Part shown: piece by piece, positions 1-64,000 of the stretch
How the letters are laid out: the number at the start of each line of letters is the position of its first letter
How positions within the stretch are numbered: position 1 is the first letter of the stretch
Source of the DNA: Actinomycetota bacterium
Lineage (GTDB): Bacteria; Actinomycetota; Geothermincolia; Geothermincolales; RBG-13-55-18
NCBI GenBank assembly: GCA_030019255.1
Contig: JASEFK010000004.1
Coordinates: 151,569-215,568 of the forward strand
Direction: 5' to 3'
Length of the DNA stretch: 64,000 nt
The notes under the pieces: model-generated
What the model was told of the DNA's origin: nothing
Databases searched by the model: none
What the model saw: only the letters and a program-made list of their open reading frames with translations
Translations under genes and position numbers: made by a program

Positions 1-651
1 CTCCTGGTGGACGAGCGCCCCGAGGAGGTCACGGACATGGAGCGCTCGGTGAAGGGGGAGGTCATAAGCTCCACCTTCGACCAGCCCTCCGACAACCATA
101 TCCAGGTGGCGGAGCTGGTGCTGGAGAGGGCCAAGCGCCTGGTGGAACACAACCACGACGTGGTCATCCTCCTGGACAGCATCACCCGCCTGGCCAGGGC
201 TTACAACCTGGCCACGCCCACCAGCGGAAGAATACTCTCCGGAGGCGTGGACTCCACGGCCCTCTACCCGCCCAAGCGGTTCTTTGGGGCGGCGCGCAAC
301 ATCGAGGACGGAGGCAGCCTGACCATCATCGCCACCGCCCTGGTGGAGACCGGTTCCCGCATGGACGAGGTCATCTTCGAGGAATTCAAGGGCACCGGCA
401 ACATGGAGCTGCACCTGGACCGCAAGCTGGCCGACAAGCGCATCTTCCCGGCCATCGAGATCGACAAATCAGGGACCCGCAAGGAAGAGCTGATCATGGA
501 GCCGGAAGAAGCCCAGGTGGTCTGGAAACTCCGCCGCGTCCTGCATGCCCTGGACCCCAGCGCGGCCATAGAGCTGCTCATCGACAAGATACGCAGCACC
601 AGGAACAACCAGGAGTTCCTGAACGAGATAGCCAGGTCGCCCATCTCCTGA
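1..651 (+). CDS. rho: Transcription termination factor Rho, C-terminal part
   Basis: This is the C-terminal half of the hexameric RNA helicase that ends transcription. The frame is open at the window edge, so the RNA-binding and Walker A regions lie upstream and about 216 residues are visible. What shows it: the Walker B-like stretch [10 protein letters not shown], the Q-loop region around [20 protein letters not shown], the R-loop EFKGTGN, and the closing pattern [21 protein letters not shown]. The GTG at position 7 is an internal Val, not a start. The gene ends normally with TGA and is followed by rpmE, a common actinobacterial and Firmicutes order. Confidence 0.97.
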
Positions 652-855
652 GGCCCGGAAGAAGAGGAGGCAGGGTCCCCTCCGGCCCTTCCCCGTCCGG
701 GCCGACCCCGGATCTTCCCCGAGGGGAAGACAGGCGCAGACCGCGAAGAGATGGTGAAGGGGCGTTTTTACGTCCCTTTCCGGGGAGGGAGGGGCGGCGC
801 AATCCCGCACGGCGGAACCGGCCGCCGGGGCGAACTTGGGCGGACCCGCCCCCGC

Positions 856-884
856 TGTTCAAGGACGGCGGGCGTTGCTATACT
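856..884 (+). promoter_or_regulatory. Candidate promoter for rpmE
   Basis: An extended -10 element, TG-C-TATACT (TATACT at 879-884), lies 37 bases before the rpmE start. The -35 region at 856-861 (TGTTCA) matches the consensus only weakly, with a 17-base spacer. It separates rpmE from rho, so the ribosomal gene probably has its own start. The rest of the 270-base rho-rpmE gap holds a small hairpin with T residues in its loop (about 756-779) but no classical terminator. Confidence 0.45.
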
Positions 885-921
885 TTATGGGTCGTGGAAT
901 AAAAGAGGGAGGACGCGTAGG

Positions 922-1164
922 ATGAAGAAGGGAATACATCCCGATTACGTGGAGGCCACGGTCACCTGTTCCTGCGGGAACACTTTCAAGACCCGCTCCA
1001 CCAAGCCCGTTCTGCGGGTGGAGATATGTTCCCAGTGCCATCCCTTCTATTCCGGCAGGCAGAAGCTGGTAGACACCGGGGGGCGCGTGGAACGCTTCGA
1101 GCGGCGCTACGGGAAGGCGAGGCCGCAGCGGAAGAAGAAGGGAGCGGATAAGGCGGAGGGATGA
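922..1164 (+). CDS. rpmE: 50S ribosomal protein L31, zinc-ribbon type
   Basis: An 80-residue large-subunit ribosomal protein. The start MKKGIHPDY is typical of L31. The Cys pairs at CSC and CSQC mark the zinc-binding (C+) form rather than the zinc-independent paralogue, and [25 protein letters not shown] is the family signature. The C-terminus is a basic lysine-rich tail. A GAGGGAGG-like ribosome site precedes the ATG. It sits between rho and a DUF1385 gene, the usual order in Gram-positive phyla. The ATG at 922 is preferred over upstream GTG codons because the family starts at MKKGIHP. Confidence 0.97.
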
Positions 1165-1197
1165 CCCTTTCCCCCTCCGCCTCCCTACCCCGTTGAG

Positions 1198-2160
1198 ATG
1201 AAGGAAAACCCCGCCGTACCTCCCCGTGCCGCGCGGCGGTCCAGGGAGGTCGAGACCGCACGCATCGGGGGCCAGGCCCTTATCGAGGGCGTGATGTTCC
1301 GGGGAAGCCGCCATTGGTCGCTCGCCGTGCGCCGGCCGGACGGGTCCATCCATTCCCAGGTGGAACCGCTGCGTTCCTTTCTGGTGCGCCACCCCTCCTG
1401 GGACCGGCCCTTCCTGAGGGGTTTCTTCATCCTCGGCGAGAGCCTGGTCCTGGGGTGGAAAGCCCTCTCCCTCTCCGCGGAGCTGGCCCTGGAGGGAGAC
1501 GGGGAGGGCGACGGGGGCCTGGGCGCGCTGCAGAAGGCGGCCTCCTTCCTCCTGGCCCTGGCCCTGGCGGTGGGGATATTCATCGCCCTTCCCACCTGGC
1601 TGGCGCCCCGCATCCTGGGCCCGGGCACCCCGGTTTGGGCCTGGAACCTCCTGGAAGGCGGGATGCGCGTGGCCTTCTTCGTGCTCTACCTCCTCCTGGT
1701 ATCTCTTTCCAGGGACATGCGCCGCGTCTTCCAGTACCACGGCGCCGAGCACCAGTCCATCCACCTCCTGGAGCACGGTTATCCCCTGAAACCAGAGTTC
1801 GCCCTCCACGAGGGCACCGACCACCTGCGCTGCGGGACCTCCTTTGTGTTGCTGGTGCTGGTGCTCACCGTGGTGGTCTATTCCCTCCTGGGCCGGCCCG
1901 CCCTGTGGATACGCGTGCTGGAGAGGGTGGCGGTCATCCCGCTGGTGGCCGGGATCTCCTATGAGATAATGAGATATGCGGGGGAAAACCGCTCGCCGTG
2001 GCTCGCCCCCCTGGTGGCTCCCGGCCTGGCCCTGCAGAGGCTGACCACCCGGCGCCCGGGGCGGGACCAGGCGGAGGTGGCCCTCGCCGCACTGAGGGCG
2101 CTCCTGGAGAGGGAGAGGGATTCGGAAGGGGAGATCCATGACCTTCCTGGAGAGGCTTGA
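1198..2160 (+). CDS. DUF1385 membrane protein (YqhQ-like)
   Basis: A 320-residue integral membrane protein of the DUF1385/YqhQ family; I do not know its biochemical role. The family hallmark is visible near residues 22-36 ([15 protein letters not shown]), as is the later [15 protein letters not shown] stretch with its conserved His and Glu residues. Hydrophobic segments lie around residues 115-140, 155-175 and 215-260. No clear ribosome site precedes the ATG, so the exact start is uncertain. The stop overlaps the first 23 bases of prfA, implying translational coupling. This gene commonly sits between rpmE and prfA. Confidence 0.88.
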
Positions 2161-3220
2161 GGACCTGGAGAGGACCTACCAAGAACTGGAAGAACAGCTC
2201 ACGCGGCCCGAGGTCTACCGCGACCGGCGGCGGTACGCGGAGCTGGCGCGCAGCCACGCCGAGCTCTCCGAGGTGGTCTCCCTCCTGCGGGAGTACCGCC
2301 GCTGCTTGCAGGAAGCCGCGGAGGCCCGCGAGCTTCTGAGGGAGGAAAAGGAACCCGAGATGCAGGAGTTCCTGCGCGATTCCCTGAGGGAGGCGGAAGG
2401 GCGCGCCGGGGAGCTGGAGGAAAGGATAAAGCTCCTGCTCCTCCCCGGGGACCCGCGGGACCGCAAGGACGTCATCATGGAGATCCGCGCCGGGGCGGGA
2501 GGCGAGGAGGCCGGCCTGTTCGCCGGCGATCTCTACCGCATGTACACCCGCTATGCCGAACGCCGTGGCTGGAAGACGGAACCACTTTCCTCCAGCCCCT
2601 CGGAACTGGGGGGCTTCAAGGAGGTCATCTTCTCGGTGCGCGGGGAGGGGGCCTACAGCCGGCTGAAGTTCGAGTCCGGCGTGCACCGCGTGCAGCGCAT
2701 CCCGGTCACCGAGTCCGGGGGGCGCATCCACACCTCCACGGCCACCGTGGCCGTGCTCCCGGAGGCGGAGGAGGTGGAGGTGGAGATAGACCCCGCCGAT
2801 CTGCGCATCGACGTCTTCCGCTCCACCGGCCCCGGGGGGCAGTCGGTTAACACCACCGATTCCGCGGTGCGCATCACCCACCTGCCCACTGGCGTGGTGG
2901 TCACCTGCCAGGACGAGAAGAGCCAGCTGCAGAACCGCGAGAAGGCCATGCGCATCCTTCGCGCCCGCCTGCTGCGCATGGAGCAGGAGAGGCAGCGGCG
3001 GGAGCAGGCTGAGGAGCGCCGTTCCCAGGTGGGCACCGGGGACCGCTCGGAGCGCATCCGCACTTACAATTTTCCCCAGGGCAGGGTTACCGACCATCGC
3101 ATCGGGATGACCCTCTACCGCCTGGAGGAGGTGCTGGACGGGGACCTGGACGAGCTGATCGAGGCCCTGGCCGCCGCCGACCGGGCGGAGAAGCTGGCGG
3201 AGATGGGGAGCGGTGAATGA
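2138..3220 (+). CDS. prfA: Peptide chain release factor 1
   Basis: A 360-residue class I release factor that reads UAA/UAG and triggers peptidyl-tRNA hydrolysis. The catalytic GGQ loop is at residues 233-235 within [20 protein letters not shown]. The anticodon-like tripeptide is PVT at 189-191, the RF1 type; RF2 would have SPF. The N-terminal coiled-coil domain and the C-terminal [16 protein letters not shown] stretch are intact, and the length matches the family. It overlaps the upstream DUF1385 gene and the downstream prmC start, so the three are probably one transcript. The partner prmC methylates the GGQ glutamine. Confidence 0.97.
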
Positions 3221-4133
3221 GGAGTCGAGGGACGGAAGGGCGGAAACCCGCCCGGTGACGGAGATCCCCGCGCTGCTATCCTGGGCCGCGCGCTTCCTGG
3301 AGCGCCGCGGTGTGTCCAAGCCCCGCCTGAACGCGGAGAGGCTCCTTTCCTACTGCACGGGCCGTACGCGCGTGGAGCTCTACGCCTACCCGGAGAGGCC
3401 GCTGCAACGGGAGGAGATGCGGGCCTTCATGCGCGCCGTGGTGCGCAGGTCCCGGCGCGAGCCCCTGCAGTACATCACCGGGACGGCGGTCTTCCGCTAC
3501 CTGGAGCTGGCCGTGGACGCGAGGGTCCTCATCCCCCGCCCGGAGACGGAGATGGTGGTGGAGAGGGCCTTGGTCCTCCTTCGGGAGAGAGGCGGGCATC
3601 CCGTGGTGGTGGACGTAGGGACGGGAAGCGGGTGCATCGCCCTTTCCCTGGCCCGGGAGTGTCCGGCCGCCGTGGTCCATGCCACCGACGTCGACCCTCG
3701 GGCCCTTTCCGTGGCCCGCGAAAACGCCTGCCGCCTGGGGATGGATGGAGTGGTGCGGTTTCACCTGGGGGACTGCCTCTCAGCCCTCCCCGATACCCTG
3801 AGGGGGGCACTGGACCTCGTGGTGAGCAACCCGCCCTACGTCCGGGAGGAGGATCTGGAGGCCCTGCCCCCGGAGGTCAGGGAGCACGAACCGCGTTCCG
3901 CCCTGGTGGCCGGGCCCCGGGGGACGGAGGTGCACGAAAAGCTCCTCGGCGAGGCGACCTATTGGCTGGCCCCCGGGGGGTGGCTCCTCATGGAGGGCGG
4001 CGAGGACCAGGTGGGAGACCTGGCCGGACTGGCCAGAGATATGGGCTATGTGGCGGTGAGGGTGCACGAGGATCTCAACGGACGCCCGCGCATGGTGGAG
4101 GCTCGTTTGACCCCGCGGAAGACCTTTACCTAA
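3213..4133 (+). CDS. prmC: Release factor glutamine N5-methyltransferase
   Basis: A 306-residue SAM-dependent enzyme that methylates the GGQ glutamine of release factors. The helical N-terminal substrate-binding domain is followed by a Rossmann domain with [16 protein letters not shown] (SAM binding, about residues 132-147) and the catalytic NPPY at residues 206-209. GTG is used as start and overlaps the prfA stop by 8 bases, supporting coupled translation. The upstream IPRPETE motif is also present. Length and order fit bacterial PrmC/HemK. Confidence 0.96.
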
Positions 4134-4196
4134 AATATTAAGGTCCCGGGAGGAAAAACCCCGGAAGTGGAAGAAAAGGATAATGGAGGTGAGGCC

Positions 4197-5258
4197 TTGA
4201 GTGCAGGAAGGCGTGTTGGAAGAATGATCCAGCGCCTGTCCATGACCTTACTTCTCCCCTGCCTCCTCGCCTGCTGGTCGCTTAATACCGCCGCCGCCGA
4301 TACCATCAGCGAGAAGAAAGAGCAGGCCAAGGCGGTGGAAAGGCAGCTCAACGCCCTGCAGGCGGAGTTGAACCGGCTGACCTCGGAGCTCAGCCAGACG
4401 CAGTCCAAGATAGCCTCCCTGGAATCCAAGATCCAGGCCAACCAGGCGCAGCTTTCGGCGGCCGAGGCCGAGCTGAAGCGCTGGAAGGAAATCCTTTCCA
4501 ACCGCATGGTGGCCATGTACAAGGAGGGAAACGCCACCGCCCTCGACGTTCTACTGGAATGCGAGGATTTCGATACCTTCGTCCACTCCTACGATTTCAT
4601 GTCCCGAATCGGCAGCCACGATGCTGGGGCCATCGCCGCCACCCGGTCCCTGTTGGCCGAGATCCGGGCGCGGCGGGCGGAACTGGAGGACGCCAAGGCG
4701 CAGTACCAGGTCTATTACCGTAACCTGCAGAACCAGCGCGCCTCCATCCAGAGTAAGCTCAACGAGCAGAAGGCCATCCTGGCCGGGCTGGACCGGGAGG
4801 TGGCCGCCCTGCTCAGCTCCCGGTACCGCGGAACGGGGGGAGGGGGCACGTACTGGAACGTAGGTCCGGTGAACGGCCTGTACTTCCCGGTGGCCGGCCC
4901 GCACAGCTACGTCAACGACTGGGGAGCTCCCCGCTCCGTGGGGCGCACCCACAAGGGGTGCGACATCATGGCCGCCTACGGAACGCCCTGCGTAGCCATA
5001 ACCAGCGGGGTGGTGGAGCAGCGCCGGGGAGGCAACGCCGGCCTGTACATCGCCCTGCACGGCGACAACGGGCACCTATACTACTACATGCACCTGCAGG
5101 GCTTCGCCGCTTCCGGGCGAGTGGCCGCCGGCCAGGTCATCGGTTACGTGGGGGACACGGGCAACGCACGCGGGTGCCCCCACCTGCACTTCGAGTGGCA
5201 TCCCAACCACGGGGGTCCGGTCAACCCCTACCCCCTGCTGGTGGCCATCGACCGCTGA
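4197..5258 (+). CDS. Secreted M23 family peptidase with coiled coil (EnvC-like)
   Basis: A 353-residue murein hydrolase or hydrolase activator. The N-terminus has basic residues and a hydrophobic stretch (MTLLLPCLLACWSLNTAAA), a likely signal peptide. Residues about 35-125 form a long heptad-rich coiled coil, with a second one later. The C-terminal LytM/M23 domain keeps the zinc ligand motifs HKGCDIMA and HLHFEW. I chose the TTG at 4197 because GGAGGT ends 6 bases upstream; a GTG at 4167 and an ATG at 4224 are alternatives. Proteins of this build act outside the membrane in cell-wall remodelling at division. Confidence 0.9.
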   Translation: MSAGRRVGRMIQRLSMTLLLPCLLACWSLNTAAADTISEKKEQAKAVERQLNALQAELNRLTSELSQTQSKIASLESKIQANQAQLSAAEAELKRWKEILSNRMVAMYKEGNATALDVLLECEDFDTFVHSYDFMSRIGSHDAGAIAATRSLLAEIRARRAELEDAKAQYQVYYRNLQNQRASIQSKLNEQKAILAGLDREVAALLSSRYRGTGGGGTYWNVGPVNGLYFPVAGPHSYVNDWGAPRSVGRTHKGCDIMAAYGTPCVAITSGVVEQRRGGNAGLYIALHGDNGHLYYYMHLQGFAASGRVAAGQVIGYVGDTGNARGCPHLHFEWHPNHGGPVNPYPLLVAIDR

Positions 5259-5396
5259 GCCGCCCCTTGCCGCGGAGGATGCGCCCACGGCACGTTTTTC
5301 CATGTACTCGCGGTAACGAGGGCGGGAAAAGGTCATCACGCCGCGGGTCGCCTCAATCACCGAAAAGCGTAAAACTTGCGCGGCAGAGTCGTGCCC

Positions 5397-6479
5397 TCAG
5401 GTAGTCGCTCCGCCCGGCCTCAGCCCGGCCAGCGCGTAAAGGCGCTCCAGGTCCACGTGTTCCCGGATGAGCTCGCGCAGCCTCTGCAGCTTGCTCTCCT
5501 CGTGGGTGCGGGCGCTGCGGATGATCATCTCCGCCCGCTCCGCGGTAGTGAAGGTGTCCGTCCCCACCAGGATGACCGGTATGCCCATCTCCTCGGCCTT
5601 GCCCAGGATGATGCTGGAGGGATACAGGTTCCCGGTGAGGATGAGGCAGCTGGCCCCCGCCTCCATGGCCGCGAGCTGGATGTCGCTTCGGTCGCCCCCG
5701 GTGACCACGCAGAAGTTGCGCCGCTTGCGGAACACAGAGAGGGCGTGTTCCTGGCTCATGGCGCCCACCACCAGGTCCTCCACCATCACCCCGCCGCATT
5801 CCTCGCCGCAGAGCATCTTCCCGTCAAGGAGCCTGGCCAGGTCGACCACGTTTATGGAGGCCAGCCGCCTCTCGTAGGGCAGCACGCCCAGGACCGGTAT
5901 CCCGTGCCTTTCCAGGTAGGGCACCAGGAGCTCGTGTACGAAGCTGTCCCGGTTGGGGGGGACCATGTTGTAGACCACCCCGAGCAGGGCTTCCCCGAAG
6001 CGGTCACGCGCGAAGAGGACGTTGTCGGCCAGGTACGCGTCGTTGAAGCGCTCCACCAGGACCACTGGAGCCCGCAGGGCCGGCGCCAGTTCGAAAGCGG
6101 AGATTCCCAGCATCCTGCCCTGCAGGGAGGTGTAGGCGCCCTGCAGGAGCACCAGGTCCTTCCCCCTTTCCACGCGGGAAAGAGCCTCCCGTACCCGGGC
6201 CAGGAGGTCGCCGGCTCCGTCCTTGAGGGCCTTGTTGACCAGCTTGGGAGTGAGTACCACGGGGCAGATGTCGGAAAGGTCCTCCTCCAGCTCTAGGGTG
6301 CGCCGCATGAAGGCGGCGTCCTCGTCGGTAACCGTTCCCTCCTCCTGGTGGTAGCGATGTCCCAGGGGCTTGATGTATCCCACCCGGAGACCGTCCTCCC
6401 TGAAGCGCATCCCCAGCCCGATGCAGAGGGTGTGCAGGCCGGCGAGGCCCTGCTGCGAGGTCAGGTAGAGGTAAACCAT
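5397..6479 (-). CDS. BioD-like / DRTGG domain protein (phosphotransacetylase N-terminal-like)
   Basis: A 360-residue protein built like the N-terminal regulatory part of long phosphate acetyltransferases: a dethiobiotin synthetase-like fold followed by a DRTGG domain (about residues 215-325, with VVTGGDRSDIQLAAMEAGA). The catalytic PTA_PTB domain is missing. The place where the family P-loop would be reads TSQQGLAGLHTLC, lacking the GKS/T lysine, so ATP hydrolysis looks doubtful. Its ATG lies 5 bases beyond the stop of the ADP-forming acetate-CoA ligase, so the two are one operon. I infer a sensory or accessory role in acetyl-CoA/acetate metabolism. Confidence 0.85.
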   Translation of the reverse strand: MVYLYLTSQQGLAGLHTLCIGLGMRFREDGLRVGYIKPLGHRYHQEEGTVTDEDAAFMRRTLELEEDLSDICPVVLTPKLVNKALKDGAGDLLARVREALSRVERGKDLVLLQGAYTSLQGRMLGISAFELAPALRAPVVLVERFNDAYLADNVLFARDRFGEALLGVVYNMVPPNRDSFVHELLVPYLERHGIPVLGVLPYERRLASINVVDLARLLDGKMLCGEECGGVMVEDLVVGAMSQEHALSVFRKRRNFCVVTGGDRSDIQLAAMEAGASCLILTGNLYPSSIILGKAEEMGIPVILVGTDTFTTAERAEMIIRSARTHEESKLQRLRELIREHVDLERLYALAGLRPGGATT

Positions 6480-6484
6480 CTCGC

Positions 6485-8575
6485 TCACTCCTTGAGTACT
6501 ATCCTGGCGTCCGCGGCCAGGCAGCCCTTGCCTTCTTCCAGCACCCGCAGGGGGTTTATGTCCATCTCGGCGATCTCCGGGAAATCGAGGACCAGCTGGC
6601 TGATGCGCAGGATGCTCTCGACGACCGCGTCGATGTCCGCCGCCTTCTCTCCCCGGGCGCCCTTGAGCAGGCCATAGCTCTTGAGCTCGCGGAGCATCTC
6701 CGCCGCTTCCTCCTCGCTCACCGGCGCAAGGCGGAAGCTCACGTCCCCCAGGACCTCCACGTAGATACCCCCCAGGCCGATCATGAGAAGCGGCCCGAAC
6801 TGGGCGTCCCGGCTCATGCCGACGATCAGCTCGCGGGAGGGAGGGAGCATCTCCTGGACCAGGACCCCCCAGATGGAGGCGGCGGGGACGAACTTGCGGG
6901 CCGCAGAGGTCACCGCCTCGTAGGCGTTGACCAGCTCGTCGGTGTCGCGGATTCCCACCACCACGCCTCCCACGTCGGTCTTGTGGAGGATGAGGGGGGA
7001 GGCTATCTTGACCACCACCGGGTAGCCGATTTCCCTGGCCGCGCGGATGCACTCCTCCAGGTTGGTGGCCAGGCGGGTTCGGGCTACCGGCAGCCCGTAG
7101 GCGTTCAGCACCTCCCTGGCTTCCACCTCCACCAGTTCCTTGCGGCCCTGGGCCAGGACGGAATCGAAGGTCTCGCGGACCTTCCCCCGGTCCACGTCGA
7201 AGCGCACCAGGGTCCGGCGGGGCCGGGCTAGGTAGTCGGTATATTCCCTCATGGCCCGGAGGGTCCTCACCGCCTCTTCCGGGAACCGGAAGTTGGGAAT
7301 ACCGGCCTCCCTGAGTATCTCCTCGGCCCGGGCGGACTCCTCTCCCCCCATGAACACGGCGAACACCGTTTTCTCCGCGCCGCGCGCCTCCTCCGCCACC
7401 ACCCGCGCCGTCTCCTCCACCTCGGTCATGGCCTGGGGGGTGAGGATGACCAGGAGCGCGTCCACGCCGGGATCGGGAAGGACCCTGCTCACCGCCAGGC
7501 GGTAGCGTTCCGGTCCCGCGTCGCCGAGTACGTCCACGGGGTTGTAGACGCTGGCCGCCTCGGGAAGCCCCTCGCGCAGCGCCGTGGCCGTCTCCTCGGA
7601 GAGGGAGGCCAGCGCGAGGCCGCTGCGCTCCAGGGCGTCGGAGGCGATGATGCCCGGCCCGCCGGCGTTGGTGATCACCCCCACCCGGGGCCCCCGCGGG
7701 GGCGGCTGGGAGGAAAAGCCCCGACAGAGCATGAAGAGGTCCTCCACCGTTTCCGCGCGCAGGGCCCCGCACCTGCGGAAGGCGGCGTTGTAGGCCTTCT
7801 CCGAGCCGGCAAGGGTACCGGTGTGGGAGGACACGGCCCGCGCGCCCGCCTGGGTGACGCCGGCCTTGAGGACGATGACCGGCTTGCTCCGCCCCACGCG
7901 GGCGGCCACCTCTAGGAAGCGCTCCCCGTCCTTGACCCCCTCGAGGTAGGCGGCGATCACCGCCGTGTTGGTATCCCTTTCCAGTTCCTCGAGGACGTCG
8001 CTCTCGTCGACGTCCATCTTGTTCCCCAGGCTGATGAACCGCGAAAATCCCAGGTGGTTCTCCTCCGACCAGCCCAGGACGGCGGTGCACAGCGCGCCGG
8101 ACTGGGACATGAAGGCCACGTTTCCCGGGAGGGGGGCGCGGGTGGCGAAGGTAGCGTTCAGGGGCGTGAAGGTGTCCGCCAGCCCCAGGCAGTTGGGTCC
8201 CAGCACGCGTATGCCGTGCCGGCGGGCCGTCTCGCGCAGCTCGATCTCCCGCCGGTAGCCCTCGCGCCCCGATTCCTTGAACCCCGCGGTGATGATCACC
8301 GCCGCCGCTACGCCGCGGGTCCCGCACTCCTCCACCACCTCGCGGACGGCAGGGGCGGGAACGATGATCACCGCCAGGTCCGGGGTCTCCGGCAGGTCGG
8401 AGACGCTCGCGTAGCAGGGAAGGCCGAGCACGGCTTCGTGGTTGGGGTTCACGGGGTATACCTTCCCGGTAAAGCCGGAGCGCAGGATGTTCTCCAGGAC
8501 CACCCGTCCCACCTTGCCCGGCTTCTCCGAGGCCCCGACGACCGCCACCGCCCGGGGCCGGAAAAAGGCCTCCAC
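6485..8575 (-). CDS. Acetate-CoA ligase (ADP-forming), fused alpha and beta subunits
   Basis: A protein of about 696 residues that interconverts acyl-CoA + ADP + Pi and acid + CoA + ATP, an energy-conserving step in many anaerobes. Order: CoA-binding Rossmann domain (AVAVVGASEKPGKVG), succinyl-CoA ligase-like domain with the phosphorylated His in SSHTG (His251 from this start), then an ATP-grasp beta domain ending in MDINPLRVLEEGKG. I prefer the GTG at 8575, with AGGGGGAGG 5 bases upstream, over the longer GTG start at 8626, which has no ribosome site. The substrate may be acetate or a longer acid. It is co-transcribed with the DRTGG gene. Confidence 0.92.
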   Translation of the reverse strand: MEAFFRPRAVAVVGASEKPGKVGRVVLENILRSGFTGKVYPVNPNHEAVLGLPCYASVSDLPETPDLAVIIVPAPAVREVVEECGTRGVAAAVIITAGFKESGREGYRREIELRETARRHGIRVLGPNCLGLADTFTPLNATFATRAPLPGNVAFMSQSGALCTAVLGWSEENHLGFSRFISLGNKMDVDESDVLEELERDTNTAVIAAYLEGVKDGERFLEVAARVGRSKPVIVLKAGVTQAGARAVSSHTGTLAGSEKAYNAAFRRCGALRAETVEDLFMLCRGFSSQPPPRGPRVGVITNAGGPGIIASDALERSGLALASLSEETATALREGLPEAASVYNPVDVLGDAGPERYRLAVSRVLPDPGVDALLVILTPQAMTEVEETARVVAEEARGAEKTVFAVFMGGEESARAEEILREAGIPNFRFPEEAVRTLRAMREYTDYLARPRRTLVRFDVDRGKVRETFDSVLAQGRKELVEVEAREVLNAYGLPVARTRLATNLEECIRAAREIGYPVVVKIASPLILHKTDVGGVVVGIRDTDELVNAYEAVTSAARKFVPAASIWGVLVQEMLPPSRELIVGMSRDAQFGPLLMIGLGGIYVEVLGDVSFRLAPVSEEEAAEMLRELKSYGLLKGARGEKAADIDAVVESILRISQLVLDFPEIAEMDINPLRVLEEGKGCLAADARIVLKE

Positions 8576-8891
8576 TTGTCCCTCCCCCTCATCGCTGCTG
8601 ACGGCTTCCCGGCTTCTTTTCCCCACCGCGAGGGAATGCCCGCTGCCTCGCCTCCGACGCGGTGGACCTTCATTATTATATCCGTGCCCGCCCGTTTTTC
8701 TCCGCTCGGCGACTGGATGGTAATAAATGGTATTTGATGCCCCTCCTGCCCGGAGGGCTCTTGCAGTGACCGTGGACGATCTCCAGGCTCGATCCGGGAA
8801 TCACGACCTCTCTTTTGACTGCCATCCGGGGCTGTCCTATAATAACATTCCGTTATCCCAGTCGAACCGCCGCGATTGGAGATGAACAGCC
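8576..8891. other. Divergent intergenic region, acetate-CoA ligase / greA
   Basis: This 316-base gap separates the leftward acetate-CoA ligase gene from the rightward greA-lysS pair. Its right end holds the strong greA promoter. The left end (8581-8589) holds the ligase ribosome site. I could not identify a clear promoter for the ligase. Confidence 0.6.
8815..8843 (+). promoter_or_regulatory. Sigma-70-type promoter of greA-lysS
   Basis: TTGACT at 8815-8820 and a perfect TATAAT at 8838-8843 are separated by 17 bases. The predicted start of transcription is about 40 bases before the greA ATG. This is one of the best matches to the housekeeping consensus in the window. Confidence 0.82.
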
Positions 8892-9409
8892 ATGCAGGAC
8901 GATTTCCGGCCCAGCGTGCCGGGCGATTACCGTGAGGAGAAGGAGGGCGACATAGTCCTCACCGAGGAAGGCCTGAAGAGGCTGCAGGAGGAGCTGGACT
9001 ACCTGAAGAACGTCAAGCGCTGGGAAGTCGCCAAGCGCCTCGAGCAGGCCAGGTCCTTCGGGGACATCATGGAGAATTCAGAGTACGAGGACGCCAAGCA
9101 CGAACAGGCCTTCGTCCAGGGCCGCATAGTGGAGATCGAGCGCATCCTGGACAACGCGCGCATCATAAGGGAGGAGGAGATAGACCTCAGCGAGGTGGCC
9201 CTGGGCTCCACGGTGTACCTGGAGGACGTGGGAAGGGGCGAGGAATTGAAGTTCCGCCTGGTGAGCGCCGCCGAGGCCCGAGGCGGGCGGGACTGCCTCT
9301 CCGACCAGTCGCCGGTGGGCAGGGCCATCCTGGGACGCAAGGCGGGGGAGGTGGTGGATGTACAGGTCCCCTCGGGAGTCATCCAGTACCGCATCCTGCG
9401 CATCGAGAG

Positions 9410-9413
<4 letters not shown>
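8892..9413 (+). CDS. greA: Transcription elongation factor GreA
   Basis: A 173-residue factor that rescues backtracked RNA polymerase by stimulating transcript cleavage. The N-terminal coiled coil carries LTEEGLKRLQEELDYLK and the acidic tip region with GDIMENSEYEDAKHEQ, the residues that reach the polymerase active site. The C-terminal FKBP-like domain includes SPVGRAILGRKAGEVVDVQVPSG. An extra N-terminal stretch of about 20 residues precedes the usual start. The stop overlaps the lysS ATG, giving a two-gene operon with a strong promoter at 8815-8843. Confidence 0.95.
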
Positions 9414-10936
<1,523 letters not shown>

Positions 10937-11239
10937 CCTCCATCATTACGATTGCGGCAGTCCCTACGGCCTGGTTCACATCCGCCGTTTACGCCGCCTC
11001 CGGCCCTCGGCCGCTTCGCTACTCTCCGGCGAAAAACCGTCCATCCGACCCTCCGGGCTTCCGCCTTCCGGGGGTCAAGGCGGCGGGATAAAGGGTCGAT
11101 TCTTGAAGCGGAGAACGGTCTGTCGGCCGGTGCCCGGGGGAGGAAAGGACATGACGGATGCCATGGCGAACCGTCTTTGAAAAGGATATAAAAGGTGTGA
11201 TAATTAAGTTGAACATGACCTGATTTGGAGGGATAAGAG
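10937..11239. other. Intergenic region upstream of clpC
   Basis: A 303-base gap with no supported gene. I see no convincing terminator for lysS. The right end holds the clpC promoter and a ribosome site (GGAGG at 11227-11231). No CtsR gene precedes clpC, and I did not recognise the direct-repeat operator that CtsR uses in Firmicutes. Confidence 0.55.
11177..11204 (+). promoter_or_regulatory. Candidate clpC promoter
   Basis: TTGAAA at 11177-11182 and GATAAT at 11199-11204 are 16 bases apart, with TG just before the -10 (extended type). The region is A/T-rich in an otherwise G+C-rich gap. Transcription would start about 28 bases before the GTG of clpC. Confidence 0.6.
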
Positions 11240-13714
11240 GTGTTCCAGAGATTCTCGGACCGAGCAAGGCGGGTGGTGGTCCTGGCCCAGGAGGAAGCCC
11301 GCATGCTCAACCATAATTATATCGGCACGGAGCACCTGCTCCTGGGCCTGATACAGGAGGGCGAAGGGGTGGCCGCCAAGGCCCTGGAGTCCATGGGTAT
11401 AAGCCTTGAGGCGGTCCGCAACCAGGTGGAGGAGATCATCGGGCGCGGCAGCACGGCGCCCACGGGACACATCCCCTTCACTCCCCGCGCCAAGAAGGTC
11501 CTCGAGCTTTCCCTGCGGGAGGCCCTGCAGCTGGGACACAACTACATCGGCACGGAACACATCCTGCTGGGCCTCATCCGGGAGGGCGAAGGGGTGGCCG
11601 CCCAGGTGCTCACCAAGCTGGGGGCCGATCTCGACCGGGTGCGCAACCAGGTGGTCCAGCTCCTGACCGGCGCTTCCGCCGCCTCGCGGGAGACCTCCCA
11701 GGTGGGAGAGCCCCCTCCCCAGGGCAACCTCCTGCTGGACCAGTTCGGCCGCAACCTCACCCAGCTGGCCATGCAGAACAAGCTGGATCCGGTCATCGGC
11801 CGGGAGAAGGAGATAGAGAGGGTCATGCAGGTCCTCTCCCGCCGCACCAAGAACAACCCCGTGCTCATCGGCGAGCCGGGAGTGGGCAAGACGGCGGTGG
11901 TGGAGGGGTTTGCCCAGAAGATAGTGAACAACGAAGTTCCACAGATCCTGGCGGGGAAGCAGCTATACACCCTGGACCTGGGGGCCCTGGTGGCCGGATC
12001 CCGCTACCGGGGCGATTTCGAGGAACGCCTCAAGAAGGTGGTCAAGGAGATACGCAGCCGCGGGGACATCATCCTCTTCATCGACGAGCTGCATAACCTG
12101 GTGGGCGCGGGCGCGGCGGAGGGGGCCATTGACGCCGCCTCCATCCTCAAGCCGGCCCTGGCCCGGGGCGAGCTCCAAACCATCGGGGCCACTACCCTGG
12201 ACGAGTACCGCAAGCACCTGGAGAAGGACGCCGCCCTGGAGCGGCGCTTCCAGCCCATCCTGGTGGAGGAGCCCACCGTGGAGCAGACCATCGAGATCCT
12301 CAAGGGGCTCCGCGACCGCTACGAGGCCCACCACCGGGTGGCCATCACCGACGGCGCCCTGGTGGCGGCGGCCAGGCTGGCCAGCCGCTACATCACCGAC
12401 CGCTTCCTACCGGACAAGGCCATAGACCTCATCGACGAGGCGGCCTCCCGGCTGCGCATCAAGGCCATGACCGCTCCCCCCGACTTCCGGGAGCTGGAGG
12501 AGAAGTTGCAGAAGGTGCGCCAGGAGAAACAGGCGGCTATAGCCGCCCAGGAGTTCGAGAAGGCGGCCAGCCTGCGGGACCGGGAGAAGGAAATCCTCAA
12601 GGAGATGGAGCAGCTGGAGGAGGACTGGAAGCTCCCCCTCGGCTCGCATCAGCTCCAGGTGACCGAGGACGATATCGCCGACATCCTCTCCTCCTGGACA
12701 GGGATACCGGTCAGCCAGCTCACCGAGGAGGAGAGCAGCAAGCTCCTGCGCATGGAGGAGGAGCTGCACAAGCGTATCGTGGGCCAGGACGAGGCGGTGA
12801 AGGCGGTCTCGCGCTCCATACGGAGGGCCAGGTCCGGCCTCAAGGACCCTAAGAGGCCCAGCGGTTCCTTCATCTTCCTGGGCCCCTCCGGGGTGGGGAA
12901 GACGGAGCTGGCGCGCGCCCTGGCCGAGTTCCTCTTCGGAGACGAGTCGGCCCTCATCCAGATCGACATGTCCGAGTACATGGAGAAGCACGCCGTGTCC
13001 CGCCTGGTGGGTTCGCCGCCGGGCTACGTGGGCTACGAGGAGGGCGGGCAGCTTACGGAGGCGGTGCGGCGCAAGCCCTTCAGCGTGGTGCTCCTGGACG
13101 AGATCGAGAAGGCCCACCCGGATGCCTTTAACATGCTCCTCCAGATACTGGAGGACGGGCGCCTGACCGATTCCCAGGGGCACAAGGTGGACTTCCGCAA
13201 CACCATCGTCATCATGACCTCCAACCTGGGGGCCAGGGATATCAGCAAGGGCACCTCCCTTGGCTTCACGGCCAGGAAGGACGAGGGGCTGGACTACGAG
13301 AAGATGAAGGAGCGTGTGCTCTCGGAGCTCAAGAGGACCTTCCGTCCCGAGCTGCTCAACCGCATCGACGACGTGATCGTCTTCCACGAGCTCACCCACG
13401 AGCAGATCAAGCAGATCGTTGACCTGCTCATGAAGCGGGTCAAGGACCAGCTGGCGGAGCAGGAGATGGAGCTCATCCTCTCGGAGGATGCCAAGGAGGT
13501 CCTGGTCAAGGAGGGTTATGACCCCGTGTACGGGGCCAGGCCCCTGCGCCGGGCCATCCAGAAACTCATCGAGGACCCGCTCTCGGAGAAGATACTGGCC
13601 AAGGAGTTCCAGCCCGGCTCCACCATCCTGGTGGCGGCGGACGAGGAGGGCCGGATAACCTTCGAGAAGGTGCAGGCGCCGGAGAGCGGAGCGGATATCG
13701 TCCAGTTAACATGA
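11240..13714 (+). CDS. clpC: ATP-dependent Clp protease ATPase subunit ClpC
   Basis: An 824-residue AAA+ unfoldase that feeds substrates to ClpP. Two N-terminal Clp repeats with the [14 protein letters not shown] pattern occur near residues 25 and 100. AAA1 has Walker A GEPGVGKT at 211-218, a UVR-type linker ([21 protein letters not shown]) precedes AAA2, and AAA2 has GPSGVGKT at 548-555. The GTG start has a good GGAGG site. Neither ctsR nor mcsAB is adjacent, so control differs from Bacillus. The gene stands alone and is followed by a terminator. Confidence 0.97.
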
Positions 13715-13726
13715 GCAGAGGACACC

Positions 13727-13775
13727 GGGGCCGGATCCCGCGTATGTCATATACCTGTGCGGGGTCCGGCCCTTT
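13727..13775 (+). terminator. Rho-independent terminator after clpC
   Basis: Arms at 13727-13741 and 13759-13772 can form a G+C-rich stem of about 14 bp with one imperfect pair, followed by TTTCCCTT. It lies 13 bases after the clpC stop and also faces the convergent small membrane gene, so it may work in both directions. Confidence 0.72.
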
Positions 13776-13883
13776 CCCTTGCCGCGTTGCCGGCGGGGCG
13801 CATGACGGCGTCCTGCGGGGGGATTCGAAGGCCGACGCTACGTCCCGTTCCCTTCCGCTTTTCCGGTTACCGCAAGGGCGGGC

Positions 13884-14249
13884 TTAACCCAGTGCCAGGC
13901 ACAGGAGGAGGAGCAGGAGGAAGGCCGCCAGCTCCACCGTGCCGGAGCGGGTTCCACTGTGGGTGAAGTGATAGAGGCTCAGGGCCAGGTAGACGAGGGA
14001 GACGAGAGCCAGCCAGCCCCTCGCTGCCAGGTGCGTCCGGCGCCATGAAGGCGAGGATTGCCGGCGGTGCGCCTCCCAGGCCAGGTAGGACAGGAGCATT
14101 ACCCACAGGGAGAGCGCCATCTCCACCAGGCCCGACTTCCATCCCTCCGTGGCCAGGTGGTATGTCGCCACCCGCAGGTTGAAGAGGACGAAAACGGCCA
14201 GCAGGACGATGACCGCGGTTGTTTTTGCCTTCTTCCCTCTACCGCTCAT
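13884..14249 (-). CDS. Small membrane protein of unknown function
   Basis: A 121-residue protein I do not recognise. From the ATG at 14249 it reads MSGRGKKAKTTAVIVLLAVFVLF, a short basic N-terminus leading into a hydrophobic helix. Further hydrophobic segments are at about residues 37-55, 75-95 and 100-120, giving three or four membrane spans. The ribosome site is weak. It is convergent with clpC and divergent from radA. The open frame continues upstream without membrane character, which argues for the shorter protein. It could be a non-coding frame, but the alternation of basic loops and helices looks protein-like. Confidence 0.55.
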   Translation of the reverse strand: MSGRGKKAKTTAVIVLLAVFVLFNLRVATYHLATEGWKSGLVEMALSLWVMLLSYLAWEAHRRQSSPSWRRTHLAARGWLALVSLVYLALSLYHFTHSGTRSGTVELAAFLLLLLLCLALG

Positions 14250-14335
14250 GTCACCAATCCCATATCCGGGAGCACCAAGGAAAATTAAAGCAGAAAGCTT
14301 AGGCCCGTCTCCCGTTTTCTGACACTGGCGGCGTC

Positions 14336-14341
14336 TATAAT
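14336..14341 (+). promoter_or_regulatory. Candidate -10 element for radA
   Basis: A perfect TATAAT lies 37 bases before the radA ATG. The best -35 candidate (TTTTCT, 14315-14320) is weak and only 15 bases away, so this is a tentative call. Confidence 0.4.
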
Positions 14342-14377
14342 CCGGTTGACGGCGGACGATGGAACGAGAAGCGGGAC

Positions 14378-15739
14378 ATGAAGGCGGGGAAAACGTTTTA
14401 CGTTTGCTCGGAATGCGGGGAGAGCTCGGCACAGTGGCTGGGGCGCTGTCCCGCCTGCGGCAGCTTCGGGACCATGTTGAAGGAGAGCCCGGAACCTCGC
14501 GGACAACGTTCCACGCTTTCCGCGGCCAGGCCCCTGCGCATGGTGGAGCTGGGCGACGAGGCTCCCCGGCTGCGGGTGGGGATCCCGGAACTGGACCGGG
14601 TGCTCGGCGGAGGCGCGGTCCCAGGTTCCCTGGTGCTGCTGGGAGGCGAGCCCGGCATAGGCAAGTCCACCCTGCTGCTCCAGGCGGCGCATGCTTTGAG
14701 CGTGGGCGGCGCGAGGGTGCTTCTGGTCAGCGGCGAGGAGTCCGCCGCCCAGATCGCTTCCCGCGCCCGGCGCATCGGCTGCCTCCATCCGGACCTCTAC
14801 CTCCTGTGCGAGACGGACCTGGGAAGGGTGGAGGAAGCCGTCTGGGAGCTGGAGCCCCGGGTGGTGGTCATGGATTCCCTCCAGACGGTGCGCTGCCCGG
14901 AGGTGGATTCCGCTCCGGGAGGCGTGAACCAGATGCGGGAGAGCGTCCTGCGCCTCCAGGTCCTGGCCAAGGAGAGCGGGGCCGCGGTTTTCCTGGTGGG
15001 ACACGTGACCAAGGAAGGTCTTCTCGCCGGACCCCGCCTGGTGGAGCACATGGTGGACTGCGTCCTCTACTTCGAGGGGGAGCGTTTCGACTCCCTGCGA
15101 GTTCTGCGGGCGGTGAAGAACCGCTTCGGTTCCGTGAGCGAGGTGGGCATCTTCGAGATGACCGACGGCGGGCTCCGGGAAGTGGAGGACCCCTCCCGCC
15201 ATTTCCTGGACCGGCGCTCCGAGCCGGTGTCCGGGACGGCGGCGGCGGTGGTCATGGAAGGCCGACGTCCCCTGGTGGTGGAGGTGCAGGCCCTGGTGGT
15301 GCCCTCCAGGCTTCCCACCCCCAAGAGGATCTCCACGGGTATCGACCACCGGCGGCTGGCCATCGACGTGGCGGTGCTGGAGAGAAAGGGCAGGATAAAA
15401 CTGGAAGACCGTGACGTTTACGTTGGCATCTCGGGCGGCCTGCGCATCGTGGAACCGGCCCTGGACCTGGCGGTATGCGCTGCGGTAGCCTCCTCGCGCC
15501 GGGACAGGGCCCTGCCTCCGGGGACTGTGCTGGTGGGGGAGGTGAGCCTGACGGGCGAGGTACGGCCCGTATCCAGGATGGAGGAGAGGCTGCGGGAGGC
15601 CTCGCGCCTGGGTTTCTCCACCGCCATCCTTTCCGCCAGGTCGCAGCAGGGCGCCCGCCACCTCGATCTGGATATCGTGGAGGTGGACGACGTGAGGGAG
15701 GCCCTGACGCGCCTGGGGGTCTATGCAGCGGACCGTTGA
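14378..15739 (+). CDS. radA: DNA repair protein RadA (Sms)
   Basis: A 453-residue RecA-like ATPase acting in recombination and branch migration. An N-terminal C4 zinc finger (CSECGESSAQWLGRCPAC) is followed by Walker A GEPGIGKS at residues 90-97, the RadA-specific KNRFG motif at 247-251, and a C-terminal Lon-like domain with GEVSLTGEVRPV. Length is typical. It opens the radA-disA-carD-yacL-ispDF series. In Bacillus, RadA and DisA act together at DNA damage, which fits the adjacency here. Confidence 0.96.
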   Translation: MKAGKTFYVCSECGESSAQWLGRCPACGSFGTMLKESPEPRGQRSTLSAARPLRMVELGDEAPRLRVGIPELDRVLGGGAVPGSLVLLGGEPGIGKSTLLLQAAHALSVGGARVLLVSGEESAAQIASRARRIGCLHPDLYLLCETDLGRVEEAVWELEPRVVVMDSLQTVRCPEVDSAPGGVNQMRESVLRLQVLAKESGAAVFLVGHVTKEGLLAGPRLVEHMVDCVLYFEGERFDSLRVLRAVKNRFGSVSEVGIFEMTDGGLREVEDPSRHFLDRRSEPVSGTAAAVVMEGRRPLVVEVQALVVPSRLPTPKRISTGIDHRRLAIDVAVLERKGRIKLEDRDVYVGISGGLRIVEPALDLAVCAAVASSRRDRALPPGTVLVGEVSLTGEVRPVSRMEERLREASRLGFSTAILSARSQQGARHLDLDIVEVDDVREALTRLGVYAADR

Positions 15740-15861
15740 ACCGACATCGCGCGCTCCCTTTCCCCGTCACCCGGAACGAGCCTCGATTTTCAGGTATCTT
15801 CCGGTATGATATAAAGATTTTGGTAACCCAGCTTCGCGAAGCCTTATCCGAAAAGGGGACC

Positions 15862-16935
15862 ATGGAAGGATATAGGAAGGACCGGGATTTCCTCCACCTG
15901 CTGCGCCTGATCGCCCCGGGCACCGAGCTCCGGGAGGGATTGGGACGTATTATCTCCTCTCACCTCGGGGCCCTCATCGTGGTGGGTGATGACGAGAAGG
16001 TCCTGGAGGTGGTCAATGGCGGGGTGAACATCGACTGCGAGTTTAGCGCTGCCAGTTTATACCAGGTGGCCAAGATGGACGGGGCGGTCATCCTGGACGA
16101 GGATTTGAGCCGCATCCGTTTCGCCAACGTGCACCTGGTTCCCGACCCCTCCATACCCACCTCGGAGAGCGGAACCCGCCACCGCACCGCGGAAAGGGTG
16201 GCCCGCCAGACGGACAAGCTGGTCATCGCGGTTTCCGAGCGCATGGAAAGAGTTACCATGTACAAGGGTGACTGGAGCCACGTTGTCCTTCCCGTACGCG
16301 TCCTCATCAGCAAGGCCAACCAAGCCCTGCAGACCCTGGAGAAATACAAGTCGCGCCTGGACCAGGTTTCGGCGACCCTGAGCGCCCTGGAGTTCGAGGA
16401 CCTGGTAAGCCTGCAGGACGTGGTGAGCGTGCTGCAGAGGGCGGAGATGATGCAGAGGATCGCCGAGGAAATAAGGGTGTACCTGGCCGAGCTGGGCGTG
16501 GAGGGCAGGCTGATAGAGCTCCAGCTCGAGGAGCTCATGACTGGGGTGGAGAGGGAGAAGAAAAACGTCATCCGCGATTACCGTCCGGAGGGAGGGAAAA
16601 CGGCGGAAGCCGTGGAGCGCAGCCTGGGCCTGTTGAGCGAGGAGGAGCTCCTGCACCTCACCAGCGTGGCCCAGGCGCTGGGCTATTCCGGTGTGCATGA
16701 CGAGCTGGACCTGCCGCTTAGACCGCGCGGTTACCGGCTCCTGGAGAGGATTCCGCGCCTCCCTAGCTCGGTGGTGGAGAGGCTGGTGAAGAACTTCGGG
16801 GACCTCCAGAGCATAATGCAAGCCTCGGAGAAGATGCTGGAGGGAGTGGAGGGGGTCGGCAAAGCCCGCGCGCGGGCCGTAAAAGACGGCCTGCGGCGCA
16901 TCGCCGAGGCCTCGCTGGTGGAGAGGTACGCCTGA
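15862..16935 (+). CDS. disA: DNA integrity scanning diadenylate cyclase DisA
   Basis: A 357-residue enzyme that makes c-di-AMP from two ATP while scanning DNA. The DAC domain has the DGA motif at residues 73-75 and RHR at 106-108, positions close to those in Bacillus DisA. A helical linker follows, then a C-terminal helix-hairpin-helix domain (LEGVEGVGKARARAVKDGL). The frame is open far upstream, overlapping radA in another frame, but the ATG at 15862 fits the family start. An in-frame TTG with a TATGATATAA-like sequence before it is an alternative start about 14 codons upstream. Confidence 0.95.
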   Translation: MEGYRKDRDFLHLLRLIAPGTELREGLGRIISSHLGALIVVGDDEKVLEVVNGGVNIDCEFSAASLYQVAKMDGAVILDEDLSRIRFANVHLVPDPSIPTSESGTRHRTAERVARQTDKLVIAVSERMERVTMYKGDWSHVVLPVRVLISKANQALQTLEKYKSRLDQVSATLSALEFEDLVSLQDVVSVLQRAEMMQRIAEEIRVYLAELGVEGRLIELQLEELMTGVEREKKNVIRDYRPEGGKTAEAVERSLGLLSEEELLHLTSVAQALGYSGVHDELDLPLRPRGYRLLERIPRLPSSVVERLVKNFGDLQSIMQASEKMLEGVEGVGKARARAVKDGLRRIAEASLVERYA

Positions 16936-17007
16936 CGCGCGGCAGGCGAAAAATGCCTCCGGAAGCTGCAATTACTAGGTTTGGCAATTTATTCCATATA
17001 GCTCCGT

Positions 17008-17037
17008 TTGACACACGCAAAAACGCCCTCCTATAAT
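17008..17037 (+). promoter_or_regulatory. Consensus promoter before the 17.1 kb Cys-motif gene
   Basis: A perfect TTGACA (17008-17013) and a perfect TATAAT (17032-17037) are 18 bases apart, directly before the small Cys-motif gene. A second, weaker pair (TTGGCA at 16981, TATAGC near 16997) overlaps it upstream. This is the strongest consensus match in the window. Confidence 0.82.
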
Positions 17038-17066
17038 TACTTATAAGGAAAAGCGGAGGTCTTCAG

Positions 17067-17462
17067 ATGCGGGAAGCCGATTGCGCCGAGTTTCAGAAGA
17101 CGGTATCCGAACACCTGGTTCGCAATCGCAGCATTCTGGACGTCATGACCAAGCTTCAGGACGCCGCCACCAGGGTGAACCGGGCGTTGGCCAAGACGGT
17201 CACTTCCTGTGGTTGCCTGCGCATCGAGGCCAGCAAGCAGGAACTGCCCCCCGATGTAAGTTTTTCCCATGTGGCCAATTACGTGAAGAGCCACATCGAG
17301 GGAAAACTCTGCCCCAACTGCGCGGATGTCATCGAGACCGAGCTGGGGAACGCGCTGTTCTACCTGGCGGCCATCTGTTGTCTGCTGGATCTGGATTTCA
17401 AGAGCGTTCTGGAAAGGGAAAACGATCGGATAAAGACCCTGGGAGTTTACAGCCTTACCTGA
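17067..17462 (+). CDS. Small conserved protein of the disA-carD interval (possible DUF1573-type)
   Basis: A 131-residue soluble protein. It is predicted helical, with Cys at TSCGCLRIEA (about residues 46-55) and a CPNC pair near residues 82-85, which could bind a metal or form a redox pair. I recall similar short proteins, sometimes labelled DUF1573, between disA and carD in Clostridia; that recollection is not a database result. The pattern LGNALFYLAAICCLLDLDF suggests a helical, MazG-like bundle. A GGAGG site precedes the ATG, and the promoter at 17008-17037 is very strong for an unknown gene. Confidence 0.8.
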   Translation: MREADCAEFQKTVSEHLVRNRSILDVMTKLQDAATRVNRALAKTVTSCGCLRIEASKQELPPDVSFSHVANYVKSHIEGKLCPNCADVIETELGNALFYLAAICCLLDLDFKSVLERENDRIKTLGVYSLT

Positions 17463-17639
17463 AGGCGGCGGGAAGGCCGTGGCGGCTGATTTCCGGGTTC
17501 AACGGCAGAAGATGCAGTAGATGAGGTACCTGGCCGTAACGTTGTGAGTCCAGACCCCAAGATAGCCACCCCGTTTCCACGAGGTCACCGAGGCATGGAA
17601 GGGGCTGGGCCATTCGGTATGTCTGGAGAGGTGATAGGC

Positions 17640-18125
17640 ATGTTCAAGGTAGGAGACGTAGTCGTTTATCCCCAGCACGGAGCGGGCGTCATCGAGGAGG
17701 TGACCGAGACCCTGGTGGAGGGGGAAAAGAGGACCTATTTCGTCCTCCGCATGTGCCAGGGAAACCTCAAGGTTATGGTGCCCGCGGACAACACGGAGGA
17801 AGTGGGCCTCCGGAAGGTGATAAGCAAGGAAGAAGTGAACAAGGTCTTCGAGGTCCTTAGCGCGGAATGCACTCCCATGCCCAGCAACTGGAATCACCGC
17901 TACAAGAAGAACCGGGACAAGCTGCGCAGCGGGGATATCTTCCAGGTGGCCGAGGTGGTCCGCAACCTCACGGTGAGGGACATGGAGAAGGGACTTTCCT
18001 CCGGCGAAAAGCGCATGCTAAACCAGGCGCGCGAGATACTGGCCAGCGAGCTCATGTACGCGGTGGAGGTGGAAGTCGACGAAGCCCTGCGCATGATCGA
18101 GGAGGTCTTCACCTCGCCTTCCTGA
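17640..18125 (+). CDS. carD: CarD-family transcription regulator
   Basis: A 161-residue RNA polymerase-binding regulator that stabilises open complexes, notably at rRNA promoters in mycobacteria. The N-terminal Tudor-like domain starts MFKVGDVVVYPQHGAGVIEEV; the C-terminal helical domain carries NWNHRYKKNRDKLRSGDIFQVAEVVRNL and ends in an acidic helix. I chose the ATG at 17640 because GGAGAGGTG lies 7 bases upstream and the family begins at FKVGD; the frame is open to 17544. Its place between disA and yacL is a conserved neighbourhood. Confidence 0.95.
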   Translation: MFKVGDVVVYPQHGAGVIEEVTETLVEGEKRTYFVLRMCQGNLKVMVPADNTEEVGLRKVISKEEVNKVFEVLSAECTPMPSNWNHRYKKNRDKLRSGDIFQVAEVVRNLTVRDMEKGLSSGEKRMLNQAREILASELMYAVEVEVDEALRMIEEVFTSPS

Positions 18126-18268
18126 TTCCGGAGCGGGGGTGTTATTATTTCCTTGTCAACCCTTCGCCGGTTTTTCATCATCGGTTTCATTCGACGGTGG
18201 GGGAAAGTGGGGCGATGTAATGGGAAGGAAAGGAGGGTTGCCTCACCCCGGAAGGGAGAACTGGGTTC

Positions 18269-19336
18269 ATGGTAGTCCTGATCGTCCGGCTGATATTCAT
18301 GATCGTCGGAGGGATCGGGGGCTACGAGCTCGGGGAGCTGATGGAGCGGTCCTACCTCCAGAAGCTGGATCCCACCTATTCCATCATCGGCTTCATAGTA
18401 TCCATCATCGTCTGCGTGGGATTGGGCTTCGTCATCGGGGGGGCCGCCGGAAGGTACACCGCCAAGCTGCTTAACCGCTTCGAGGTGGCCATCCAGGACA
18501 TACCGGGCACCGACCTGCTCATGGGCGCGGTGGGCATCATCGCCGGCTTCCTGATCGCCTTTCTGCCCTCGATGATCCTCTTCCGCTCCTACCCGGGGTG
18601 GCTTTTCGCCCTCGTCCTCTACGCGGTATGCGGGATCATAGGCTACATCGTGGCCGTCCAGAAGAAGGACGACCTTCTCGCGCTGTTCCGCCCCTCCCGC
18701 TTTTCCACCGCCGCGGAGGGGGAGAGGAGGGCAGTGGCCGCCCGCATCCTGGACACCAGCGCCATCGTGGATGGGCGCATCGCGGACATCTGCCTCACCG
18801 GTTTCCTGGAGGGCCAGCTGGTGGTCCCCCGCTTCGTCCTCAACGAGCTCCAGGCGGTGGCCGATTCGGAGGACCCCCTGAAGAGGAACCGGGGGCGAAG
18901 GGGCCTGGAGGTGCTCAACGCCCTGCAGCGGCAGGAACGCGTGGAGGTGCGCATAGAGGAGAGGGATTTCCCCGAGCTCTCCGGCGTGGACACCAAGCTG
19001 GTGGCCCTGGCCAAGGCGCTGAACCTCCCCATCATGACCACCGACTTCAACCTCAACAAGATCGCGGAGCTCCAGGGGGTAAGGGTTCTCAACGTCAATG
19101 AGCTGGCCAATTCCCTGAAACCCGTGGTCCTTCCCGGGGAGACCCTCACCCTGACCGTCATACGGGAGGGGAAGGAGCCCGGGCAGGGAGTGGGCTACCT
19201 GGACGATGGGACCATGGTGGTGGTGGAAGGGGGAAAGAAATACATCGGCAAGGAGGTCCGGACCGTGGTCACCAGCACCCTGCAGACCGCGGCGGGAAGG
19301 ATGATCTTCGCCTCCCTCGGGGACCGTCAGGGATGA
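18269..19336 (+). CDS. PIN/TRAM domain membrane protein (YacL-like)
   Basis: A 355-residue membrane protein with four predicted helices in residues 1-130. A PIN nuclease-like domain begins at [12 protein letters not shown] (first acidic residue of the active site; others in [10 protein letters not shown] and TDFNLNKIA), and a C-terminal TRAM domain follows (about residues 290-350, [19 protein letters not shown]). The build matches Bacillus YacL, whose precise substrate is not established. An AAGGGAG site precedes the ATG. It sits between carD and ispD, as in many Gram-positive genomes. Confidence 0.93.
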
Positions 19337-19466
19337 GGATCGGGCGATTCCACCGGCGCTTGGCTTGAAGTGGATTATGCCGGGAATGTGGAAAGCGGAC
19401 GCAGGCGGCGGAGGGAGGCGGGGGTCGGGAGAGGATTGAGGCGCGGGGAAGGAGGTTTGACCGGAA

Positions 19467-20192
19467 GTGAAGGCCGGAGCCGTGGTGGCCGGAGCGGGAA
19501 GGGGAGAGAGGGTCGGCCTGCCGGAGGGAAAGCAGTTTCACAGGCTGGCCGGCATTCCCATCCTGGCGCGTTCCCTCCTCAACCTGGAGGCGGTGGAGGA
19601 GATCGAGGAGATCGTCCTGGTGGTCAACGCCGACGAGATACGGCGCGCCGAGGAGGAGATCGTTTCCGCTTACGGCCTGCGCAAGGTGAGCATGGTGGTG
19701 GCGGGCGGGGAATACCGCCAGGAGTCGGTGTTCAACGCCCTGCGTTCCATCTCCGGCCCCGTGGATTACATGGTGATCCACGACGGAGCCCGCCCCCTAG
19801 CCACCCCGGAGCTTTTCCGCAGGACCTTGAAGGCGTTGCGCGACGCGGAATGCGAGGGGGTCATAACCGCCGTGCCGGTGGTAGACACGGTCAAGGAGGT
19901 GGAGGGAGGCTGGGTGTTGAGGACTCCCGACCGGCGGCGCCTCTGGGCGGTGCAGACCCCGCAGTGTTTCCGGGCCCAGGCCCTGCTGGACGCCCACGAA
20001 CGGGCCTTCCGGGAGGGGGTTTGGGCCACCGATGACGCCGCCCTGCTGGAGAGGTACCGCTACCGGGTGCGCGTGGTGGAGGGGGAAGTGACCAACATAA
20101 AGATCACCTATCCCTCGGACATCCTCGTCGCCGAGGCGCTGCTGGAGAAGGGAGGCCTGCAGGTTGTCGTGCCGGGTGGGTCTGGGGTTTGA
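19467..20192 (+). CDS. ispD: 2-C-methyl-D-erythritol 4-phosphate cytidylyltransferase
   Basis: A 241-residue MEP-pathway enzyme that joins CTP and MEP to give CDP-ME for isoprenoid synthesis. The nucleotide loop reads AGAGRGERVGLPEGKQF, and VIHDGARPL and VPVVDTVKEV are family signatures; TDDAALLE also fits. GTG is used as start; the nearest AAGGAGG is rather far upstream, so the start may be off by a few codons. It overlaps ispF by 29 bases, indicating coupling. Confidence 0.94.
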   Translation: MKAGAVVAGAGRGERVGLPEGKQFHRLAGIPILARSLLNLEAVEEIEEIVLVVNADEIRRAEEEIVSAYGLRKVSMVVAGGEYRQESVFNALRSISGPVDYMVIHDGARPLATPELFRRTLKALRDAECEGVITAVPVVDTVKEVEGGWVLRTPDRRRLWAVQTPQCFRAQALLDAHERAFREGVWATDDAALLERYRYRVRVVEGEVTNIKITYPSDILVAEALLEKGGLQVVVPGGSGV

Positions 20193-20652
20193 CGCTCACT
20201 CCTTCGCGGAGGGGAGGAGGCTGGTCCTGGGAGGGGTGGAGATTCCCCACCACCGGGGCCTGGCCGGCCATTCCGATGCCGATGTGCTGGTGCACGCCCT
20301 CATGGACGCCCTGCTTGGAGCCTGCGGTGAGAGGGACATAGGCGTGAGGTTCCCGGACACCGATCCCACCTTCCGGGATATTTCCAGCCTCGTCCTCCTG
20401 GAGGAGGTCATGGGCGTGGTCTCGGAGCGCGGCTGCCGCGTGGTGAACGTGGACTGCGTGGTTGTGGCCCAGGAGCCCCGCCTGTCACCCCATATAGAGG
20501 AGATGAGGAAGCGCCTGGCCCTCATCCTTCGCGTTCCGGAGAGCAGAGTGGGGATAAAGGCCACCACCACCGAGGGCATGGGCTTCACCGGCCGCGGGGA
20601 GGGAATCGCCGCCGTGGCCGTCGCCCTGGTGGAGGAGAGGACCGAGCCGTGA
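20164..20652 (+). CDS. ispF: 2-C-methyl-D-erythritol 2,4-cyclodiphosphate synthase
   Basis: A 162-residue zinc enzyme acting two steps after IspD. Metal and substrate motifs are GFDAHSF near the N-terminus and GHSDADVLVHALMDALLGA; the C-terminal ATTTEGMGFTGRGEGIAA is the family signature. The start is probably the TTG at 20164, with GGGAGG about 9 bases upstream and inside ispD; an in-frame GTG at 20176 is a shorter option. IspD and IspF adjacent, after yacL, is the common arrangement. Confidence 0.95.
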   Translation: MSCRVGLGFDAHSFAEGRRLVLGGVEIPHHRGLAGHSDADVLVHALMDALLGACGERDIGVRFPDTDPTFRDISSLVLLEEVMGVVSERGCRVVNVDCVVVAQEPRLSPHIEEMRKRLALILRVPESRVGIKATTTEGMGFTGRGEGIAAVAVALVEERTEP

Positions 20653-20902
20653 CCCGGGGCCGCGGGGCAGGGAGCCCTCGCGGAGAAACACGGCGTTAAG
20701 CCGGCGAAAGATTTTTCTATATTGGCACCGGCATGGGCCGGCGACGCTCCCATCCTCGACGTGGGTGGACCGGGGAGGCCGTCGGGAAGCGGGGAAACGA
20801 ACGCGCCGGCGTTCCACACCCGGAGCACTTACCTTTTGGTAAATAATGGTATTATAATATCCATCCGGCGACGATGGGTGTTGTCGGACGTGCGTTGCGA
20901 GC

Positions 20903-21460
20903 TCAGAGACCGAGCCGGTCTGATATCTCCTGCATGGCCTCCAGGGCTAGGGACAGGAACCTCTCCAGCTCGAATCCCGCCCGCTCGCACTCCATGATCA
21001 CCTCGCGGCGGGCTCCCCGGGCGAAGGCCTTTTCCTTCATCCGCCTGCGCAGGGACTGGACCTTTACCCCGGCGAGCTTCTTGTCCGGCAGGACCAGGGC
21101 GGCGGCCACGATGAGCCCGGTCACCGTCTCCGCGGCGGCCAGGGCATGCTGGAAGACCGTTTTCCGCTCGCCCAGCCCCAGCCCTTCGGCGTTGTGCATC
21201 CGTACCGCCTCCACCATCTCAGGGGAAGCACCTCTCTCGCTCAGCAGCCTCGCTGCCGTCTCGCCGTGCACACTCATGTCGTTGCCACAGATTTCCAGGT
21301 CCAGGTCGTGCAGGAGGCCAGCCAGTCCCCAGAGGTCCTCGTCCTCCCCCAGTTCGCGCGCCAGGCGCCGCATCACCGCCTCGGTGGCGTAACAGTGCTT
21401 GCGCAGGTTCTCCGCCTTCAGGTTCTCGTGCAGCAGGCCCAGTGCCTCTTCCCTTCGCAT
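20903..21460 (-). CDS. HD domain phosphohydrolase-like protein
   Basis: A 185-residue protein of the HD superfamily. The metal motif is visible as H...HD...D: KHCYATEAVMRRLA, then GLLHDLDLE, then HGETAARLL, with a later HNAEG. Similar stand-alone HD proteins are often annotated as HDIG hydrolases; the substrate is unknown. I chose the ATG at 21460, preceded by GGAGG 4 bases upstream, rather than the longer frame starting at 21523, whose extra residues are low-complexity. It is convergent with ispF; the 250-base gap between them holds a TATTATAATA palindrome (20850-20859) of unclear meaning. Confidence 0.88.
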   Translation of the reverse strand: MRREEALGLLHENLKAENLRKHCYATEAVMRRLARELGEDEDLWGLAGLLHDLDLEICGNDMSVHGETAARLLSERGASPEMVEAVRMHNAEGLGLGERKTVFQHALAAAETVTGLIVAAALVLPDKKLAGVKVQSLRRRMKEKAFARGARREVIMECERAGFELERFLSLALEAMQEISDRLGL

Positions 21461-21534
21461 CGCCCCTCCAGCTTCCGTCGCTGGACCCCTTTTGTCTTCC
21501 GCCCCTTTTGCCTCCTCCCCCATATCATATAGTT

Positions 21535-21653
21535 GCGAAGCGGTAAAGGGCTTGATTCGATCCCCGGGATGAGCGGGCCCTTATTACCTTCCCACACCTT
21601 TCCGCTCCGCCTTGGCTGCGAAACGGTACAGGACGTGATTCGATCCCCGGGAT
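21535..21653. repeat. 36-base imperfect direct repeat, two copies
   Basis: Copies at 21535-21570 and 21618-21653 share an identical 17-base 3' part, GATTCGATCCCCGGGAT, and differ at about five positions in the first 19 bases. The offset is 83 bases. They lie just upstream of the HD gene (in its direction of transcription). Confidence 0.7.
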
Positions 21654-22060
21654 AAAAATAACAGGATACCGGGTAAAAATATCAAGATAACGGATAATCA
21701 TGAACTTTCGGGGCGACGGACTCCACCAGGAAACGCCTCCCCTTCTGGGTCATGTGCCCGGAACGCAGCTGCGAATTGTGGAGGACGTACTAGCAGGAAG
21801 GCCCCAAGCCACACAACAGATAAATCCTTCAGGATGTAAAATCGCGAAAGTCCTCTCCCCTGCGTTGAAGACAAGAGCCGGTATGGGTCAGGGTATACTT
21901 TATGCCCTCCAAGGATTCCGAGGTTCGGAAAAGTCTATCTCGATGAAAATTTAAGCGACATCTTCCCTACATGATCTCCCCGAGGCTTCCGAGGGCCGGA
22001 GATAGTGGAAGCGGTTGAGAGCGTGGACGACTCGAGTTATAAAATTATATAACCAATATT

Positions 22061-22076
22061 GAGTGAGTACTCACTC
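22061..22076. promoter_or_regulatory. TetR-type operator palindrome
   Basis: GAGTGAGTACTCACTC is a perfect 16-base palindrome, lying just after an A/T-rich, promoter-like stretch (TATAAAATTATATAA, about 22038-22052). TGAGTGAGTACTCACT-like sites are typical of TetR regulators of fatty-acid genes such as PsrA/FadR types. The next gene downstream encodes a TetR protein, so autoregulation and control of the following acyl-CoA genes is the natural reading. Confidence 0.72.
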
Positions 22077-22259
22077 GCTATTTCGGGTTTAACGGAAAGT
22101 CGGCGAACGGGGGCTCAAGCGATCTTCTCCTCCGAAGGCATGGTCGAGAGAACGCGTGTTGATGGAAGTATCCCCGGGAAACGGCTCCGGGAACGGAGGC
22201 GGATTCCGAAAGGCGGCCCGGTTCTCCTCCGCGGACAGCATCGTTGGATTTGAGGTGCC

Positions 22260-22940
22260 ATGGCGGGAAGGAGAAGGAAACCGGTTCCGGAAAGCGGCGG
22301 TGATGGAATGAAGCGCCGAAGGACGCGGGCGGCGGAGGATGAGAACCGGGAGAAGGCCCGGAGTTCTTCCGGGAAGGATGACCGCCGCACACGGATAATC
22401 CTGTCCTGCATAGACGTTTTCTCGCGCACCAATTACGAGAAGGCCACCACGGCCATGCTGGCCCGGGAGGCGGGGGTGGCGGAGGGCACCATCTACAAGT
22501 ATTTCCCCAGCAAGAAGGAGCTCTTCCTGGCTTGCTGCCGCTACATAGAGGACCAGCTTCTGCAGCGTTACCGGGCCATTTACCGGGAGTACCGGGACCG
22601 GCCGCTGGAGTCCCTCAAGCGGGTGGGGCAGAGCTACCTGGATTTCATACGGGAGAACCCAGCCATGCGCAAGTTCCTGGCCTTCATTCTCAACAACAGC
22701 TACGACGAGGATTTTTTGAGGGAGCTGGAGGGATTCTTCACCGTCAACCGCATGGCGGTGGAGGAGGTGATCAGGGAGGCGCAAAGAAAGGGGGAGCTCA
22801 AGGAAAGCATCGATCCCAGGATAGGGGCTTGGTTCTTCGTGGGCGGTTATTTCACCCTCATCCTCATGGCCGAGATGGACGAGGAGGCGGTGAACGACCC
22901 CCATTTCATGGACAAGTACATGGCGCCCATGTTTTCCTGA
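22260..22940 (+). CDS. TetR/AcrR family transcription regulator
   Basis: A 226-residue repressor. A basic, disordered N-terminus of about 40 residues precedes the helix-turn-helix (ATTAMLAREAGVAEGTIYKYFPSKKELF, residues about 61-88). The C-terminal ligand-binding domain is typical in size and helical content. A GAGGTG site precedes the ATG. It heads the acyl-CoA cluster and is preceded by the palindrome at 22061-22076. An acyl-CoA ligand is likely by context but cannot be read from the sequence. Confidence 0.9.
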   Translation: MAGRRRKPVPESGGDGMKRRRTRAAEDENREKARSSSGKDDRRTRIILSCIDVFSRTNYEKATTAMLAREAGVAEGTIYKYFPSKKELFLACCRYIEDQLLQRYRAIYREYRDRPLESLKRVGQSYLDFIRENPAMRKFLAFILNNSYDEDFLRELEGFFTVNRMAVEEVIREAQRKGELKESIDPRIGAWFFVGGYFTLILMAEMDEEAVNDPHFMDKYMAPMFS

Positions 22941-22988
22941 TTATTCTACCTAGGACGGGAAGGAGACGAGGGGGAAAAGGGTGACGGC

Positions 22989-24710
22989 ATGACTTCCGAG
23001 GAGAAGCGTATGTACCTGCGCCGGGCCTGGCTGGCCTGGCGCCTGGCGCGCTCCCTGGCGCTGTTCCTGGTGGACGAGTACCGGCGGGGGACCCTCAAGG
23101 AAAACCTGCGCAGCATCCTGGAAGCACGGAGTCTTTCCCTGAGCCGAGACATGTCCCATGCCGAGCTTCTGGAGGAGAAGGCCGAAAGGCACGGGGACCG
23201 TCCCTTCCTCCGCTTCCAGGACCGGGTGTTCACCTACCGGGAGATGAATCTCAACGCCAACCGGGTTGCCATTTTTCTCCAGGACCTGGGCGGCGGTCCG
23301 GGGGTGGGCCTGGCCATCGTCATGAGGAACTCGCCCCGCTGGCTGGACGTCTTCTTCGGGCTGGAGAAACTGGGCATGTACGCCGTCCCGGTCAACGTGG
23401 CCCTGCGCGGGGACCAGCTGGCCTACGTGCTGGATAATTCCGACGCCTCCATGGTGGTCATCGACCACGACCTGCTTCCCTATTACCAGGTGGTGGCGGA
23501 CCGCCTGGACAAGGTGAAGAAGGTCATCGTCAACCGGGAGGGAGCGGCGGAGGATTTCCGGCTGCCCGAGGGGATGGAAGATCTCGACGCCGCTTACGGA
23601 CCTGACTCCGACCCCTCCCAGCCGGCGGTGACCTACAACCCCGAGGACCTCTGCGTGATCATGTACACCTCGGGGACCACTGGGCTCCCTAAGGGGGTGG
23701 TCTACCGCTACAACAGCACCAACGTCAAGGCCATCTCCGTTATCGGCCGCCTGCTGACGGGAAGGAAGGACGTGGCCTACACCTGTTATCCCCTCTTCCA
23801 CGCCAACGCCCTCTTTCTCACCGTGACCCCGGCCATGCACTGCGGAGCGCAGGTGGCCCTGGGGGTGAGGTTCAGCGCCAGCCGCTTCTGGGAGGAGATA
23901 CGGAAGCACGGCGCCACCACCTTCAACGGGCTGGGAGCGGTCATGCCCATTCTCATGAAACAGCCCCCCAGGCCCTCGGACCGGGACCACCGGGTGCGCT
24001 TCGTACTCTCCGCCGGCTGCCCGGCGGATATGTGGGAAGATTTCGAGAAGCGCTTCGGGGTGAAGATCTTCGAGGGATACGGGGCGGTGGACGGCGGAGG
24101 GGTGGTGATCACCAATTTCGGGACCGCCCCTGTGGGGTCCATGGGCAAGCCCCTCAACGCCAGGTGCCGCATCATCGACGACCAGGGCAACGACGTGCCC
24201 CCCGGTACCCCGGGCGAGCTCATCTGCTACGTGGGGGAGCGGAAGGGCTCGGTGGAATATTACAAGAACCCGGAGGCTACCAGCGACAAGGTGAGGGACG
24301 GGTGGCTGTACACCGGGGACCTGGTCTACGCGGACGACAAGGGCTACATCTACTTCCTGGGGCGCAACACGGAATCCATGCGCGTCAAGGGGGAGAACGT
24401 CTCCGCCTACGAGGTGGAGCAGGCCATCCTCAAGCATCCCGACGTACTGGAATGCGCCGTCTACGCCGTTCCCTCCGAACTGGCCGAGGACGAGATCATG
24501 GCCACCGTGGTGCCCGTGGAGGGGAAGACCCTGGACCCCGCCTCCATGCCTGCCTTCCTCTCCGACAAGCTGGCAAAATTCGCCATCCCGCGCTACTGGC
24601 GGGTGGTGGAAGAACTTCCCAAGACGGAGACCCACCGGGTGATCAAGAAGGAGCTGGAGAAGCTGGGGGTGACCCCGGACACCTACGATGCCAAGGCGGC
24701 AGCGAAGTGA
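22989..24710 (+). CDS. AMP-forming acyl-CoA synthetase (FadD/FATP-like)
   Basis: A 573-residue ANL-superfamily enzyme that activates a carboxylic acid, probably a fatty or other lipid acid, to its CoA thioester. The P-loop motif is MYTSGTTGLPKGVVY, the adenine-site region reads EGYGAVDGGG where EGYGxTE is usual, and the hinge is TGDLVYADDKGYIYFLGRN. The C-terminal lysine region reads KTETHRVIKKEL. The N-terminus has a helical stretch typical of very-long-chain synthetases. It is 48 bases after the TetR gene and probably co-transcribed. Confidence 0.92.
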   Translation: MTSEEKRMYLRRAWLAWRLARSLALFLVDEYRRGTLKENLRSILEARSLSLSRDMSHAELLEEKAERHGDRPFLRFQDRVFTYREMNLNANRVAIFLQDLGGGPGVGLAIVMRNSPRWLDVFFGLEKLGMYAVPVNVALRGDQLAYVLDNSDASMVVIDHDLLPYYQVVADRLDKVKKVIVNREGAAEDFRLPEGMEDLDAAYGPDSDPSQPAVTYNPEDLCVIMYTSGTTGLPKGVVYRYNSTNVKAISVIGRLLTGRKDVAYTCYPLFHANALFLTVTPAMHCGAQVALGVRFSASRFWEEIRKHGATTFNGLGAVMPILMKQPPRPSDRDHRVRFVLSAGCPADMWEDFEKRFGVKIFEGYGAVDGGGVVITNFGTAPVGSMGKPLNARCRIIDDQGNDVPPGTPGELICYVGERKGSVEYYKNPEATSDKVRDGWLYTGDLVYADDKGYIYFLGRNTESMRVKGENVSAYEVEQAILKHPDVLECAVYAVPSELAEDEIMATVVPVEGKTLDPASMPAFLSDKLAKFAIPRYWRVVEELPKTETHRVIKKELEKLGVTPDTYDAKAAAK

Positions 24711-24954
24711 GGAAAGCGGGATCCCGGAAGGGTTTCCTTGGGGGAGGCGACTGTTCAAGGTTGAGGCCGGGAAGGGTGAAAAACATGCACCGTCGTTGTT
24801 TGCATGGCATGCGTTGGCAATTTTCCGAGGCAGGCAAACGGGTGACCCCCGCGGGCGCACGGACGGCCCCGCCGAGTTATCCGCCGCGGCTTTTATGGAA
24901 CGAAAGACATGGCTTTAAACGGCCCGTAAAGACCAGAGATTAAGGGGAGGCGAG

Positions 24955-26202
24955 ATGGGCAACGACGTGTATATCCTGGGCGTGGGCATGATCCGCTTCG
25001 GCAAGTACGCGGAAAGGAGCGTCAAGCAGCTGGTGGCCGAGGCCATGCAGGCCCTTTTCGAGGATTGCCCGGTGGAGAGAAAGGACATCCAAGCGGCCTG
25101 GTTCTCCAACTCCGGCTGGGGAATGAACACCGGCCAGCACTGCATCCGCGGCCAGGTGGCCCTGGCTCCTCTGGGCATCCAGGGTATCCCCATCGTCAAC
25201 GTGGAGAACGCCTGCGCCGGGGGTTCCACGGCCTTGCGCGAGGCCTGGTTGAGCATCAAGGCGGAGCAGTTCGACCTGGTGCTGGCCGTGGGAGCGGAGA
25301 AAGTGTGGTTCCCGGAGGATAAGGCCAGGATGTTCGAGGGCTTTATTTCCGGCACCGATGTTGAAGTCATCCGGCCCATCATCGAGGCCTTCAAGGCCGA
25401 CGCCCGGAAGAAGGCCGAGGAAGCCGCATCCGCGGGCAAGGAAAAGAAGGGAGGACACTCCCCCTTCATGGACATTTACGCCATGGGGGCCCGGGCCCAC
25501 ATGAAGGCCTACGGAACCACCCAGAGGCAGCTGGCGGTGATCGCCGCCAAGAACCATTACCATGGGTCACTCAACCCCCTGGCCCAGTACCGGAAGAACA
25601 TGAGCGTGGAGGAGGTGCTGGAGGACGTCCTGGTGGCCTACCCCCTCACCCGTTCCATGTGCGCCCCCGTCGGGGACGGAGCGGCAGCCGCCCTGCTTTG
25701 CTCGGAGAGAGCCCTGAAGAGGTACCCGGAGGCACGCCCGGTGCGCATCCTGGCCTCCGCCCTGGCCTCGGGTTCCCTGCCCGATTCCGGGCTGGAGCCC
25801 ATCGGGAAGCGGCTGAGTAAGACGGCCTACGAGATGGCCGGGCTGGGCCCGGGGGACGTCGACGTGGCCGAGGTGCACGACGCCACGGCCTTCGGGGAAC
25901 TGCTGCAATACGAGGAGCTGGGTTTCTGTCCCGAGGGGGAAGGCGGTCCCTTCGCCGAATCCGGGGCCACCCGGCTGGGGGGGAAATTGCCGGTGAACAC
26001 CAGCGGGGGACTGGAATGCCGGGGGCATCCCATCGGGGCCTCGGGGATCGCCCAGGTATACGAGCTGGTCACCCAGCTGCGGGGGGAGGCGGGTCCCCGC
26101 CAGGTGGAGGGGGCGCGCATCGCGCTGGCGGAGAACGGCGGGGGTTTCATCGGCATGGGCGAAGCGGCCATGTGCATCCATATCCTGGAAAGAGTTTCCT
26201 GA
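24955..26202 (+). CDS. Thiolase family protein (SCP2/lipid-transfer thiolase type)
   Basis: A 415-residue thiolase-fold enzyme. The nucleophile Cys is in VENACAGGSTAL (about residues 84-95), and GGLECRGHPIGASG holds the second Cys/His pair. The usual third C-terminal motif reads ENGGGFIG rather than a CGGGG type, as in SCP-x/lipid-transfer thiolases. An internal insert, about residues 135-170, is rich in Lys and Ala. GGGGAGG precedes the ATG. Such thiolases cleave or form 3-ketoacyl-CoA, often branched or sterol side chains. No DUF35 OB-fold partner is adjacent. Confidence 0.9.
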   Translation: MGNDVYILGVGMIRFGKYAERSVKQLVAEAMQALFEDCPVERKDIQAAWFSNSGWGMNTGQHCIRGQVALAPLGIQGIPIVNVENACAGGSTALREAWLSIKAEQFDLVLAVGAEKVWFPEDKARMFEGFISGTDVEVIRPIIEAFKADARKKAEEAASAGKEKKGGHSPFMDIYAMGARAHMKAYGTTQRQLAVIAAKNHYHGSLNPLAQYRKNMSVEEVLEDVLVAYPLTRSMCAPVGDGAAAALLCSERALKRYPEARPVRILASALASGSLPDSGLEPIGKRLSKTAYEMAGLGPGDVDVAEVHDATAFGELLQYEELGFCPEGEGGPFAESGATRLGGKLPVNTSGGLECRGHPIGASGIAQVYELVTQLRGEAGPRQVEGARIALAENGGGFIGMGEAAMCIHILERVS

Positions 26203-26539
26203 CCAAGAAAGGGGCGCGGCGGAAAGTAGCTTGGAGCGCAAAGGCGATCCGGGTATACGGGAGGTTCGTGGAGTTCGCGCCGCGGGCCGATCGTGAAGGC
26301 CGGGAGCGGGGGTACGGGTATCCCGCCGGTCTTGGGAGGAAAAGTCCTAGACCCGGTAGGTTTTGGGCGTCGTCGGTGCGCTTGAAGATCGTTCCTGACG
26401 CGTGGATCCGGCCAGTCGCCGGGCAAGTGTTGGGATAAAGCGGGCTGTAGTTTCCAGTAAGGATCGCGGATGCCGTACCGCAGGTTATGCGAGCCGCCAC
26501 GCGGCGCGTGAAGGGACGGCAAGAGCTGGTGAAGGGGTG
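26203..26539. other. Intergenic region, thiolase to acyl-CoA dehydrogenase
   Basis: 337 bases with no supported gene. The downstream frame stays open back to 26402, but that stretch is not dehydrogenase-like. I see no clear promoter, terminator or repeat. Confidence 0.5.
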
Positions 26540-27685
26540 ATGGCTAAGATGGTAGGCTTGAGCGAGGAACTGAGGCTCCTGGACGGGATGGCCAGGGATT
26601 TCGCCCTCAACGAGCTGGTGCAGGGAAGGGAGGAACGGGACCACTATCCCTTCGCGCCTCCCTGCGAGGACGTGCTGGCGCGTGCCCACCAGGTGGGATT
26701 CTTTTCCCTCCTCCTGCCGGAGGAACTGGGGGGAGCGGCGGAACCGGTGCAGGCCCTGTGTTTGGTGCTGGAGGAGGTGTGTCGGGAGGACGCCAGCCTG
26801 GGAGGCGCCGTCTTCACCGTGGCTTTGGCACAGGAATTGTTGGCCAGGGCGGGGGCGGTGGAAAAACTGGAGCAGATCTACTCCCGGACGGTGTCCGTCC
26901 GCGATGCCCTGTTGGCCTTTCCCTCCTTCCACAACCCGGGGGATACCCAGCCGAACCTGGCGGCCGAAAGGCACAAGGATGGTTACCGCCTTTCCGGCGG
27001 CGTGGATTACGTGGTGTTGGGGAACATCGCCGGCAAGGCCGTTTTGCCGGCCAAATCAGGGGACCGACCGGGATATTCCCTCTTCCTGGTGGATCTCCAG
27101 GCCGAGGGCTTGGAAGGGAGCGAGCCCGTCCTCAGCCTGGGCCTGCATGCCTGCCCGGCGGTGGACCTACGACTGTCCGGCGTGGAGGGCGAGCTGGTAG
27201 GGGAGGAAGGAAAAGGTCCGGATTATTTCGAGGCCGCGGTGGACCGCCTGAGCGTGGCCGCGGCGGCGGCTTCCTGTGGAGTGATGAAGGGATCCTTCAG
27301 TACCGCCCTGGATTACGCGAGACAGAGGATCCAGGGAGGGAGGAAGATCGTCAACTGGTCGGAGGTGCGCATGATCCTCTCCTCCATGGCGGTGAAGGCC
27401 AAGGTGGCGGAGATGCTGGTCCGGGAGGCCGCCCGGGCCGTGGACGGAAAGGAGCCGGGGTGGCGGCTGGCCTCCCGCGCCGCCGCCCTGCAGGTCCAGG
27501 AGGAAGCCACGGAGCTCACCTGCGACGGCATCCAGATTCTGGGCGGGAACGGGTACATGCAGGATTACGGGCAGGAAAAACGCTTCCGGGACGCCAAGCA
27601 GTTGCAGTCCCTGATGGGAATGGTGCCGCTGCGCCGGTTACGGTATATCCGGCGGATCGTGGATGGGGAATCCCCGTGGGCCTAA
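26540..27685 (+). CDS. Acyl-CoA dehydrogenase family protein lacking the usual catalytic Glu
   Basis: A 381-residue flavoprotein-fold protein. The N-terminal helical domain, central beta domain and C-terminal four-helix domain are recognisable; ILGGNGYMQDYGQEKRFRDAK is the C-terminal signature. After DAK, where catalytic subunits have IYEGT, it reads QLQSLMGM, so the MCAD-type Glu is absent. The alternative position before Arg in helix G (VDRLSVAAA) is Asp. This suggests a non-catalytic or altered partner of the next gene. The start is the ATG at 26540, after GAAGGGGTG; the open frame begins at 26402. The stop lies 13 bases before the next start. Confidence 0.9.
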   Translation: MAKMVGLSEELRLLDGMARDFALNELVQGREERDHYPFAPPCEDVLARAHQVGFFSLLLPEELGGAAEPVQALCLVLEEVCREDASLGGAVFTVALAQELLARAGAVEKLEQIYSRTVSVRDALLAFPSFHNPGDTQPNLAAERHKDGYRLSGGVDYVVLGNIAGKAVLPAKSGDRPGYSLFLVDLQAEGLEGSEPVLSLGLHACPAVDLRLSGVEGELVGEEGKGPDYFEAAVDRLSVAAAAASCGVMKGSFSTALDYARQRIQGGRKIVNWSEVRMILSSMAVKAKVAEMLVREAARAVDGKEPGWRLASRAAALQVQEEATELTCDGIQILGGNGYMQDYGQEKRFRDAKQLQSLMGMVPLRRLRYIRRIVDGESPWA

Positions 27686-27698
27686 GGGGGTGAAGGGC

Positions 27699-29231
27699 AT
27701 GTTGAGAAAGAGCGATTCCTCGCTGCTCCTCCGGGAGTTCCCGGACTTCACGGATACCATGCACAGTTTGGTGGCCATGGAGAAGATGCCCAGGGGAGTG
27801 GTGGACGAGTGTCGTGAGGCCGTAGCCCTGGCCCGGCGTTTCAACCGCACCGTGGCCCGCAATTACGCCCTGGAGCTGGACCGCCGCACGCAGGAAGATC
27901 CTACCTATCTCCCCTGGGAACTGGTGGAGGAGGCCAACCGCTGGGGATTCTTCACCATGTGGATTCCCAAGCTCTTTGGGGGAAAGGGATGGAGTCTCAC
28001 CAGCATCGCCCCCTTCGTGGAGGAGCTGGCCTCGGAGTGCCTGGCCATCACCAACCTCATCGGGGTGCACTATTTCGGGTTCTCCATCCTGGTGGCCACC
28101 TGGAACATACGGCTCATAGACCAGATCAGCCGCGAGGTGGTGGAGGGGGAGAAAACCGGCAAGCCGTGCCTGGTTTCCGGGGCGGTGACCGAGCCGGAAG
28201 CCGGGACCGACGCCGAGGAGGTGGAACTTCTGGCCCGGGCTAAAGTACGCTGTCACGCCCGCAGGGTGGAGGGGGGTTACGTGGTCAACGGGCGCAAGAT
28301 CTTCATCTCCAACGGGCACCTCTCCACCTGGCACATCCTCATTGCCTACGAGGACCTGGAAAGGCCGGACGAGAGCATGATCGCCTTCGCGGTGAAGAAC
28401 GGTACGCCTGGGTTCTCGTTCGGGCGGATGGAAAAGAAAATGGGCCAGAAGGGATGCCCGGCCAGCGAGCTGGTCTTCGAGGATTGTTTCATACCCGAGG
28501 AGAACATGCTGGTGGCCGCTTCCCGCCTGGAGGAGATGAAATTACTTTCCCGGGCGGCCCGGAGGATGAAGAGGGGCCCGCGGGAGCTGAGCATGCAGCT
28601 CATAGACTTCGTGGTATCGGCCACGCGACCGGGAGTGGGAGCCATGGGCGCGGGCGTGGCCCGGGGAGCCTTGGAGCTCGCCCTCCAGTTTGCAAGGGAG
28701 ACGGTGGTGGACGGGCGCCCGCTGGTCAACCACGAATGGGTACAGTGCCTGCTGGCGGAGATGTACATGAACGCCGCCCTGGCCCGCCTCTCCTACATGG
28801 AGGCGAATTATGCCAACAGCATGTACGGAATGGCCCGCCTGCTCGGCTTCAAGCCACTCTACTATTATCACCGGGCCATGCCCACCTCCGTTTTCGATCG
28901 CCTCATGCCCGCGGCCAACAGATTGGACGCTGTCACCTCCGCTTACCGCCTTCTGGTCATGGGGGGGCAGAGCGAGGAAGAGGAACGCCTGGCCTCGGGG
29001 TGGGCCTCCCTGGCCAAGGTGGCGGGGACCGACCTGGGGGTGAAGAACTGCCAGTTGGCCTTGGAGCTTATGGGGCAAGCTGGGTTGCGACACGACCGCC
29101 GGGCGGAGAAATGCCTGCGCGACGCCAAGCTCCTGCAGATATACGAGGGGACCAACCAGCTCAACAGGCTGAACGTCTTCAAATGCCTCGTAGCCCCGGC
29201 TGCCCCGGAGGCCAGGGCCTTCGAGGACTGA
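27699..29231 (+). CDS. Acyl-CoA dehydrogenase, catalytic type
   Basis: A 510-residue acyl-CoA dehydrogenase, longer than the usual 380-400. FAD/substrate motifs are SGAVTEPEAGTDAEEV and the NGRKIFISNG stretch; the C-terminal KLLQIYEGTNQLNRL keeps the catalytic Glu, and Thr stands at the alternative helix-G position (SATRPGV), as in medium-chain enzymes. I chose the ATG at 27699 (GGGGGTGAAGGG upstream) over the ATG at 27663, which overlaps the previous gene. An extra N-terminal helical segment of about 60 residues and a longer C-terminal helical domain account for the length. It probably pairs with the preceding gene product. Confidence 0.92.
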   Translation: MLRKSDSSLLLREFPDFTDTMHSLVAMEKMPRGVVDECREAVALARRFNRTVARNYALELDRRTQEDPTYLPWELVEEANRWGFFTMWIPKLFGGKGWSLTSIAPFVEELASECLAITNLIGVHYFGFSILVATWNIRLIDQISREVVEGEKTGKPCLVSGAVTEPEAGTDAEEVELLARAKVRCHARRVEGGYVVNGRKIFISNGHLSTWHILIAYEDLERPDESMIAFAVKNGTPGFSFGRMEKKMGQKGCPASELVFEDCFIPEENMLVAASRLEEMKLLSRAARRMKRGPRELSMQLIDFVVSATRPGVGAMGAGVARGALELALQFARETVVDGRPLVNHEWVQCLLAEMYMNAALARLSYMEANYANSMYGMARLLGFKPLYYYHRAMPTSVFDRLMPAANRLDAVTSAYRLLVMGGQSEEEERLASGWASLAKVAGTDLGVKNCQLALELMGQAGLRHDRRAEKCLRDAKLLQIYEGTNQLNRLNVFKCLVAPAAPEARAFED

Positions 29232-29458
29232 AGGCGATGAGGGGCGTCTTTCCCGGGGAGGACCTGCGACCTCCACGGGGCGGCGTGGATATGGAAATGC
29301 GGAAAACAGGCTGAAAGCGGAGAAGTCGCATCTTCACAAATCCCGCGGAAGTCGAAGGGAGGATAGGGGACCACGCAAGGTGCGTCGGCGGGCCGCATGG
29401 TAAGGAACGCCACGGTCACCTGTCGGTGGATCTCGGATCCAGGGTTCAAGGAGGGCAC

Positions 29459-30214
29459 ATGGTGGAGACGGTCATGGAGAAAAGGCACCGCAGGGAAGCG
29501 GAGTTCGGGGAGATGTACACCTGGTACGAGGGGATGGAATGGAACCCGGTGGAGAGGGTCATCCTGGAGCGGCGCAGCGTGCGGAAGTACAAGGACCGGC
29601 AGGTACCGGAAAAGCTGGTGCGCCGCATCCTGGAGGCGGGGCGGTTCGCTCCGTCGGCCGGCAACGCCCAGCCCTGGAGGTTCGTGGTGGTCCGAGACTG
29701 GAACATGCTGGAGGAGATGGAAAAATATGTAAGATTTCGCTGCCGGGTCCTGAAGTTCATGCTGGACTGGGAGAGCAGCCCCCTGGGGAGGCTCTCCTGG
29801 CTCCTGGCCCAGACCTACATCCGGCTGATGCCCAACAAGCTCCACCCCATCCCCTTCGGCGCCATCCGCCTCATCGCCGATGGCAAGCTCAAGCTCTTCC
29901 ACGGCGCGCCCACGGTGATCTTCATCCTGGAGGATATGCGCGGGGTGTCCAAGCCCCAGGTGGACATCGGCATCTGCGGACAGAACATGGTGCTGGCCGC
30001 CCATTCCCTGGGCCTGGGGACCTGCTGGGTGGGGTTCGTTGAAATCCTCAAGTTCGGGAGCAAGTGGAAGAAGAAACTGGGCGCCCGGTGGCCCTACCGG
30101 TTCGCGGAGGCCATATGCCTCGGTTACCCGGTGGGCGAGCCCGATGGGATGGTGGCCCGGGAGCTCCACGAGATCGACTGGTGGGAAAACGGGAAAAAAC
30201 GGACCGTGTTTTGA
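29459..30214 (+). CDS. Nitroreductase family flavoprotein
   Basis: A 251-residue FMN-dependent oxidoreductase-like protein. The FMN signature RRSVRKYKDRQVPEKLVRRILEAGRFAPSAGNAQPW is in residues about 34-70, and LGLGTCWVGFVE is the second family motif. A central insert (about residues 85-130), rich in aromatic and basic residues, could contact a membrane or partner. AAGGAGGG precedes the ATG at 29459. The ferredoxin gene follows 14 bases later, so the two probably form an electron-transfer pair. The substrate is unknown; it need not be a nitro compound. Confidence 0.88.
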   Translation: MVETVMEKRHRREAEFGEMYTWYEGMEWNPVERVILERRSVRKYKDRQVPEKLVRRILEAGRFAPSAGNAQPWRFVVVRDWNMLEEMEKYVRFRCRVLKFMLDWESSPLGRLSWLLAQTYIRLMPNKLHPIPFGAIRLIADGKLKLFHGAPTVIFILEDMRGVSKPQVDIGICGQNMVLAAHSLGLGTCWVGFVEILKFGSKWKKKLGARWPYRFAEAICLGYPVGEPDGMVARELHEIDWWENGKKRTVF

Positions 30215-30228
30215 AAGGGGAATCGACC

Positions 30229-30561
30229 ATGGCCTACCTTACCCTGAAGGAAATCCTTACCATCCCCACCTACAACGACCCGGAAACCTGCCGGGCAGGC
30301 AGGGTAGTCATCGATCATGGGAAATGCAACGGCTGTGGCAACTGCGCGTTGATCTGCCCCGGCGCCTGCCTCTACGTGGCCGGCCTGGGCAAGGAACGCA
30401 AGGCCTACATGATCGACAAGGCGGTGGCGGACTGCATGTCCTGCAACGATTGCGCGGCCATCTGTAAGCAGGGAGCCATCCGGGCCGTTCACGGCTACGA
30501 TTTCGGCTTTTTCTACAAGGTGCTCCACCGGGCGGAGATGGTCCCCCCAAGGAATTTTTAG
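30229..30561 (+). CDS. 2[4Fe-4S] ferredoxin-like protein
   Basis: A 110-residue iron-sulfur protein. Two clusters are predicted from CNGCGNCALICP and CMSCNDCAAICK, each with the CxxCxxCxxxC spacing; Pro follows the first but Lys the second. About 30 residues precede the first motif and about 25 follow the second, so it is longer than minimal ferredoxins. AAAGGGG precedes the ATG. It is translated just after the nitroreductase and probably carries electrons to or from it. The stop codon overlaps the first base of a dispersed repeat. Confidence 0.92.
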   Translation: MAYLTLKEILTIPTYNDPETCRAGRVVIDHGKCNGCGNCALICPGACLYVAGLGKERKAYMIDKAVADCMSCNDCAAICKQGAIRAVHGYDFGFFYKVLHRAEMVPPRNF

Positions 30562-30598
30562 GGGTTAGGTCTTGAATTTTGATACCCCTGGGGGTATT
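30561..30598 (+). repeat. Dispersed palindromic repeat, copy 1
   Basis: The copy starts GGGGTTAGGTCTTGAATTTT and ends in the inverted pair GATACCCC-TGGGGGTATT. The first G is also the last base of the ferredoxin stop codon. It resembles short REP-type repeats mobilised by Y1 (RAYT) transposases, although none is encoded here. Confidence 0.8.
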
Positions 30599-31018
30599 AG
30601 TACCGCGGGGTGCCAGCGGGGTGACCTCCTCCCGCCCTCGACAAGGGGATAAATGGGGGCGGTAAATACGGAGGAAAGCCCTGGCCGGAACATGGCCTGG
30701 GAGGCGCCGGAGCGCCCCATCCCCCAAGCCCCGGCCCTTCGGGAGGTTCCACGGACATAGATGAGGGGATTGCGGATGTGATGTCCGGTTATTTCAGGCG
30801 GATGCAGGGAATAGTTCAAGATGGGATAGCGGTGAGTTCGCTAACCACATGGGAGACATCATGCTGTCGAGGAGGTTGAGAATGGCGTGAGCTGAAGGAC
30901 GGGTGGCGAGGCCGGATACCTGAGGGAACGCAAGACAAGTGACCCGGGATGCGTTGCTTGAAGCCCGATCGAGTCAGGTTCAGGACCTTGCGCGGAAAGG
31001 AACGGAGGGGAATTGGGG
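30599..31018. other. Intergenic region after repeat copy 1
   Basis: About 420 bases with no gene I can support. Several short G+C-rich inverted stretches (for example around 30700-30740) could fold, but there is no recognisable RNA family. GGAGGGG at 31004-31010 is the ribosome site of the next gene. Confidence 0.5.
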
Positions 31019-31870
31019 ATGTACAGGCTGGATGGTAAGAGGGTAGTCATCACCGGTGCCGGTTCAGGGTTGGGAAGGGCCCTTTCGCTGGCCCTGGCCT
31101 CCAGGGGGTGCCGGATAGGCGTGGTGGATATAGACGAGTCCAGGGCAGGAGAGACCCTGGAAATGGTAAGGCAGAAGGGCGGGGACGGTGAGGCCTACCG
31201 CCTGGACGTGAGCCGGCCGGAGGAAGTGGAGGCCATGGCCGAGCACTTCTTCCGATCCTGGGGTGGAGTGGACGTCCTGGTCAATAACGCCGGCGTGGTT
31301 TCCACCGGTTTCGTGGGGGACATCCCCCTGGAGGACTGGGAATGGGTTTTCGGGGTCAACTTCTGGGGGATGCTCTACGGGTGCCATTTCTTCATTCCCC
31401 GCATGAAGACGCAAGGAGGCGGGTACATCGTCAACGTGGCCTCGGCGGCTGGTCTTTTGACCCTCCTGGAGATGGGTCCCTACAACGCCACCAAGGCGGC
31501 GGTCATCGCTCTCACCGAGACCCTGCGGAGCGAGCTGGCTCCCTTCAACATAGGGGTCACCGCCGTATGCCCCATGTTCTTCAACACCCGCCTCCTGGAG
31601 AGCATGCGCTACACCGACGATTTCGAGAGGGAGTTCGCCGAGACCACCTTCCGTTACGCGCGCATGAGCGCGGAGCAGGTGGCGGAGGCGGTGATCCAGG
31701 CGGTGGAGAAAAGGAGGCTGTACGTTGTCCCCCAGCTTTCCGGGAGGCTGTTCTGGCTGATCAAGCGGATGAAACCAGGTCTCTATCACCGCACCCTGGC
31801 CTTTTTCAACCGCGACGACCTGGGGAGGCGACTCCTGCTTTGGATGGCGCGCAAGGGACTCATCCAGTAG
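31019..31870 (+). CDS. Short-chain dehydrogenase/reductase (first of two)
   Basis: A 283-residue classical SDR. The cofactor loop is TGAGSGLGRALS, VNNAGVVSTG the second motif, and the catalytic YNATK is preceded by the SAAGLL serine region. VDIDES after strand 2 suggests NAD(H) preference through its Asp. A C-terminal extension of about 50 residues, rich in Arg and aromatics (LFWLIKRMKPGLYHRTLAFF), may touch membrane or acyl chain. The ATG at 31019 is 8 bases after GGAGGGG; an in-frame TTG at 31013 is less likely. Probably acts on 3-hydroxyacyl-CoA or a related alcohol. Confidence 0.92.
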   Translation: MYRLDGKRVVITGAGSGLGRALSLALASRGCRIGVVDIDESRAGETLEMVRQKGGDGEAYRLDVSRPEEVEAMAEHFFRSWGGVDVLVNNAGVVSTGFVGDIPLEDWEWVFGVNFWGMLYGCHFFIPRMKTQGGGYIVNVASAAGLLTLLEMGPYNATKAAVIALTETLRSELAPFNIGVTAVCPMFFNTRLLESMRYTDDFEREFAETTFRYARMSAEQVAEAVIQAVEKRRLYVVPQLSGRLFWLIKRMKPGLYHRTLAFFNRDDLGRRLLLWMARKGLIQ

Positions 31871-31963
31871 GACGAACGCAGGTTGCCCCCTTAGGCTCGC
31901 GCATGTTTTGTGGGTCGAGGTCATGGATGAACGGCGTCGCGAAGGAAGAGGTAGGTAAAAACG

Positions 31964-32821
31964 ATGGCCAGAGTCAGATTGCCGGGAAAGAAAGGAATGG
32001 AGTGGTTCCGGGGAAGGACGGCGGTGGTCACCGGCGCCGCCTCCGGCCTGGGGAGGGGCATCGCCCTGGCCCTGGCCGACGCGGGATGTCACCTGGTGGT
32101 GGCGGACATCGATGACCGGCGCCTGGACGCGGTGCGGGCGGAGGTCGAGGGAAAGGGCCGGGACTGCCTGGCGCGGAGGGTGGACGTTTCCGTTCGCCGG
32201 GAGATGGAGGACCTCGCCGAGGTCGCCCTGGGGTGGAAGGGGCAGGTCGATATCCTGGTCAACAACGCGGGGGTGGGCGGGAGCGGGGAGCTGGACGTCA
32301 TTCCCGTGGAGGATATCGAGTGGATCGTGGGCGTCAACCTCATGGGGGAGATCTACGGGTGCCGCTTCTTCCTCCCCCACATGGTGCGGCGAGGGGAGGG
32401 GCATATCGTGAACATCGCTTCCCTCTCGGGCCTGGTGGCGCTCCCCCTCCACGTGGCCTACACGGTGACCAAGTTCGGGGTGGTAGGCCTCTCGGAGATG
32501 CTCTGGGCGGAGGCGCGTAACCACGGGGTGGGCGTCACCGTGGTCTGCCCGGGAGCCATCAGCACGGACATAGGTTTTCACACCCGCAATCACTACCGCA
32601 CGGAAAAGCAGCGAGAGAACGAGGAACGCTACGCGGCCATGCTCCGGGAAAGAGGCATGGATCCCTTGGACGCGGGTAGGAAAATTGTGGAATCCATATC
32701 CCGGGGCAAGTTCATGGTCCTCCTGGGCAAGGAGGCCTACCTGCTCTACTACCTCAAGCGCCTGGCCCCCATGCTCTGCCTCCGGATCGCCTCCTTCGTC
32801 TCCCGTAGGCTCCTACGTTAA
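31964..32821 (+). CDS. Short-chain dehydrogenase/reductase (second of two)
   Basis: A 285-residue paralogue of the preceding SDR, in tandem and 93 bases on. Motifs: TGAASGLGRGIA, VADIDDRR (acidic residue after strand 2, NAD-type), VNNAGVGGSG, the catalytic YTVTK and the SLSGLV serine region. The C-terminus also carries an Arg/aromatic extension (LLYYLKRLAPMLCLRIASF). The ribosome site AGGTAGG precedes the ATG. The stop is followed within one base by repeat copy 2. The pair may handle consecutive or stereochemically distinct oxidations. Confidence 0.92.
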   Translation: MARVRLPGKKGMEWFRGRTAVVTGAASGLGRGIALALADAGCHLVVADIDDRRLDAVRAEVEGKGRDCLARRVDVSVRREMEDLAEVALGWKGQVDILVNNAGVGGSGELDVIPVEDIEWIVGVNLMGEIYGCRFFLPHMVRRGEGHIVNIASLSGLVALPLHVAYTVTKFGVVGLSEMLWAEARNHGVGVTVVCPGAISTDIGFHTRNHYRTEKQRENEERYAAMLRERGMDPLDAGRKIVESISRGKFMVLLGKEAYLLYYLKRLAPMLCLRIASFVSRRLLR

Positions 32822-32822
32822 A

Positions 32823-32865
32823 GGGGTCAGGTCAAGTCTTGAAATTTGATATCCCCGGGGGTATA
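32823..32865 (+). repeat. Dispersed palindromic repeat, copy 2
   Basis: This copy begins GGGGTCAGGTCAAGTCTTG, with a 5-base insertion (GGTCA duplicated as GTCAA) relative to the others, and ends in the inverted pair ATATCCCC-GGGGGTATA. It begins one base after the SDR stop codon, in the same orientation as copies 1 and 3. Confidence 0.8.
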
Positions 32866-33320
32866 GGACCCGTAGAAGCCAGGTATTTTCCCTTGTCCCT
32901 CCTCCCCCTCGTGGAAGGCATCCATGTCCTCGATGGGATCTTGGCCCGGTATCGACGCGAGGAGGATGGAGGCCGGGTTGGCCGTGCCTTGCTGCCGGGG
33001 GATCAGGATCGCCGGGTCTGCATTGAAGATTAGAATCCCCCGCCCCGTTCCCACGATCGGTCCTTAAAACCATGGAAGGCGGGGTGAGGCGAACCTGGCG
33101 GCAAGATCAGCCCCAGCCGACGTTTGGTTCCCCTCCCTAGCGCCAATAATGAGTAAGCGATGGGGATGTGGCCATACGCCTGGCCTGTACCGCGTTCCCG
33201 CCGTGGAAGCGAAAAACGAGGGCCGGGCGCGAGGCTGGTTTCTTAGGGGGCCGTCCACGGTATCGAGGCAAGGGAGGCGCCCCGGTTTCGAAAGGAATGG
33301 GGAGAAGGAGGCGAACGCAC
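32866..33320. other. Intergenic region before the acetyl-CoA synthetase
   Basis: About 455 bases with no supported gene. The downstream frame is open back to 33168 but not synthetase-like there. AAGGAGG at 33305-33311 is the ribosome site of the next gene. No clear promoter or terminator seen. Confidence 0.5.
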
Positions 33321-35249
33321 ATGTCCGAGCGCGACCTGGAGACTACGGACCGGATACTTAAGGAGGAGAGAATCTTCATGCCCTCCCCGGAAATGGTGTC
33401 GGCATCCAACGTGATGGCCTATGCCCGGGAAAGGGGATTTTCCGACCTGGAGCAACTGTATGTCTGGGCGGCCGACAACTACGAGGAGTTCTGGGAGGAC
33501 ATGGCCTCCCGACTGCACTGGTTCCGGCCGTGGGACGGGGTGCTCAGATGGGAATGTCCGGATGCGCGTTGGTTTGAGGGAGGGAGCTGCAACATAGTCT
33601 ACAACTGCCTCGACCGTTACATGGAGATGACGGTTCGCAACAAGGTGGCCTTCTACTGGGAGGGAGAGAACGGGGCGCGGAAAATCTACTCCTATTCGCG
33701 CCTTTACGACGAGGTCAACCGCCTCTCGAGCGCGCTGGTCCGCATGGGTATAGGGAAGGGAGATCGCGTGGCCATCTACCTCCCGCGCATTCCGGAGCAG
33801 GTAGTGGCCATGCTGGCCACGGCGCGCATCGGCGCGGTCCACACCCTCATCTATTCCGGGCTGAGTGAGAAAGCGCTGGCGGAAAGGATGCAGGATGCGG
33901 AGGCCAGGCTGGTCATAACCGCGGACGGGTATTATTACCGGGGGAACGTGGTGGAGCTCAAGGCGGTGGTGGACCGGGCCATCCGCTACTGCCCCAGCGT
34001 GGAGAGGATAATGGTGGTGCGCCGGACGAAGAACCGGGTGATGATGGTCACCGGGAGGGACGTGTACCTCGATGAGGCCGTGGCCCTGGCCGACCGCTAC
34101 CAACCCTGCGCGGAGATGGACGCCGAGGATCCGCTGTTTATCCTCTACACTTCGGGCACCACCGGGAAACCCAAGGGAGTGGTGCACGTGCACGGCGGGT
34201 ACATGGTGGGGGCCTTCGCGACCACCCGGCTGGTCCTGGACCTCAGGCCCGAGGACGTGTACTGGTGTACGGCGGACCCGGGCTGGATCACCGGCCATAC
34301 CTATATCGTCTATGGGCCGCTCCTGAACGGGGCCACCCAACTTATATACGAGGGCGCCGTGGACTATCCCGACCCGGCGCGCCTCTACTATAACGTGGAT
34401 GCCTACGGGGTCTCCGTGCTCTACACCGCTCCCACCGCGGTGAGGGCGCTCATGCATTTCGGAGAGGCCTGGCCGTCCAAGTTCTCCATGGAGCGGGTGC
34501 GTCTCCTGGGCTCGGTGGGAGAGCCAATCAACCCGGAAGCGTGGGTGTGGTACCGAAGGGCCTTCGGAGACCGTTGCCCGATTATGGATACCTGGTGGCA
34601 GACGGAGACCGGCATGCACATGATAACTCCCCTGGTCCCCCTGCCCCTAAAGCCGGGATCCGCGGGACGCCCCTTCCTGGGACAGAAGGCCGAGGTGGTG
34701 GACGCGGAGGGAAATCCCGTACCGCCGGGGAAGGGAGGGTACCTGGTGTTGCTCAATCCCTGGCCGTCCATGATGCGTGCCATACACGGGGACCGGGAGA
34801 AATACGAGAGCTACTGGAACCGTTTCCCCGGCAAGTATTTCGCCGGGGACGCGGCCACCGTGGACGAGGATGGCTATTTCTGGATACAGGGAAGGGTTGA
34901 CGATGTCATTAAAAAGGCCGGCTACCGCCTGGGTTCCATGGAGATAGAGAGCGCCCTGGTCTCCCACGAGGCGGTGGCGGAGGCGGCGGCCATAGGCCTT
35001 CCCGACGAGGTGAAGGGCGAACGAATCAAGGCCTTCGTGGTCCTCACCCAGGGAACGCGGGGGAGCGATTACCTGGCCGATCGTTTGCGAGACCACGTTC
35101 GCTCCACCATGGGAGTCATAGCCGTTCCCGACGAGATAGCCTTCGTGGACAGCCTCCCCAAGACGCGGAGCGGCAAGATCATGCGCCGCCTGCTCAAGGC
35201 CAGGGAGCTGGGACAGGAGGTGGGTGACCTCTCCACCCTCGAGGAATGA
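33321..35249 (+). CDS. AMP-forming acetyl-CoA synthetase-type enzyme
   Basis: A 642-residue ANL enzyme whose length and domain pattern fit Acs rather than long-chain synthetases: N-terminal acetyl-CoA synthetase domain (LYVWAADNYEEFWEDMA, WFEGGSCNIVYNCLDR), P-loop YTSGTTGKPKGVVH, the WWQTETG motif, and the C-terminal acetylation-site region SGKIMRR with Lys619. Acetylation of that Lys normally silences Acs. The start is the ATG at 33321; the open frame is longer but unrelated. Substrate is probably acetate or propionate; a medium-chain acid is possible given the cluster. Confidence 0.92.
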   Translation: MSERDLETTDRILKEERIFMPSPEMVSASNVMAYARERGFSDLEQLYVWAADNYEEFWEDMASRLHWFRPWDGVLRWECPDARWFEGGSCNIVYNCLDRYMEMTVRNKVAFYWEGENGARKIYSYSRLYDEVNRLSSALVRMGIGKGDRVAIYLPRIPEQVVAMLATARIGAVHTLIYSGLSEKALAERMQDAEARLVITADGYYYRGNVVELKAVVDRAIRYCPSVERIMVVRRTKNRVMMVTGRDVYLDEAVALADRYQPCAEMDAEDPLFILYTSGTTGKPKGVVHVHGGYMVGAFATTRLVLDLRPEDVYWCTADPGWITGHTYIVYGPLLNGATQLIYEGAVDYPDPARLYYNVDAYGVSVLYTAPTAVRALMHFGEAWPSKFSMERVRLLGSVGEPINPEAWVWYRRAFGDRCPIMDTWWQTETGMHMITPLVPLPLKPGSAGRPFLGQKAEVVDAEGNPVPPGKGGYLVLLNPWPSMMRAIHGDREKYESYWNRFPGKYFAGDAATVDEDGYFWIQGRVDDVIKKAGYRLGSMEIESALVSHEAVAEAAAIGLPDEVKGERIKAFVVLTQGTRGSDYLADRLRDHVRSTMGVIAVPDEIAFVDSLPKTRSGKIMRRLLKARELGQEVGDLSTLEE

Positions 35250-35487
35250 TCGCCGGAAGCGGGAGAACCTGGACTGAGCCTCGGTGGTGGCGGCGATGAC
35301 GTGACCTTTCTGCGTCCGAATACCGGGTCAGGCTCTCCATGTTCTGAGCGCAGACTCCTTGCCGCGACGAAACCGAACAGTCCAGGCATGGAATGCCGAT
35401 GGGTTTTCATGGCTTCACCTGATGTCAGCTTCGCGTCTTGAGTTGTATCCGGGGGCGACATTCTGTGGTACCGGATGGCGTGGGTCA

Positions 35488-35542
35488 GAAAAAAAGATTT
35501 CCCCATCAAAAAAACAGATTTCCCATAAAAAAAAAATTCCCC
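35488..35542. repeat. Three imperfect A-tract repeats
   Basis: Three consecutive units, each a run of 7-10 A followed by (CAG/G)ATTTCCC or ATTCCCC, repeat at roughly 18-20-base spacing. The base composition differs sharply from the surroundings. Confidence 0.7.
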
Positions 35543-35648
35543 TTCCTTTGTCTCTCGTATCAGTCCTGTATCAGTCACACACCTCGTTCAGGGATTAACC
35601 CTCAGGTTTCCCTGGAATGGCTCGAAAGTTTTTCCCTGACCGAACCGA

Positions 35649-35677
35649 TTGACATATCGTGAAGGGGGCTCCATAAT
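35649..35677 (+). promoter_or_regulatory. Promoter of the flippase gene
   Basis: A perfect TTGACA (35649-35654) and CATAAT (35672-35677) are 17 bases apart. The transcript would have a leader of about 125 bases before the chosen TTG start. Confidence 0.72.
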
Positions 35678-35808
35678 CACCCAATGGTCCCGGCGAGCGG
35701 GGACCGCGGGCGGGGGTGAAGCCCCGCCTTGCTTTGGAGAAGGGTGGATTCCCGGCGGAGCGGGAGGTTCTCCCTGGAACGAGCGCACCAGGAGCTAAGA
35801 GGGGCGAG

Positions 35809-37257
35809 TTGGAGGACGCAAGAAGGGTAGCCAGGAACATACTCATGATCATGGGAGGGGGGACCTTCCGGGCGGTGCTCATGCCCCTCTTCACCGTGCT
35901 CATCGCCCGCAAGCTGGGCACGGAGGGCTTCGGTGCCTATTCCTTCGCCCTGTCCCTGGCCTACATCCTGCTCATCGTGGGGGAGATGGGCCTTCCCAAG
36001 CTGGTGGTGAGGGAGCTGGCCGCCAACCGGGACCAGGTGGCCCGCTACGTGGGGGACCTCACGGTGCTGAGGCTGATAACCGGGCTGGCCAGCGCGGGGA
36101 TCATCTATGCCATCATAGCCTTTACCTCCCGGTCCTCCGATACCAGGCTTCCCCTCTTCCTCATCGGGCTCAGTTACGTGGTCTTCACCGGGCTGAGGCG
36201 CTTCTTCGACGCCGTCTTCCAGGCTTTCGAGGTCATGAAATACCAGGCCATCTCCGATATCGTGGACATACTCCTGACCTTTGGGGTGGGCTCCGTCCTC
36301 CTCCTGCGGGGTTACGGCCTGGTAGGGATCTCCTACGCCCTGATGGTGGGAGCGGTGATATCCATGGGGGTGGATTTCATGATCCTCACCCGCAAGATGG
36401 GGCAGCCGGTTTTCACGCTGGACTTGGCTTTCTGGAAGAAGATGGTAGTAGGCGCCCTTCCCTTCGGCATCATCGGGCTGGTCACCTTCGTCTTCGGGTA
36501 TACCAGCACCGTCCTGGTCTCCGCCTTCAAGGGGGATTACCAGGCCGGCCTTTTCAGCTCCGCCTACCGCATCATCTGGGCCATGGCCGTGGTGCCCGCC
36601 ACCTGCATGACGGCCGTGTTCCCCTTCCTGGCGCGGGCGAGGAACGATCCCGCCCAGCGCCACCTGGAGGCGGTGCGCAGGGTGGTCAAGTACCTGGCCT
36701 GCGTGAGCCTTCCTTTCTGCGGCCTCCTGGTCCTGTTCTCCTCTCCCATCATCACCACCGTCTATGGGGAGTCCTACCTCTCGGCCCGTACCGCCCTGTG
36801 GATCCTGGCCGCCGTCCCCCTGTTCAGTTTCACCTACATTCCCCTCATCGAGCTCATGAATGCACATTACAAGCAGAGGTTCAGCGTGCTGGCCATCCTC
36901 GCCTGTGCGGGCGTGAACGTCGTCCTTTGCGTGGCCTTGACTCCCTGGCTGGGTTTCCTGGGGGCGGCGTTGAGCACCCTGCTCTCCGAGTCGGCCATGC
37001 TGGGGATAACCGTCTACTTCGCCTGGCGGCACATGAGCGTCCACCCGAGCCTGCTGGGAAACTGGAAGCCCGCCCTAGCCGCCCTGGCAGCTGCGCTGCC
37101 GTGCCTGCCCCTGCGCTCTGCCCTTCCCTTCTCCGGGCTGGTGTCGATATACGTGGCCTCTTACCTGGGAGCCCTCTTCGCCCTGCGCACCTTCGATGCC
37201 GACGACTGGAGGATATTCCTCTCCGTGCTTCCCCGTCGCGCCAGTTCCCGGGCATGA
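35809..37257 (+). CDS. Flippase / polysaccharide biosynthesis membrane protein (MATE-like)
   Basis: A 482-residue protein with about 14 predicted membrane helices, of the MOP/Wzx type that flips lipid-linked sugars. The N-terminus (RVARNILMIMGGGTFRAVLMPLFTVLIARKLGTEGFGAYSFALSLAYIL) is typical. I chose the TTG at 35809, with AAGAGGGG just upstream, because the 31 codons before it are hydrophilic and Pro/Gly-rich. No glycosyltransferase is adjacent, so the cargo is unknown. It stands alone with its own promoter. Confidence 0.88.
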   Translation: MEDARRVARNILMIMGGGTFRAVLMPLFTVLIARKLGTEGFGAYSFALSLAYILLIVGEMGLPKLVVRELAANRDQVARYVGDLTVLRLITGLASAGIIYAIIAFTSRSSDTRLPLFLIGLSYVVFTGLRRFFDAVFQAFEVMKYQAISDIVDILLTFGVGSVLLLRGYGLVGISYALMVGAVISMGVDFMILTRKMGQPVFTLDLAFWKKMVVGALPFGIIGLVTFVFGYTSTVLVSAFKGDYQAGLFSSAYRIIWAMAVVPATCMTAVFPFLARARNDPAQRHLEAVRRVVKYLACVSLPFCGLLVLFSSPIITTVYGESYLSARTALWILAAVPLFSFTYIPLIELMNAHYKQRFSVLAILACAGVNVVLCVALTPWLGFLGAALSTLLSESAMLGITVYFAWRHMSVHPSLLGNWKPALAALAAALPCLPLRSALPFSGLVSIYVASYLGALFALRTFDADDWRIFLSVLPRRASSRA

Positions 37258-37326
37258 GGTGAGGGGGGCAGGCCGGCCGGGATTTTACGAGAGGAAAATT
37301 CGGCGGTTTACCACCTTGCGGCGCCT

Positions 37327-38397
37327 CTACCGGGCGGTGATTTCCAGTTCGAGGACTCCTTCCGAGGTGAGTTCCCATTCTGCCGTGGATTCCCGCCCGG
37401 TGGAGGTCTCCAGGTAGCCCTGCAGGAGACCCACGATCATGAGGTGGAGAGCCGCGTTTTCAAGGCGCATACGGAGCCGGTCGCCCTCCAGGGACAGGGT
37501 GCGCAGGTTGCCCAGGCCGCGCAGGGCCAGCAGCTTCCGGAACTGCTCCTCGCTCTCGATCTCCTGCAGACGGTAGAAACCGGACTTCACGAATCTCCGC
37601 TGGGCTTCCACGATGGCGCGGGGTATCTCCTCCCCGAGCTCCTTCTCCAGCTCCTCGAACACCGCTTCCTGGTAGGCGGGGCCCAGCATGGCCAGGCGCC
37701 TCCCGGTGGTGGTATCGGTGATGGTGCCCGCTTCCAGGTCCCAGCGCAACGCGGAGAGGCCCTGGGGTCCCCCGCAGGTCCCGCACCTCTCCAGCTCCAC
37801 GTCGCCCTCGAGGAGGTGGTATTCCCTGAGCTCCAGCCTCCCTTGGAACTGGGGAGGATGCTCGGCGGGAAAGGCGTTTATCTCCACCTCCTCGGAGGAG
37901 ACCAGGCGGTACTCCACGTCGTTGTCGCGGCGGGTGACAGCCTCCACTGCCCCCGCCAGGTCGCCGCACCAGAGGGGGATGGAGTAGGGATTCCTCACCC
38001 GCTGCCTCAGGTAATCGTCGTCGTCCTTCTCCCAGCGGTAACCCACCAGGTTAACGTCTCCGTAACCCATGATGCGGGCGAGGTTGTTGTTGGCCTGGAT
38101 GAGGAGGTTCATGTCTAATTCCTTCCTGGCCACCATGTCCTTGACTTCCTCGGGCACCAGGCGGTCGATGTATTCCCGGGTGGCCCTGCGCTTGGTCTCG
38201 ATGACGATGCGCTCGATGGGCAGGCCGATGATCTCCTCTATGCCGCGGAAGAGGTGGTCCAGGTTGGCGCTCTCCACCAGGACCATGCGGTGGCTGCGGT
38301 CTCCGCTCTGAACTATCACCCCGTTCTCCAGCCAGACGTGGTTGTCGACGAACTGGCAGGGGACCCCGCATTCCGGGCAGAACTTCGTGCCCTCCAT
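37327..38397 (-). CDS. Zinc-ribbon protein of an unrecognised family (intact copy)
   Basis: A 356-residue soluble protein I cannot place. It begins MEGTKFCPECGVPC, a Cys pair fit for zinc, and has a second CGTCGG pair near residue 206. Between them lies a helical region (FRGIEEIIGLPIERIVIETKRRATREYIDRL, residues about 50-82). The last third has charged alternating strands and helices (EVFEELEKELGEEIPRAIVEAQRRFVKSGFYRL). No signal or membrane segment. A decayed paralogue lies at 50890-51963. The pattern is consistent over the whole length in both copies, so this is a real gene, but I assign no function. Confidence 0.85.
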   Translation of the reverse strand: MEGTKFCPECGVPCQFVDNHVWLENGVIVQSGDRSHRMVLVESANLDHLFRGIEEIIGLPIERIVIETKRRATREYIDRLVPEEVKDMVARKELDMNLLIQANNNLARIMGYGDVNLVGYRWEKDDDDYLRQRVRNPYSIPLWCGDLAGAVEAVTRRDNDVEYRLVSSEEVEINAFPAEHPPQFQGRLELREYHLLEGDVELERCGTCGGPQGLSALRWDLEAGTITDTTTGRRLAMLGPAYQEAVFEELEKELGEEIPRAIVEAQRRFVKSGFYRLQEIESEEQFRKLLALRGLGNLRTLSLEGDRLRMRLENAALHLMIVGLLQGYLETSTGRESTAEWELTSEGVLELEITAR

Positions 38398-38934
38398 GAT
38401 TCCTCCCTTCGTCCTCGGCTACGCAGGACGGTTACCGGATGCATCGGAAACCCCCGGCTACCGGGAATTCCTCCTCTTCTTTCCCGCTAACCGGCGACCG
38501 TTTCCGCGTGTGGCATCATTCTACATCAGGATGTTTAAGGCCCGCATGATTGGCCACGGGAATCATCAACTTTCTCAGCGGGGGGATTCCATGAGCGGCT
38601 TGAACAGGGGGAGCAGGGGCATCAGGGGACGGAAGAGGGAGGTATTGCGGGTCATGCGGTAATTGTCCGGCTCGCCGGGTGGAAAGGGGGCAAGAAAGGA
38701 TCGGACTCGGCAAGTCCGGGACCGGGAGGTTGCGCCGAAACACGGCTTACCGGGGATGAAACGAGAGCCCGGTTCTTGAACCAGCTTTCGGGCTCGCCGT
38801 CCAGTCCGGCAAAAACCTCATCTTCGCCGGGCGACAGCGACGGGAGCCCGGTTCCCCGGCCCGCCTTCGGGAACGGTTTGCGTGATGACGGGCGGCCCGT
38901 AAAAATCGCCGAAAAAGAGAAGCCTTCCGGATGC

Positions 38935-38973
38935 CCGAGTTCGAGTACTCGGATGTCATGAATCTGGTATAAT
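38935..38973 (+). promoter_or_regulatory. Promoter and operator-like palindrome of the second thiolase gene
   Basis: An extended -10, TGGTATAAT (TATAAT at 38968-38973), lies about 200 bases before the thiolase start. At its -35 position, CCGAGT-TCGAGT-ACTCGG (38935-38952) is an inverted repeat whose core GAGTACTC (38943-38950) is also the core of the TetR-type palindrome at 22061-22076. Control by the same regulator is possible. Confidence 0.5.
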
Positions 38974-39129
38974 AACCCCTGCCTTATTTGCTTCCTCGGT
39001 AACTTGTCCGGGATGCGGGGCGGGAGGAGGCGACATCTCGGTGGTCCGAGGCCGGCGAGAGTAACGGCGGCTTGCAGTTTACGCAGGAGAGATAGCATCT
39101 CCGCCGAGAGGTGTTTCGGGGTAAGCATC

Positions 39130-39159
39130 AGAGAAGAGGAAAGCAGAGAAGAGGAAAGC
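39130..39159. repeat. 15-base tandem duplication in the thiolase leader
   Basis: AGAGAAGAGGAAAGC occurs twice in a row, perfectly, at 39130-39144 and 39145-39159, 12 bases before the thiolase start codon and next to its ribosome site (GAGGGAAGGG). Confidence 0.85.
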
Positions 39160-39171
39160 GAGGGAAGGGAC

Positions 39172-40356
39172 ATGGCAGAGATCAAGGAAGCGGTCCTGGT
39201 GGACGGAGTGAGAACCCCCAACTTCCGGGCTCACAAGGAGAAAGGATGGGCCCGGCACCTGCGTCCGGACGAACTCCTCACCTACGTGTACAACGCGCTT
39301 TTCGAGCGCAACCCACAGGTGAAGCCGGAGGACGTGGACGCGGTGTTCTGCGGCACTGCCAACCAGACCGGCATGCAGAACGACATCGCCCGGCTGGGCT
39401 GGCTGGCCTCCGGGCTCCCGGAGAGCGTGCCCACCAACGGGATCAACCAGCAGTGCCCCTCGGGGATGTCGGCCATTGAGCACGCCTGCCGGGCCATCAT
39501 GGCCGGGGAGGGAGAGATCTTCATCGCCTCCGGGGTGGAGGACATGATGAACGTGCCCATGGCCGCGGGCATGGACATCCCGCCCCGCATCGCCCAGTAC
39601 TACAACCCGCTGGAGCTCCCCATGGGAGCCACGGCCGAGAAGATCGCCGAGATATACAACGTCTCCCGCGCCGATGCCGAGCTGATGGCCTACTGGAGCC
39701 ACATCAAGGCCCGCGAGGCCCGCGACGCCGGGAAGTTCAAGGACGAGATCGTTCCCATTCCCGCCCTGGACGAGAACGGCAACGAGTTCCTGTGCGACCG
39801 CGACCAGTGGATACGTGACAATCCCAGCCTGGAGCAGATGGCCCAGATGCAGCCGGCCTTCAAGCCCGACGGCATCGTCACCGCGGCCATCAGCTCCCCC
39901 CTGACGGTGGGAGCCTGCGCTGCCCTGTTCATGAGCCGGGAAAAGGCTGACGAGCTGGGGCTCTCCTACCACCTGCGTTACGGCGGCGGGTGCATGGCCG
40001 GGTGCGACCCCACGGTCATGGGCATCGGGCCGGTGTACGCGGTGCAGAAGCTCCTGGCCCGGAAGGGCCTCACCATTGAGGACATCGACCTCTGGGAGCT
40101 CAACGAGGCCTTCGGTACCCAGGCCCTGGCGGTCATCCGCGAGCTGGGTATCGGTTACAACGCCCCCTTCGACAACATCAACGTGTGGGGCGGCGCGCTG
40201 GCCCTGGGCCATCCGCTGGGGGAGTCCGGGTGCCGCATCGTAATCACCCTAAACAACATCATGAAGAAGGACTTCCCGGAGGCCAAGAGGGCCATCGCCA
40301 CCCTGTGCGGCGGCTTCGGGAACGCCAACGCCACCCTCTGGGAGAAGGTGGAATGA
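39172..40356 (+). CDS. Acetyl-CoA C-acyltransferase (thiolase)
   Basis: A 394-residue thiolase II-type enzyme. The acyl-accepting Cys is in [14 protein letters not shown] (CPSG in place of the commoner CGSG), NEAFG carries the His-loop Asn, and [13 protein letters not shown] holds the catalytic His; the last motif reads [10 protein letters not shown]. It would cleave 3-ketoacyl-CoA, or condense two acetyl-CoA. The ATG at 39172 follows GAGGGAAGGG. It has its own promoter and terminator, so it is separate from the 22-35 kb cluster but probably serves the same pathway. Confidence 0.93.
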
Positions 40357-40379
40357 GCTGAGCCTTGAGAAAAGGAAGC

Positions 40380-40412
40380 GGGGGCGCGGATCACCGCGCC
40401 CCCTTTCATTTC
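40380..40412 (+). terminator. Rho-independent terminator after the thiolase
   Basis: A perfect 10-bp stem, GGGGGCGCGG (40380-40389) and CCGCGCCCCC (40394-40403), with the 4-base loop ATCA, is followed by TTTCATTT. It starts 23 bases after the thiolase stop. Confidence 0.88.
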
Positions 40413-40912
40413 CACGGAGGATTCCGTGGCTGGAGAGCGCGGGCTGCCGTCTCGACGGGTGAAACGGAACGGAGCACGCAGGGGGTTCGGCGGGTCGACC
40501 AAGGGTTTTCCGCTGGAAATAACGCGATCCAAGGGCGCGAAAGGGACCGAATGGGTGGAACGAATCGCTGTGTGCCAGCATGGAATGGAAGACCCGTCGT
40601 TCCAGCCGGGGAATGGCTCAGGGAAAAACACGCTTCGTGTCGAAGGATTGGAAGAGAGGTTCGCCCGGCGGATGACATGCTCATGAGCGGGAAGGGGCCG
40701 TTCGAGGTCCTTGCCCGGAGGCCCGGTGAACAATGAAAAACACTGCCGGGCGGAGAGATCGAGGAACTTCCAGATTTTATCGGTAAGGATTCGAGGGCAT
40801 TTTCAGGCTGAAGGGTTGATAGAGGGTTGATGTTCTTTCTGGAAAGACGCAGAAGCGGACGATGTGGGCGTCCCGGGCGGCGTTGCGTTCCAGGTCAAAG
40901 GGGTGGCGATCC
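40413..40912. other. Intergenic region, nothing recognised
   Basis: About 500 bases between the thiolase terminator and the next gene. Both strands have short open frames, none resembling a known protein. I see no repeat and no clear promoter. Confidence 0.5.
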
Positions 40913-41479
40913 GTGATACCGGTTATAGTGGTTGCCGTGGTCCTTGTCGACCTGGTCGTTGACATGGTCCTGGTCCGGTGGTGGATACGCAAACTCCGAA
41001 ATGAAGCGGTCAACGCCCTGCGCGAAGCGGTGGGCGGGGAGAAGGTCTTCCACGTGGAGGACTGCAATTTCTTCGGCCGGCAGTCCCGGGGTTACGCCCA
41101 GGTGAGGGGGAACGGCCTGCTGGCGCTGACCGACCGGGGGATCCACTTCCGCATGTTCCTGCCCCGCAGATACTTGTTCATCCCCCTGGAGGACGTGGGC
41201 TCCGTGTCCGTGGCTGGTTCCTTCCTGGGGAAGTCCCGGGGGAGGAAGATCCTGCGCGTGGATTTCCGAACCTCCGGTGGAGGGGATGACGCCTGCGGGT
41301 GGCTGGTACCCTCCCCGGGGTGGTGGGTCGAGGCCCTACGATCCCTCTCGGCGGGAAAAGAGCCCCCTCCAACCCCGTGGAAAGAAAAGATGGGTGATGT
41401 AACGACGAATAACCCTGCATCCCATGGCTCGCTTTGGCTGCTGGAAAGTCGCGCGTCATGTAAGGTAAAAATTTTCTAA
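40913..41479 (+). CDS. Membrane-anchored protein with a possible PH-like domain
   Basis: A 188-residue protein. From the GTG at 40913 it starts with one strong membrane helix (IPVIVVAVVLVDLVVDMVLV), then a basic stretch, then about 100 residues of beta-rich character (GYAQVRGNGLLALTDRG, FIPLEDVGSVSVAG, KILRVDF) that resemble a bacterial PH-like or GRAM-like domain. The last 40 residues look unstructured and may be read-through. AGGGGTGG precedes the GTG; the frame is open to 40862. The function is unknown. Confidence 0.65.
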   Translation: MIPVIVVAVVLVDLVVDMVLVRWWIRKLRNEAVNALREAVGGEKVFHVEDCNFFGRQSRGYAQVRGNGLLALTDRGIHFRMFLPRRYLFIPLEDVGSVSVAGSFLGKSRGRKILRVDFRTSGGGDDACGWLVPSPGWWVEALRSLSAGKEPPPTPWKEKMGDVTTNNPASHGSLWLLESRASCKVKIF

Positions 41480-41573
41480 CTCCCATCCCATCAGGAGAGG
41501 TCGAGCTTCAGGGAGGCTCGCAGAAATAGCATCATCACTGGAAAGTACAATCCTTCCCCTTGAACAATCCCCC

Positions 41574-42062
41574 TCAGGCCGTCCTGCACCGGAGAAGATA
41601 TTCCTTAGCTTGGCTGGAATCCCTCCACCCCCTGCTTTGCACTTCCTTTGCTTCAAGTTTCTTATAGGTGAGGAAGAAATTCTCGATCTCCACCAGCAGG
41701 TGGGGTGGAAGCTGGCCGATGTCCGCGAACGGGGACCAGCGGGGGTCGTTGACCGGCACTGCCAGTACCTTGTTGTCCACTCCCTTTTCGTCCTCCATGA
41801 GCAGGATCCCGATGGGCTTGGCCTCTATGAGGCATCCCGAGAAGGTGGGCTCGTCGAGCAGAACCAGTACATCCACCTCGTCGCCGTCCTCGGCCAGGGT
41901 GTCCTCGATGTATCCGTAATCCGCCGGGTAGTGAACGGCGCTGAAGAGCACGCGGTCGAGCTTTATCCTGCCCTTCCGGCGGTCGTATTCGTACTTGTTC
42001 TTCGAGCCCTTGGGCACCTCGACAACCACCGAAACGATGTCCGGAAAACCTGTAGAAGACAT
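41574..42062 (-). CDS. ppa: Inorganic pyrophosphatase, family I
   Basis: A 162-residue soluble enzyme that hydrolyses pyrophosphate and so pulls forward PPi-releasing reactions such as acyl-CoA and aminoacyl-tRNA synthesis. Signature residues: VEVPKGSKNKYEYD, YPADYGYIEDTLAEDGDEVDVLVL (metal-binding Asp cluster) and the basic KAKPIG-type stretch (EAKPIGIL). GGAGGTGG precedes the ATG. It neighbours the P-type ATPase relic and is probably transcribed alone. Confidence 0.96.
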   Translation of the reverse strand: MSSTGFPDIVSVVVEVPKGSKNKYEYDRRKGRIKLDRVLFSAVHYPADYGYIEDTLAEDGDEVDVLVLLDEPTFSGCLIEAKPIGILLMEDEKGVDNKVLAVPVNDPRWSPFADIGQLPPHLLVEIENFFLTYKKLEAKEVQSRGWRDSSQAKEYLLRCRTA

Positions 42063-42222
42063 TTCTTTTCCACCTCCATGTTCAATAACCTCGTCATCAT
42101 GTATAAAGGTCGTGCCTGAACGGCACAGGTTCTCGTTTCTTCAGGGAACCTTTCCTCAAATATTAAGGGTTCCTGCCGCCGACCTTTTCAAGGACCGTCA
42201 TCCTTAAATTCCGCATTATTCA

Positions 42223-43200
42223 TCAGGATGGAATATGCCGGTAAAATATGCGCTTGGTCAACTCTGCCCCCAGCGCATAAAGGAAGACGATGAGGGCCAG
42301 CACGGGAAAGAAGGTAAAAGGAACCTTCTGGAAGCCCAGCACCTCTGCAACCGGCAAGAAGGGAAGTGCCAAGGCGGTCGCGATCACCAGGAAGGAGGCC
42401 ACGGCCAGGAATCTCCCGGCCCGACTGCGGAAAAAAGGCTTACGGGTACGGATGATCAAGACGATGAGGGAGGCGGAAATCACGGACTCCATGAACCACC
42501 CGGTGCGGAATTGGCGGGCGTCGGCGTGGAGCAGCAGAAGGAGCGCGCCGAAGGTCAGGAAGTCGAAAAGGAAGCTCAGGGGACCGAAGACCAGCATGAA
42601 CCTCCTTATGAAACCCACGTCCCACCGGCGTGACCGTTCCACCAGTTCCGGGTCCACGTTATCGGTGGCGATGCCCATTTCCGGGAAATCGGTCAGGAGG
42701 TTGGTCAGGAGTATCTGGCCGGGGAGCATGGGCAGGAAAGGAAGAAAAGTGCCCGTGAGCAGGCGGGGCGAGGAATGCCTATCATCTCCCCCAGCCGTCG
42801 GGCCGTCAGGGGGTTATCGCCGGTGATGATCTTGAGTCCTACCCCCAGGTTATGCAGTCGCCGCACCGTCTCCTCGACCCCCGGCTTGGGGGGTCATGGA
42901 AGACAAGCAGGCCGGCGAAGGTCATCTCCCTCTCGTCGTCCGTGGAAATGGTCGTCTCATCACCCATCCTGCGGTAAGCCACGCCCAGCACCCGTAATCC
43001 CTGCCGGCTCTGCTCCTCGTACAGGCGCTGTATGTCGGCGTAGACATCCTGCAGGTCCTTTAATTCATCCTCCGACAACTCCGCGGGGGCGCAGATCTCC
43101 GGCACCTTCTCCAGGGCTCCCTTGGTGACCATCAGTTAGCCCTTCCTGTCCATGCCGGCCCGGCTTCTTTTGCGGCATCCTCTCCCATTCTAAGCCCTCC
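42223..43200 (-). pseudogene. Decayed P-type cation ATPase (MgtA-like)
   Basis: A relic of a P-type ATPase, probably of Mg2+ type. On the minus strand: EGLEWERMPQKK (about 43164-43200), an in-frame stop, N-domain MVTKGALEKVPEICAPAEL (43132 down), a frameshift after LVFHDPP (about 42885), then PGVEETVRRLHNLGVGLKI and ITGDNPLTARRLGEMIGI, then an internal deletion of the GDGVNDAPA part, then the membrane half PGQILLTNLLTDFPEMGIATDN to the end (42729-42223). The N-terminal two thirds with DKTGT are absent. Several independent lesions make sequencing error an unlikely explanation. Confidence 0.85.
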
Positions 43201-43332
43201 GACAGCCCGTGTCTCCTTTTCGTCTTGCTTACACGGAGGTAGCCTGTCGCCATGTTCGGTTTAAAGGGTTGGAGGTGTATATTACTCACCGGGACCGTTT
43301 TTATCGGTTTCCCGGTGAATGGCGAGAAGGTC

Positions 43333-44031
43333 ATGAAGAAGATACTCATCATCGAGGACGAGAGGCCGCTGGCGGAAGCGGTGGCCTTCAGCCTGGAGAG
43401 GGAGGGCTACCGGGTGGACATCGCGCTGGACGGGGAGAGCGGCTGGAAGAAGTGCCGGGAGGGAAGCTACGACCTGATCATCCTGGACCTCATGCTCCCA
43501 GGTATGGACGGCATGGAGATATGCCGGAGGCTGCGCGGGGAAAGCGACGTCCCGGTGATCATACTCACGGCCAAGGATTCCGACGTGGACAAGATACTGG
43601 GACTGGAGATGGGCGCCGATGACTACGTGACCAAGCCCTTCAACATGCGGGAGCTGATGGCGAGGGTGAAGGCTGTCCTGCGGCGCTGGACGGCGGAGAA
43701 GGAGCAAAGGGAGGAGGGACTTCTGCGGGCGGGGGACATCGTGCTGGACCGGGAGCGGCACGAGGTAAGGGTGGGTGGAAGGGTAGTGGAGATGCCCCTC
43801 ATGGAATACCGCCTGCTCGAGATCTTCCTGTGCCACCCCGGGAAGGCCCTGCCACGTGAATACCTGGTCAGCCAGGTATGGGAGGGAGACTATTACGGGC
43901 AGAGCAAGACCCTGGAGGTCCACATCAGGCGCCTCCGGGAGAAGATAGAGGAAGACCCCTCCCACCCCAGCCGCATAATCACCGTCCGCGGGGTGGGTTA
44001 CAGGTTCGAAGTGAGCGGGGACGGGGATTGA
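43333..44031 (+). CDS. phoP: Phosphate-type response regulator (OmpR/PhoP family)
   Basis: A 232-residue two-component regulator. The receiver domain has the acidic pair in IIEDE and the phosphorylation site Asp52 in LIILDLMLPGMDG; Thr in ILTAKD and Lys in VTKPF complete the site. The C-terminal winged helix (EVHIRRLREKIEEDPSHPSRIITVRGVGYRF) is of OmpR type. The start is the ATG at 43333; the open frame is longer. It overlaps the kinase gene and lies just before pstSCAB, so PhoP is a well-supported assignment by context. Confidence 0.92.
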   Translation: MKKILIIEDERPLAEAVAFSLEREGYRVDIALDGESGWKKCREGSYDLIILDLMLPGMDGMEICRRLRGESDVPVIILTAKDSDVDKILGLEMGADDYVTKPFNMRELMARVKAVLRRWTAEKEQREEGLLRAGDIVLDRERHEVRVGGRVVEMPLMEYRLLEIFLCHPGKALPREYLVSQVWEGDYYGQSKTLEVHIRRLREKIEEDPSHPSRIITVRGVGYRFEVSGDGD

Positions 44032-45827
44032 AGAGCCTGAAACGCATCCTCATCACCCGGTATACCGCGCTGGTGACCGCGGTTCTGGTCCTCCTCTCCT
44101 TGCTGGTAATAATTCCCATCAGGAGCTATACCCTGGCCCGCGAGAGGAGGGACCTCGAGGTGCAGGCGCGGCTCTTCGCCGGTCACGCTGAATCCTACTT
44201 CCGGGAGCAGGTGTCCGCACCCGAGATCGATGACCGGCTCGAAGAGCTGGCGGCCCACCTTCCCCTCAGGCTTACCCTCATCGATGTGGAGGGCAAGGTA
44301 CTCGGGGATTCAGAGTTTCCGGCAGAACTGATGGAAAACCATGCCGGAAGGCCGGAGGTCGCCGCCGCCCTGCGCGGGGAGGTCTCCTCCGCCAGCCGCG
44401 AGTCGCGCACCTTGGGGGAAAAGTTCATTTACGCCGCGGCGCCCGTTGAGGTGGACGGGGAGATCGTCGGGGTGGCGCGCGTCTCCGTACAGGAAAAGGA
44501 CGTCATGCCGGTCATCCTGAGCGTATGGTGGATATTTCTGGTCGCCTTCGGATTGCTACTGGCAGTCATCGTGGTAACCAGCATCTGGACGGAAAGAACG
44601 GTGGTGGGAGCCCTGGGAGAACTCCGGGAGGCGGTGGCCTCCGTGGCCAAAGGGGAGCTGGTGAGGAGGGTCGCCGCGCCCCGCGTGGCGGATTTCTCCG
44701 AGCTGGCGAAGGGCTTCAACGTCATGGCCCGGGAAGTGCGCCTACGCGTCGAGGAACTGGACTCCGAGAGAAAAAAGCTGGAAGCCATACTGGAGAACGT
44801 GTCCACGGGAATACTGGTGGTGGACGGAGAGAACCGCGTGCTGCTCCTCAATCCCGCCGCGGAGGCCATCCTGGGCGTGAGGGCCGAGAGGGCGAAGGGG
44901 CGACGGCTCATCGAGGTTTTTCCGGGCACCGAGGTGGAGGAGGCCGTAAGGCTTGCGGTGGAGGGGGAAAAGGTGGAGAGGGAGCTGGAGCTCGTCTATC
45001 CGCGCCACATGACCCTGCACTTGAAGTCGCAACCGGTGAGGGCGACTGACGGCAGGGTGTCGGCCACCGTCAGCACCCTCGAGGACGTCACCATGTTAAG
45101 GAGGGTGGACCGCATCCGGCAGGACTTCGTGGCCAACGTGTCCCATGAGCTCCGCACACCGGTGGCCACCGTGCGTGCCCTCGTAGAGTCCCTCCTGGGC
45201 GGAGCGCTGGAGAGCAGGGAGACGGGGGAAAGATTCCTGCGCGACCTGGACCGCGAGACGGCCAGGCTGGCCCAGCTGGTCGAGGACCTGCTCGCCCTGA
45301 GCCGGCTGGAGGCTGGCGAGACGGTCCTGCAGGTGGAGGAGTTCCCCCTGCAGGACCTGGTCGGTGAACGCCTGGAAAGCAAAGCCAAGCTGGCGGCGAA
45401 GTACGGGGTGGAGATGGCAGCCGATCTGAGCGGTGACGTAAGGGTGACGGCGGACCGCCGGCTCTTGGCCACCCTGCTGGACAACCTCCTGGACAACGCC
45501 GTCAAGTACAACCGCCCTGGCGGACGGGTGTCGGTGGATTACCGGATAGAAGGGGACGTGGTGGTCCTGGAGGTCAGGGATACGGGCGTGGGCATGCCCC
45601 GCGAGGAGCTACCCCGCATCTTCGAGAGGTTCTACCGGGTCGACCGGGCGCGTTCCCGGGAGACGGGAGGCACGGGCCTGGGCCTTTCCATCGTGAAGCA
45701 TATAGCGGAGCTCCACGGAGGCTCGGTGAGCGTGGAAAGCGAGCCCGGCGAGGGCTCCGTCTTTTACGTCCACCTGCCGCAGCCCCACCAAGGCAACAAG
45801 GAAGGCGCCGGCACGGGTGACACATAA
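44028..45827 (+). CDS. phoR: Sensor histidine kinase, PhoR-like
   Basis: A 599-residue membrane kinase. One helix at about residues 14-32 and another at about 167-190 enclose an extracytoplasmic domain of about 135 residues. HAMP, PAS (ILENVSTGILVVDGENRVLLLNPAAEAILG), HisKA with His373 in VSHELRTP, and HATPase with NLLDNAVKYN and GTGLGLSIVKHIAELHGG follow. The TTG start overlaps the phoP stop (TTGA). The next genes are pstSCAB, so it probably senses phosphate status through PstB/PhoU. Confidence 0.93.
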   Translation: MKSLKRILITRYTALVTAVLVLLSLLVIIPIRSYTLARERRDLEVQARLFAGHAESYFREQVSAPEIDDRLEELAAHLPLRLTLIDVEGKVLGDSEFPAELMENHAGRPEVAAALRGEVSSASRESRTLGEKFIYAAAPVEVDGEIVGVARVSVQEKDVMPVILSVWWIFLVAFGLLLAVIVVTSIWTERTVVGALGELREAVASVAKGELVRRVAAPRVADFSELAKGFNVMAREVRLRVEELDSERKKLEAILENVSTGILVVDGENRVLLLNPAAEAILGVRAERAKGRRLIEVFPGTEVEEAVRLAVEGEKVERELELVYPRHMTLHLKSQPVRATDGRVSATVSTLEDVTMLRRVDRIRQDFVANVSHELRTPVATVRALVESLLGGALESRETGERFLRDLDRETARLAQLVEDLLALSRLEAGETVLQVEEFPLQDLVGERLESKAKLAAKYGVEMAADLSGDVRVTADRRLLATLLDNLLDNAVKYNRPGGRVSVDYRIEGDVVVLEVRDTGVGMPREELPRIFERFYRVDRARSRETGGTGLGLSIVKHIAELHGGSVSVESEPGEGSVFYVHLPQPHQGNKEGAGTGDT

Positions 45828-45869
45828 TGTAAGGGATCATTTTATACCGGGTCGATAAACGCCCCAAGT

Positions 45870-45935
45870 TTTAAACGGCGCTTAAACTAAATTTTCAAAA
45901 GAATTTAACCAACCTGAATCCGCATTTAAACGCCC
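45870..45935 (+). promoter_or_regulatory. PHO box: six 11-base direct-repeat units before pstS
   Basis: Six units begin exactly 11 bases apart (45870, 45881, 45892, 45903, 45914, 45925): TTTAAACGGCG, CTTAAACTAAA, TTTTCAAAAGA, ATTTAACCAAC, CTGAATCCGCA, TTTAAACGCCC. In Streptomyces, PhoP binds 11-base direct-repeat units. A -10-like TGTAAT (45941-45946) follows closely, the layout of an activator-dependent promoter. The 237-base phoR-pstS gap has no other feature. Confidence 0.72.
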
Positions 45936-46064
45936 GTCCCTGTAATTGGTTCTGGAAGTAACAGGTATGCCGGAATTGCGGGTTCTCCTGCGTTTCGAGC
46001 GCACGCAAGGGAAAAGGATGTGCCGAGGGAGATTCTCCCGCAGGAAAGAACGAGGAGGTAGGCA

Positions 46065-46922
46065 ATGACCAGAAAGAAGGCCTTTTCGGTCGCCGCCGCC
46101 GCGATGGTGACGCTGGTGCTGGTCCTGGCGGCGGGATGCGGCGGAGAAAATGGGGGCGCAGCGGGCGGAGAGGAGAAGCCGGCGCTTTCGGGCACCCTGA
46201 ACCTCTCCGGTTCCACCACCGTGCTGCCCCTGGCCCAGGAAGCGGCGGAGATGTTCATGGACGAGAACCCGAGGGTCACGGTCAACGTGCAGGGTGGGGG
46301 CTCCAGCGTGGGCATTTCCAACGTCGCCGAGGGCGTGGTGGACATCGGGAACGCCTCCCGCGATCTCCAGGACGAGGAGAAAAACCTTGGGCTCGTGGAC
46401 CACAAGATCGCCCTCGACGTCATAGCGGTAATAGTCCACAAGGATGTTCCCGTGGACGACCTTACCGCCGCTCAGGTCAAGGACATCTTCACCGGGAAGA
46501 TAACCAACTGGAAGGACCTGGGAGGTCCGAACCAGGCCATCAAGGTGGTCGTCCGCGACGAGGCCTCCGGGACCCGCGAGATGTTCGACGAGAAGGCCCT
46601 GGAGAAGGAGAAACCGGTTGCCGGCGCCATCGAGTGCAACAGCAACGGCATCGTGCGCCAGACGGTTTCCTCCACCCCTTTCTCCATCGGCTACATCTCC
46701 TTGGGATACCTGGACAACTCGGTAAAGGCCCTGAAGTACGAGGGGGTGACGGCCAACAAGGAGAACGCGGTGAAGGGCTCCTACCCGCTCTCCAGGTACC
46801 TTCACATGTTCACCAAGGGAGAGGCCTCGGGGCTGGCCAGGGCCTTCCTGGATTTCGTCCTCTCCGAGCGCTTCCAGAACGAGGTGGTGGCCAGGGAATA
46901 CATCCCCGTGAACCAGATCTAA
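46065..46922 (+). CDS. pstS: Phosphate ABC transporter substrate-binding lipoprotein
   Basis: A 285-residue phosphate-binding protein. The lipobox is LAAGC (Cys near residue 25), so it is tethered to the membrane after signal-peptide cleavage. Phosphate-contact stretches LSGSTTV, GGGSSVGI and DEASGTRE are present. GAGGAGGT precedes the ATG. It opens pstSCAB, directly after the phoP-phoR pair and a PHO box. Confidence 0.95.
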   Translation: MTRKKAFSVAAAAMVTLVLVLAAGCGGENGGAAGGEEKPALSGTLNLSGSTTVLPLAQEAAEMFMDENPRVTVNVQGGGSSVGISNVAEGVVDIGNASRDLQDEEKNLGLVDHKIALDVIAVIVHKDVPVDDLTAAQVKDIFTGKITNWKDLGGPNQAIKVVVRDEASGTREMFDEKALEKEKPVAGAIECNSNGIVRQTVSSTPFSIGYISLGYLDNSVKALKYEGVTANKENAVKGSYPLSRYLHMFTKGEASGLARAFLDFVLSERFQNEVVAREYIPVNQI

Positions 46923-47016
46923 GGGGGCTGCATGGGCGCTGCACGCAGGGTTTCCCCCTCGTGCGACGCGTGACCCTCCGGAGGATATCGAGGCGACTTG
47001 AGGAGATGGATGCAGG

Positions 47017-47883
47017 ATGCCGGCGATAAGCAGGGAATGGCTGACGAGGAAGGTCCTCCTGGTAGCAGCCATGATGGTCGTGGTGGGCCTGGTCACGGTC
47101 GTCTTCTTCGTGGCTAAAGAGGCCCTACCCAGCCTGAGCCAGGCCGGACCGGCCAACCTCTTTTCCTCCGTCTGGGACCCCCGGGAAGGGCGCTACGGGA
47201 TGCTGGTCTTTCTCGTGGGAACGCTGGCCACAACCGCCGGGGGGCTCCTCCTGGGCACCCCCCTGGCACTGGGCTTGGCCCTCTTCCTCACCCAGGTTGC
47301 CCCCCGGCGTCCCCGGGAATTGTTCTCCCGCCTGGTGGAACTTCTGGCGGGTATTCCCTCCATCGTCCTGGGATGGCTGGGATTCACCGTCCTCGTGCCC
47401 CATATCCGGAGTATCACGGGGTCCTCGGGAAGCGGGATACTCGCCGCCTCCATCATCCTGGCAGTTATGATCGTGCCCACTGTCGCAGCCATTTCCAGGG
47501 ACGCGCTGGAGGCAGTACCCGCCTCCTACACGCAGGCGGCCCTGGCCCTCGGGGCCACCCGCTGGCAAACCATCAGCGGGGTGCTCCTTCCCGCGGCAAA
47601 GCACGGCATCCTGGCCGCGGTCATTTTGGGGATGGGCAGGGCCATGGGGGAGACCATGGCCGTGGCCATGGTCATCGGGCCCGCCTCGGTCTTTCCCACC
47701 TCCCTCACCTCCCCCACCCACACCCTGACCACCAAGATCCTCATGGAGATGGGGGAATCCACCGGCCTACAGCGGTCAGCCCTTTTCGCCATGGGCTTGG
47801 TGCTCCTCCTTCTGGCCATGGCCCTGGTGATCCTGGTGCGGCTGGTTTCCAGGGCGCGTGAAAGCTACGCGGTGATCGAATGA
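47017..47883 (+). CDS. pstC: Phosphate ABC transporter permease PstC
   Basis: A 288-residue inner-membrane permease with about six helices. The binding-protein-dependent transport signature is AALALGATRWQTISGVLLPAAKHG (EAA loop). The C-terminal helices and the GMGRAMGETMAVAMVIG stretch are typical of PstC. A GGAG site precedes the ATG. The stop overlaps the pstA start by 4 bases (ATGA), so the subunits are co-translated. Confidence 0.95.
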   Translation: MPAISREWLTRKVLLVAAMMVVVGLVTVVFFVAKEALPSLSQAGPANLFSSVWDPREGRYGMLVFLVGTLATTAGGLLLGTPLALGLALFLTQVAPRRPRELFSRLVELLAGIPSIVLGWLGFTVLVPHIRSITGSSGSGILAASIILAVMIVPTVAAISRDALEAVPASYTQAALALGATRWQTISGVLLPAAKHGILAAVILGMGRAMGETMAVAMVIGPASVFPTSLTSPTHTLTTKILMEMGESTGLQRSALFAMGLVLLLLAMALVILVRLVSRARESYAVIE

Positions 47884-48854
47884 TGATAGACGAGGAAAAC
47901 ACCGTCACGCTTCCGGAAGGGACCGGCGTTTCGAGCCGGGTCGGCCCGGAACAGAGGGAAGATTTCGCGTTGGCCCGGCGTTACCGCGGCAGGCGTTCCG
48001 CGCAGGCGCTGGTGGATCGCCTGGCCACGGTGGTCATATGGTCGTTCGCCCTGCTGGCCCTGTTGGTGGTGGTCACGGTCATCGGAATCATACTCTGGAA
48101 CGGCCTGGGCGCGGCGCTGTCCCCCTCCTTCGTGTTCGGGAAGCCGCAGGCCATGTGGGAGGGAGGCGGCATCTGGCCCATGGTGGTCTCCTCGTTTTAC
48201 CTGGCCGCCCTCACCCTGGCGCTGGTCATCCCCCTCGGGGTGGGGGCGGCCGTCTACATGTCCGAGTTCGCGAGGGAGGGGCGCCTGGTGCGCCTGGTGC
48301 GCTTCGGGGCGGATTCCCTGTCCGCGGTCCCCTCCGTCGTCTTCGGCATCTTCGGGATGGTGGTCTTCGTCATCTACCTCGGCCTGGGGTATTCGTTGCT
48401 GGCCGGCGCCCTGACCCTGACCCTGCTGAACCTGCCCACGGTGATGCGCTCCGCCGAGGAAGCCATAAGGGCGGTGCCGCGGTCCTACCGCGAGGCCGCC
48501 CTGGCCATGGGCTGCACGCGATGGGAAACGGTGAGGAAGGCCGTCCTTCCGGTAGCCGTGCCCGGCATCACCACCGGAGCCATCCTTTCCGCGGGGCGCA
48601 TAGTGGGCGAGAGCGCCGCCGTAATTTACACCGTGGGGCTGTTCGTGCGCAAGGTCCCCTGGTCACCGTTCCGGCCGGCCGCTCCCATGGCCGCCAACAT
48701 CTGGCACATGTATACCGAGGGCGCACTGGTGCCGGACTGGTTCCGGGTGGCCAGCGGGGAAGCGGCCTTTCTCCTCCTCACCGTGCTAGCCCTCAACCTC
48801 GCGGCTCGAATGACGGCGAGAACGGTGAGGAAGCGGATGGGCTACCGCGACTGA
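47880..48854 (+). CDS. pstA: Phosphate ABC transporter permease PstA
   Basis: A 324-residue permease partner of PstC. A hydrophilic N-terminus of about 50 residues precedes six helices; the EAA loop reads [24 protein letters not shown] and the [17 protein letters not shown] stretch marks PstA. The start overlaps the pstC stop as ATGA. Ten bases separate it from pstB, so all four pst genes form one operon. Confidence 0.95.
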
Positions 48855-48864
48855 GGGGAAGAAC

Positions 48865-49764
48865 ATGGCGAGGATCTTCGCGGTTCTGGAATCGCTGCGC
48901 GGGAACCGGGGTGGGAGGGGCGTGAAGGAAGGCGACGACGTGCCCCGCCTCCGCGACTCGAAGCGGGCCGACGGGTTCGCGGCTCCCAAGGACGGCGCCA
49001 AGTTCCGCCTCCGCGACATGGACCTCTTTTACGGCGAAAGGAAGATACTGGAAGGAATCACCCTGGATGTTCCGGAGAGGAGGATCACCGCGGTTATCGG
49101 TCCCTCCGGCTGCGGCAAGTCGTCCTTTCTCCGATGCCTCAACCGCATGAACGACCTGGTGGAAGGGTGCCGCGTGGAGGGGGAGGTCCTCCTGGACGGC
49201 GAGGACATCTACCGGAGGGAATGCGACGTGACCTCCCTGAGGCGGAGGGTGGGGATGGTCTTCCAGAAGCCCAACCCCTTTCCCAAGACCGTCTACGACA
49301 ACGTGGCCTTCGGGCCGCGGGTGCTGGGGATCAAGGACCGCGGGGTGCTCGACGGCATAGTGGAGTCCAGCCTGCGCAGGGCGGCGCTGTGGGAGGAGGT
49401 AAAGGACAAGCTGGGGGAACCGGCCCTGGCCCTCTCGGGAGGGCAGCAGCAGCGCCTGTGCATAGCCCGCGTTCTGGCCGTGGAGCCGGAGGTGATACTG
49501 CTGGACGAGCCCTGCTCCGCCCTGGACCCCATAGCCACCCAGCGCATCGAGGACCTCCTCGCCGAGTTGAAGGAAGAATATACCATCGTCATCGTGACCC
49601 ACAACATGCAGCAGGCGGCCAGGGTCAGCGACTACACGGCCTTTTTCCTCATCGAGAGCCAGGGTGAGCCCGGGCGGCTGGTGGAGTTCGGGGAGACGAG
49701 CGCCATTTTCACCGCCCCGGCGGACGAGAGGACGGAGAGGTACATAACCGGGAGGTTCGGTTGA
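48865..49764 (+). CDS. pstB: Phosphate ABC transporter ATPase PstB
   Basis: A 299-residue ABC ATPase. Walker A is GPSGCGKSS, the ABC signature [17 protein letters not shown], and Walker [14 protein letters not shown]. About 45 residues precede the usual start of the domain ([17 protein letters not shown]). An internal GTG at 48922, with GGGAGGGG just upstream, would remove 19 of those residues. GAGGGGAAG precedes the ATG. It powers PstCA and relays phosphate status to PhoR together with PhoU. Confidence 0.95.
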
Positions 49765-50066
49765 GCCAAGTGGTAAACGTTACCACATCATCACCCGGTG
49801 CGGGCATGGGGGAGCCGGGGATCTGGGCCGAAACCGGCGCCATTCCTTCTTCCTCGTCTATGGGGTAGGGTATCGCCGGCTCCGTCCGGCGCGGGATACT
49901 TGCACCTCCGGGTCGAAGTCCTTTTGAGGCGAGAGGCGTGGATATGGGAGGTTCGGGTGGGGGTGTGAACGGGAGGAAGGGGGACGGCCGCGCGTGGGAG
50001 TGACAGGAATGTTCCGTGAAGCGGGTTCGGAGCAAGGTGGACGGTGACATCGGAAGGAGAGGGATC
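49765..50066. other. pstB-phoU intergenic region
   Basis: About 300 bases. It starts with a short perfect palindrome (49770-49786); the rest has no recognised gene. The phoU frame is open back to 50016. No 11-base PHO units are visible here. Confidence 0.5.
49770..49786. promoter_or_regulatory. Palindrome between pstB and phoU
   Basis: GTGGTAA-ACG-TTACCAC has perfect 7-base arms and a 3-base centre, beginning 5 bases after the pstB stop. It has no T-run, so it is not a classical terminator. It could be an operator or an mRNA 3'-end stabiliser. Confidence 0.45.
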
Positions 50067-50702
50067 TTGGAGGCCAGAAAGGATTTCCACCAGAGGCTCG
50101 ACGAGCTGTATCGGGAGGTTCTGCGCATGGGCGGCGAACTCCTGGTCACCCTGGAGAAGACCCGCCTGTGTTTCCTGGAACTGGACCACGCGGCGGCCGA
50201 CGAGATCATCGCCGGGGATGACCGCTTCGACGATCACCGCTGCCGGCTGGAGGAAGAGGGCCTGCAGCTCCTGGCGCTGCAGGCCCCGGTGGCCGTGGAC
50301 CTGCGCCTGATCATCGTCATCATGCGCCTGGCCCACAAGTTCGAGCGCATGGCCGACCTGTGCGAGGACATAGCGGTGGCAGTCAAGAACATCCATGCCG
50401 GGGGCATACACGCCTGGATAAGGGAGGCCCTGGATGAGATGGCCCGCCGTTCCCTTCGGCTGGTGGAACGGGCCCTGCAGAGTTTCAAGGAGCGCGACGC
50501 CGGGATGGCCCGGGAGCTGGAGGCCATGGACGATCCTGTGGACCGGCTTTACCGCGGCTTCTTCCGGGAATTCGACCGGGGGAGGGAGGAGGAGCTCGAC
50601 GTAGCCGTGAGGGTGGTCATGATCGCCCGCTTCTTCGAGCGCATAGCCGACCATGCCGTGGACATCGGGGAAAACGTGCTCTTCCTGGTCGAAGGATCGT
50701 GA
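50067..50702 (+). CDS. phoU: Phosphate signalling protein PhoU
   Basis: A 211-residue helical protein of two repeated three-helix bundles, each with a metal-binding E/DxxxD-type pattern (KFERMADLCEDIA in the first; FFERIADHAVDIGENV in the second). It links PstB to PhoR and turns the regulon off when phosphate is plentiful. I chose the TTG at 50067, preceded by AAGGAGAGGG, because the family begins near ARKDFHQRLDELYREVL; the GTG at 50016 would add 17 residues. Confidence 0.93.
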   Translation: MEARKDFHQRLDELYREVLRMGGELLVTLEKTRLCFLELDHAAADEIIAGDDRFDDHRCRLEEEGLQLLALQAPVAVDLRLIIVIMRLAHKFERMADLCEDIAVAVKNIHAGGIHAWIREALDEMARRSLRLVERALQSFKERDAGMARELEAMDDPVDRLYRGFFREFDRGREEELDVAVRVVMIARFFERIADHAVDIGENVLFLVEGS

Positions 50703-50889
50703 GGCACACTTCCCTACCTATGCTTGCGCCGTTCATCTCCGGTAAATATAATTACCCCACTGCCAGTTTGAGCGATGGGAGAGGAACCGCGGATATCGGC
50801 TAGCTGGGGATCTGTCTATCAGGTCGATGAACTTCCGGTTCCCTTCCCCTTCAGGCGAGGGGACCGGACGGGCGAGGAAGGGTGGGAAG

Positions 50890-51963
50890 ATGCCGAAGAT
50901 AGAGACCTGTCCCCAGTGCGGGCTCTCCCTGTACATCAGCAGCCAGCACGCCTGGATGCCCAACGGCGTCATCCAGGCCCGGCGGGATAGCCGACAGCGC
51001 CTGGTGCTCTTCGAGTGAGGCAACTTCGACCCCCTATTAATGGGATCTCCGAACTGATCGGGATCCCCATAGAAAGGCTGGTCATCGACGCCTCGAGAAG
51101 GTCCACGTGCGATTACATGAGGCACGTGGTCCCGGATGACGTCAAGGAGATGATCAGGAACCGGGAGCTGGAACTCAAGCCGGTTTTCGACTCCACCTTC
51201 CTCATCTGGAGGGCCATGGGTTACGACAAACTGTCCCTGGAGGCGGTGAAGTTCGAGGGAAAAGCGACGATTTCATCACCGTCCTGGCGGAGAGGCCCTA
51301 CTCGGTGCCCCTGGCCGTGGGCAACTTCGCCGGTTTCCTGGAGGCCATCCTGGAGAGGGAGCCGGGCGTGGAGTACGAGGAGACCAGGCCCGGGGTTTAC
51401 CGCATCACCGTTTACGAGGCGGAAAATCCTGCCGAGCTCAAATCCCGCCTGCGATGGAGAGGCTACGGCATGGAATACAAGGAGGGGGATTTCGAGTTCG
51501 AGCGGTGCGCTTCCTGCGGGGCTCCGCTGGCCCTCCGTGAGTTCAGGTGGGACCTGGCCCACGGCTCCATCCGCAGCACGGTGACCGGGCGCAGGATGGT
51601 CATGACCGGGCCCTCCATGATCGACCCATCTTCGACGAGCTGGAGGAGGAGCTGGGCGAGGCTATCCCCCGCGTGGTGGTGGAGGCCCAGAAACAGTTCG
51701 TCAAGTCCGGCTTCTTCTCCGTGGACGAGGTGGTAAGCGAGGAGAACGTGCGGGAGAAGCTGGCCGTGCGGGGACTGGGGTACCTCCGCTACCTGAGGAT
51801 GGGGAGGAAGGGCGTCCAGGTGAAGATGGAGAACGTGGCCCTCCCCCTGCTGGGGGTGGGGCTGGCCCAGGGCCTCTTCGAGAGGGCCTTCCAGGTGGAG
51901 AGCGACGTGGAATGGGAGCTCACCGGGGACGAGGACCTGCTGATCGAGGTGATGCCCCGGTGA
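50890..51963 (+). pseudogene. Decayed paralogue of the zinc-ribbon protein
   Basis: Paralogue of the intact gene at 37327-38397, collinear over its whole length but broken at least four times. It starts MPKIETCPQCGLSLYIS (ATG 50890). Lesions: a TGA at 51016-51018 where the intact copy has Ser, a frameshift near 51033 (before NGISELIGIPIERLVID), another near 51265 (before TVLAERPYSVPL), and a third near 51625 (before IFDELEEELGEAIP). The second Cys pair, CASCGA, remains. The four lesions point to true decay, although the read quality of the source should be considered. Confidence 0.88.
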
Positions 51964-52126
51964 CCTGGCACGACGGAGCGCCGCCCTGCAAGGCCGGGTG
52001 CCGCGAGGAGGGGGGCCGCAGGGAGGCGCCGCGCAAACGGATGGACGATGCCCCACGCGACCGCCGGCCATGGTGAGGACTGGCCCCTTCCCGCCCCGGC
52101 CCGCTCGGTAAGTCACCGCATGTCGG

Positions 52127-52155
52127 TTGATGCGTTGGGATGCGATGGGCACAAT
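52127..52155 (+). promoter_or_regulatory. Candidate gltX promoter
   Basis: TTGATG (52127-52132) and CACAAT (52150-52155) are 17 bases apart and about 43 bases before gltX. Moderate match to the consensus. Confidence 0.45.
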
Positions 52156-52197
52156 TAGGATATCCGGTTCGAAAACTATTGAGGAAGAGGACTTGAC

Positions 52198-53622
52198 TTG
52201 GCCATGGTCAGGGTGAGATTCGCTCCCTCGCCGACGGGCCGCCTGCACCTGGGGTCGGCGAGGACGGCGCTTTTCAACTGGCTTTTCGCCCGGGGACAGG
52301 GCGGCGCCTTCATCCTGCGCATCGAGGACACCGATGCCGAGAGGTCCAGCCGGGAGATGGAGGAGTCCATCCTGCAGGACCTCAAGTGGCTGGGCTTGGA
52401 CTGGGACGAGGGCCCCGATGTCGGCGGACCCCACGCCCCTTACCGGCAGAGCGAACGGGGGGAGATCTACCGTGAGCATGCGCGCTTGCTGGTGGAGAAG
52501 GGGTTGGCCTATCCCTGTTTCTGTACCCCGGAAAAGCTGGAGGAGAAAAGGGAGCGGGCCCTGGCTGAGGGACGGGCTCCCCGTTATGACGGCGCCTGCC
52601 GCGACCTCGAGCCGCGGGAGGTAAAAAGCCGGGAATCGCGGGGCGAGAGGCCGGCCCTCCGTTTCCGGGTGCCGGAGAAGGAGATCGTCTTCCAGGACCT
52701 CCTGCACGGGCTGGTCCGCTTCCCCCCCGGGTCCTTCGGGGATTTCATCATCCTGCGTTCCGACGGGCGGGCCGGTTTTCACTTCTCCGTGGTGGTGGAC
52801 GACGCGGTCATGGGGATAACCCACGTCATAAGGGGCGAGGACCACCTCGCCAACACCGCCCGCCACCTGCTGCTCTTCGAGGCGCTGGGGTACCCGGCGC
52901 CCATGTACCTGCACCACTCGCTGCTGCTGGGCCCCGACGGGGGCAAGATGAGCAAGCGCCACGGGGCCACCGCGGTGCGGGAGTACCGGGAGATGGGCTA
53001 CCTCCCCCAGGCCCTGACCAATTACCTGGCCCTGCTGTCCTGGTCGCCGCCGGAGGGGAAGGAGGTGCTGGACCTCGAGGAGCTGGTGGAGCTCTTCGAC
53101 ATCGGCGACCTCTCGCGGAGCCCCGCGGTCTTCGACCGGGAGAGGCTGGACTGGCTGAACGGAAAGCACCTGCGCCGCATGCCCCTCGATGAACTGGTGA
53201 AGGTGGCCGGGGCTTACGCTCCCCGCTGGTCGAGGCATCCCCTCTTTCCGGTCATGGTGGAATCCGTTCTGGATAATATTACCAACTTGGGCGAGCTGCC
53301 CCGTTACCTGGAGGCCTACGGCGACCCAGCGGAGCCGGAGGAGCGCGCCGCGGAGTGGCTGCGGGGAGAGGTCGCCGGAAGGGTGCTGGAAAAGGCGGCG
53401 GAGATCGTGGGGGAGGAAGAGATCCAGGATCTGGAGCACGCCCACCGGGTGGTGTCCCGGCTCCGCCACGCCTTCGACGAACATGACCTGAAGCCCAGGG
53501 AAATCCTCATGCCCCTGCGGGTGGCCCTCACCGGAAGGGATCGCGGCCCCGCCCTTCCCTACCTCCTTTACGTGCTGGGGCGGGAGGAGTGCCTCCACCG
53601 CCTTCAAGGGGTCAGGTCTTGA
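52198..53622 (+). CDS. gltX: Glutamyl-tRNA synthetase
   Basis: A 474-residue class I synthetase. The HIGH-region motif is PSPTGRLHLGSART and the KMSKS equivalent is KMSKRHGA. The discriminating C-terminal helical domain is complete. The start is a TTG at 52198 or the ATG two codons later at 52204. The last four codons and the stop (G-V-R-S-stop) are supplied by repeat copy 3, so this C-terminus was probably altered by repeat insertion. Confidence 0.95.
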   Translation: MAMVRVRFAPSPTGRLHLGSARTALFNWLFARGQGGAFILRIEDTDAERSSREMEESILQDLKWLGLDWDEGPDVGGPHAPYRQSERGEIYREHARLLVEKGLAYPCFCTPEKLEEKRERALAEGRAPRYDGACRDLEPREVKSRESRGERPALRFRVPEKEIVFQDLLHGLVRFPPGSFGDFIILRSDGRAGFHFSVVVDDAVMGITHVIRGEDHLANTARHLLLFEALGYPAPMYLHHSLLLGPDGGKMSKRHGATAVREYREMGYLPQALTNYLALLSWSPPEGKEVLDLEELVELFDIGDLSRSPAVFDRERLDWLNGKHLRRMPLDELVKVAGAYAPRWSRHPLFPVMVESVLDNITNLGELPRYLEAYGDPAEPEERAAEWLRGEVAGRVLEKAAEIVGEEEIQDLEHAHRVVSRLRHAFDEHDLKPREILMPLRVALTGRDRGPALPYLLYVLGREECLHRLQGVRS

Positions 53623-53645
53623 ATTTTGATACCCCCGGGGGTATA
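53607..53645 (+). repeat. Dispersed palindromic repeat, copy 3
   Basis: GGGGTCAGGTCTTGAATTTT followed by the perfect palindrome ATACCCCCGGGGGTAT. It overlaps the end of gltX, whose TGA stop lies inside it (53620-53622). It closely matches copies 1 and 2 and has the same orientation relative to the gene. Confidence 0.87.
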
Positions 53646-53978
53646 TGGGGAAGAAGGGCCGCCGGGTAGCGGTCTCGCTCGCCTCCGCGCAGGACCTCAC
53701 GAAAGAAGAAACCGGGTTGAGGAGGGCTCGCTGCGACCGACCCGGTCGGCCCCGGGGGTAGGTTATAGAAGGAAGGTTTTTGGGAAGTTCCCTTAACGGC
53801 ACACCTGGAGCTTGTCAGGTTACTGTACCAGGAGCCTGAAAGGGAAAGGGAATGACCCCTGAATCTTGCTGGGGAAATCGAAAAGGAATGACTATGAAGT
53901 GTGGCTGGATTGCGCCAACCTTTTCCCGCTTGCCAACCCTTATAATATTCTTTACGTCGGAAGAAAGGAGGAGAAGTT
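53646..53978. other. gltX-cysE intergenic region with a -10 element
   Basis: 333 bases. A perfect TATAAT (53941-53946) lies 33 bases before cysE, with no good -35 at the right distance. An inverted pair (CCGACC/GGTCGG, about 53738-53750) may form a small hairpin. I looked for a T-box (AGGGTGGNACCGCG) and did not find one. Confidence 0.5.
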
Positions 53979-54856
53979 ATGCTGCGGGCAATTCTGGAGA
54001 CCCTGAAGGCCGATATCCAGGCGGCCAAGGACCGGGACCCGGCAGCCCGGAGCACCCTGGAGATAATCCTGGCCTACCCCGGCGTCCACGCCCTGTGGAT
54101 ACACCGGGTAGCCCACTGGCTGTGGAACCGCAAGATCCCCCTGGTTCCCCGGCTCATCTCCCACTTCAACCGCTGGTTGACGGGGATCGAGATACATCCC
54201 GGGGCCCGCATAGGGAAGGGCGTTTTCATAGACCACGGCATGGGGGTGGTCATCGGGGAGACCGCGGAGATCGGGGACAACGTGACCCTCTACCAGGGGG
54301 TGACCCTGGGAGGAACTGGAAAGGAGAAGGGAAAGCGCCATCCCACGGTGGGGAAGAACGTGGTCATCGCCGCCGGGGCCAAGGTGCTGGGGCCTATAAC
54401 CATCGGCGACGATTCCAAGGTGGGGGCGGGCGCCGTGGTCATCCGGGACGTCCCTCCGCGCTGCACGGTGGTGGGGGTGCCGGGGAAAGTAGTGGTGAGA
54501 GAGGGCGAACCGGTGATAGACCTGCATCACGAGGCCATCCCCGACCCGGTGATGGACAGGATAGAGGCCCTGGACGGCATGATACGCAGCCTGGAGGAGA
54601 GGCTGGAGAAGACCCACCGCGAGCTGGAGAGCGCGGAGAGGAAGCTACGCCGCGCCGAGGAGGAGCTCAAGACGGTGGAACGGAAGATCGGGCTGTCCGG
54701 GGAAGCGGCGGAGGGTGGCGCGAAAGCCGCCGCGTCCGGGAAGGCCTCCCGCGGAAAGTCCGGGGAGGCCGCCGCGAAAAAGGGGGAAGGGTCCAGCACG
54801 CAGCGGAAGAAGGACGGAAGCGTCCCGGAGGACGAGACGGAGGTCCGGGAGGAGCC

Positions 54857-54860
<4 letters not shown>
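53979..54860 (+). CDS. cysE: Serine O-acetyltransferase with a charged C-terminal extension
   Basis: A 293-residue CysE-type enzyme, making O-acetylserine for cysteine synthesis. The N-terminal helical part and left-handed beta helix ([43 protein letters not shown]) are complete by about residue 175. The remaining 115 residues are unusual: a coiled coil ([22 protein letters not shown]) then an Ala/Lys/Gly/Ser-rich disordered tail. AAAGGAGGAG precedes the ATG. The stop overlaps the cysS ATG, linking cysteine synthesis to its use. Confidence 0.94.
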
Positions 54861-56359
<1,499 letters not shown>

Positions 56360-56419
56360 TCCGTGTGTCTGCTCCCGCTCCGCGGGGACAATCGGCCTCA
56401 TCGGTTGGGAGGGAACCCC

Positions 56420-57160
56420 TTGAGATATGAACAGGTAGAGGGGAGAAGGGCGGTCCTGGAAGCCCTGCGTGGGAACCGGGCCGTTTTCGAGCTGATGGTG
56501 GCGCAGGGGCTGCGGCCCGCGGAGGTCCTGGAGGAGATCTTCTCCCTGGCCCGCCGTAGGAAGGTCCCAGTCACCGTGCTGCCCCGGCGCGAGGTGGACC
56601 GGCTGGCGGTGTCCGAGAATCACCAGGGCGTCATCTTGCGCGTGGAACCCTATCGCTATGCCACCTTCAAGCAGGTCCAACGCGTGCTGGAGGGCAAGGA
56701 CGACCCCCTGGTGGTGCTCCTGGACGGGGTGACCGACCCCCGCAACCTGGGAAGCATAGCGCGAACCTGCGAGGCCGTCGGGGTCGACGCCCTGCTCCTG
56801 CCCCGCAGTCGTTCCGCGCCCGTCACCCCCGCCGTTTTCCATGCCTCGGCGGGCGCGGTGGAGAACCTGGCCGTGGCCACGGTACCCAACCTGGTCAGCG
56901 TGATGCGCGAGCTGAAGAAGCTGGGGATATGGGTGGTGGGAGCGGATTCCCGCGCCGAGGAGTCCTGTTTCCGGGCCGACCTGACCGGCCCGCTTGCGGT
57001 AGTCATGGGCTCCGAGGGCGAGGGGCTTCACCGCCTGGTGAGGGAGAACTGCGACCTGCTGGTGAAGATACCCATGTTCGGGAAGGTGGGTTCGCTCAAC
57101 GTCTCCGTGGCCGCGGGCATCATCCTCTACGAGGTACTCCGCCAGCGTGGGGTGGTGTGA
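56420..57160 (+). CDS. rlmB: 23S rRNA 2'-O-methyltransferase RlmB (TrmH/SpoU family)
   Basis: A 246-residue SPOUT-class enzyme. The N-terminal substrate-binding domain (VEGRRAVLEAL) precedes the knotted SAM-binding domain with LDGVTDPRNLGSIARTCEAVGVD, VVMGSEGEGLHRLV and IPMFGKVGSLNVSVAAGI, all family signatures. The TTG at 56420, with GGGAGG about 7 bases upstream, fits the family start; the frame opens at 56363. It follows cysS and precedes yacP, as in Bacillus, although no mrnC (mini-RNase III) lies between. Confidence 0.93.
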   Translation: MRYEQVEGRRAVLEALRGNRAVFELMVAQGLRPAEVLEEIFSLARRRKVPVTVLPRREVDRLAVSENHQGVILRVEPYRYATFKQVQRVLEGKDDPLVVLLDGVTDPRNLGSIARTCEAVGVDALLLPRSRSAPVTPAVFHASAGAVENLAVATVPNLVSVMRELKKLGIWVVGADSRAEESCFRADLTGPLAVVMGSEGEGLHRLVRENCDLLVKIPMFGKVGSLNVSVAAGIILYEVLRQRGVV

Positions 57161-57246
57161 GCCCTGTGAAGGACCTGCGCGCCGGATATATGATGACCGC
57201 CCTGCTTTTCAAGGGCTCTTGACCGGAAGGGAGGGGGTGATTAAAC

Positions 57247-57756
57247 GTGAGCACCCTGCTGGTGGACGGTTACAACCTTATCCATACCCACCCCGTCCTT
57301 TCCCGCCTGGCCAGGAGTGATCTGGAATCGGCGCGGGAAGGGTTGCTGCGGGAACTGCTGCCCCTGACCTCGCCCGGTTACTTCCGTATCATCCTGGTGG
57401 TCTTCGACGCCGCCGCGTGGGGCGGCCCGGAACCGTCCTTGGAGGACCGAAAGGGTATGTTGGTTATATATACCAAACGCAGGCAGACGGCGGACTCCTT
57501 CATAGAGGCCGCGGTGAGAAGCATGGTCCGCGAGGAGAAGGTCCTGGTGGCCACCTCGGACCGAGTGCTGCGGAGGGTGGTGGAGGGATACGGTGCGGGC
57601 GGAATGGAGGGGGAGACGTTGCTGAGGATGGCCGGTGAGGCCCGCAGGAACATCCGTGAGGAAGCGGAAAGGATTTCCGGTAGCGGAAAGGTTCCCCTGG
57701 AGGAACGTGTCAGCCCGGAAGTGCGCAAGCTCCTCGACCGCATGCGTTACACGTGA
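57247..57756 (+). CDS. NYN domain ribonuclease-like protein (YacP/Rae1)
   Basis: A 169-residue PIN-like NYN domain protein. Acidic residues of the putative nuclease centre are in LLVDGYNLIH, VVFDAAAWG, TADSFIEAAV and VATSDRVLR. In Bacillus the homologue Rae1 cleaves mRNA in the ribosomal A site. The GTG start follows GGGAGGGGGTG. The order cysS-rlmB-yacP is conserved; the genes that follow in Bacillus (sigH, rpmG, secE) are not here. Confidence 0.9.
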   Translation: MSTLLVDGYNLIHTHPVLSRLARSDLESAREGLLRELLPLTSPGYFRIILVVFDAAAWGGPEPSLEDRKGMLVIYTKRRQTADSFIEAAVRSMVREEKVLVATSDRVLRRVVEGYGAGGMEGETLLRMAGEARRNIREEAERISGSGKVPLEERVSPEVRKLLDRMRYT

Positions 57757-57915
57757 CGCCTGTCCCTGGCCCGAAACCAGCCTGGTATCGATGCATGTGC
57801 GATGAAATTGAGGTTTAGGAGCACTTGGAATGGGGCGTGGCGGGTTAGTTTCGTGGGCCCTTGCGTATAAGGATGGAAGGCGGTAGCAAGGAGGGAGTCG
57901 GTAGTCCGGACGCAA

Positions 57916-57947
57916 CTTTTATATAGAGGGCAGCTTTTATATAGAGG
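57916..57947. repeat. Tandem A/T-rich repeat beside tRNA-Thr
   Basis: CTTTTATATAGAGG occurs at 57916-57929 and 57934-57947 (18-base period). It lies 15 bases beyond the 3' end of the tRNA gene. The function is unknown; it is neither a clear terminator nor an attachment site. Confidence 0.75.
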
Positions 57948-57962
57948 ATGGGATACAAAGAT

Positions 57963-58037
57963 TGGAGCCGGTGAGAGGAATCGAACCTCCAACCAACCGC
58001 TTACAAGGCGGACGCTCTACCATTGAGCTACACCGGC
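57963..58037 (-). tRNA. tRNA-Thr (anticodon TGT)
   Basis: A complete cloverleaf on the minus strand: acceptor GCCGGTG pairs with CACCGGC, D-arm GCTCAATGGTAGAGC, anticodon loop CTTGTAA with anticodon TGT (reads ACA), and T-arm GAGGTTCGATTCCTC. CCA is encoded. An extended -10 promoter lies just upstream. It stands alone, without the tRNA-Tyr or tuf neighbours seen near secE in many genomes. Confidence 0.96.
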
Positions 58038-58047
58038 CCTCAAGAGG

Positions 58048-58053
58048 ATTATA
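58048..58053 (-). promoter_or_regulatory. Extended -10 promoter of tRNA-Thr
   Basis: On the minus strand TGGTATAAT (TATAAT at 58053-58048) is an extended -10. Predicted transcription starts about 58041, 4 bases before the mature 5' end. No strong -35. Confidence 0.5.
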
Positions 58054-58134
58054 CCAATTGGATCCGGAACCCGTTCCCGCGAGCGGTGAGCCCGGTTCGA
58101 CAGGGAGGTATCCGGACCGCCGCTTCCTGCGTAA

Positions 58135-58172
58135 GATACCCCCATGGGTATCACGACTCAAGATCTGACCCC
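58135..58172 (-). repeat. Dispersed palindromic repeat, copy 4
   Basis: On the minus strand it begins GGGGTCAGATCTTGAGTCGT and ends in GATACCC-ATGGGGGTATC. It is the most divergent of the four. It lies about 100 bases upstream of tRNA-Thr, the only copy not at a stop codon. Confidence 0.72.
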
Positions 58173-58217
58173 ATATATAATTATTGGAAAACGAGGGGAG
58201 GTGGGAGCATCCTCGTC

Positions 58218-59147
58218 TTGGCGATTATCCTGGCCATGGTGGCCACCACCATGATCAACTACAGCGGCTACATGCAAAAGCGGGAGCTGGACAAGCTCCC
58301 ACTCATAGGCTCGCAGAAGCCGCTGCAGACGGCAAAAGCCTTCCTCTCCTGCCGGCCCTGGCTGGAAGCCCAGGGACTGCAGTTCGCGGGCACCTTCATC
58401 AAGGGCATCGCCGTGGGCCTGGCCCCCCTTTCCGTGGTCCAGCCCATCAACACTGCCGGAATAGCCGTGCTGGCCGTGCTGGCCATCACCAAGCTCGGGG
58501 AGAGGCCCTCCATCTCCGACTGGCTGGGCATCGGGACCATCGTGGTGGGCCTCTTCATGCTGGGGAGGAGCCTCATCGGGGTGCCCTCCAGGGCCTTCAG
58601 CTACAACCCGGTGGTCCTCTGGTTTTTCGTGATCTTTTTCTTCCTGGTGGCCGGGTTAAGCCTGTTCAACGGCATCACCAAGAAGGGGGAGCAGGCTCCC
58701 AACCTCATCGCCGTGGCCTCGGGAGTCCTGGTGGGGATCACCGCCGTGCTCATCAAGCTGGCCTGGAACGATTTCGGCAGCCGCTTCTGGCTGCACGGCT
58801 TCCGTCACGCCCTGGCCTCTCCCTTCATCTGGATGGTCTTCTTCCTGCCCTTCGTCACCCTGGTGCTGGACCAGATGGCCATGCAGCGGGGCAAGGCCAT
58901 CGTGGTGGTGCCCATCACCACCGGGATGTCCAACCTCATCCCCATCATCGTGGGCATCGTGGCCATGCATGAGCCCATGCCCTCTTCCGCGGGCATGTTC
59001 CTCCTGCGGCTGGGCTCCTTCGTCTTCATCATCGGGGGCGCGGTCATACTCTCACTGCGCAAGGGGGAGGAGACAGGTGTGGAGCCCGGAGGGCGGAAGG
59101 GCCGGCGTCTCCCCCGCCCCGCCGGCGAGGAGTACCCGGCATCCTGA
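58218..59147 (+). CDS. DMT-superfamily membrane transporter (EamA/NIPA-like)
   Basis: A 309-residue protein with about nine predicted helices in two halves, fitting the drug/metabolite transporter build. NIPA-like features include an early GYMQKRELDK stretch. The start is uncertain: TTG at 58218 gives LAIILAMVATTMINYSG, and an ATG at 58236 is a shorter option. A -10-like TATAAT (58176-58181) is upstream. The C-terminal 25 residues are Gly/Arg-rich. The substrate cannot be read from the sequence. It is convergent with the RND gene. Confidence 0.8.
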   Translation: MAIILAMVATTMINYSGYMQKRELDKLPLIGSQKPLQTAKAFLSCRPWLEAQGLQFAGTFIKGIAVGLAPLSVVQPINTAGIAVLAVLAITKLGERPSISDWLGIGTIVVGLFMLGRSLIGVPSRAFSYNPVVLWFFVIFFFLVAGLSLFNGITKKGEQAPNLIAVASGVLVGITAVLIKLAWNDFGSRFWLHGFRHALASPFIWMVFFLPFVTLVLDQMAMQRGKAIVVVPITTGMSNLIPIIVGIVAMHEPMPSSAGMFLLRLGSFVFIIGGAVILSLRKGEETGVEPGGRKGRRLPRPAGEEYPAS

Positions 59148-59297
59148 AGACATCCCCCGCCGGTTTGCGCTTCAACCGCTCCGGACGACCATCCCCCAGG
59201 AGCCCATCTACCGGGAACGGCGCCATAGCGGAGGAGCCGGTGGCGCCGCAGTACCCCCAAGGAGATGGATCGTCCGTCCCGGGGATCCCGCGCCCAC

Positions 59298-61697
59298 TCA
59301 GGCGGCCGCGCAGCGCCTGTTCTTCCTTTCCATCCGGTTGGCGTACCAGGCCAGGATGGAGGGAAGGACCAGGAGCGAGGCCAACAGGGCGAAGGTCAGG
59401 GAGAGGGCAGTGATGCCCCCGAAGCGCCGCAGCGGGGTTATGTCGCTCACGGCGATGATGGCGAAGGCCCCCGCTGTGGTGAACGCCGCGGCCACCAGGG
59501 CCTTCCCCACGTGACCCACGGTCCTCCGGATGGCTTCGTCCACGTCCACCCCTCCGTGCCACTCCTCCCGGAAGCGGTGGGTGACGTGGATGCCGAAATC
59601 GATCCCCGCCCCGATGACCAGGGAGGAGATCATCACGGTCATGAAGTCCAGGGACCAGCCCAGGATGACCAGGGCTCCGATTTCCAGGGCGATGCCTAAA
59701 AAGACCACGCTGGTGGCCGCCAGGCCCAGGAAGACGGACTTGAAGACCAGGATGACGATGAGGGCGCAGAGGAGAAGAGCCAGCCCGGAGGTCTTGAGCT
59801 GGGTGGGGACGATGGAGGCCAAGAGATCGCTCATGAGTATGGGGAGACCGCTGTAGGTCATCTCCAGGGAGGGATTTTCCTCCAAGATCTCCCGGCCCGC
59901 CTCCCGCATTATCTTGGCGATATTTTCCATGTCAGTCTGGGAACCCCTGGCCACGCGCACGCTGATCATGGCCGTCCGGCCGTCCTGGCTTATGAGGTGC
60001 ATGCCGGACCCGCCTCCGTTGCCGCTCATCTTCATGAGCAGAGAGACGGCTTCCTGTTTGCTGCCGGGGATGGTTCCCCGGTTGGCCTTGAGCACGATGT
60101 CGGCGATGCTGGTCACTCGGTTGCGGTCGATGAGCAGGTCGCCGTGCTCGTCCAGCAGTCCGGTGGAGGATATCTCCTCCTCATAGCGGAGCATGGCCTC
60201 GAGGTTCCCCGGCTCCAGGATGTCCCCCTTCACCAGGGCGAAGGCCACGTTCTGCCCGCCGAAATAGTTGTTGATGACCTCCATGGCCTTCATGGAAGGA
60301 GTGTCGGCCTTCATCATCTTGGAGAGATCCGCCTCGGTGGAGATGTTGAAGGCCAGCACCCCGCAGATGGCTAGGATGAGAAGGGTCACGATACCCACCG
60401 CCAGGCGGTGATGCTCGGAGAGCACGGCTATCCCGGCCAGGGTACGATCAAGCCACGTCTCACCGGAACGCTCCACGCGCCTGCGGTTCCTGCGCTCCCA
60501 TTTCTCCTGGGCTTTGGGGCTGCGGTCGCGGAGCACGATGGCGGCCGGGAGAAGGGTGACCGAGAGCAGGAAGCTGAAGATCACCCCGGCCACGCAGAGG
60601 ATGCCGAACTGCACGATGGTGGGCATGTTGGAGATGGAGAAGGAGGCGAAACCGAAGGCGGTGGTGGCCGCGGTGAGGAAGACGGCCACCCCGGTGGTCA
60701 CCACGGCCTTGGTGGAAGAGACGTAGGGGTCGCTCCCTCCGCGCCGTTCCTCGTAGTAGCGGGAGAGGACGTGGATGGCGTAGGCGATGTCGATGCCCAG
60801 GAGCAGGGGCATGATGGCCGTGCTCTGGTAGGAGAAGGGGAAGCCCAGCCAGCCGGACAGCCCCATGACCCAGATGATGGTCACCAGGATGACCATGATG
60901 GTGAGCAGCACGTCGGTTACCCTACGGAAGGTCAGGAAGAGGACCAGGAGGATGAAGACCAGGGCAATGCCGAAGAGGAGGCGGGTCTCCTTCATAGTCT
61001 GCCGGTTGGCGTCCCGGTTAAGGGAGGCGTTGCCGCTCTCGTAAACGGTGATGCCCGGCAGGCCCTGGAAGTACTCCCGGGTGTATTTTTCGAAGGAATC
61101 AACCAGCTTGCTCTGTTCCATGGTGTCCTTCTTCGGGTTGACGCGCGCCGTTATAAGCAGTGCCCTTCCGTCCTGGGAGATCCCCTGAACGCCGGCGCCG
61201 GGCATGCCCAGGACCTTGGCCCTCTCCGAGGCGGCGATGAGGTTCAGGTTAACCTGGGCCGCCAGCTCCTCGTCGCTCAGGGTATCCGTTTTTTCCAGGA
61301 GGAGCTGATCGGTGGGTTGGGGACCGGCCGCGGTTTGGATATAGAAGGTCATCTCGTCCAGGGGAGTGATGACGTCGGTGATAAAAGTCTCCCAGACATC
61401 GGGTTTTCCCTGCAGGAAGGACTTGTAGCCGGCCACCTTGCGCAGGACCGCGGGTTCCAGCGCCTCTCCTTCCAGCATCACCTGTTCCTCGTTGGTACCT
61501 CCGAAGATCTCCTCCACCTCGTTGTAGGCCTTGACCGACTCCAGCTTTTTGGGGAGCATGGCCTTGTAGCTGTACTCGGACTTGATGAAGCCCATGCCCA
61601 CGATGGCCAGTGCCGTAATCGCCAGGATGACCAGAATCACCATGACGGGCCTTTTTTCGCTCTGTTCGGCCAACCCACGGAAGAGCTTCTCTACCAT
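59298..61697 (-). CDS. RND-superfamily (MMPL) exporter
   Basis: A 799-residue membrane protein with about 12 helices in two pseudo-repeats, each with one helix, a large extracytoplasmic domain and five helices. TAIMPLLLGIDIAYAIHVLSRYYEE and SSLVIGAGIDFGIHVTHRFREE are the RND helix-4 signatures with an acidic residue. It matches hopanoid/lipid exporters (HpnN, MMPL) more than multidrug AcrB. AAGGAGAGAGGGAAGGA lies just before the ATG at 61697. A MarR gene lies 151 bases upstream in the same direction. Confidence 0.9.
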   Translation of the reverse strand: MVEKLFRGLAEQSEKRPVMVILVILAITALAIVGMGFIKSEYSYKAMLPKKLESVKAYNEVEEIFGGTNEEQVMLEGEALEPAVLRKVAGYKSFLQGKPDVWETFITDVITPLDEMTFYIQTAAGPQPTDQLLLEKTDTLSDEELAAQVNLNLIAASERAKVLGMPGAGVQGISQDGRALLITARVNPKKDTMEQSKLVDSFEKYTREYFQGLPGITVYESGNASLNRDANRQTMKETRLLFGIALVFILLVLFLTFRRVTDVLLTIMVILVTIIWVMGLSGWLGFPFSYQSTAIMPLLLGIDIAYAIHVLSRYYEERRGGSDPYVSSTKAVVTTGVAVFLTAATTAFGFASFSISNMPTIVQFGILCVAGVIFSFLLSVTLLPAAIVLRDRSPKAQEKWERRNRRRVERSGETWLDRTLAGIAVLSEHHRLAVGIVTLLILAICGVLAFNISTEADLSKMMKADTPSMKAMEVINNYFGGQNVAFALVKGDILEPGNLEAMLRYEEEISSTGLLDEHGDLLIDRNRVTSIADIVLKANRGTIPGSKQEAVSLLMKMSGNGGGSGMHLISQDGRTAMISVRVARGSQTDMENIAKIMREAGREILEENPSLEMTYSGLPILMSDLLASIVPTQLKTSGLALLLCALIVILVFKSVFLGLAATSVVFLGIALEIGALVILGWSLDFMTVMISSLVIGAGIDFGIHVTHRFREEWHGGVDVDEAIRRTVGHVGKALVAAAFTTAGAFAIIAVSDITPLRRFGGITALSLTFALLASLLVLPSILAWYANRMERKNRRCAAA

Positions 61698-61848
61698 TCC
61701 TTCCCTCTCTCCTTTCGAACCTTTAACCGTCTCCTGTTCAAACTCGTAGTGTTCCCGGTAACCCGTGCTCTCTCCGCGCTTCCCCGGGTGGGGGTACTTT
61801 GAAGCCGACGCGCAGGTACGCTTTTCCTGCCGCGGGTTTCCATCACCT

Positions 61849-62292
61849 TCATGCCCTGCTTTCCAAGTAGTTTCTGATCCTTCCAAAGAGCTCGAGGAGG
61901 TCCTCCTTCTCCCGCGGCGGAAGGCTGGCAAGAAAGGCCTTGATGTCCTCCAACCTTTCCCTCTCCAGCCTGGCCACCATCCTCTTGCCCCGGGTGGTCA
62001 GGGAGAGGAGCACGGCGCGGCGGTCCTCCGGGTCCCGGTACCTGGACACCAATCCCTTTTCCACAAGGCGGTCGACCATGCGGGTGATGACCCCCTGGGA
62101 CACGCGGAGTCCCCTGGCCACCTGCCCCGCCCGGGCCGGTCCGTGGCGGTGAAGATGCTTCAGGAGGAAGAACTGAGGAAGGGAGAGGTCCTCCGTCCTC
62201 CTCCACACGCGTTCCTCGCGAAAGCGAGAATTCACCCGGATCATGGTCTCCAGGAATTCCCGCGCCACGTCTTCAAGTTCCCCGTTCTCCAT
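61849..62292 (-). CDS. MarR family transcription regulator
   Basis: A 147-residue winged-helix repressor. Dimerisation helices flank the DNA-binding part LSLPQFFLLKHLHRHGPARAGQVARGLRVSQGVITRMVDRLVEKGLV, with the wing DPEDRRAVLLSLT (the DxRxxxxxLT pattern of MarR). The ATG at 62292 has no ribosome site; a perfect inverted repeat begins 6 bases upstream. It probably represses itself and the downstream exporter. Confidence 0.92.
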   Translation of the reverse strand: MENGELEDVAREFLETMIRVNSRFREERVWRRTEDLSLPQFFLLKHLHRHGPARAGQVARGLRVSQGVITRMVDRLVEKGLVSRYRDPEDRRAVLLSLTTRGKRMVARLERERLEDIKAFLASLPPREKEDLLELFGRIRNYLESRA

Positions 62293-62298
62293 TTTTGC

Positions 62299-62325
62299 TT
62301 TTGTTAAATATTGTTTTTAACAAAA
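62299..62325. promoter_or_regulatory. MarR-type operator
   Basis: TTTTGTTAAA (62299-62308) and TTTAACAAAA (62316-62325) are perfect 10-base inverted arms around a 7-base spacer. The site lies 7-33 bases upstream of the marR ATG, over its probable -10 (TATTTA), so bound protein would block transcription. Confidence 0.78.
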
Positions 62326-62609
62326 TTTAGTTTAGATAATAAAAGTTGGGGATGCCCGATGTCAACCCTGGATTTCGCCCGGGGAGACGAATTCTTCCTG
62401 CCTCCTTCCCTTCCCTCTCGGAGTGGCCGATGAGATGGTCATTTTAGACTTTCGGCCCCTGTAGGGTCCGCCTTGACCATGCGGCGCACCGGGTCGGTCA
62501 TGGCGCGTGGGGTTGCCCGGAAAGGCCCGGAGGGAGCCAGGCCACGACCTTTCGCCGCCAGGGCCTTTTCTCCAGGGGTTGCGTTTCGCACTCCTTCCCC
62601 GGCGTGGAT

Positions 62610-62615
62610 TATCAT
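62610..62615 (+). promoter_or_regulatory. Candidate -10 element of mnmA
   Basis: TATCAT ends 7 bases before the mnmA ATG (62622), so transcription may start at or next to the start codon. No convincing -35 is found at 16-18 bases. Confidence 0.35.
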
Positions 62616-62621
62616 TAGTTC

Positions 62622-63710
62622 ATGACTGGCGGGAAGGGAACCAAAAGGGCGGTCGTGGCCATGAGCGGGGGCGTGGATTCCACCGCGGCGGCCATCGCCC
62701 TGCTGGAAGAGGGGTACGAGGTCACGGGGGTGACCTTCGTCTTCGGACGCGGTGGCGACGAGCCCGGCGGCCCCCTCGAGGGGCAGGAGGACCGACAGGT
62801 GGAGCTGGCCCGCCGGGCGGCGGCCGCTATGGGCCTGGAGCACCGGGTGCTTGACCTGCGGGAGGAGTTTCGCGCGCAGGTGATCGAGCCCTTCGCGGCG
62901 GAGTACCTGAGGGGAAGAACCCCCAACCCTTGCGTGGAGTGCAACCGGCGGGTGAAATTCCCCGCCCTGTTCCGGGCGGCCGAGGAGTATGGGACGGAGT
63001 GGGTGGCCACCGGCCACTACGCCCGCATAAGGGAGAACCAGGACGGCACCCTCTCCCTGCTCCGGGGAAGGGATGAGAGGAAGGACCAGTCCTACGTGCT
63101 CTACCGCCTGGGGCAGGCGGAACTGCGGCGCTGCCTCTTCCCTAACGGGACGGTCACCAAGGAGGAAGCCAGGTCACGGGTGGCCTCGGGGGGAATTCCC
63201 GTGGAGGAGATGCCGGAGAGCCAGGACATATGCTTTCTCGCCGGGTGGAATTACCGGGACTTCCTCGCCCTGAGCTGCCCGGAGTGCCTGGATCCTGGGC
63301 CCATCCTGGACACGCGCGGCAACCAGCTCGGGGAGCACGAGGGACTGGCCTTCTACACCGTGGGCCAGCGGAGGGGCCTGGGCGTTTCTGCGGCCCGCCC
63401 CCTTTACGTGGTGAGGTTGGACCCGGAGAGAAAAGCGGTGATCTTGGGGGAGAAGGAGGAGGTGCCAGGGACCTGGCTGGAGGCGGAGTCCGCCTCCTGG
63501 GTGCGCAGCGGGCCTCCTGGTAAAGATTTCCATGCCCGGGCCGTGGTGCGCTACAACGCGCCTCCCGTCCCCTGCCGGGTGCGGGTGAGCGGGGAGGGGT
63601 TCTCCCTCGAGTTCTCCGAGCGGGTGTGGGCCATAACCCCTGGGCAGCACGCGGTGATCTACCGGGATGAGGAGGTGCTGGGGGGAGGGGTGATCTCCAG
63701 GGGAGGATAA
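62622..63710 (+). CDS. mnmA: tRNA-specific 2-thiouridylase MnmA
   Basis: A 362-residue enzyme that thiolates U34 of tRNA-Glu, -Gln and -Lys. The PP-loop SGGVDS is at residues 15-20; the catalytic Cys104 and Cys107 are in NPCVECN; the second catalytic Cys204 is in SQDICF. The central domain and C-terminal beta barrel (HAVIYRDEEVLGGG) are complete. The ATG has no ribosome site. An internal ATG just before SGGVDS is too late to give a full P-loop strand. Confidence 0.95.
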   Translation: MTGGKGTKRAVVAMSGGVDSTAAAIALLEEGYEVTGVTFVFGRGGDEPGGPLEGQEDRQVELARRAAAAMGLEHRVLDLREEFRAQVIEPFAAEYLRGRTPNPCVECNRRVKFPALFRAAEEYGTEWVATGHYARIRENQDGTLSLLRGRDERKDQSYVLYRLGQAELRRCLFPNGTVTKEEARSRVASGGIPVEEMPESQDICFLAGWNYRDFLALSCPECLDPGPILDTRGNQLGEHEGLAFYTVGQRRGLGVSAARPLYVVRLDPERKAVILGEKEEVPGTWLEAESASWVRSGPPGKDFHARAVVRYNAPPVPCRVRVSGEGFSLEFSERVWAITPGQHAVIYRDEEVLGGGVISRGG

Positions 63711-64000
63711 CGCGCCTCGTTGCCCGGGAACCTGGGCGTTTCCGCGGCTTGGGTCCTTGCGGCGTCGAGGGACCGTAAAGGCACGGGAGCGTAAACCCCT
63801 TGCCTTAACCGGGCAGGCGGCGAGCTGCCGAGCGCCCGGGGTTCCCCGGCCCAGCCACGGTTTCGAGATAGCCCCGCTTGTCCCGTTCCGTCGCGCGCGG
63901 GATGAAAGCGCGGCGAGGGACCATGTGCCCGGGTGGCAATCGAGGCACGGCCTTGCGAGCATGCCCTGCTTCCAGGCACCCGGGTAGGAGCCGGAGACCG
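63711..64000. other. Window end, nothing recognised
   Basis: 290 bases after mnmA with no gene, repeat or promoter that I can support. Any downstream gene starts beyond the window. Confidence 0.5.

Follow-up and report, generated by a model that had tools for sequence, protein, structure and literature searches.

Identification of two adjoining acyl-CoA dehydrogenase genes

In the window analyzed here, a 64,000-nucleotide stretch of an Actinomycetota genome, two acyl-CoA dehydrogenase (ACAD) genes lie side by side, and only one of them carries the glutamate of the predicted catalytic base. This raises the question of whether the two products act separately or as the halves of one enzyme. Both open reading frames claimed in the earlier note were re-read from the sequence: P0001 (381 aa, positions 26540-27685, forward strand) is followed by P0002 (510 aa, positions 27699-29231, forward strand), and the gap of 13 bases (27686-27698) was confirmed. 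The Pfam N-terminal, middle and C-terminal ACAD domains of P0002 all scored above the cut-off, as did the N-terminal and C-terminal domains of P0001, while the middle (flavin-binding) domain of P0001 fell below it (20 vs 33.3 bits). AlphaFold2 predicted the ACAD fold for both proteins, with mean pLDDT values of 89.0 for P0001 and 86.1 for P0002. Judged by their domains and predicted folds, both are members of the ACAD superfamily. Automatic annotation would label genes of these two types as two ordinary dehydrogenases, and a literature search turned up nothing on the pair.

The best structural matches of both models, searched with Foldseek and VIA-align, were ordinary ACADs. Specifically, 375 of 379 residues were aligned between the P0002 model and 1ukw (Z 39.8, rmsd 1.9), and the mycobacterial two-subunit enzyme 4x28 (ChsE4-ChsE5) was not among the best 50 matches listed by Foldseek and VIA-align for P0002 or by Foldseek for P0001. 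The size difference between the two proteins, which had seemed unusual, proved to be real and made of defined inserts in P0002: by alignment and model, P0002 is extended at the N-terminus and carries small inserts and additional helices. The helices make up the largest share of the extra length; they lie at about residues 377-421 in the model, and at about residues 374-425 (positions 28818-28973, forward strand) by model and structural alignment together.

Loss of the catalytic glutamate in P0001

The contrast between SLMGM in P0001 and IYEGT in P0002 was borne out by the sequence and alignment: the catalytic column holds Met359 in P0001 (codon ATG, 27614-27616, forward strand) and Glu483, the predicted catalytic base, in P0002 (codon GAG, 29145-29147, forward strand). 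Among 26 P0001-type proteins this column was Leu in 16, Met in nine and Phe in one, with no Glu (0/26), and it was Glu in 26/26 P0002-type proteins. This pattern across 26 + 26 proteins indicates that the loss of Glu in P0001 is not chance. In the more distant B-type group described below, Glu was found in none of 11 B1 and all of 12 B2 proteins, and it was present in 11 of 13 ordinary ACADs (the others had one Ala and one Asp). One single ACAD of the same genome (L014:5653-6819) has Asp at this position, within QIWDGT. By its motifs, the pair at this locus fits the heteromeric ACAD working type, with Glu in only one of two adjoining subunits.

Conservation of the pair in related genomes

A scan of genome contigs for close relatives of P0002 gave seven, at 53-71 percent identity: six come from deltaproteobacterial records (L017-L022, among them Desulfoluna limicola) and the seventh from an Actinomycetota MAG (L016). 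At all seven loci a P0001 relative adjoins the P0002 relative. In 296 genomes of the source phylum, 19 A-type P0002 loci then scored above 700 bits, including the source locus, and a P0001 relative is adjacent at 19/19. Overall, every A-type locus, from records of two phyla, was paired (26/26). The order is P0001-P0002 in 12 of these pairs and P0002-P0001 in 14, so pairing has persisted where the order of the genes changed. When the same 296 genomes were searched with the P0001 family, 20 loci were found in 17 genomes, the same 17 that carry A-type P0002 (a count that includes related, not independent, genomes). At the 20th P0001-type locus (L168), the partner in the same place is a weaker P0002 match of 391 bits.

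Pairwise distances within the P0001-type set (26 proteins) and within the P0002-type set (26 proteins) were correlated (mirror-tree r 0.76), and none of 2000 permutations reached as high a value; this correlation reflects joint inheritance and is by itself no proof of contact. No fused P0001-P0002 protein was found among the loci read. Two long open frames looked like candidates and were rejected: in L111 the upstream frame is low-complexity, runs out of frame over an SDR gene and has no domain, and in L102 the extension overlaps the P0001 gene.

Pairing in the B-type group

Beside the A-type loci, the 296-genome search revealed a more distant B-type group. For this group, DNA was read at 12 loci (11 from this search, plus L009), with about a dozen further rows left out, and 11 of the 12 have a partner gene. 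B-type catalytic subunits, at 451-491 aa as cut, are likewise long. One B-type relative of P0002 (L127/L170) has no partner gene within the 6.5 kb of contig read. In the source genome itself, L010:5395-7163 (contig C5) holds a B-type catalytic ACAD in two frames (ORFs of 208 and 450 aa), apparently frameshifted, with no partner gene nearby; it is apparently a decaying copy or an assembly error. With L127/L170 and L010 unpaired, the B branch shows exceptions to pairing.

The source genome also contains a second, paralogous cluster, L009 (C2:74000-86000), with B-type catalytic and non-catalytic subunits, a ligase, a thiolase and a nitroreductase-ferredoxin fusion. Its thiolase (C2:85183-86439) is 77 percent identical to the thiolase near P0001-P0002. 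In an Actinomycetes MAG, L023:1918-4347 encodes a catalytic subunit similar to the B type and, after it, a frame that resembles the non-catalytic subunit, an arrangement suggesting that the B-type pair may extend beyond the class of the source genome.

Comparison with known two-subunit dehydrogenases

Passages of PMC6678751, PMC11153573 and PMC8399759 describe two-subunit ACADs in which one partner is dead, all from the breakdown of steroids and bile acids. As stated in parts of PMC11153573 and PMC8399759, ChsE4-ChsE5 is an alpha2-beta2 ACAD whose FAD is shared between alpha and beta, and sections of PMC6678751 cover additional heteromeric ACADs that act in the catabolism of bile acids and steroids. 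Like ChsE4-ChsE5 (FadE26-FadE27, PDB 4x28) and ChsE1-ChsE2 (FadE28-FadE29) of Mycobacterium, P0001 and P0002 are encoded by adjoining genes, and the Glu and flavin motif are present in one subunit and absent from the other. Unlike them, our pair stands elsewhere in the ACAD tree, has a 510-aa catalytic subunit with extra helices, and neighbours a thiolase, a nitroreductase and a ferredoxin.

Three further systems offer partial parallels. Tcur3481-Tcur3483 (PDB 6wy8/6wy9), a steroid/bile-acid ACAD of Thermomonospora curvata, also has two subunits, and the P0001 profile matches Tcur3481 (E 4.5e-20), although many ordinary homomeric ACADs match P0001 better. The pimeloyl-CoA dehydrogenase PimC-PimD (TIGR03204, TIGR03203) is, by its model names, likewise a pair of a large and a small subunit, but P0001 scored only 41 bits against TIGR03203 (cut-off 652.7) and no TIGR03204 match was listed for P0002. 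In CasC of Rhodococcus jostii, according to a portion of PMC8399759, one ACAD domain has the Glu and the other is required for FAD; unlike P0001-P0002, its two ACAD domains are fused in one chain. Overall, as far as residues and gene context indicate, P0001-P0002 looks like an obligate pair of the ChsE4-ChsE5 working type, in which the catalytic subunit is enlarged and the gene neighbourhood is conserved and its own.

Phylogenetic relationship to steroid dehydrogenases

The earlier note named mycobacterial sterol enzymes, which might be read as implying a kinship with them. We built two trees, a quick one of 86 ACADs that took in 15 of the 26 A-type pairs and a careful one of 53 ACADs that took in eight; in both, the known heteromeric rows come from one mycobacterial genome only (M. 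aurum), in which gene names such as FadE30 were inferred from position. The best matches of its ChsE-like pairs among solved structures were 4x28_A + 4x28_D for one pair and 6wy8_B + 4x28_D for the other. In both trees, A1 with B1 and A2 with B2, together with the single ACADs of L024 and L025, form one group (95/84 in the careful tree), and a second group (93/92) unites FadE30 with the alphas and betas of the mycobacterial pairs. Ordinary ACADs stand between the two split-ACAD groups in both trees, which contain long branches. The L024 and L025 proteins (L024:3744-5777 and L025:5036-7164) are the nearest tree relatives of the catalytic subunits, and a conserved ORF of 260-311 aa lies upstream of each.

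A divergent ChsE/FadE26-29/IpdE-type enzyme, whose split goes back to the same event as that of the steroid ACADs, is an unlikely reading of the pair. In its favour, a single clade of all beta subunits was not rejected (p 0.454), and a single clade of all alphas, with FadE30, L024 and L025 left free, was only marginal (p 0.075). An initial alpha-clade test (p 2e-8) was set aside, since its constraint pushed FadE30 from its own group. Against a shared origin stand the separation of the groups in both trees and the rejection of a joint single origin of alpha and beta (log-likelihood 51 lower, p 0.0004), in a test set after the tree had been seen. In addition, three M. aurum alphas match TIGR03204 (pimC_large) at 195-200 bits, whereas the matches of this model at E 0.001 do not include P0002. 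The trees do not support such a kinship, and these results favour, but do not settle, a separate origin of the split. A clean case of complementary residue loss, in a branch of its own and in other phyla, would suggest that ACADs were split on at least two occasions and that such splitting is not confined to steroid breakdown.

Predicted division of FAD contacts between the two subunits

To describe the FAD site, we tabulated an alignment of 88 ACADs, comprising 26 P0001-type, 26 P0002-type, 11 B1, 12 B2 and 13 ordinary proteins. The ordinary ones were those at hand (seven from the source genome and six from the close-relative loci), and the table omits the related locus L023, which had been aligned. 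Columns were assigned to the own or the neighbour's FAD from MCAD, with residues that we take to be R281, Gln349, Gly353 and Phe284 in its numbering. The own-FAD motif TEPxxG(S/T)D is kept in P0002 as TEPEAGTD (28188-28211, forward strand) and lost in the aligned stretch of P0001, which reads PSFHNPGD (26921-26944, forward strand). This motif was found in none of the 26 P0001-type and all 26 P0002-type proteins, in 0/11 B1 and in 12/12 B2; its Thr, Glu, Gly and Ser were present in 13/13 ordinary ACADs.

The partner-side residues showed the opposite distribution. P0001 Arg263 (27326-27328, forward strand) aligns with R281 of MCAD, where P0002 has Thr335, and the QILGG loop of P0001 (Gln332-Gly336, 27533-27547, forward strand), expected to reach the neighbour's FAD, is a degenerate ELMGQ in P0002; its Gln and both Gly are kept in all 26 P0001-type proteins. 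The Arg281, Gln349 and Gly353 (second Gly of GG) equivalents were each found in 26/26 P0001-type, 11/11 B1 and 13/13 ordinary proteins. In P0002-type proteins they occurred in 0/26, 1/26 and 2/26, and in B2 in 4/12, 1/12 and 0/12, respectively. Exceptions on the partner side include the Phe284 column, which is Gly in 26/26 P0001-type proteins, and columns 291-292, which are Trp-Ser there. The table thus indicates that P0001 retains most partner-FAD residues and has lost its own site, while P0002 did the opposite, and that the B-type subunits (B1 n=11, B2 n=12) underwent the same complementary loss as the A-type pairs. By these motifs, the FAD contacts appear to be split between P0001 and P0002.

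Very probably, then, P0002 (alpha, catalytic) and P0001 (beta, FAD-completing) form one obligate heteromeric ACAD, most likely alpha2-beta2. The heteromer with one catalytic partner that had been suggested is supported at the sequence level by the complementary loss in 26 A-type pairs and 11-12 B-type rows, the adjacency in 26/26, the co-occurrence in 17/296 genomes and the r of 0.76.

Instead, P0001 might be a non-enzymatic regulator or scaffold, or serve a different chemistry, with P0002 acting alone as a homotetramer. The absence of the base and own-FAD motif from P0001 and the one unpaired B-type relative of P0002 would fit such a role. We consider it very unlikely, as the partner-FAD residues required in a homomer are missing from P0002, and precisely these persist in P0001. 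The last alternative concerns helix G, whose alternative base site we take to be Thr255 of MCAD and Glu254 of IVD. The Thr claimed there for P0002 was found (Thr309), but the Asp claimed for P0001 was not: the aligned residue is Leu237, which rules out a helix-G Asp as base, and Asp235 lies two residues earlier. That P0001 is an active homomeric dehydrogenase using this nearby Asp235 is hardly credible, given the Leu at the base position, an Asp235 column common to ordinary ACADs (Asp in 9/13) and Asp in only 18 of 26 P0001-type proteins, and an own-FAD motif absent from all 26.

Proposed mechanism and gene neighbourhood

We infer the assembly, stoichiometry, FAD site and reaction of the heteromer from residue pattern, conservation, pairing and co-occurrence. 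P0002 would bind the acyl-CoA and hold FAD at its isoalloxazine end, with Glu483 as base, and Arg263 and the QILGG loop of P0001 would reach across the dimer interface to hold that FAD by its ADP end. Since the FAD would be shared across this interface, and the division of labour is that of ChsE4-ChsE5, one FAD and one active site are predicted per heterodimer, not two. The pair may serve as a natural replicate for asking why a halved number of active sites is useful, e.g. as room for bulky acyl groups.

All neighbouring genes lie on the forward strand. Upstream of the pair are a TetR-family regulator (22260-22940), an AMP-forming acyl-CoA ligase (22989-24710) and an SCP-x-type thiolase (24955-26202); downstream are a nitroreductase-family flavoprotein (29426-30214), a ferredoxin with two 4Fe-4S motifs (30229-30561, from an ATG inside ORF 30064-30561) and two short-chain dehydrogenases (SDRs; 31013-31870 and, by Pfam, 31964-32821). 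The ligase, thiolase and nitroreductase are conserved neighbours, near the pair at six of the seven close-relative loci (all but L022). The ferredoxin is present at four of the seven (E 1e-8), and at two more by weaker similarity among loci. The thiolase retains the candidate catalytic Cys in NACAGGS and a GHP motif, presumably its functional residues, and so appears to be a genuine thiolase. Among the annotated genes of the neighbourhood, no enoyl-CoA hydratase was found. The heteromer would desaturate an acyl-CoA made by the co-conserved ligase, and at a later step the thiolase would release the shortened product.

Of the 18 other A-type loci from the 296-genome search, 15 have the nitroreductase within the 1.5-kb flank; of the exceptions, L101 lies at a contig edge, and L114 and L115 have none in that flank. 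A combined reading, in which the pair belongs to a second, independently evolved split-ACAD lineage of an Actinomycetota class and deltaproteobacterial lineages and passes electrons to, or shares one step with, the nitroreductase-ferredoxin instead of or besides electron-transfer flavoprotein, seems rather unlikely. The nitroreductase and the two-cluster ferredoxin (29426-30561) come after the ACAD pair in most relatives, and at L009:3957-4955 they form one fused protein.
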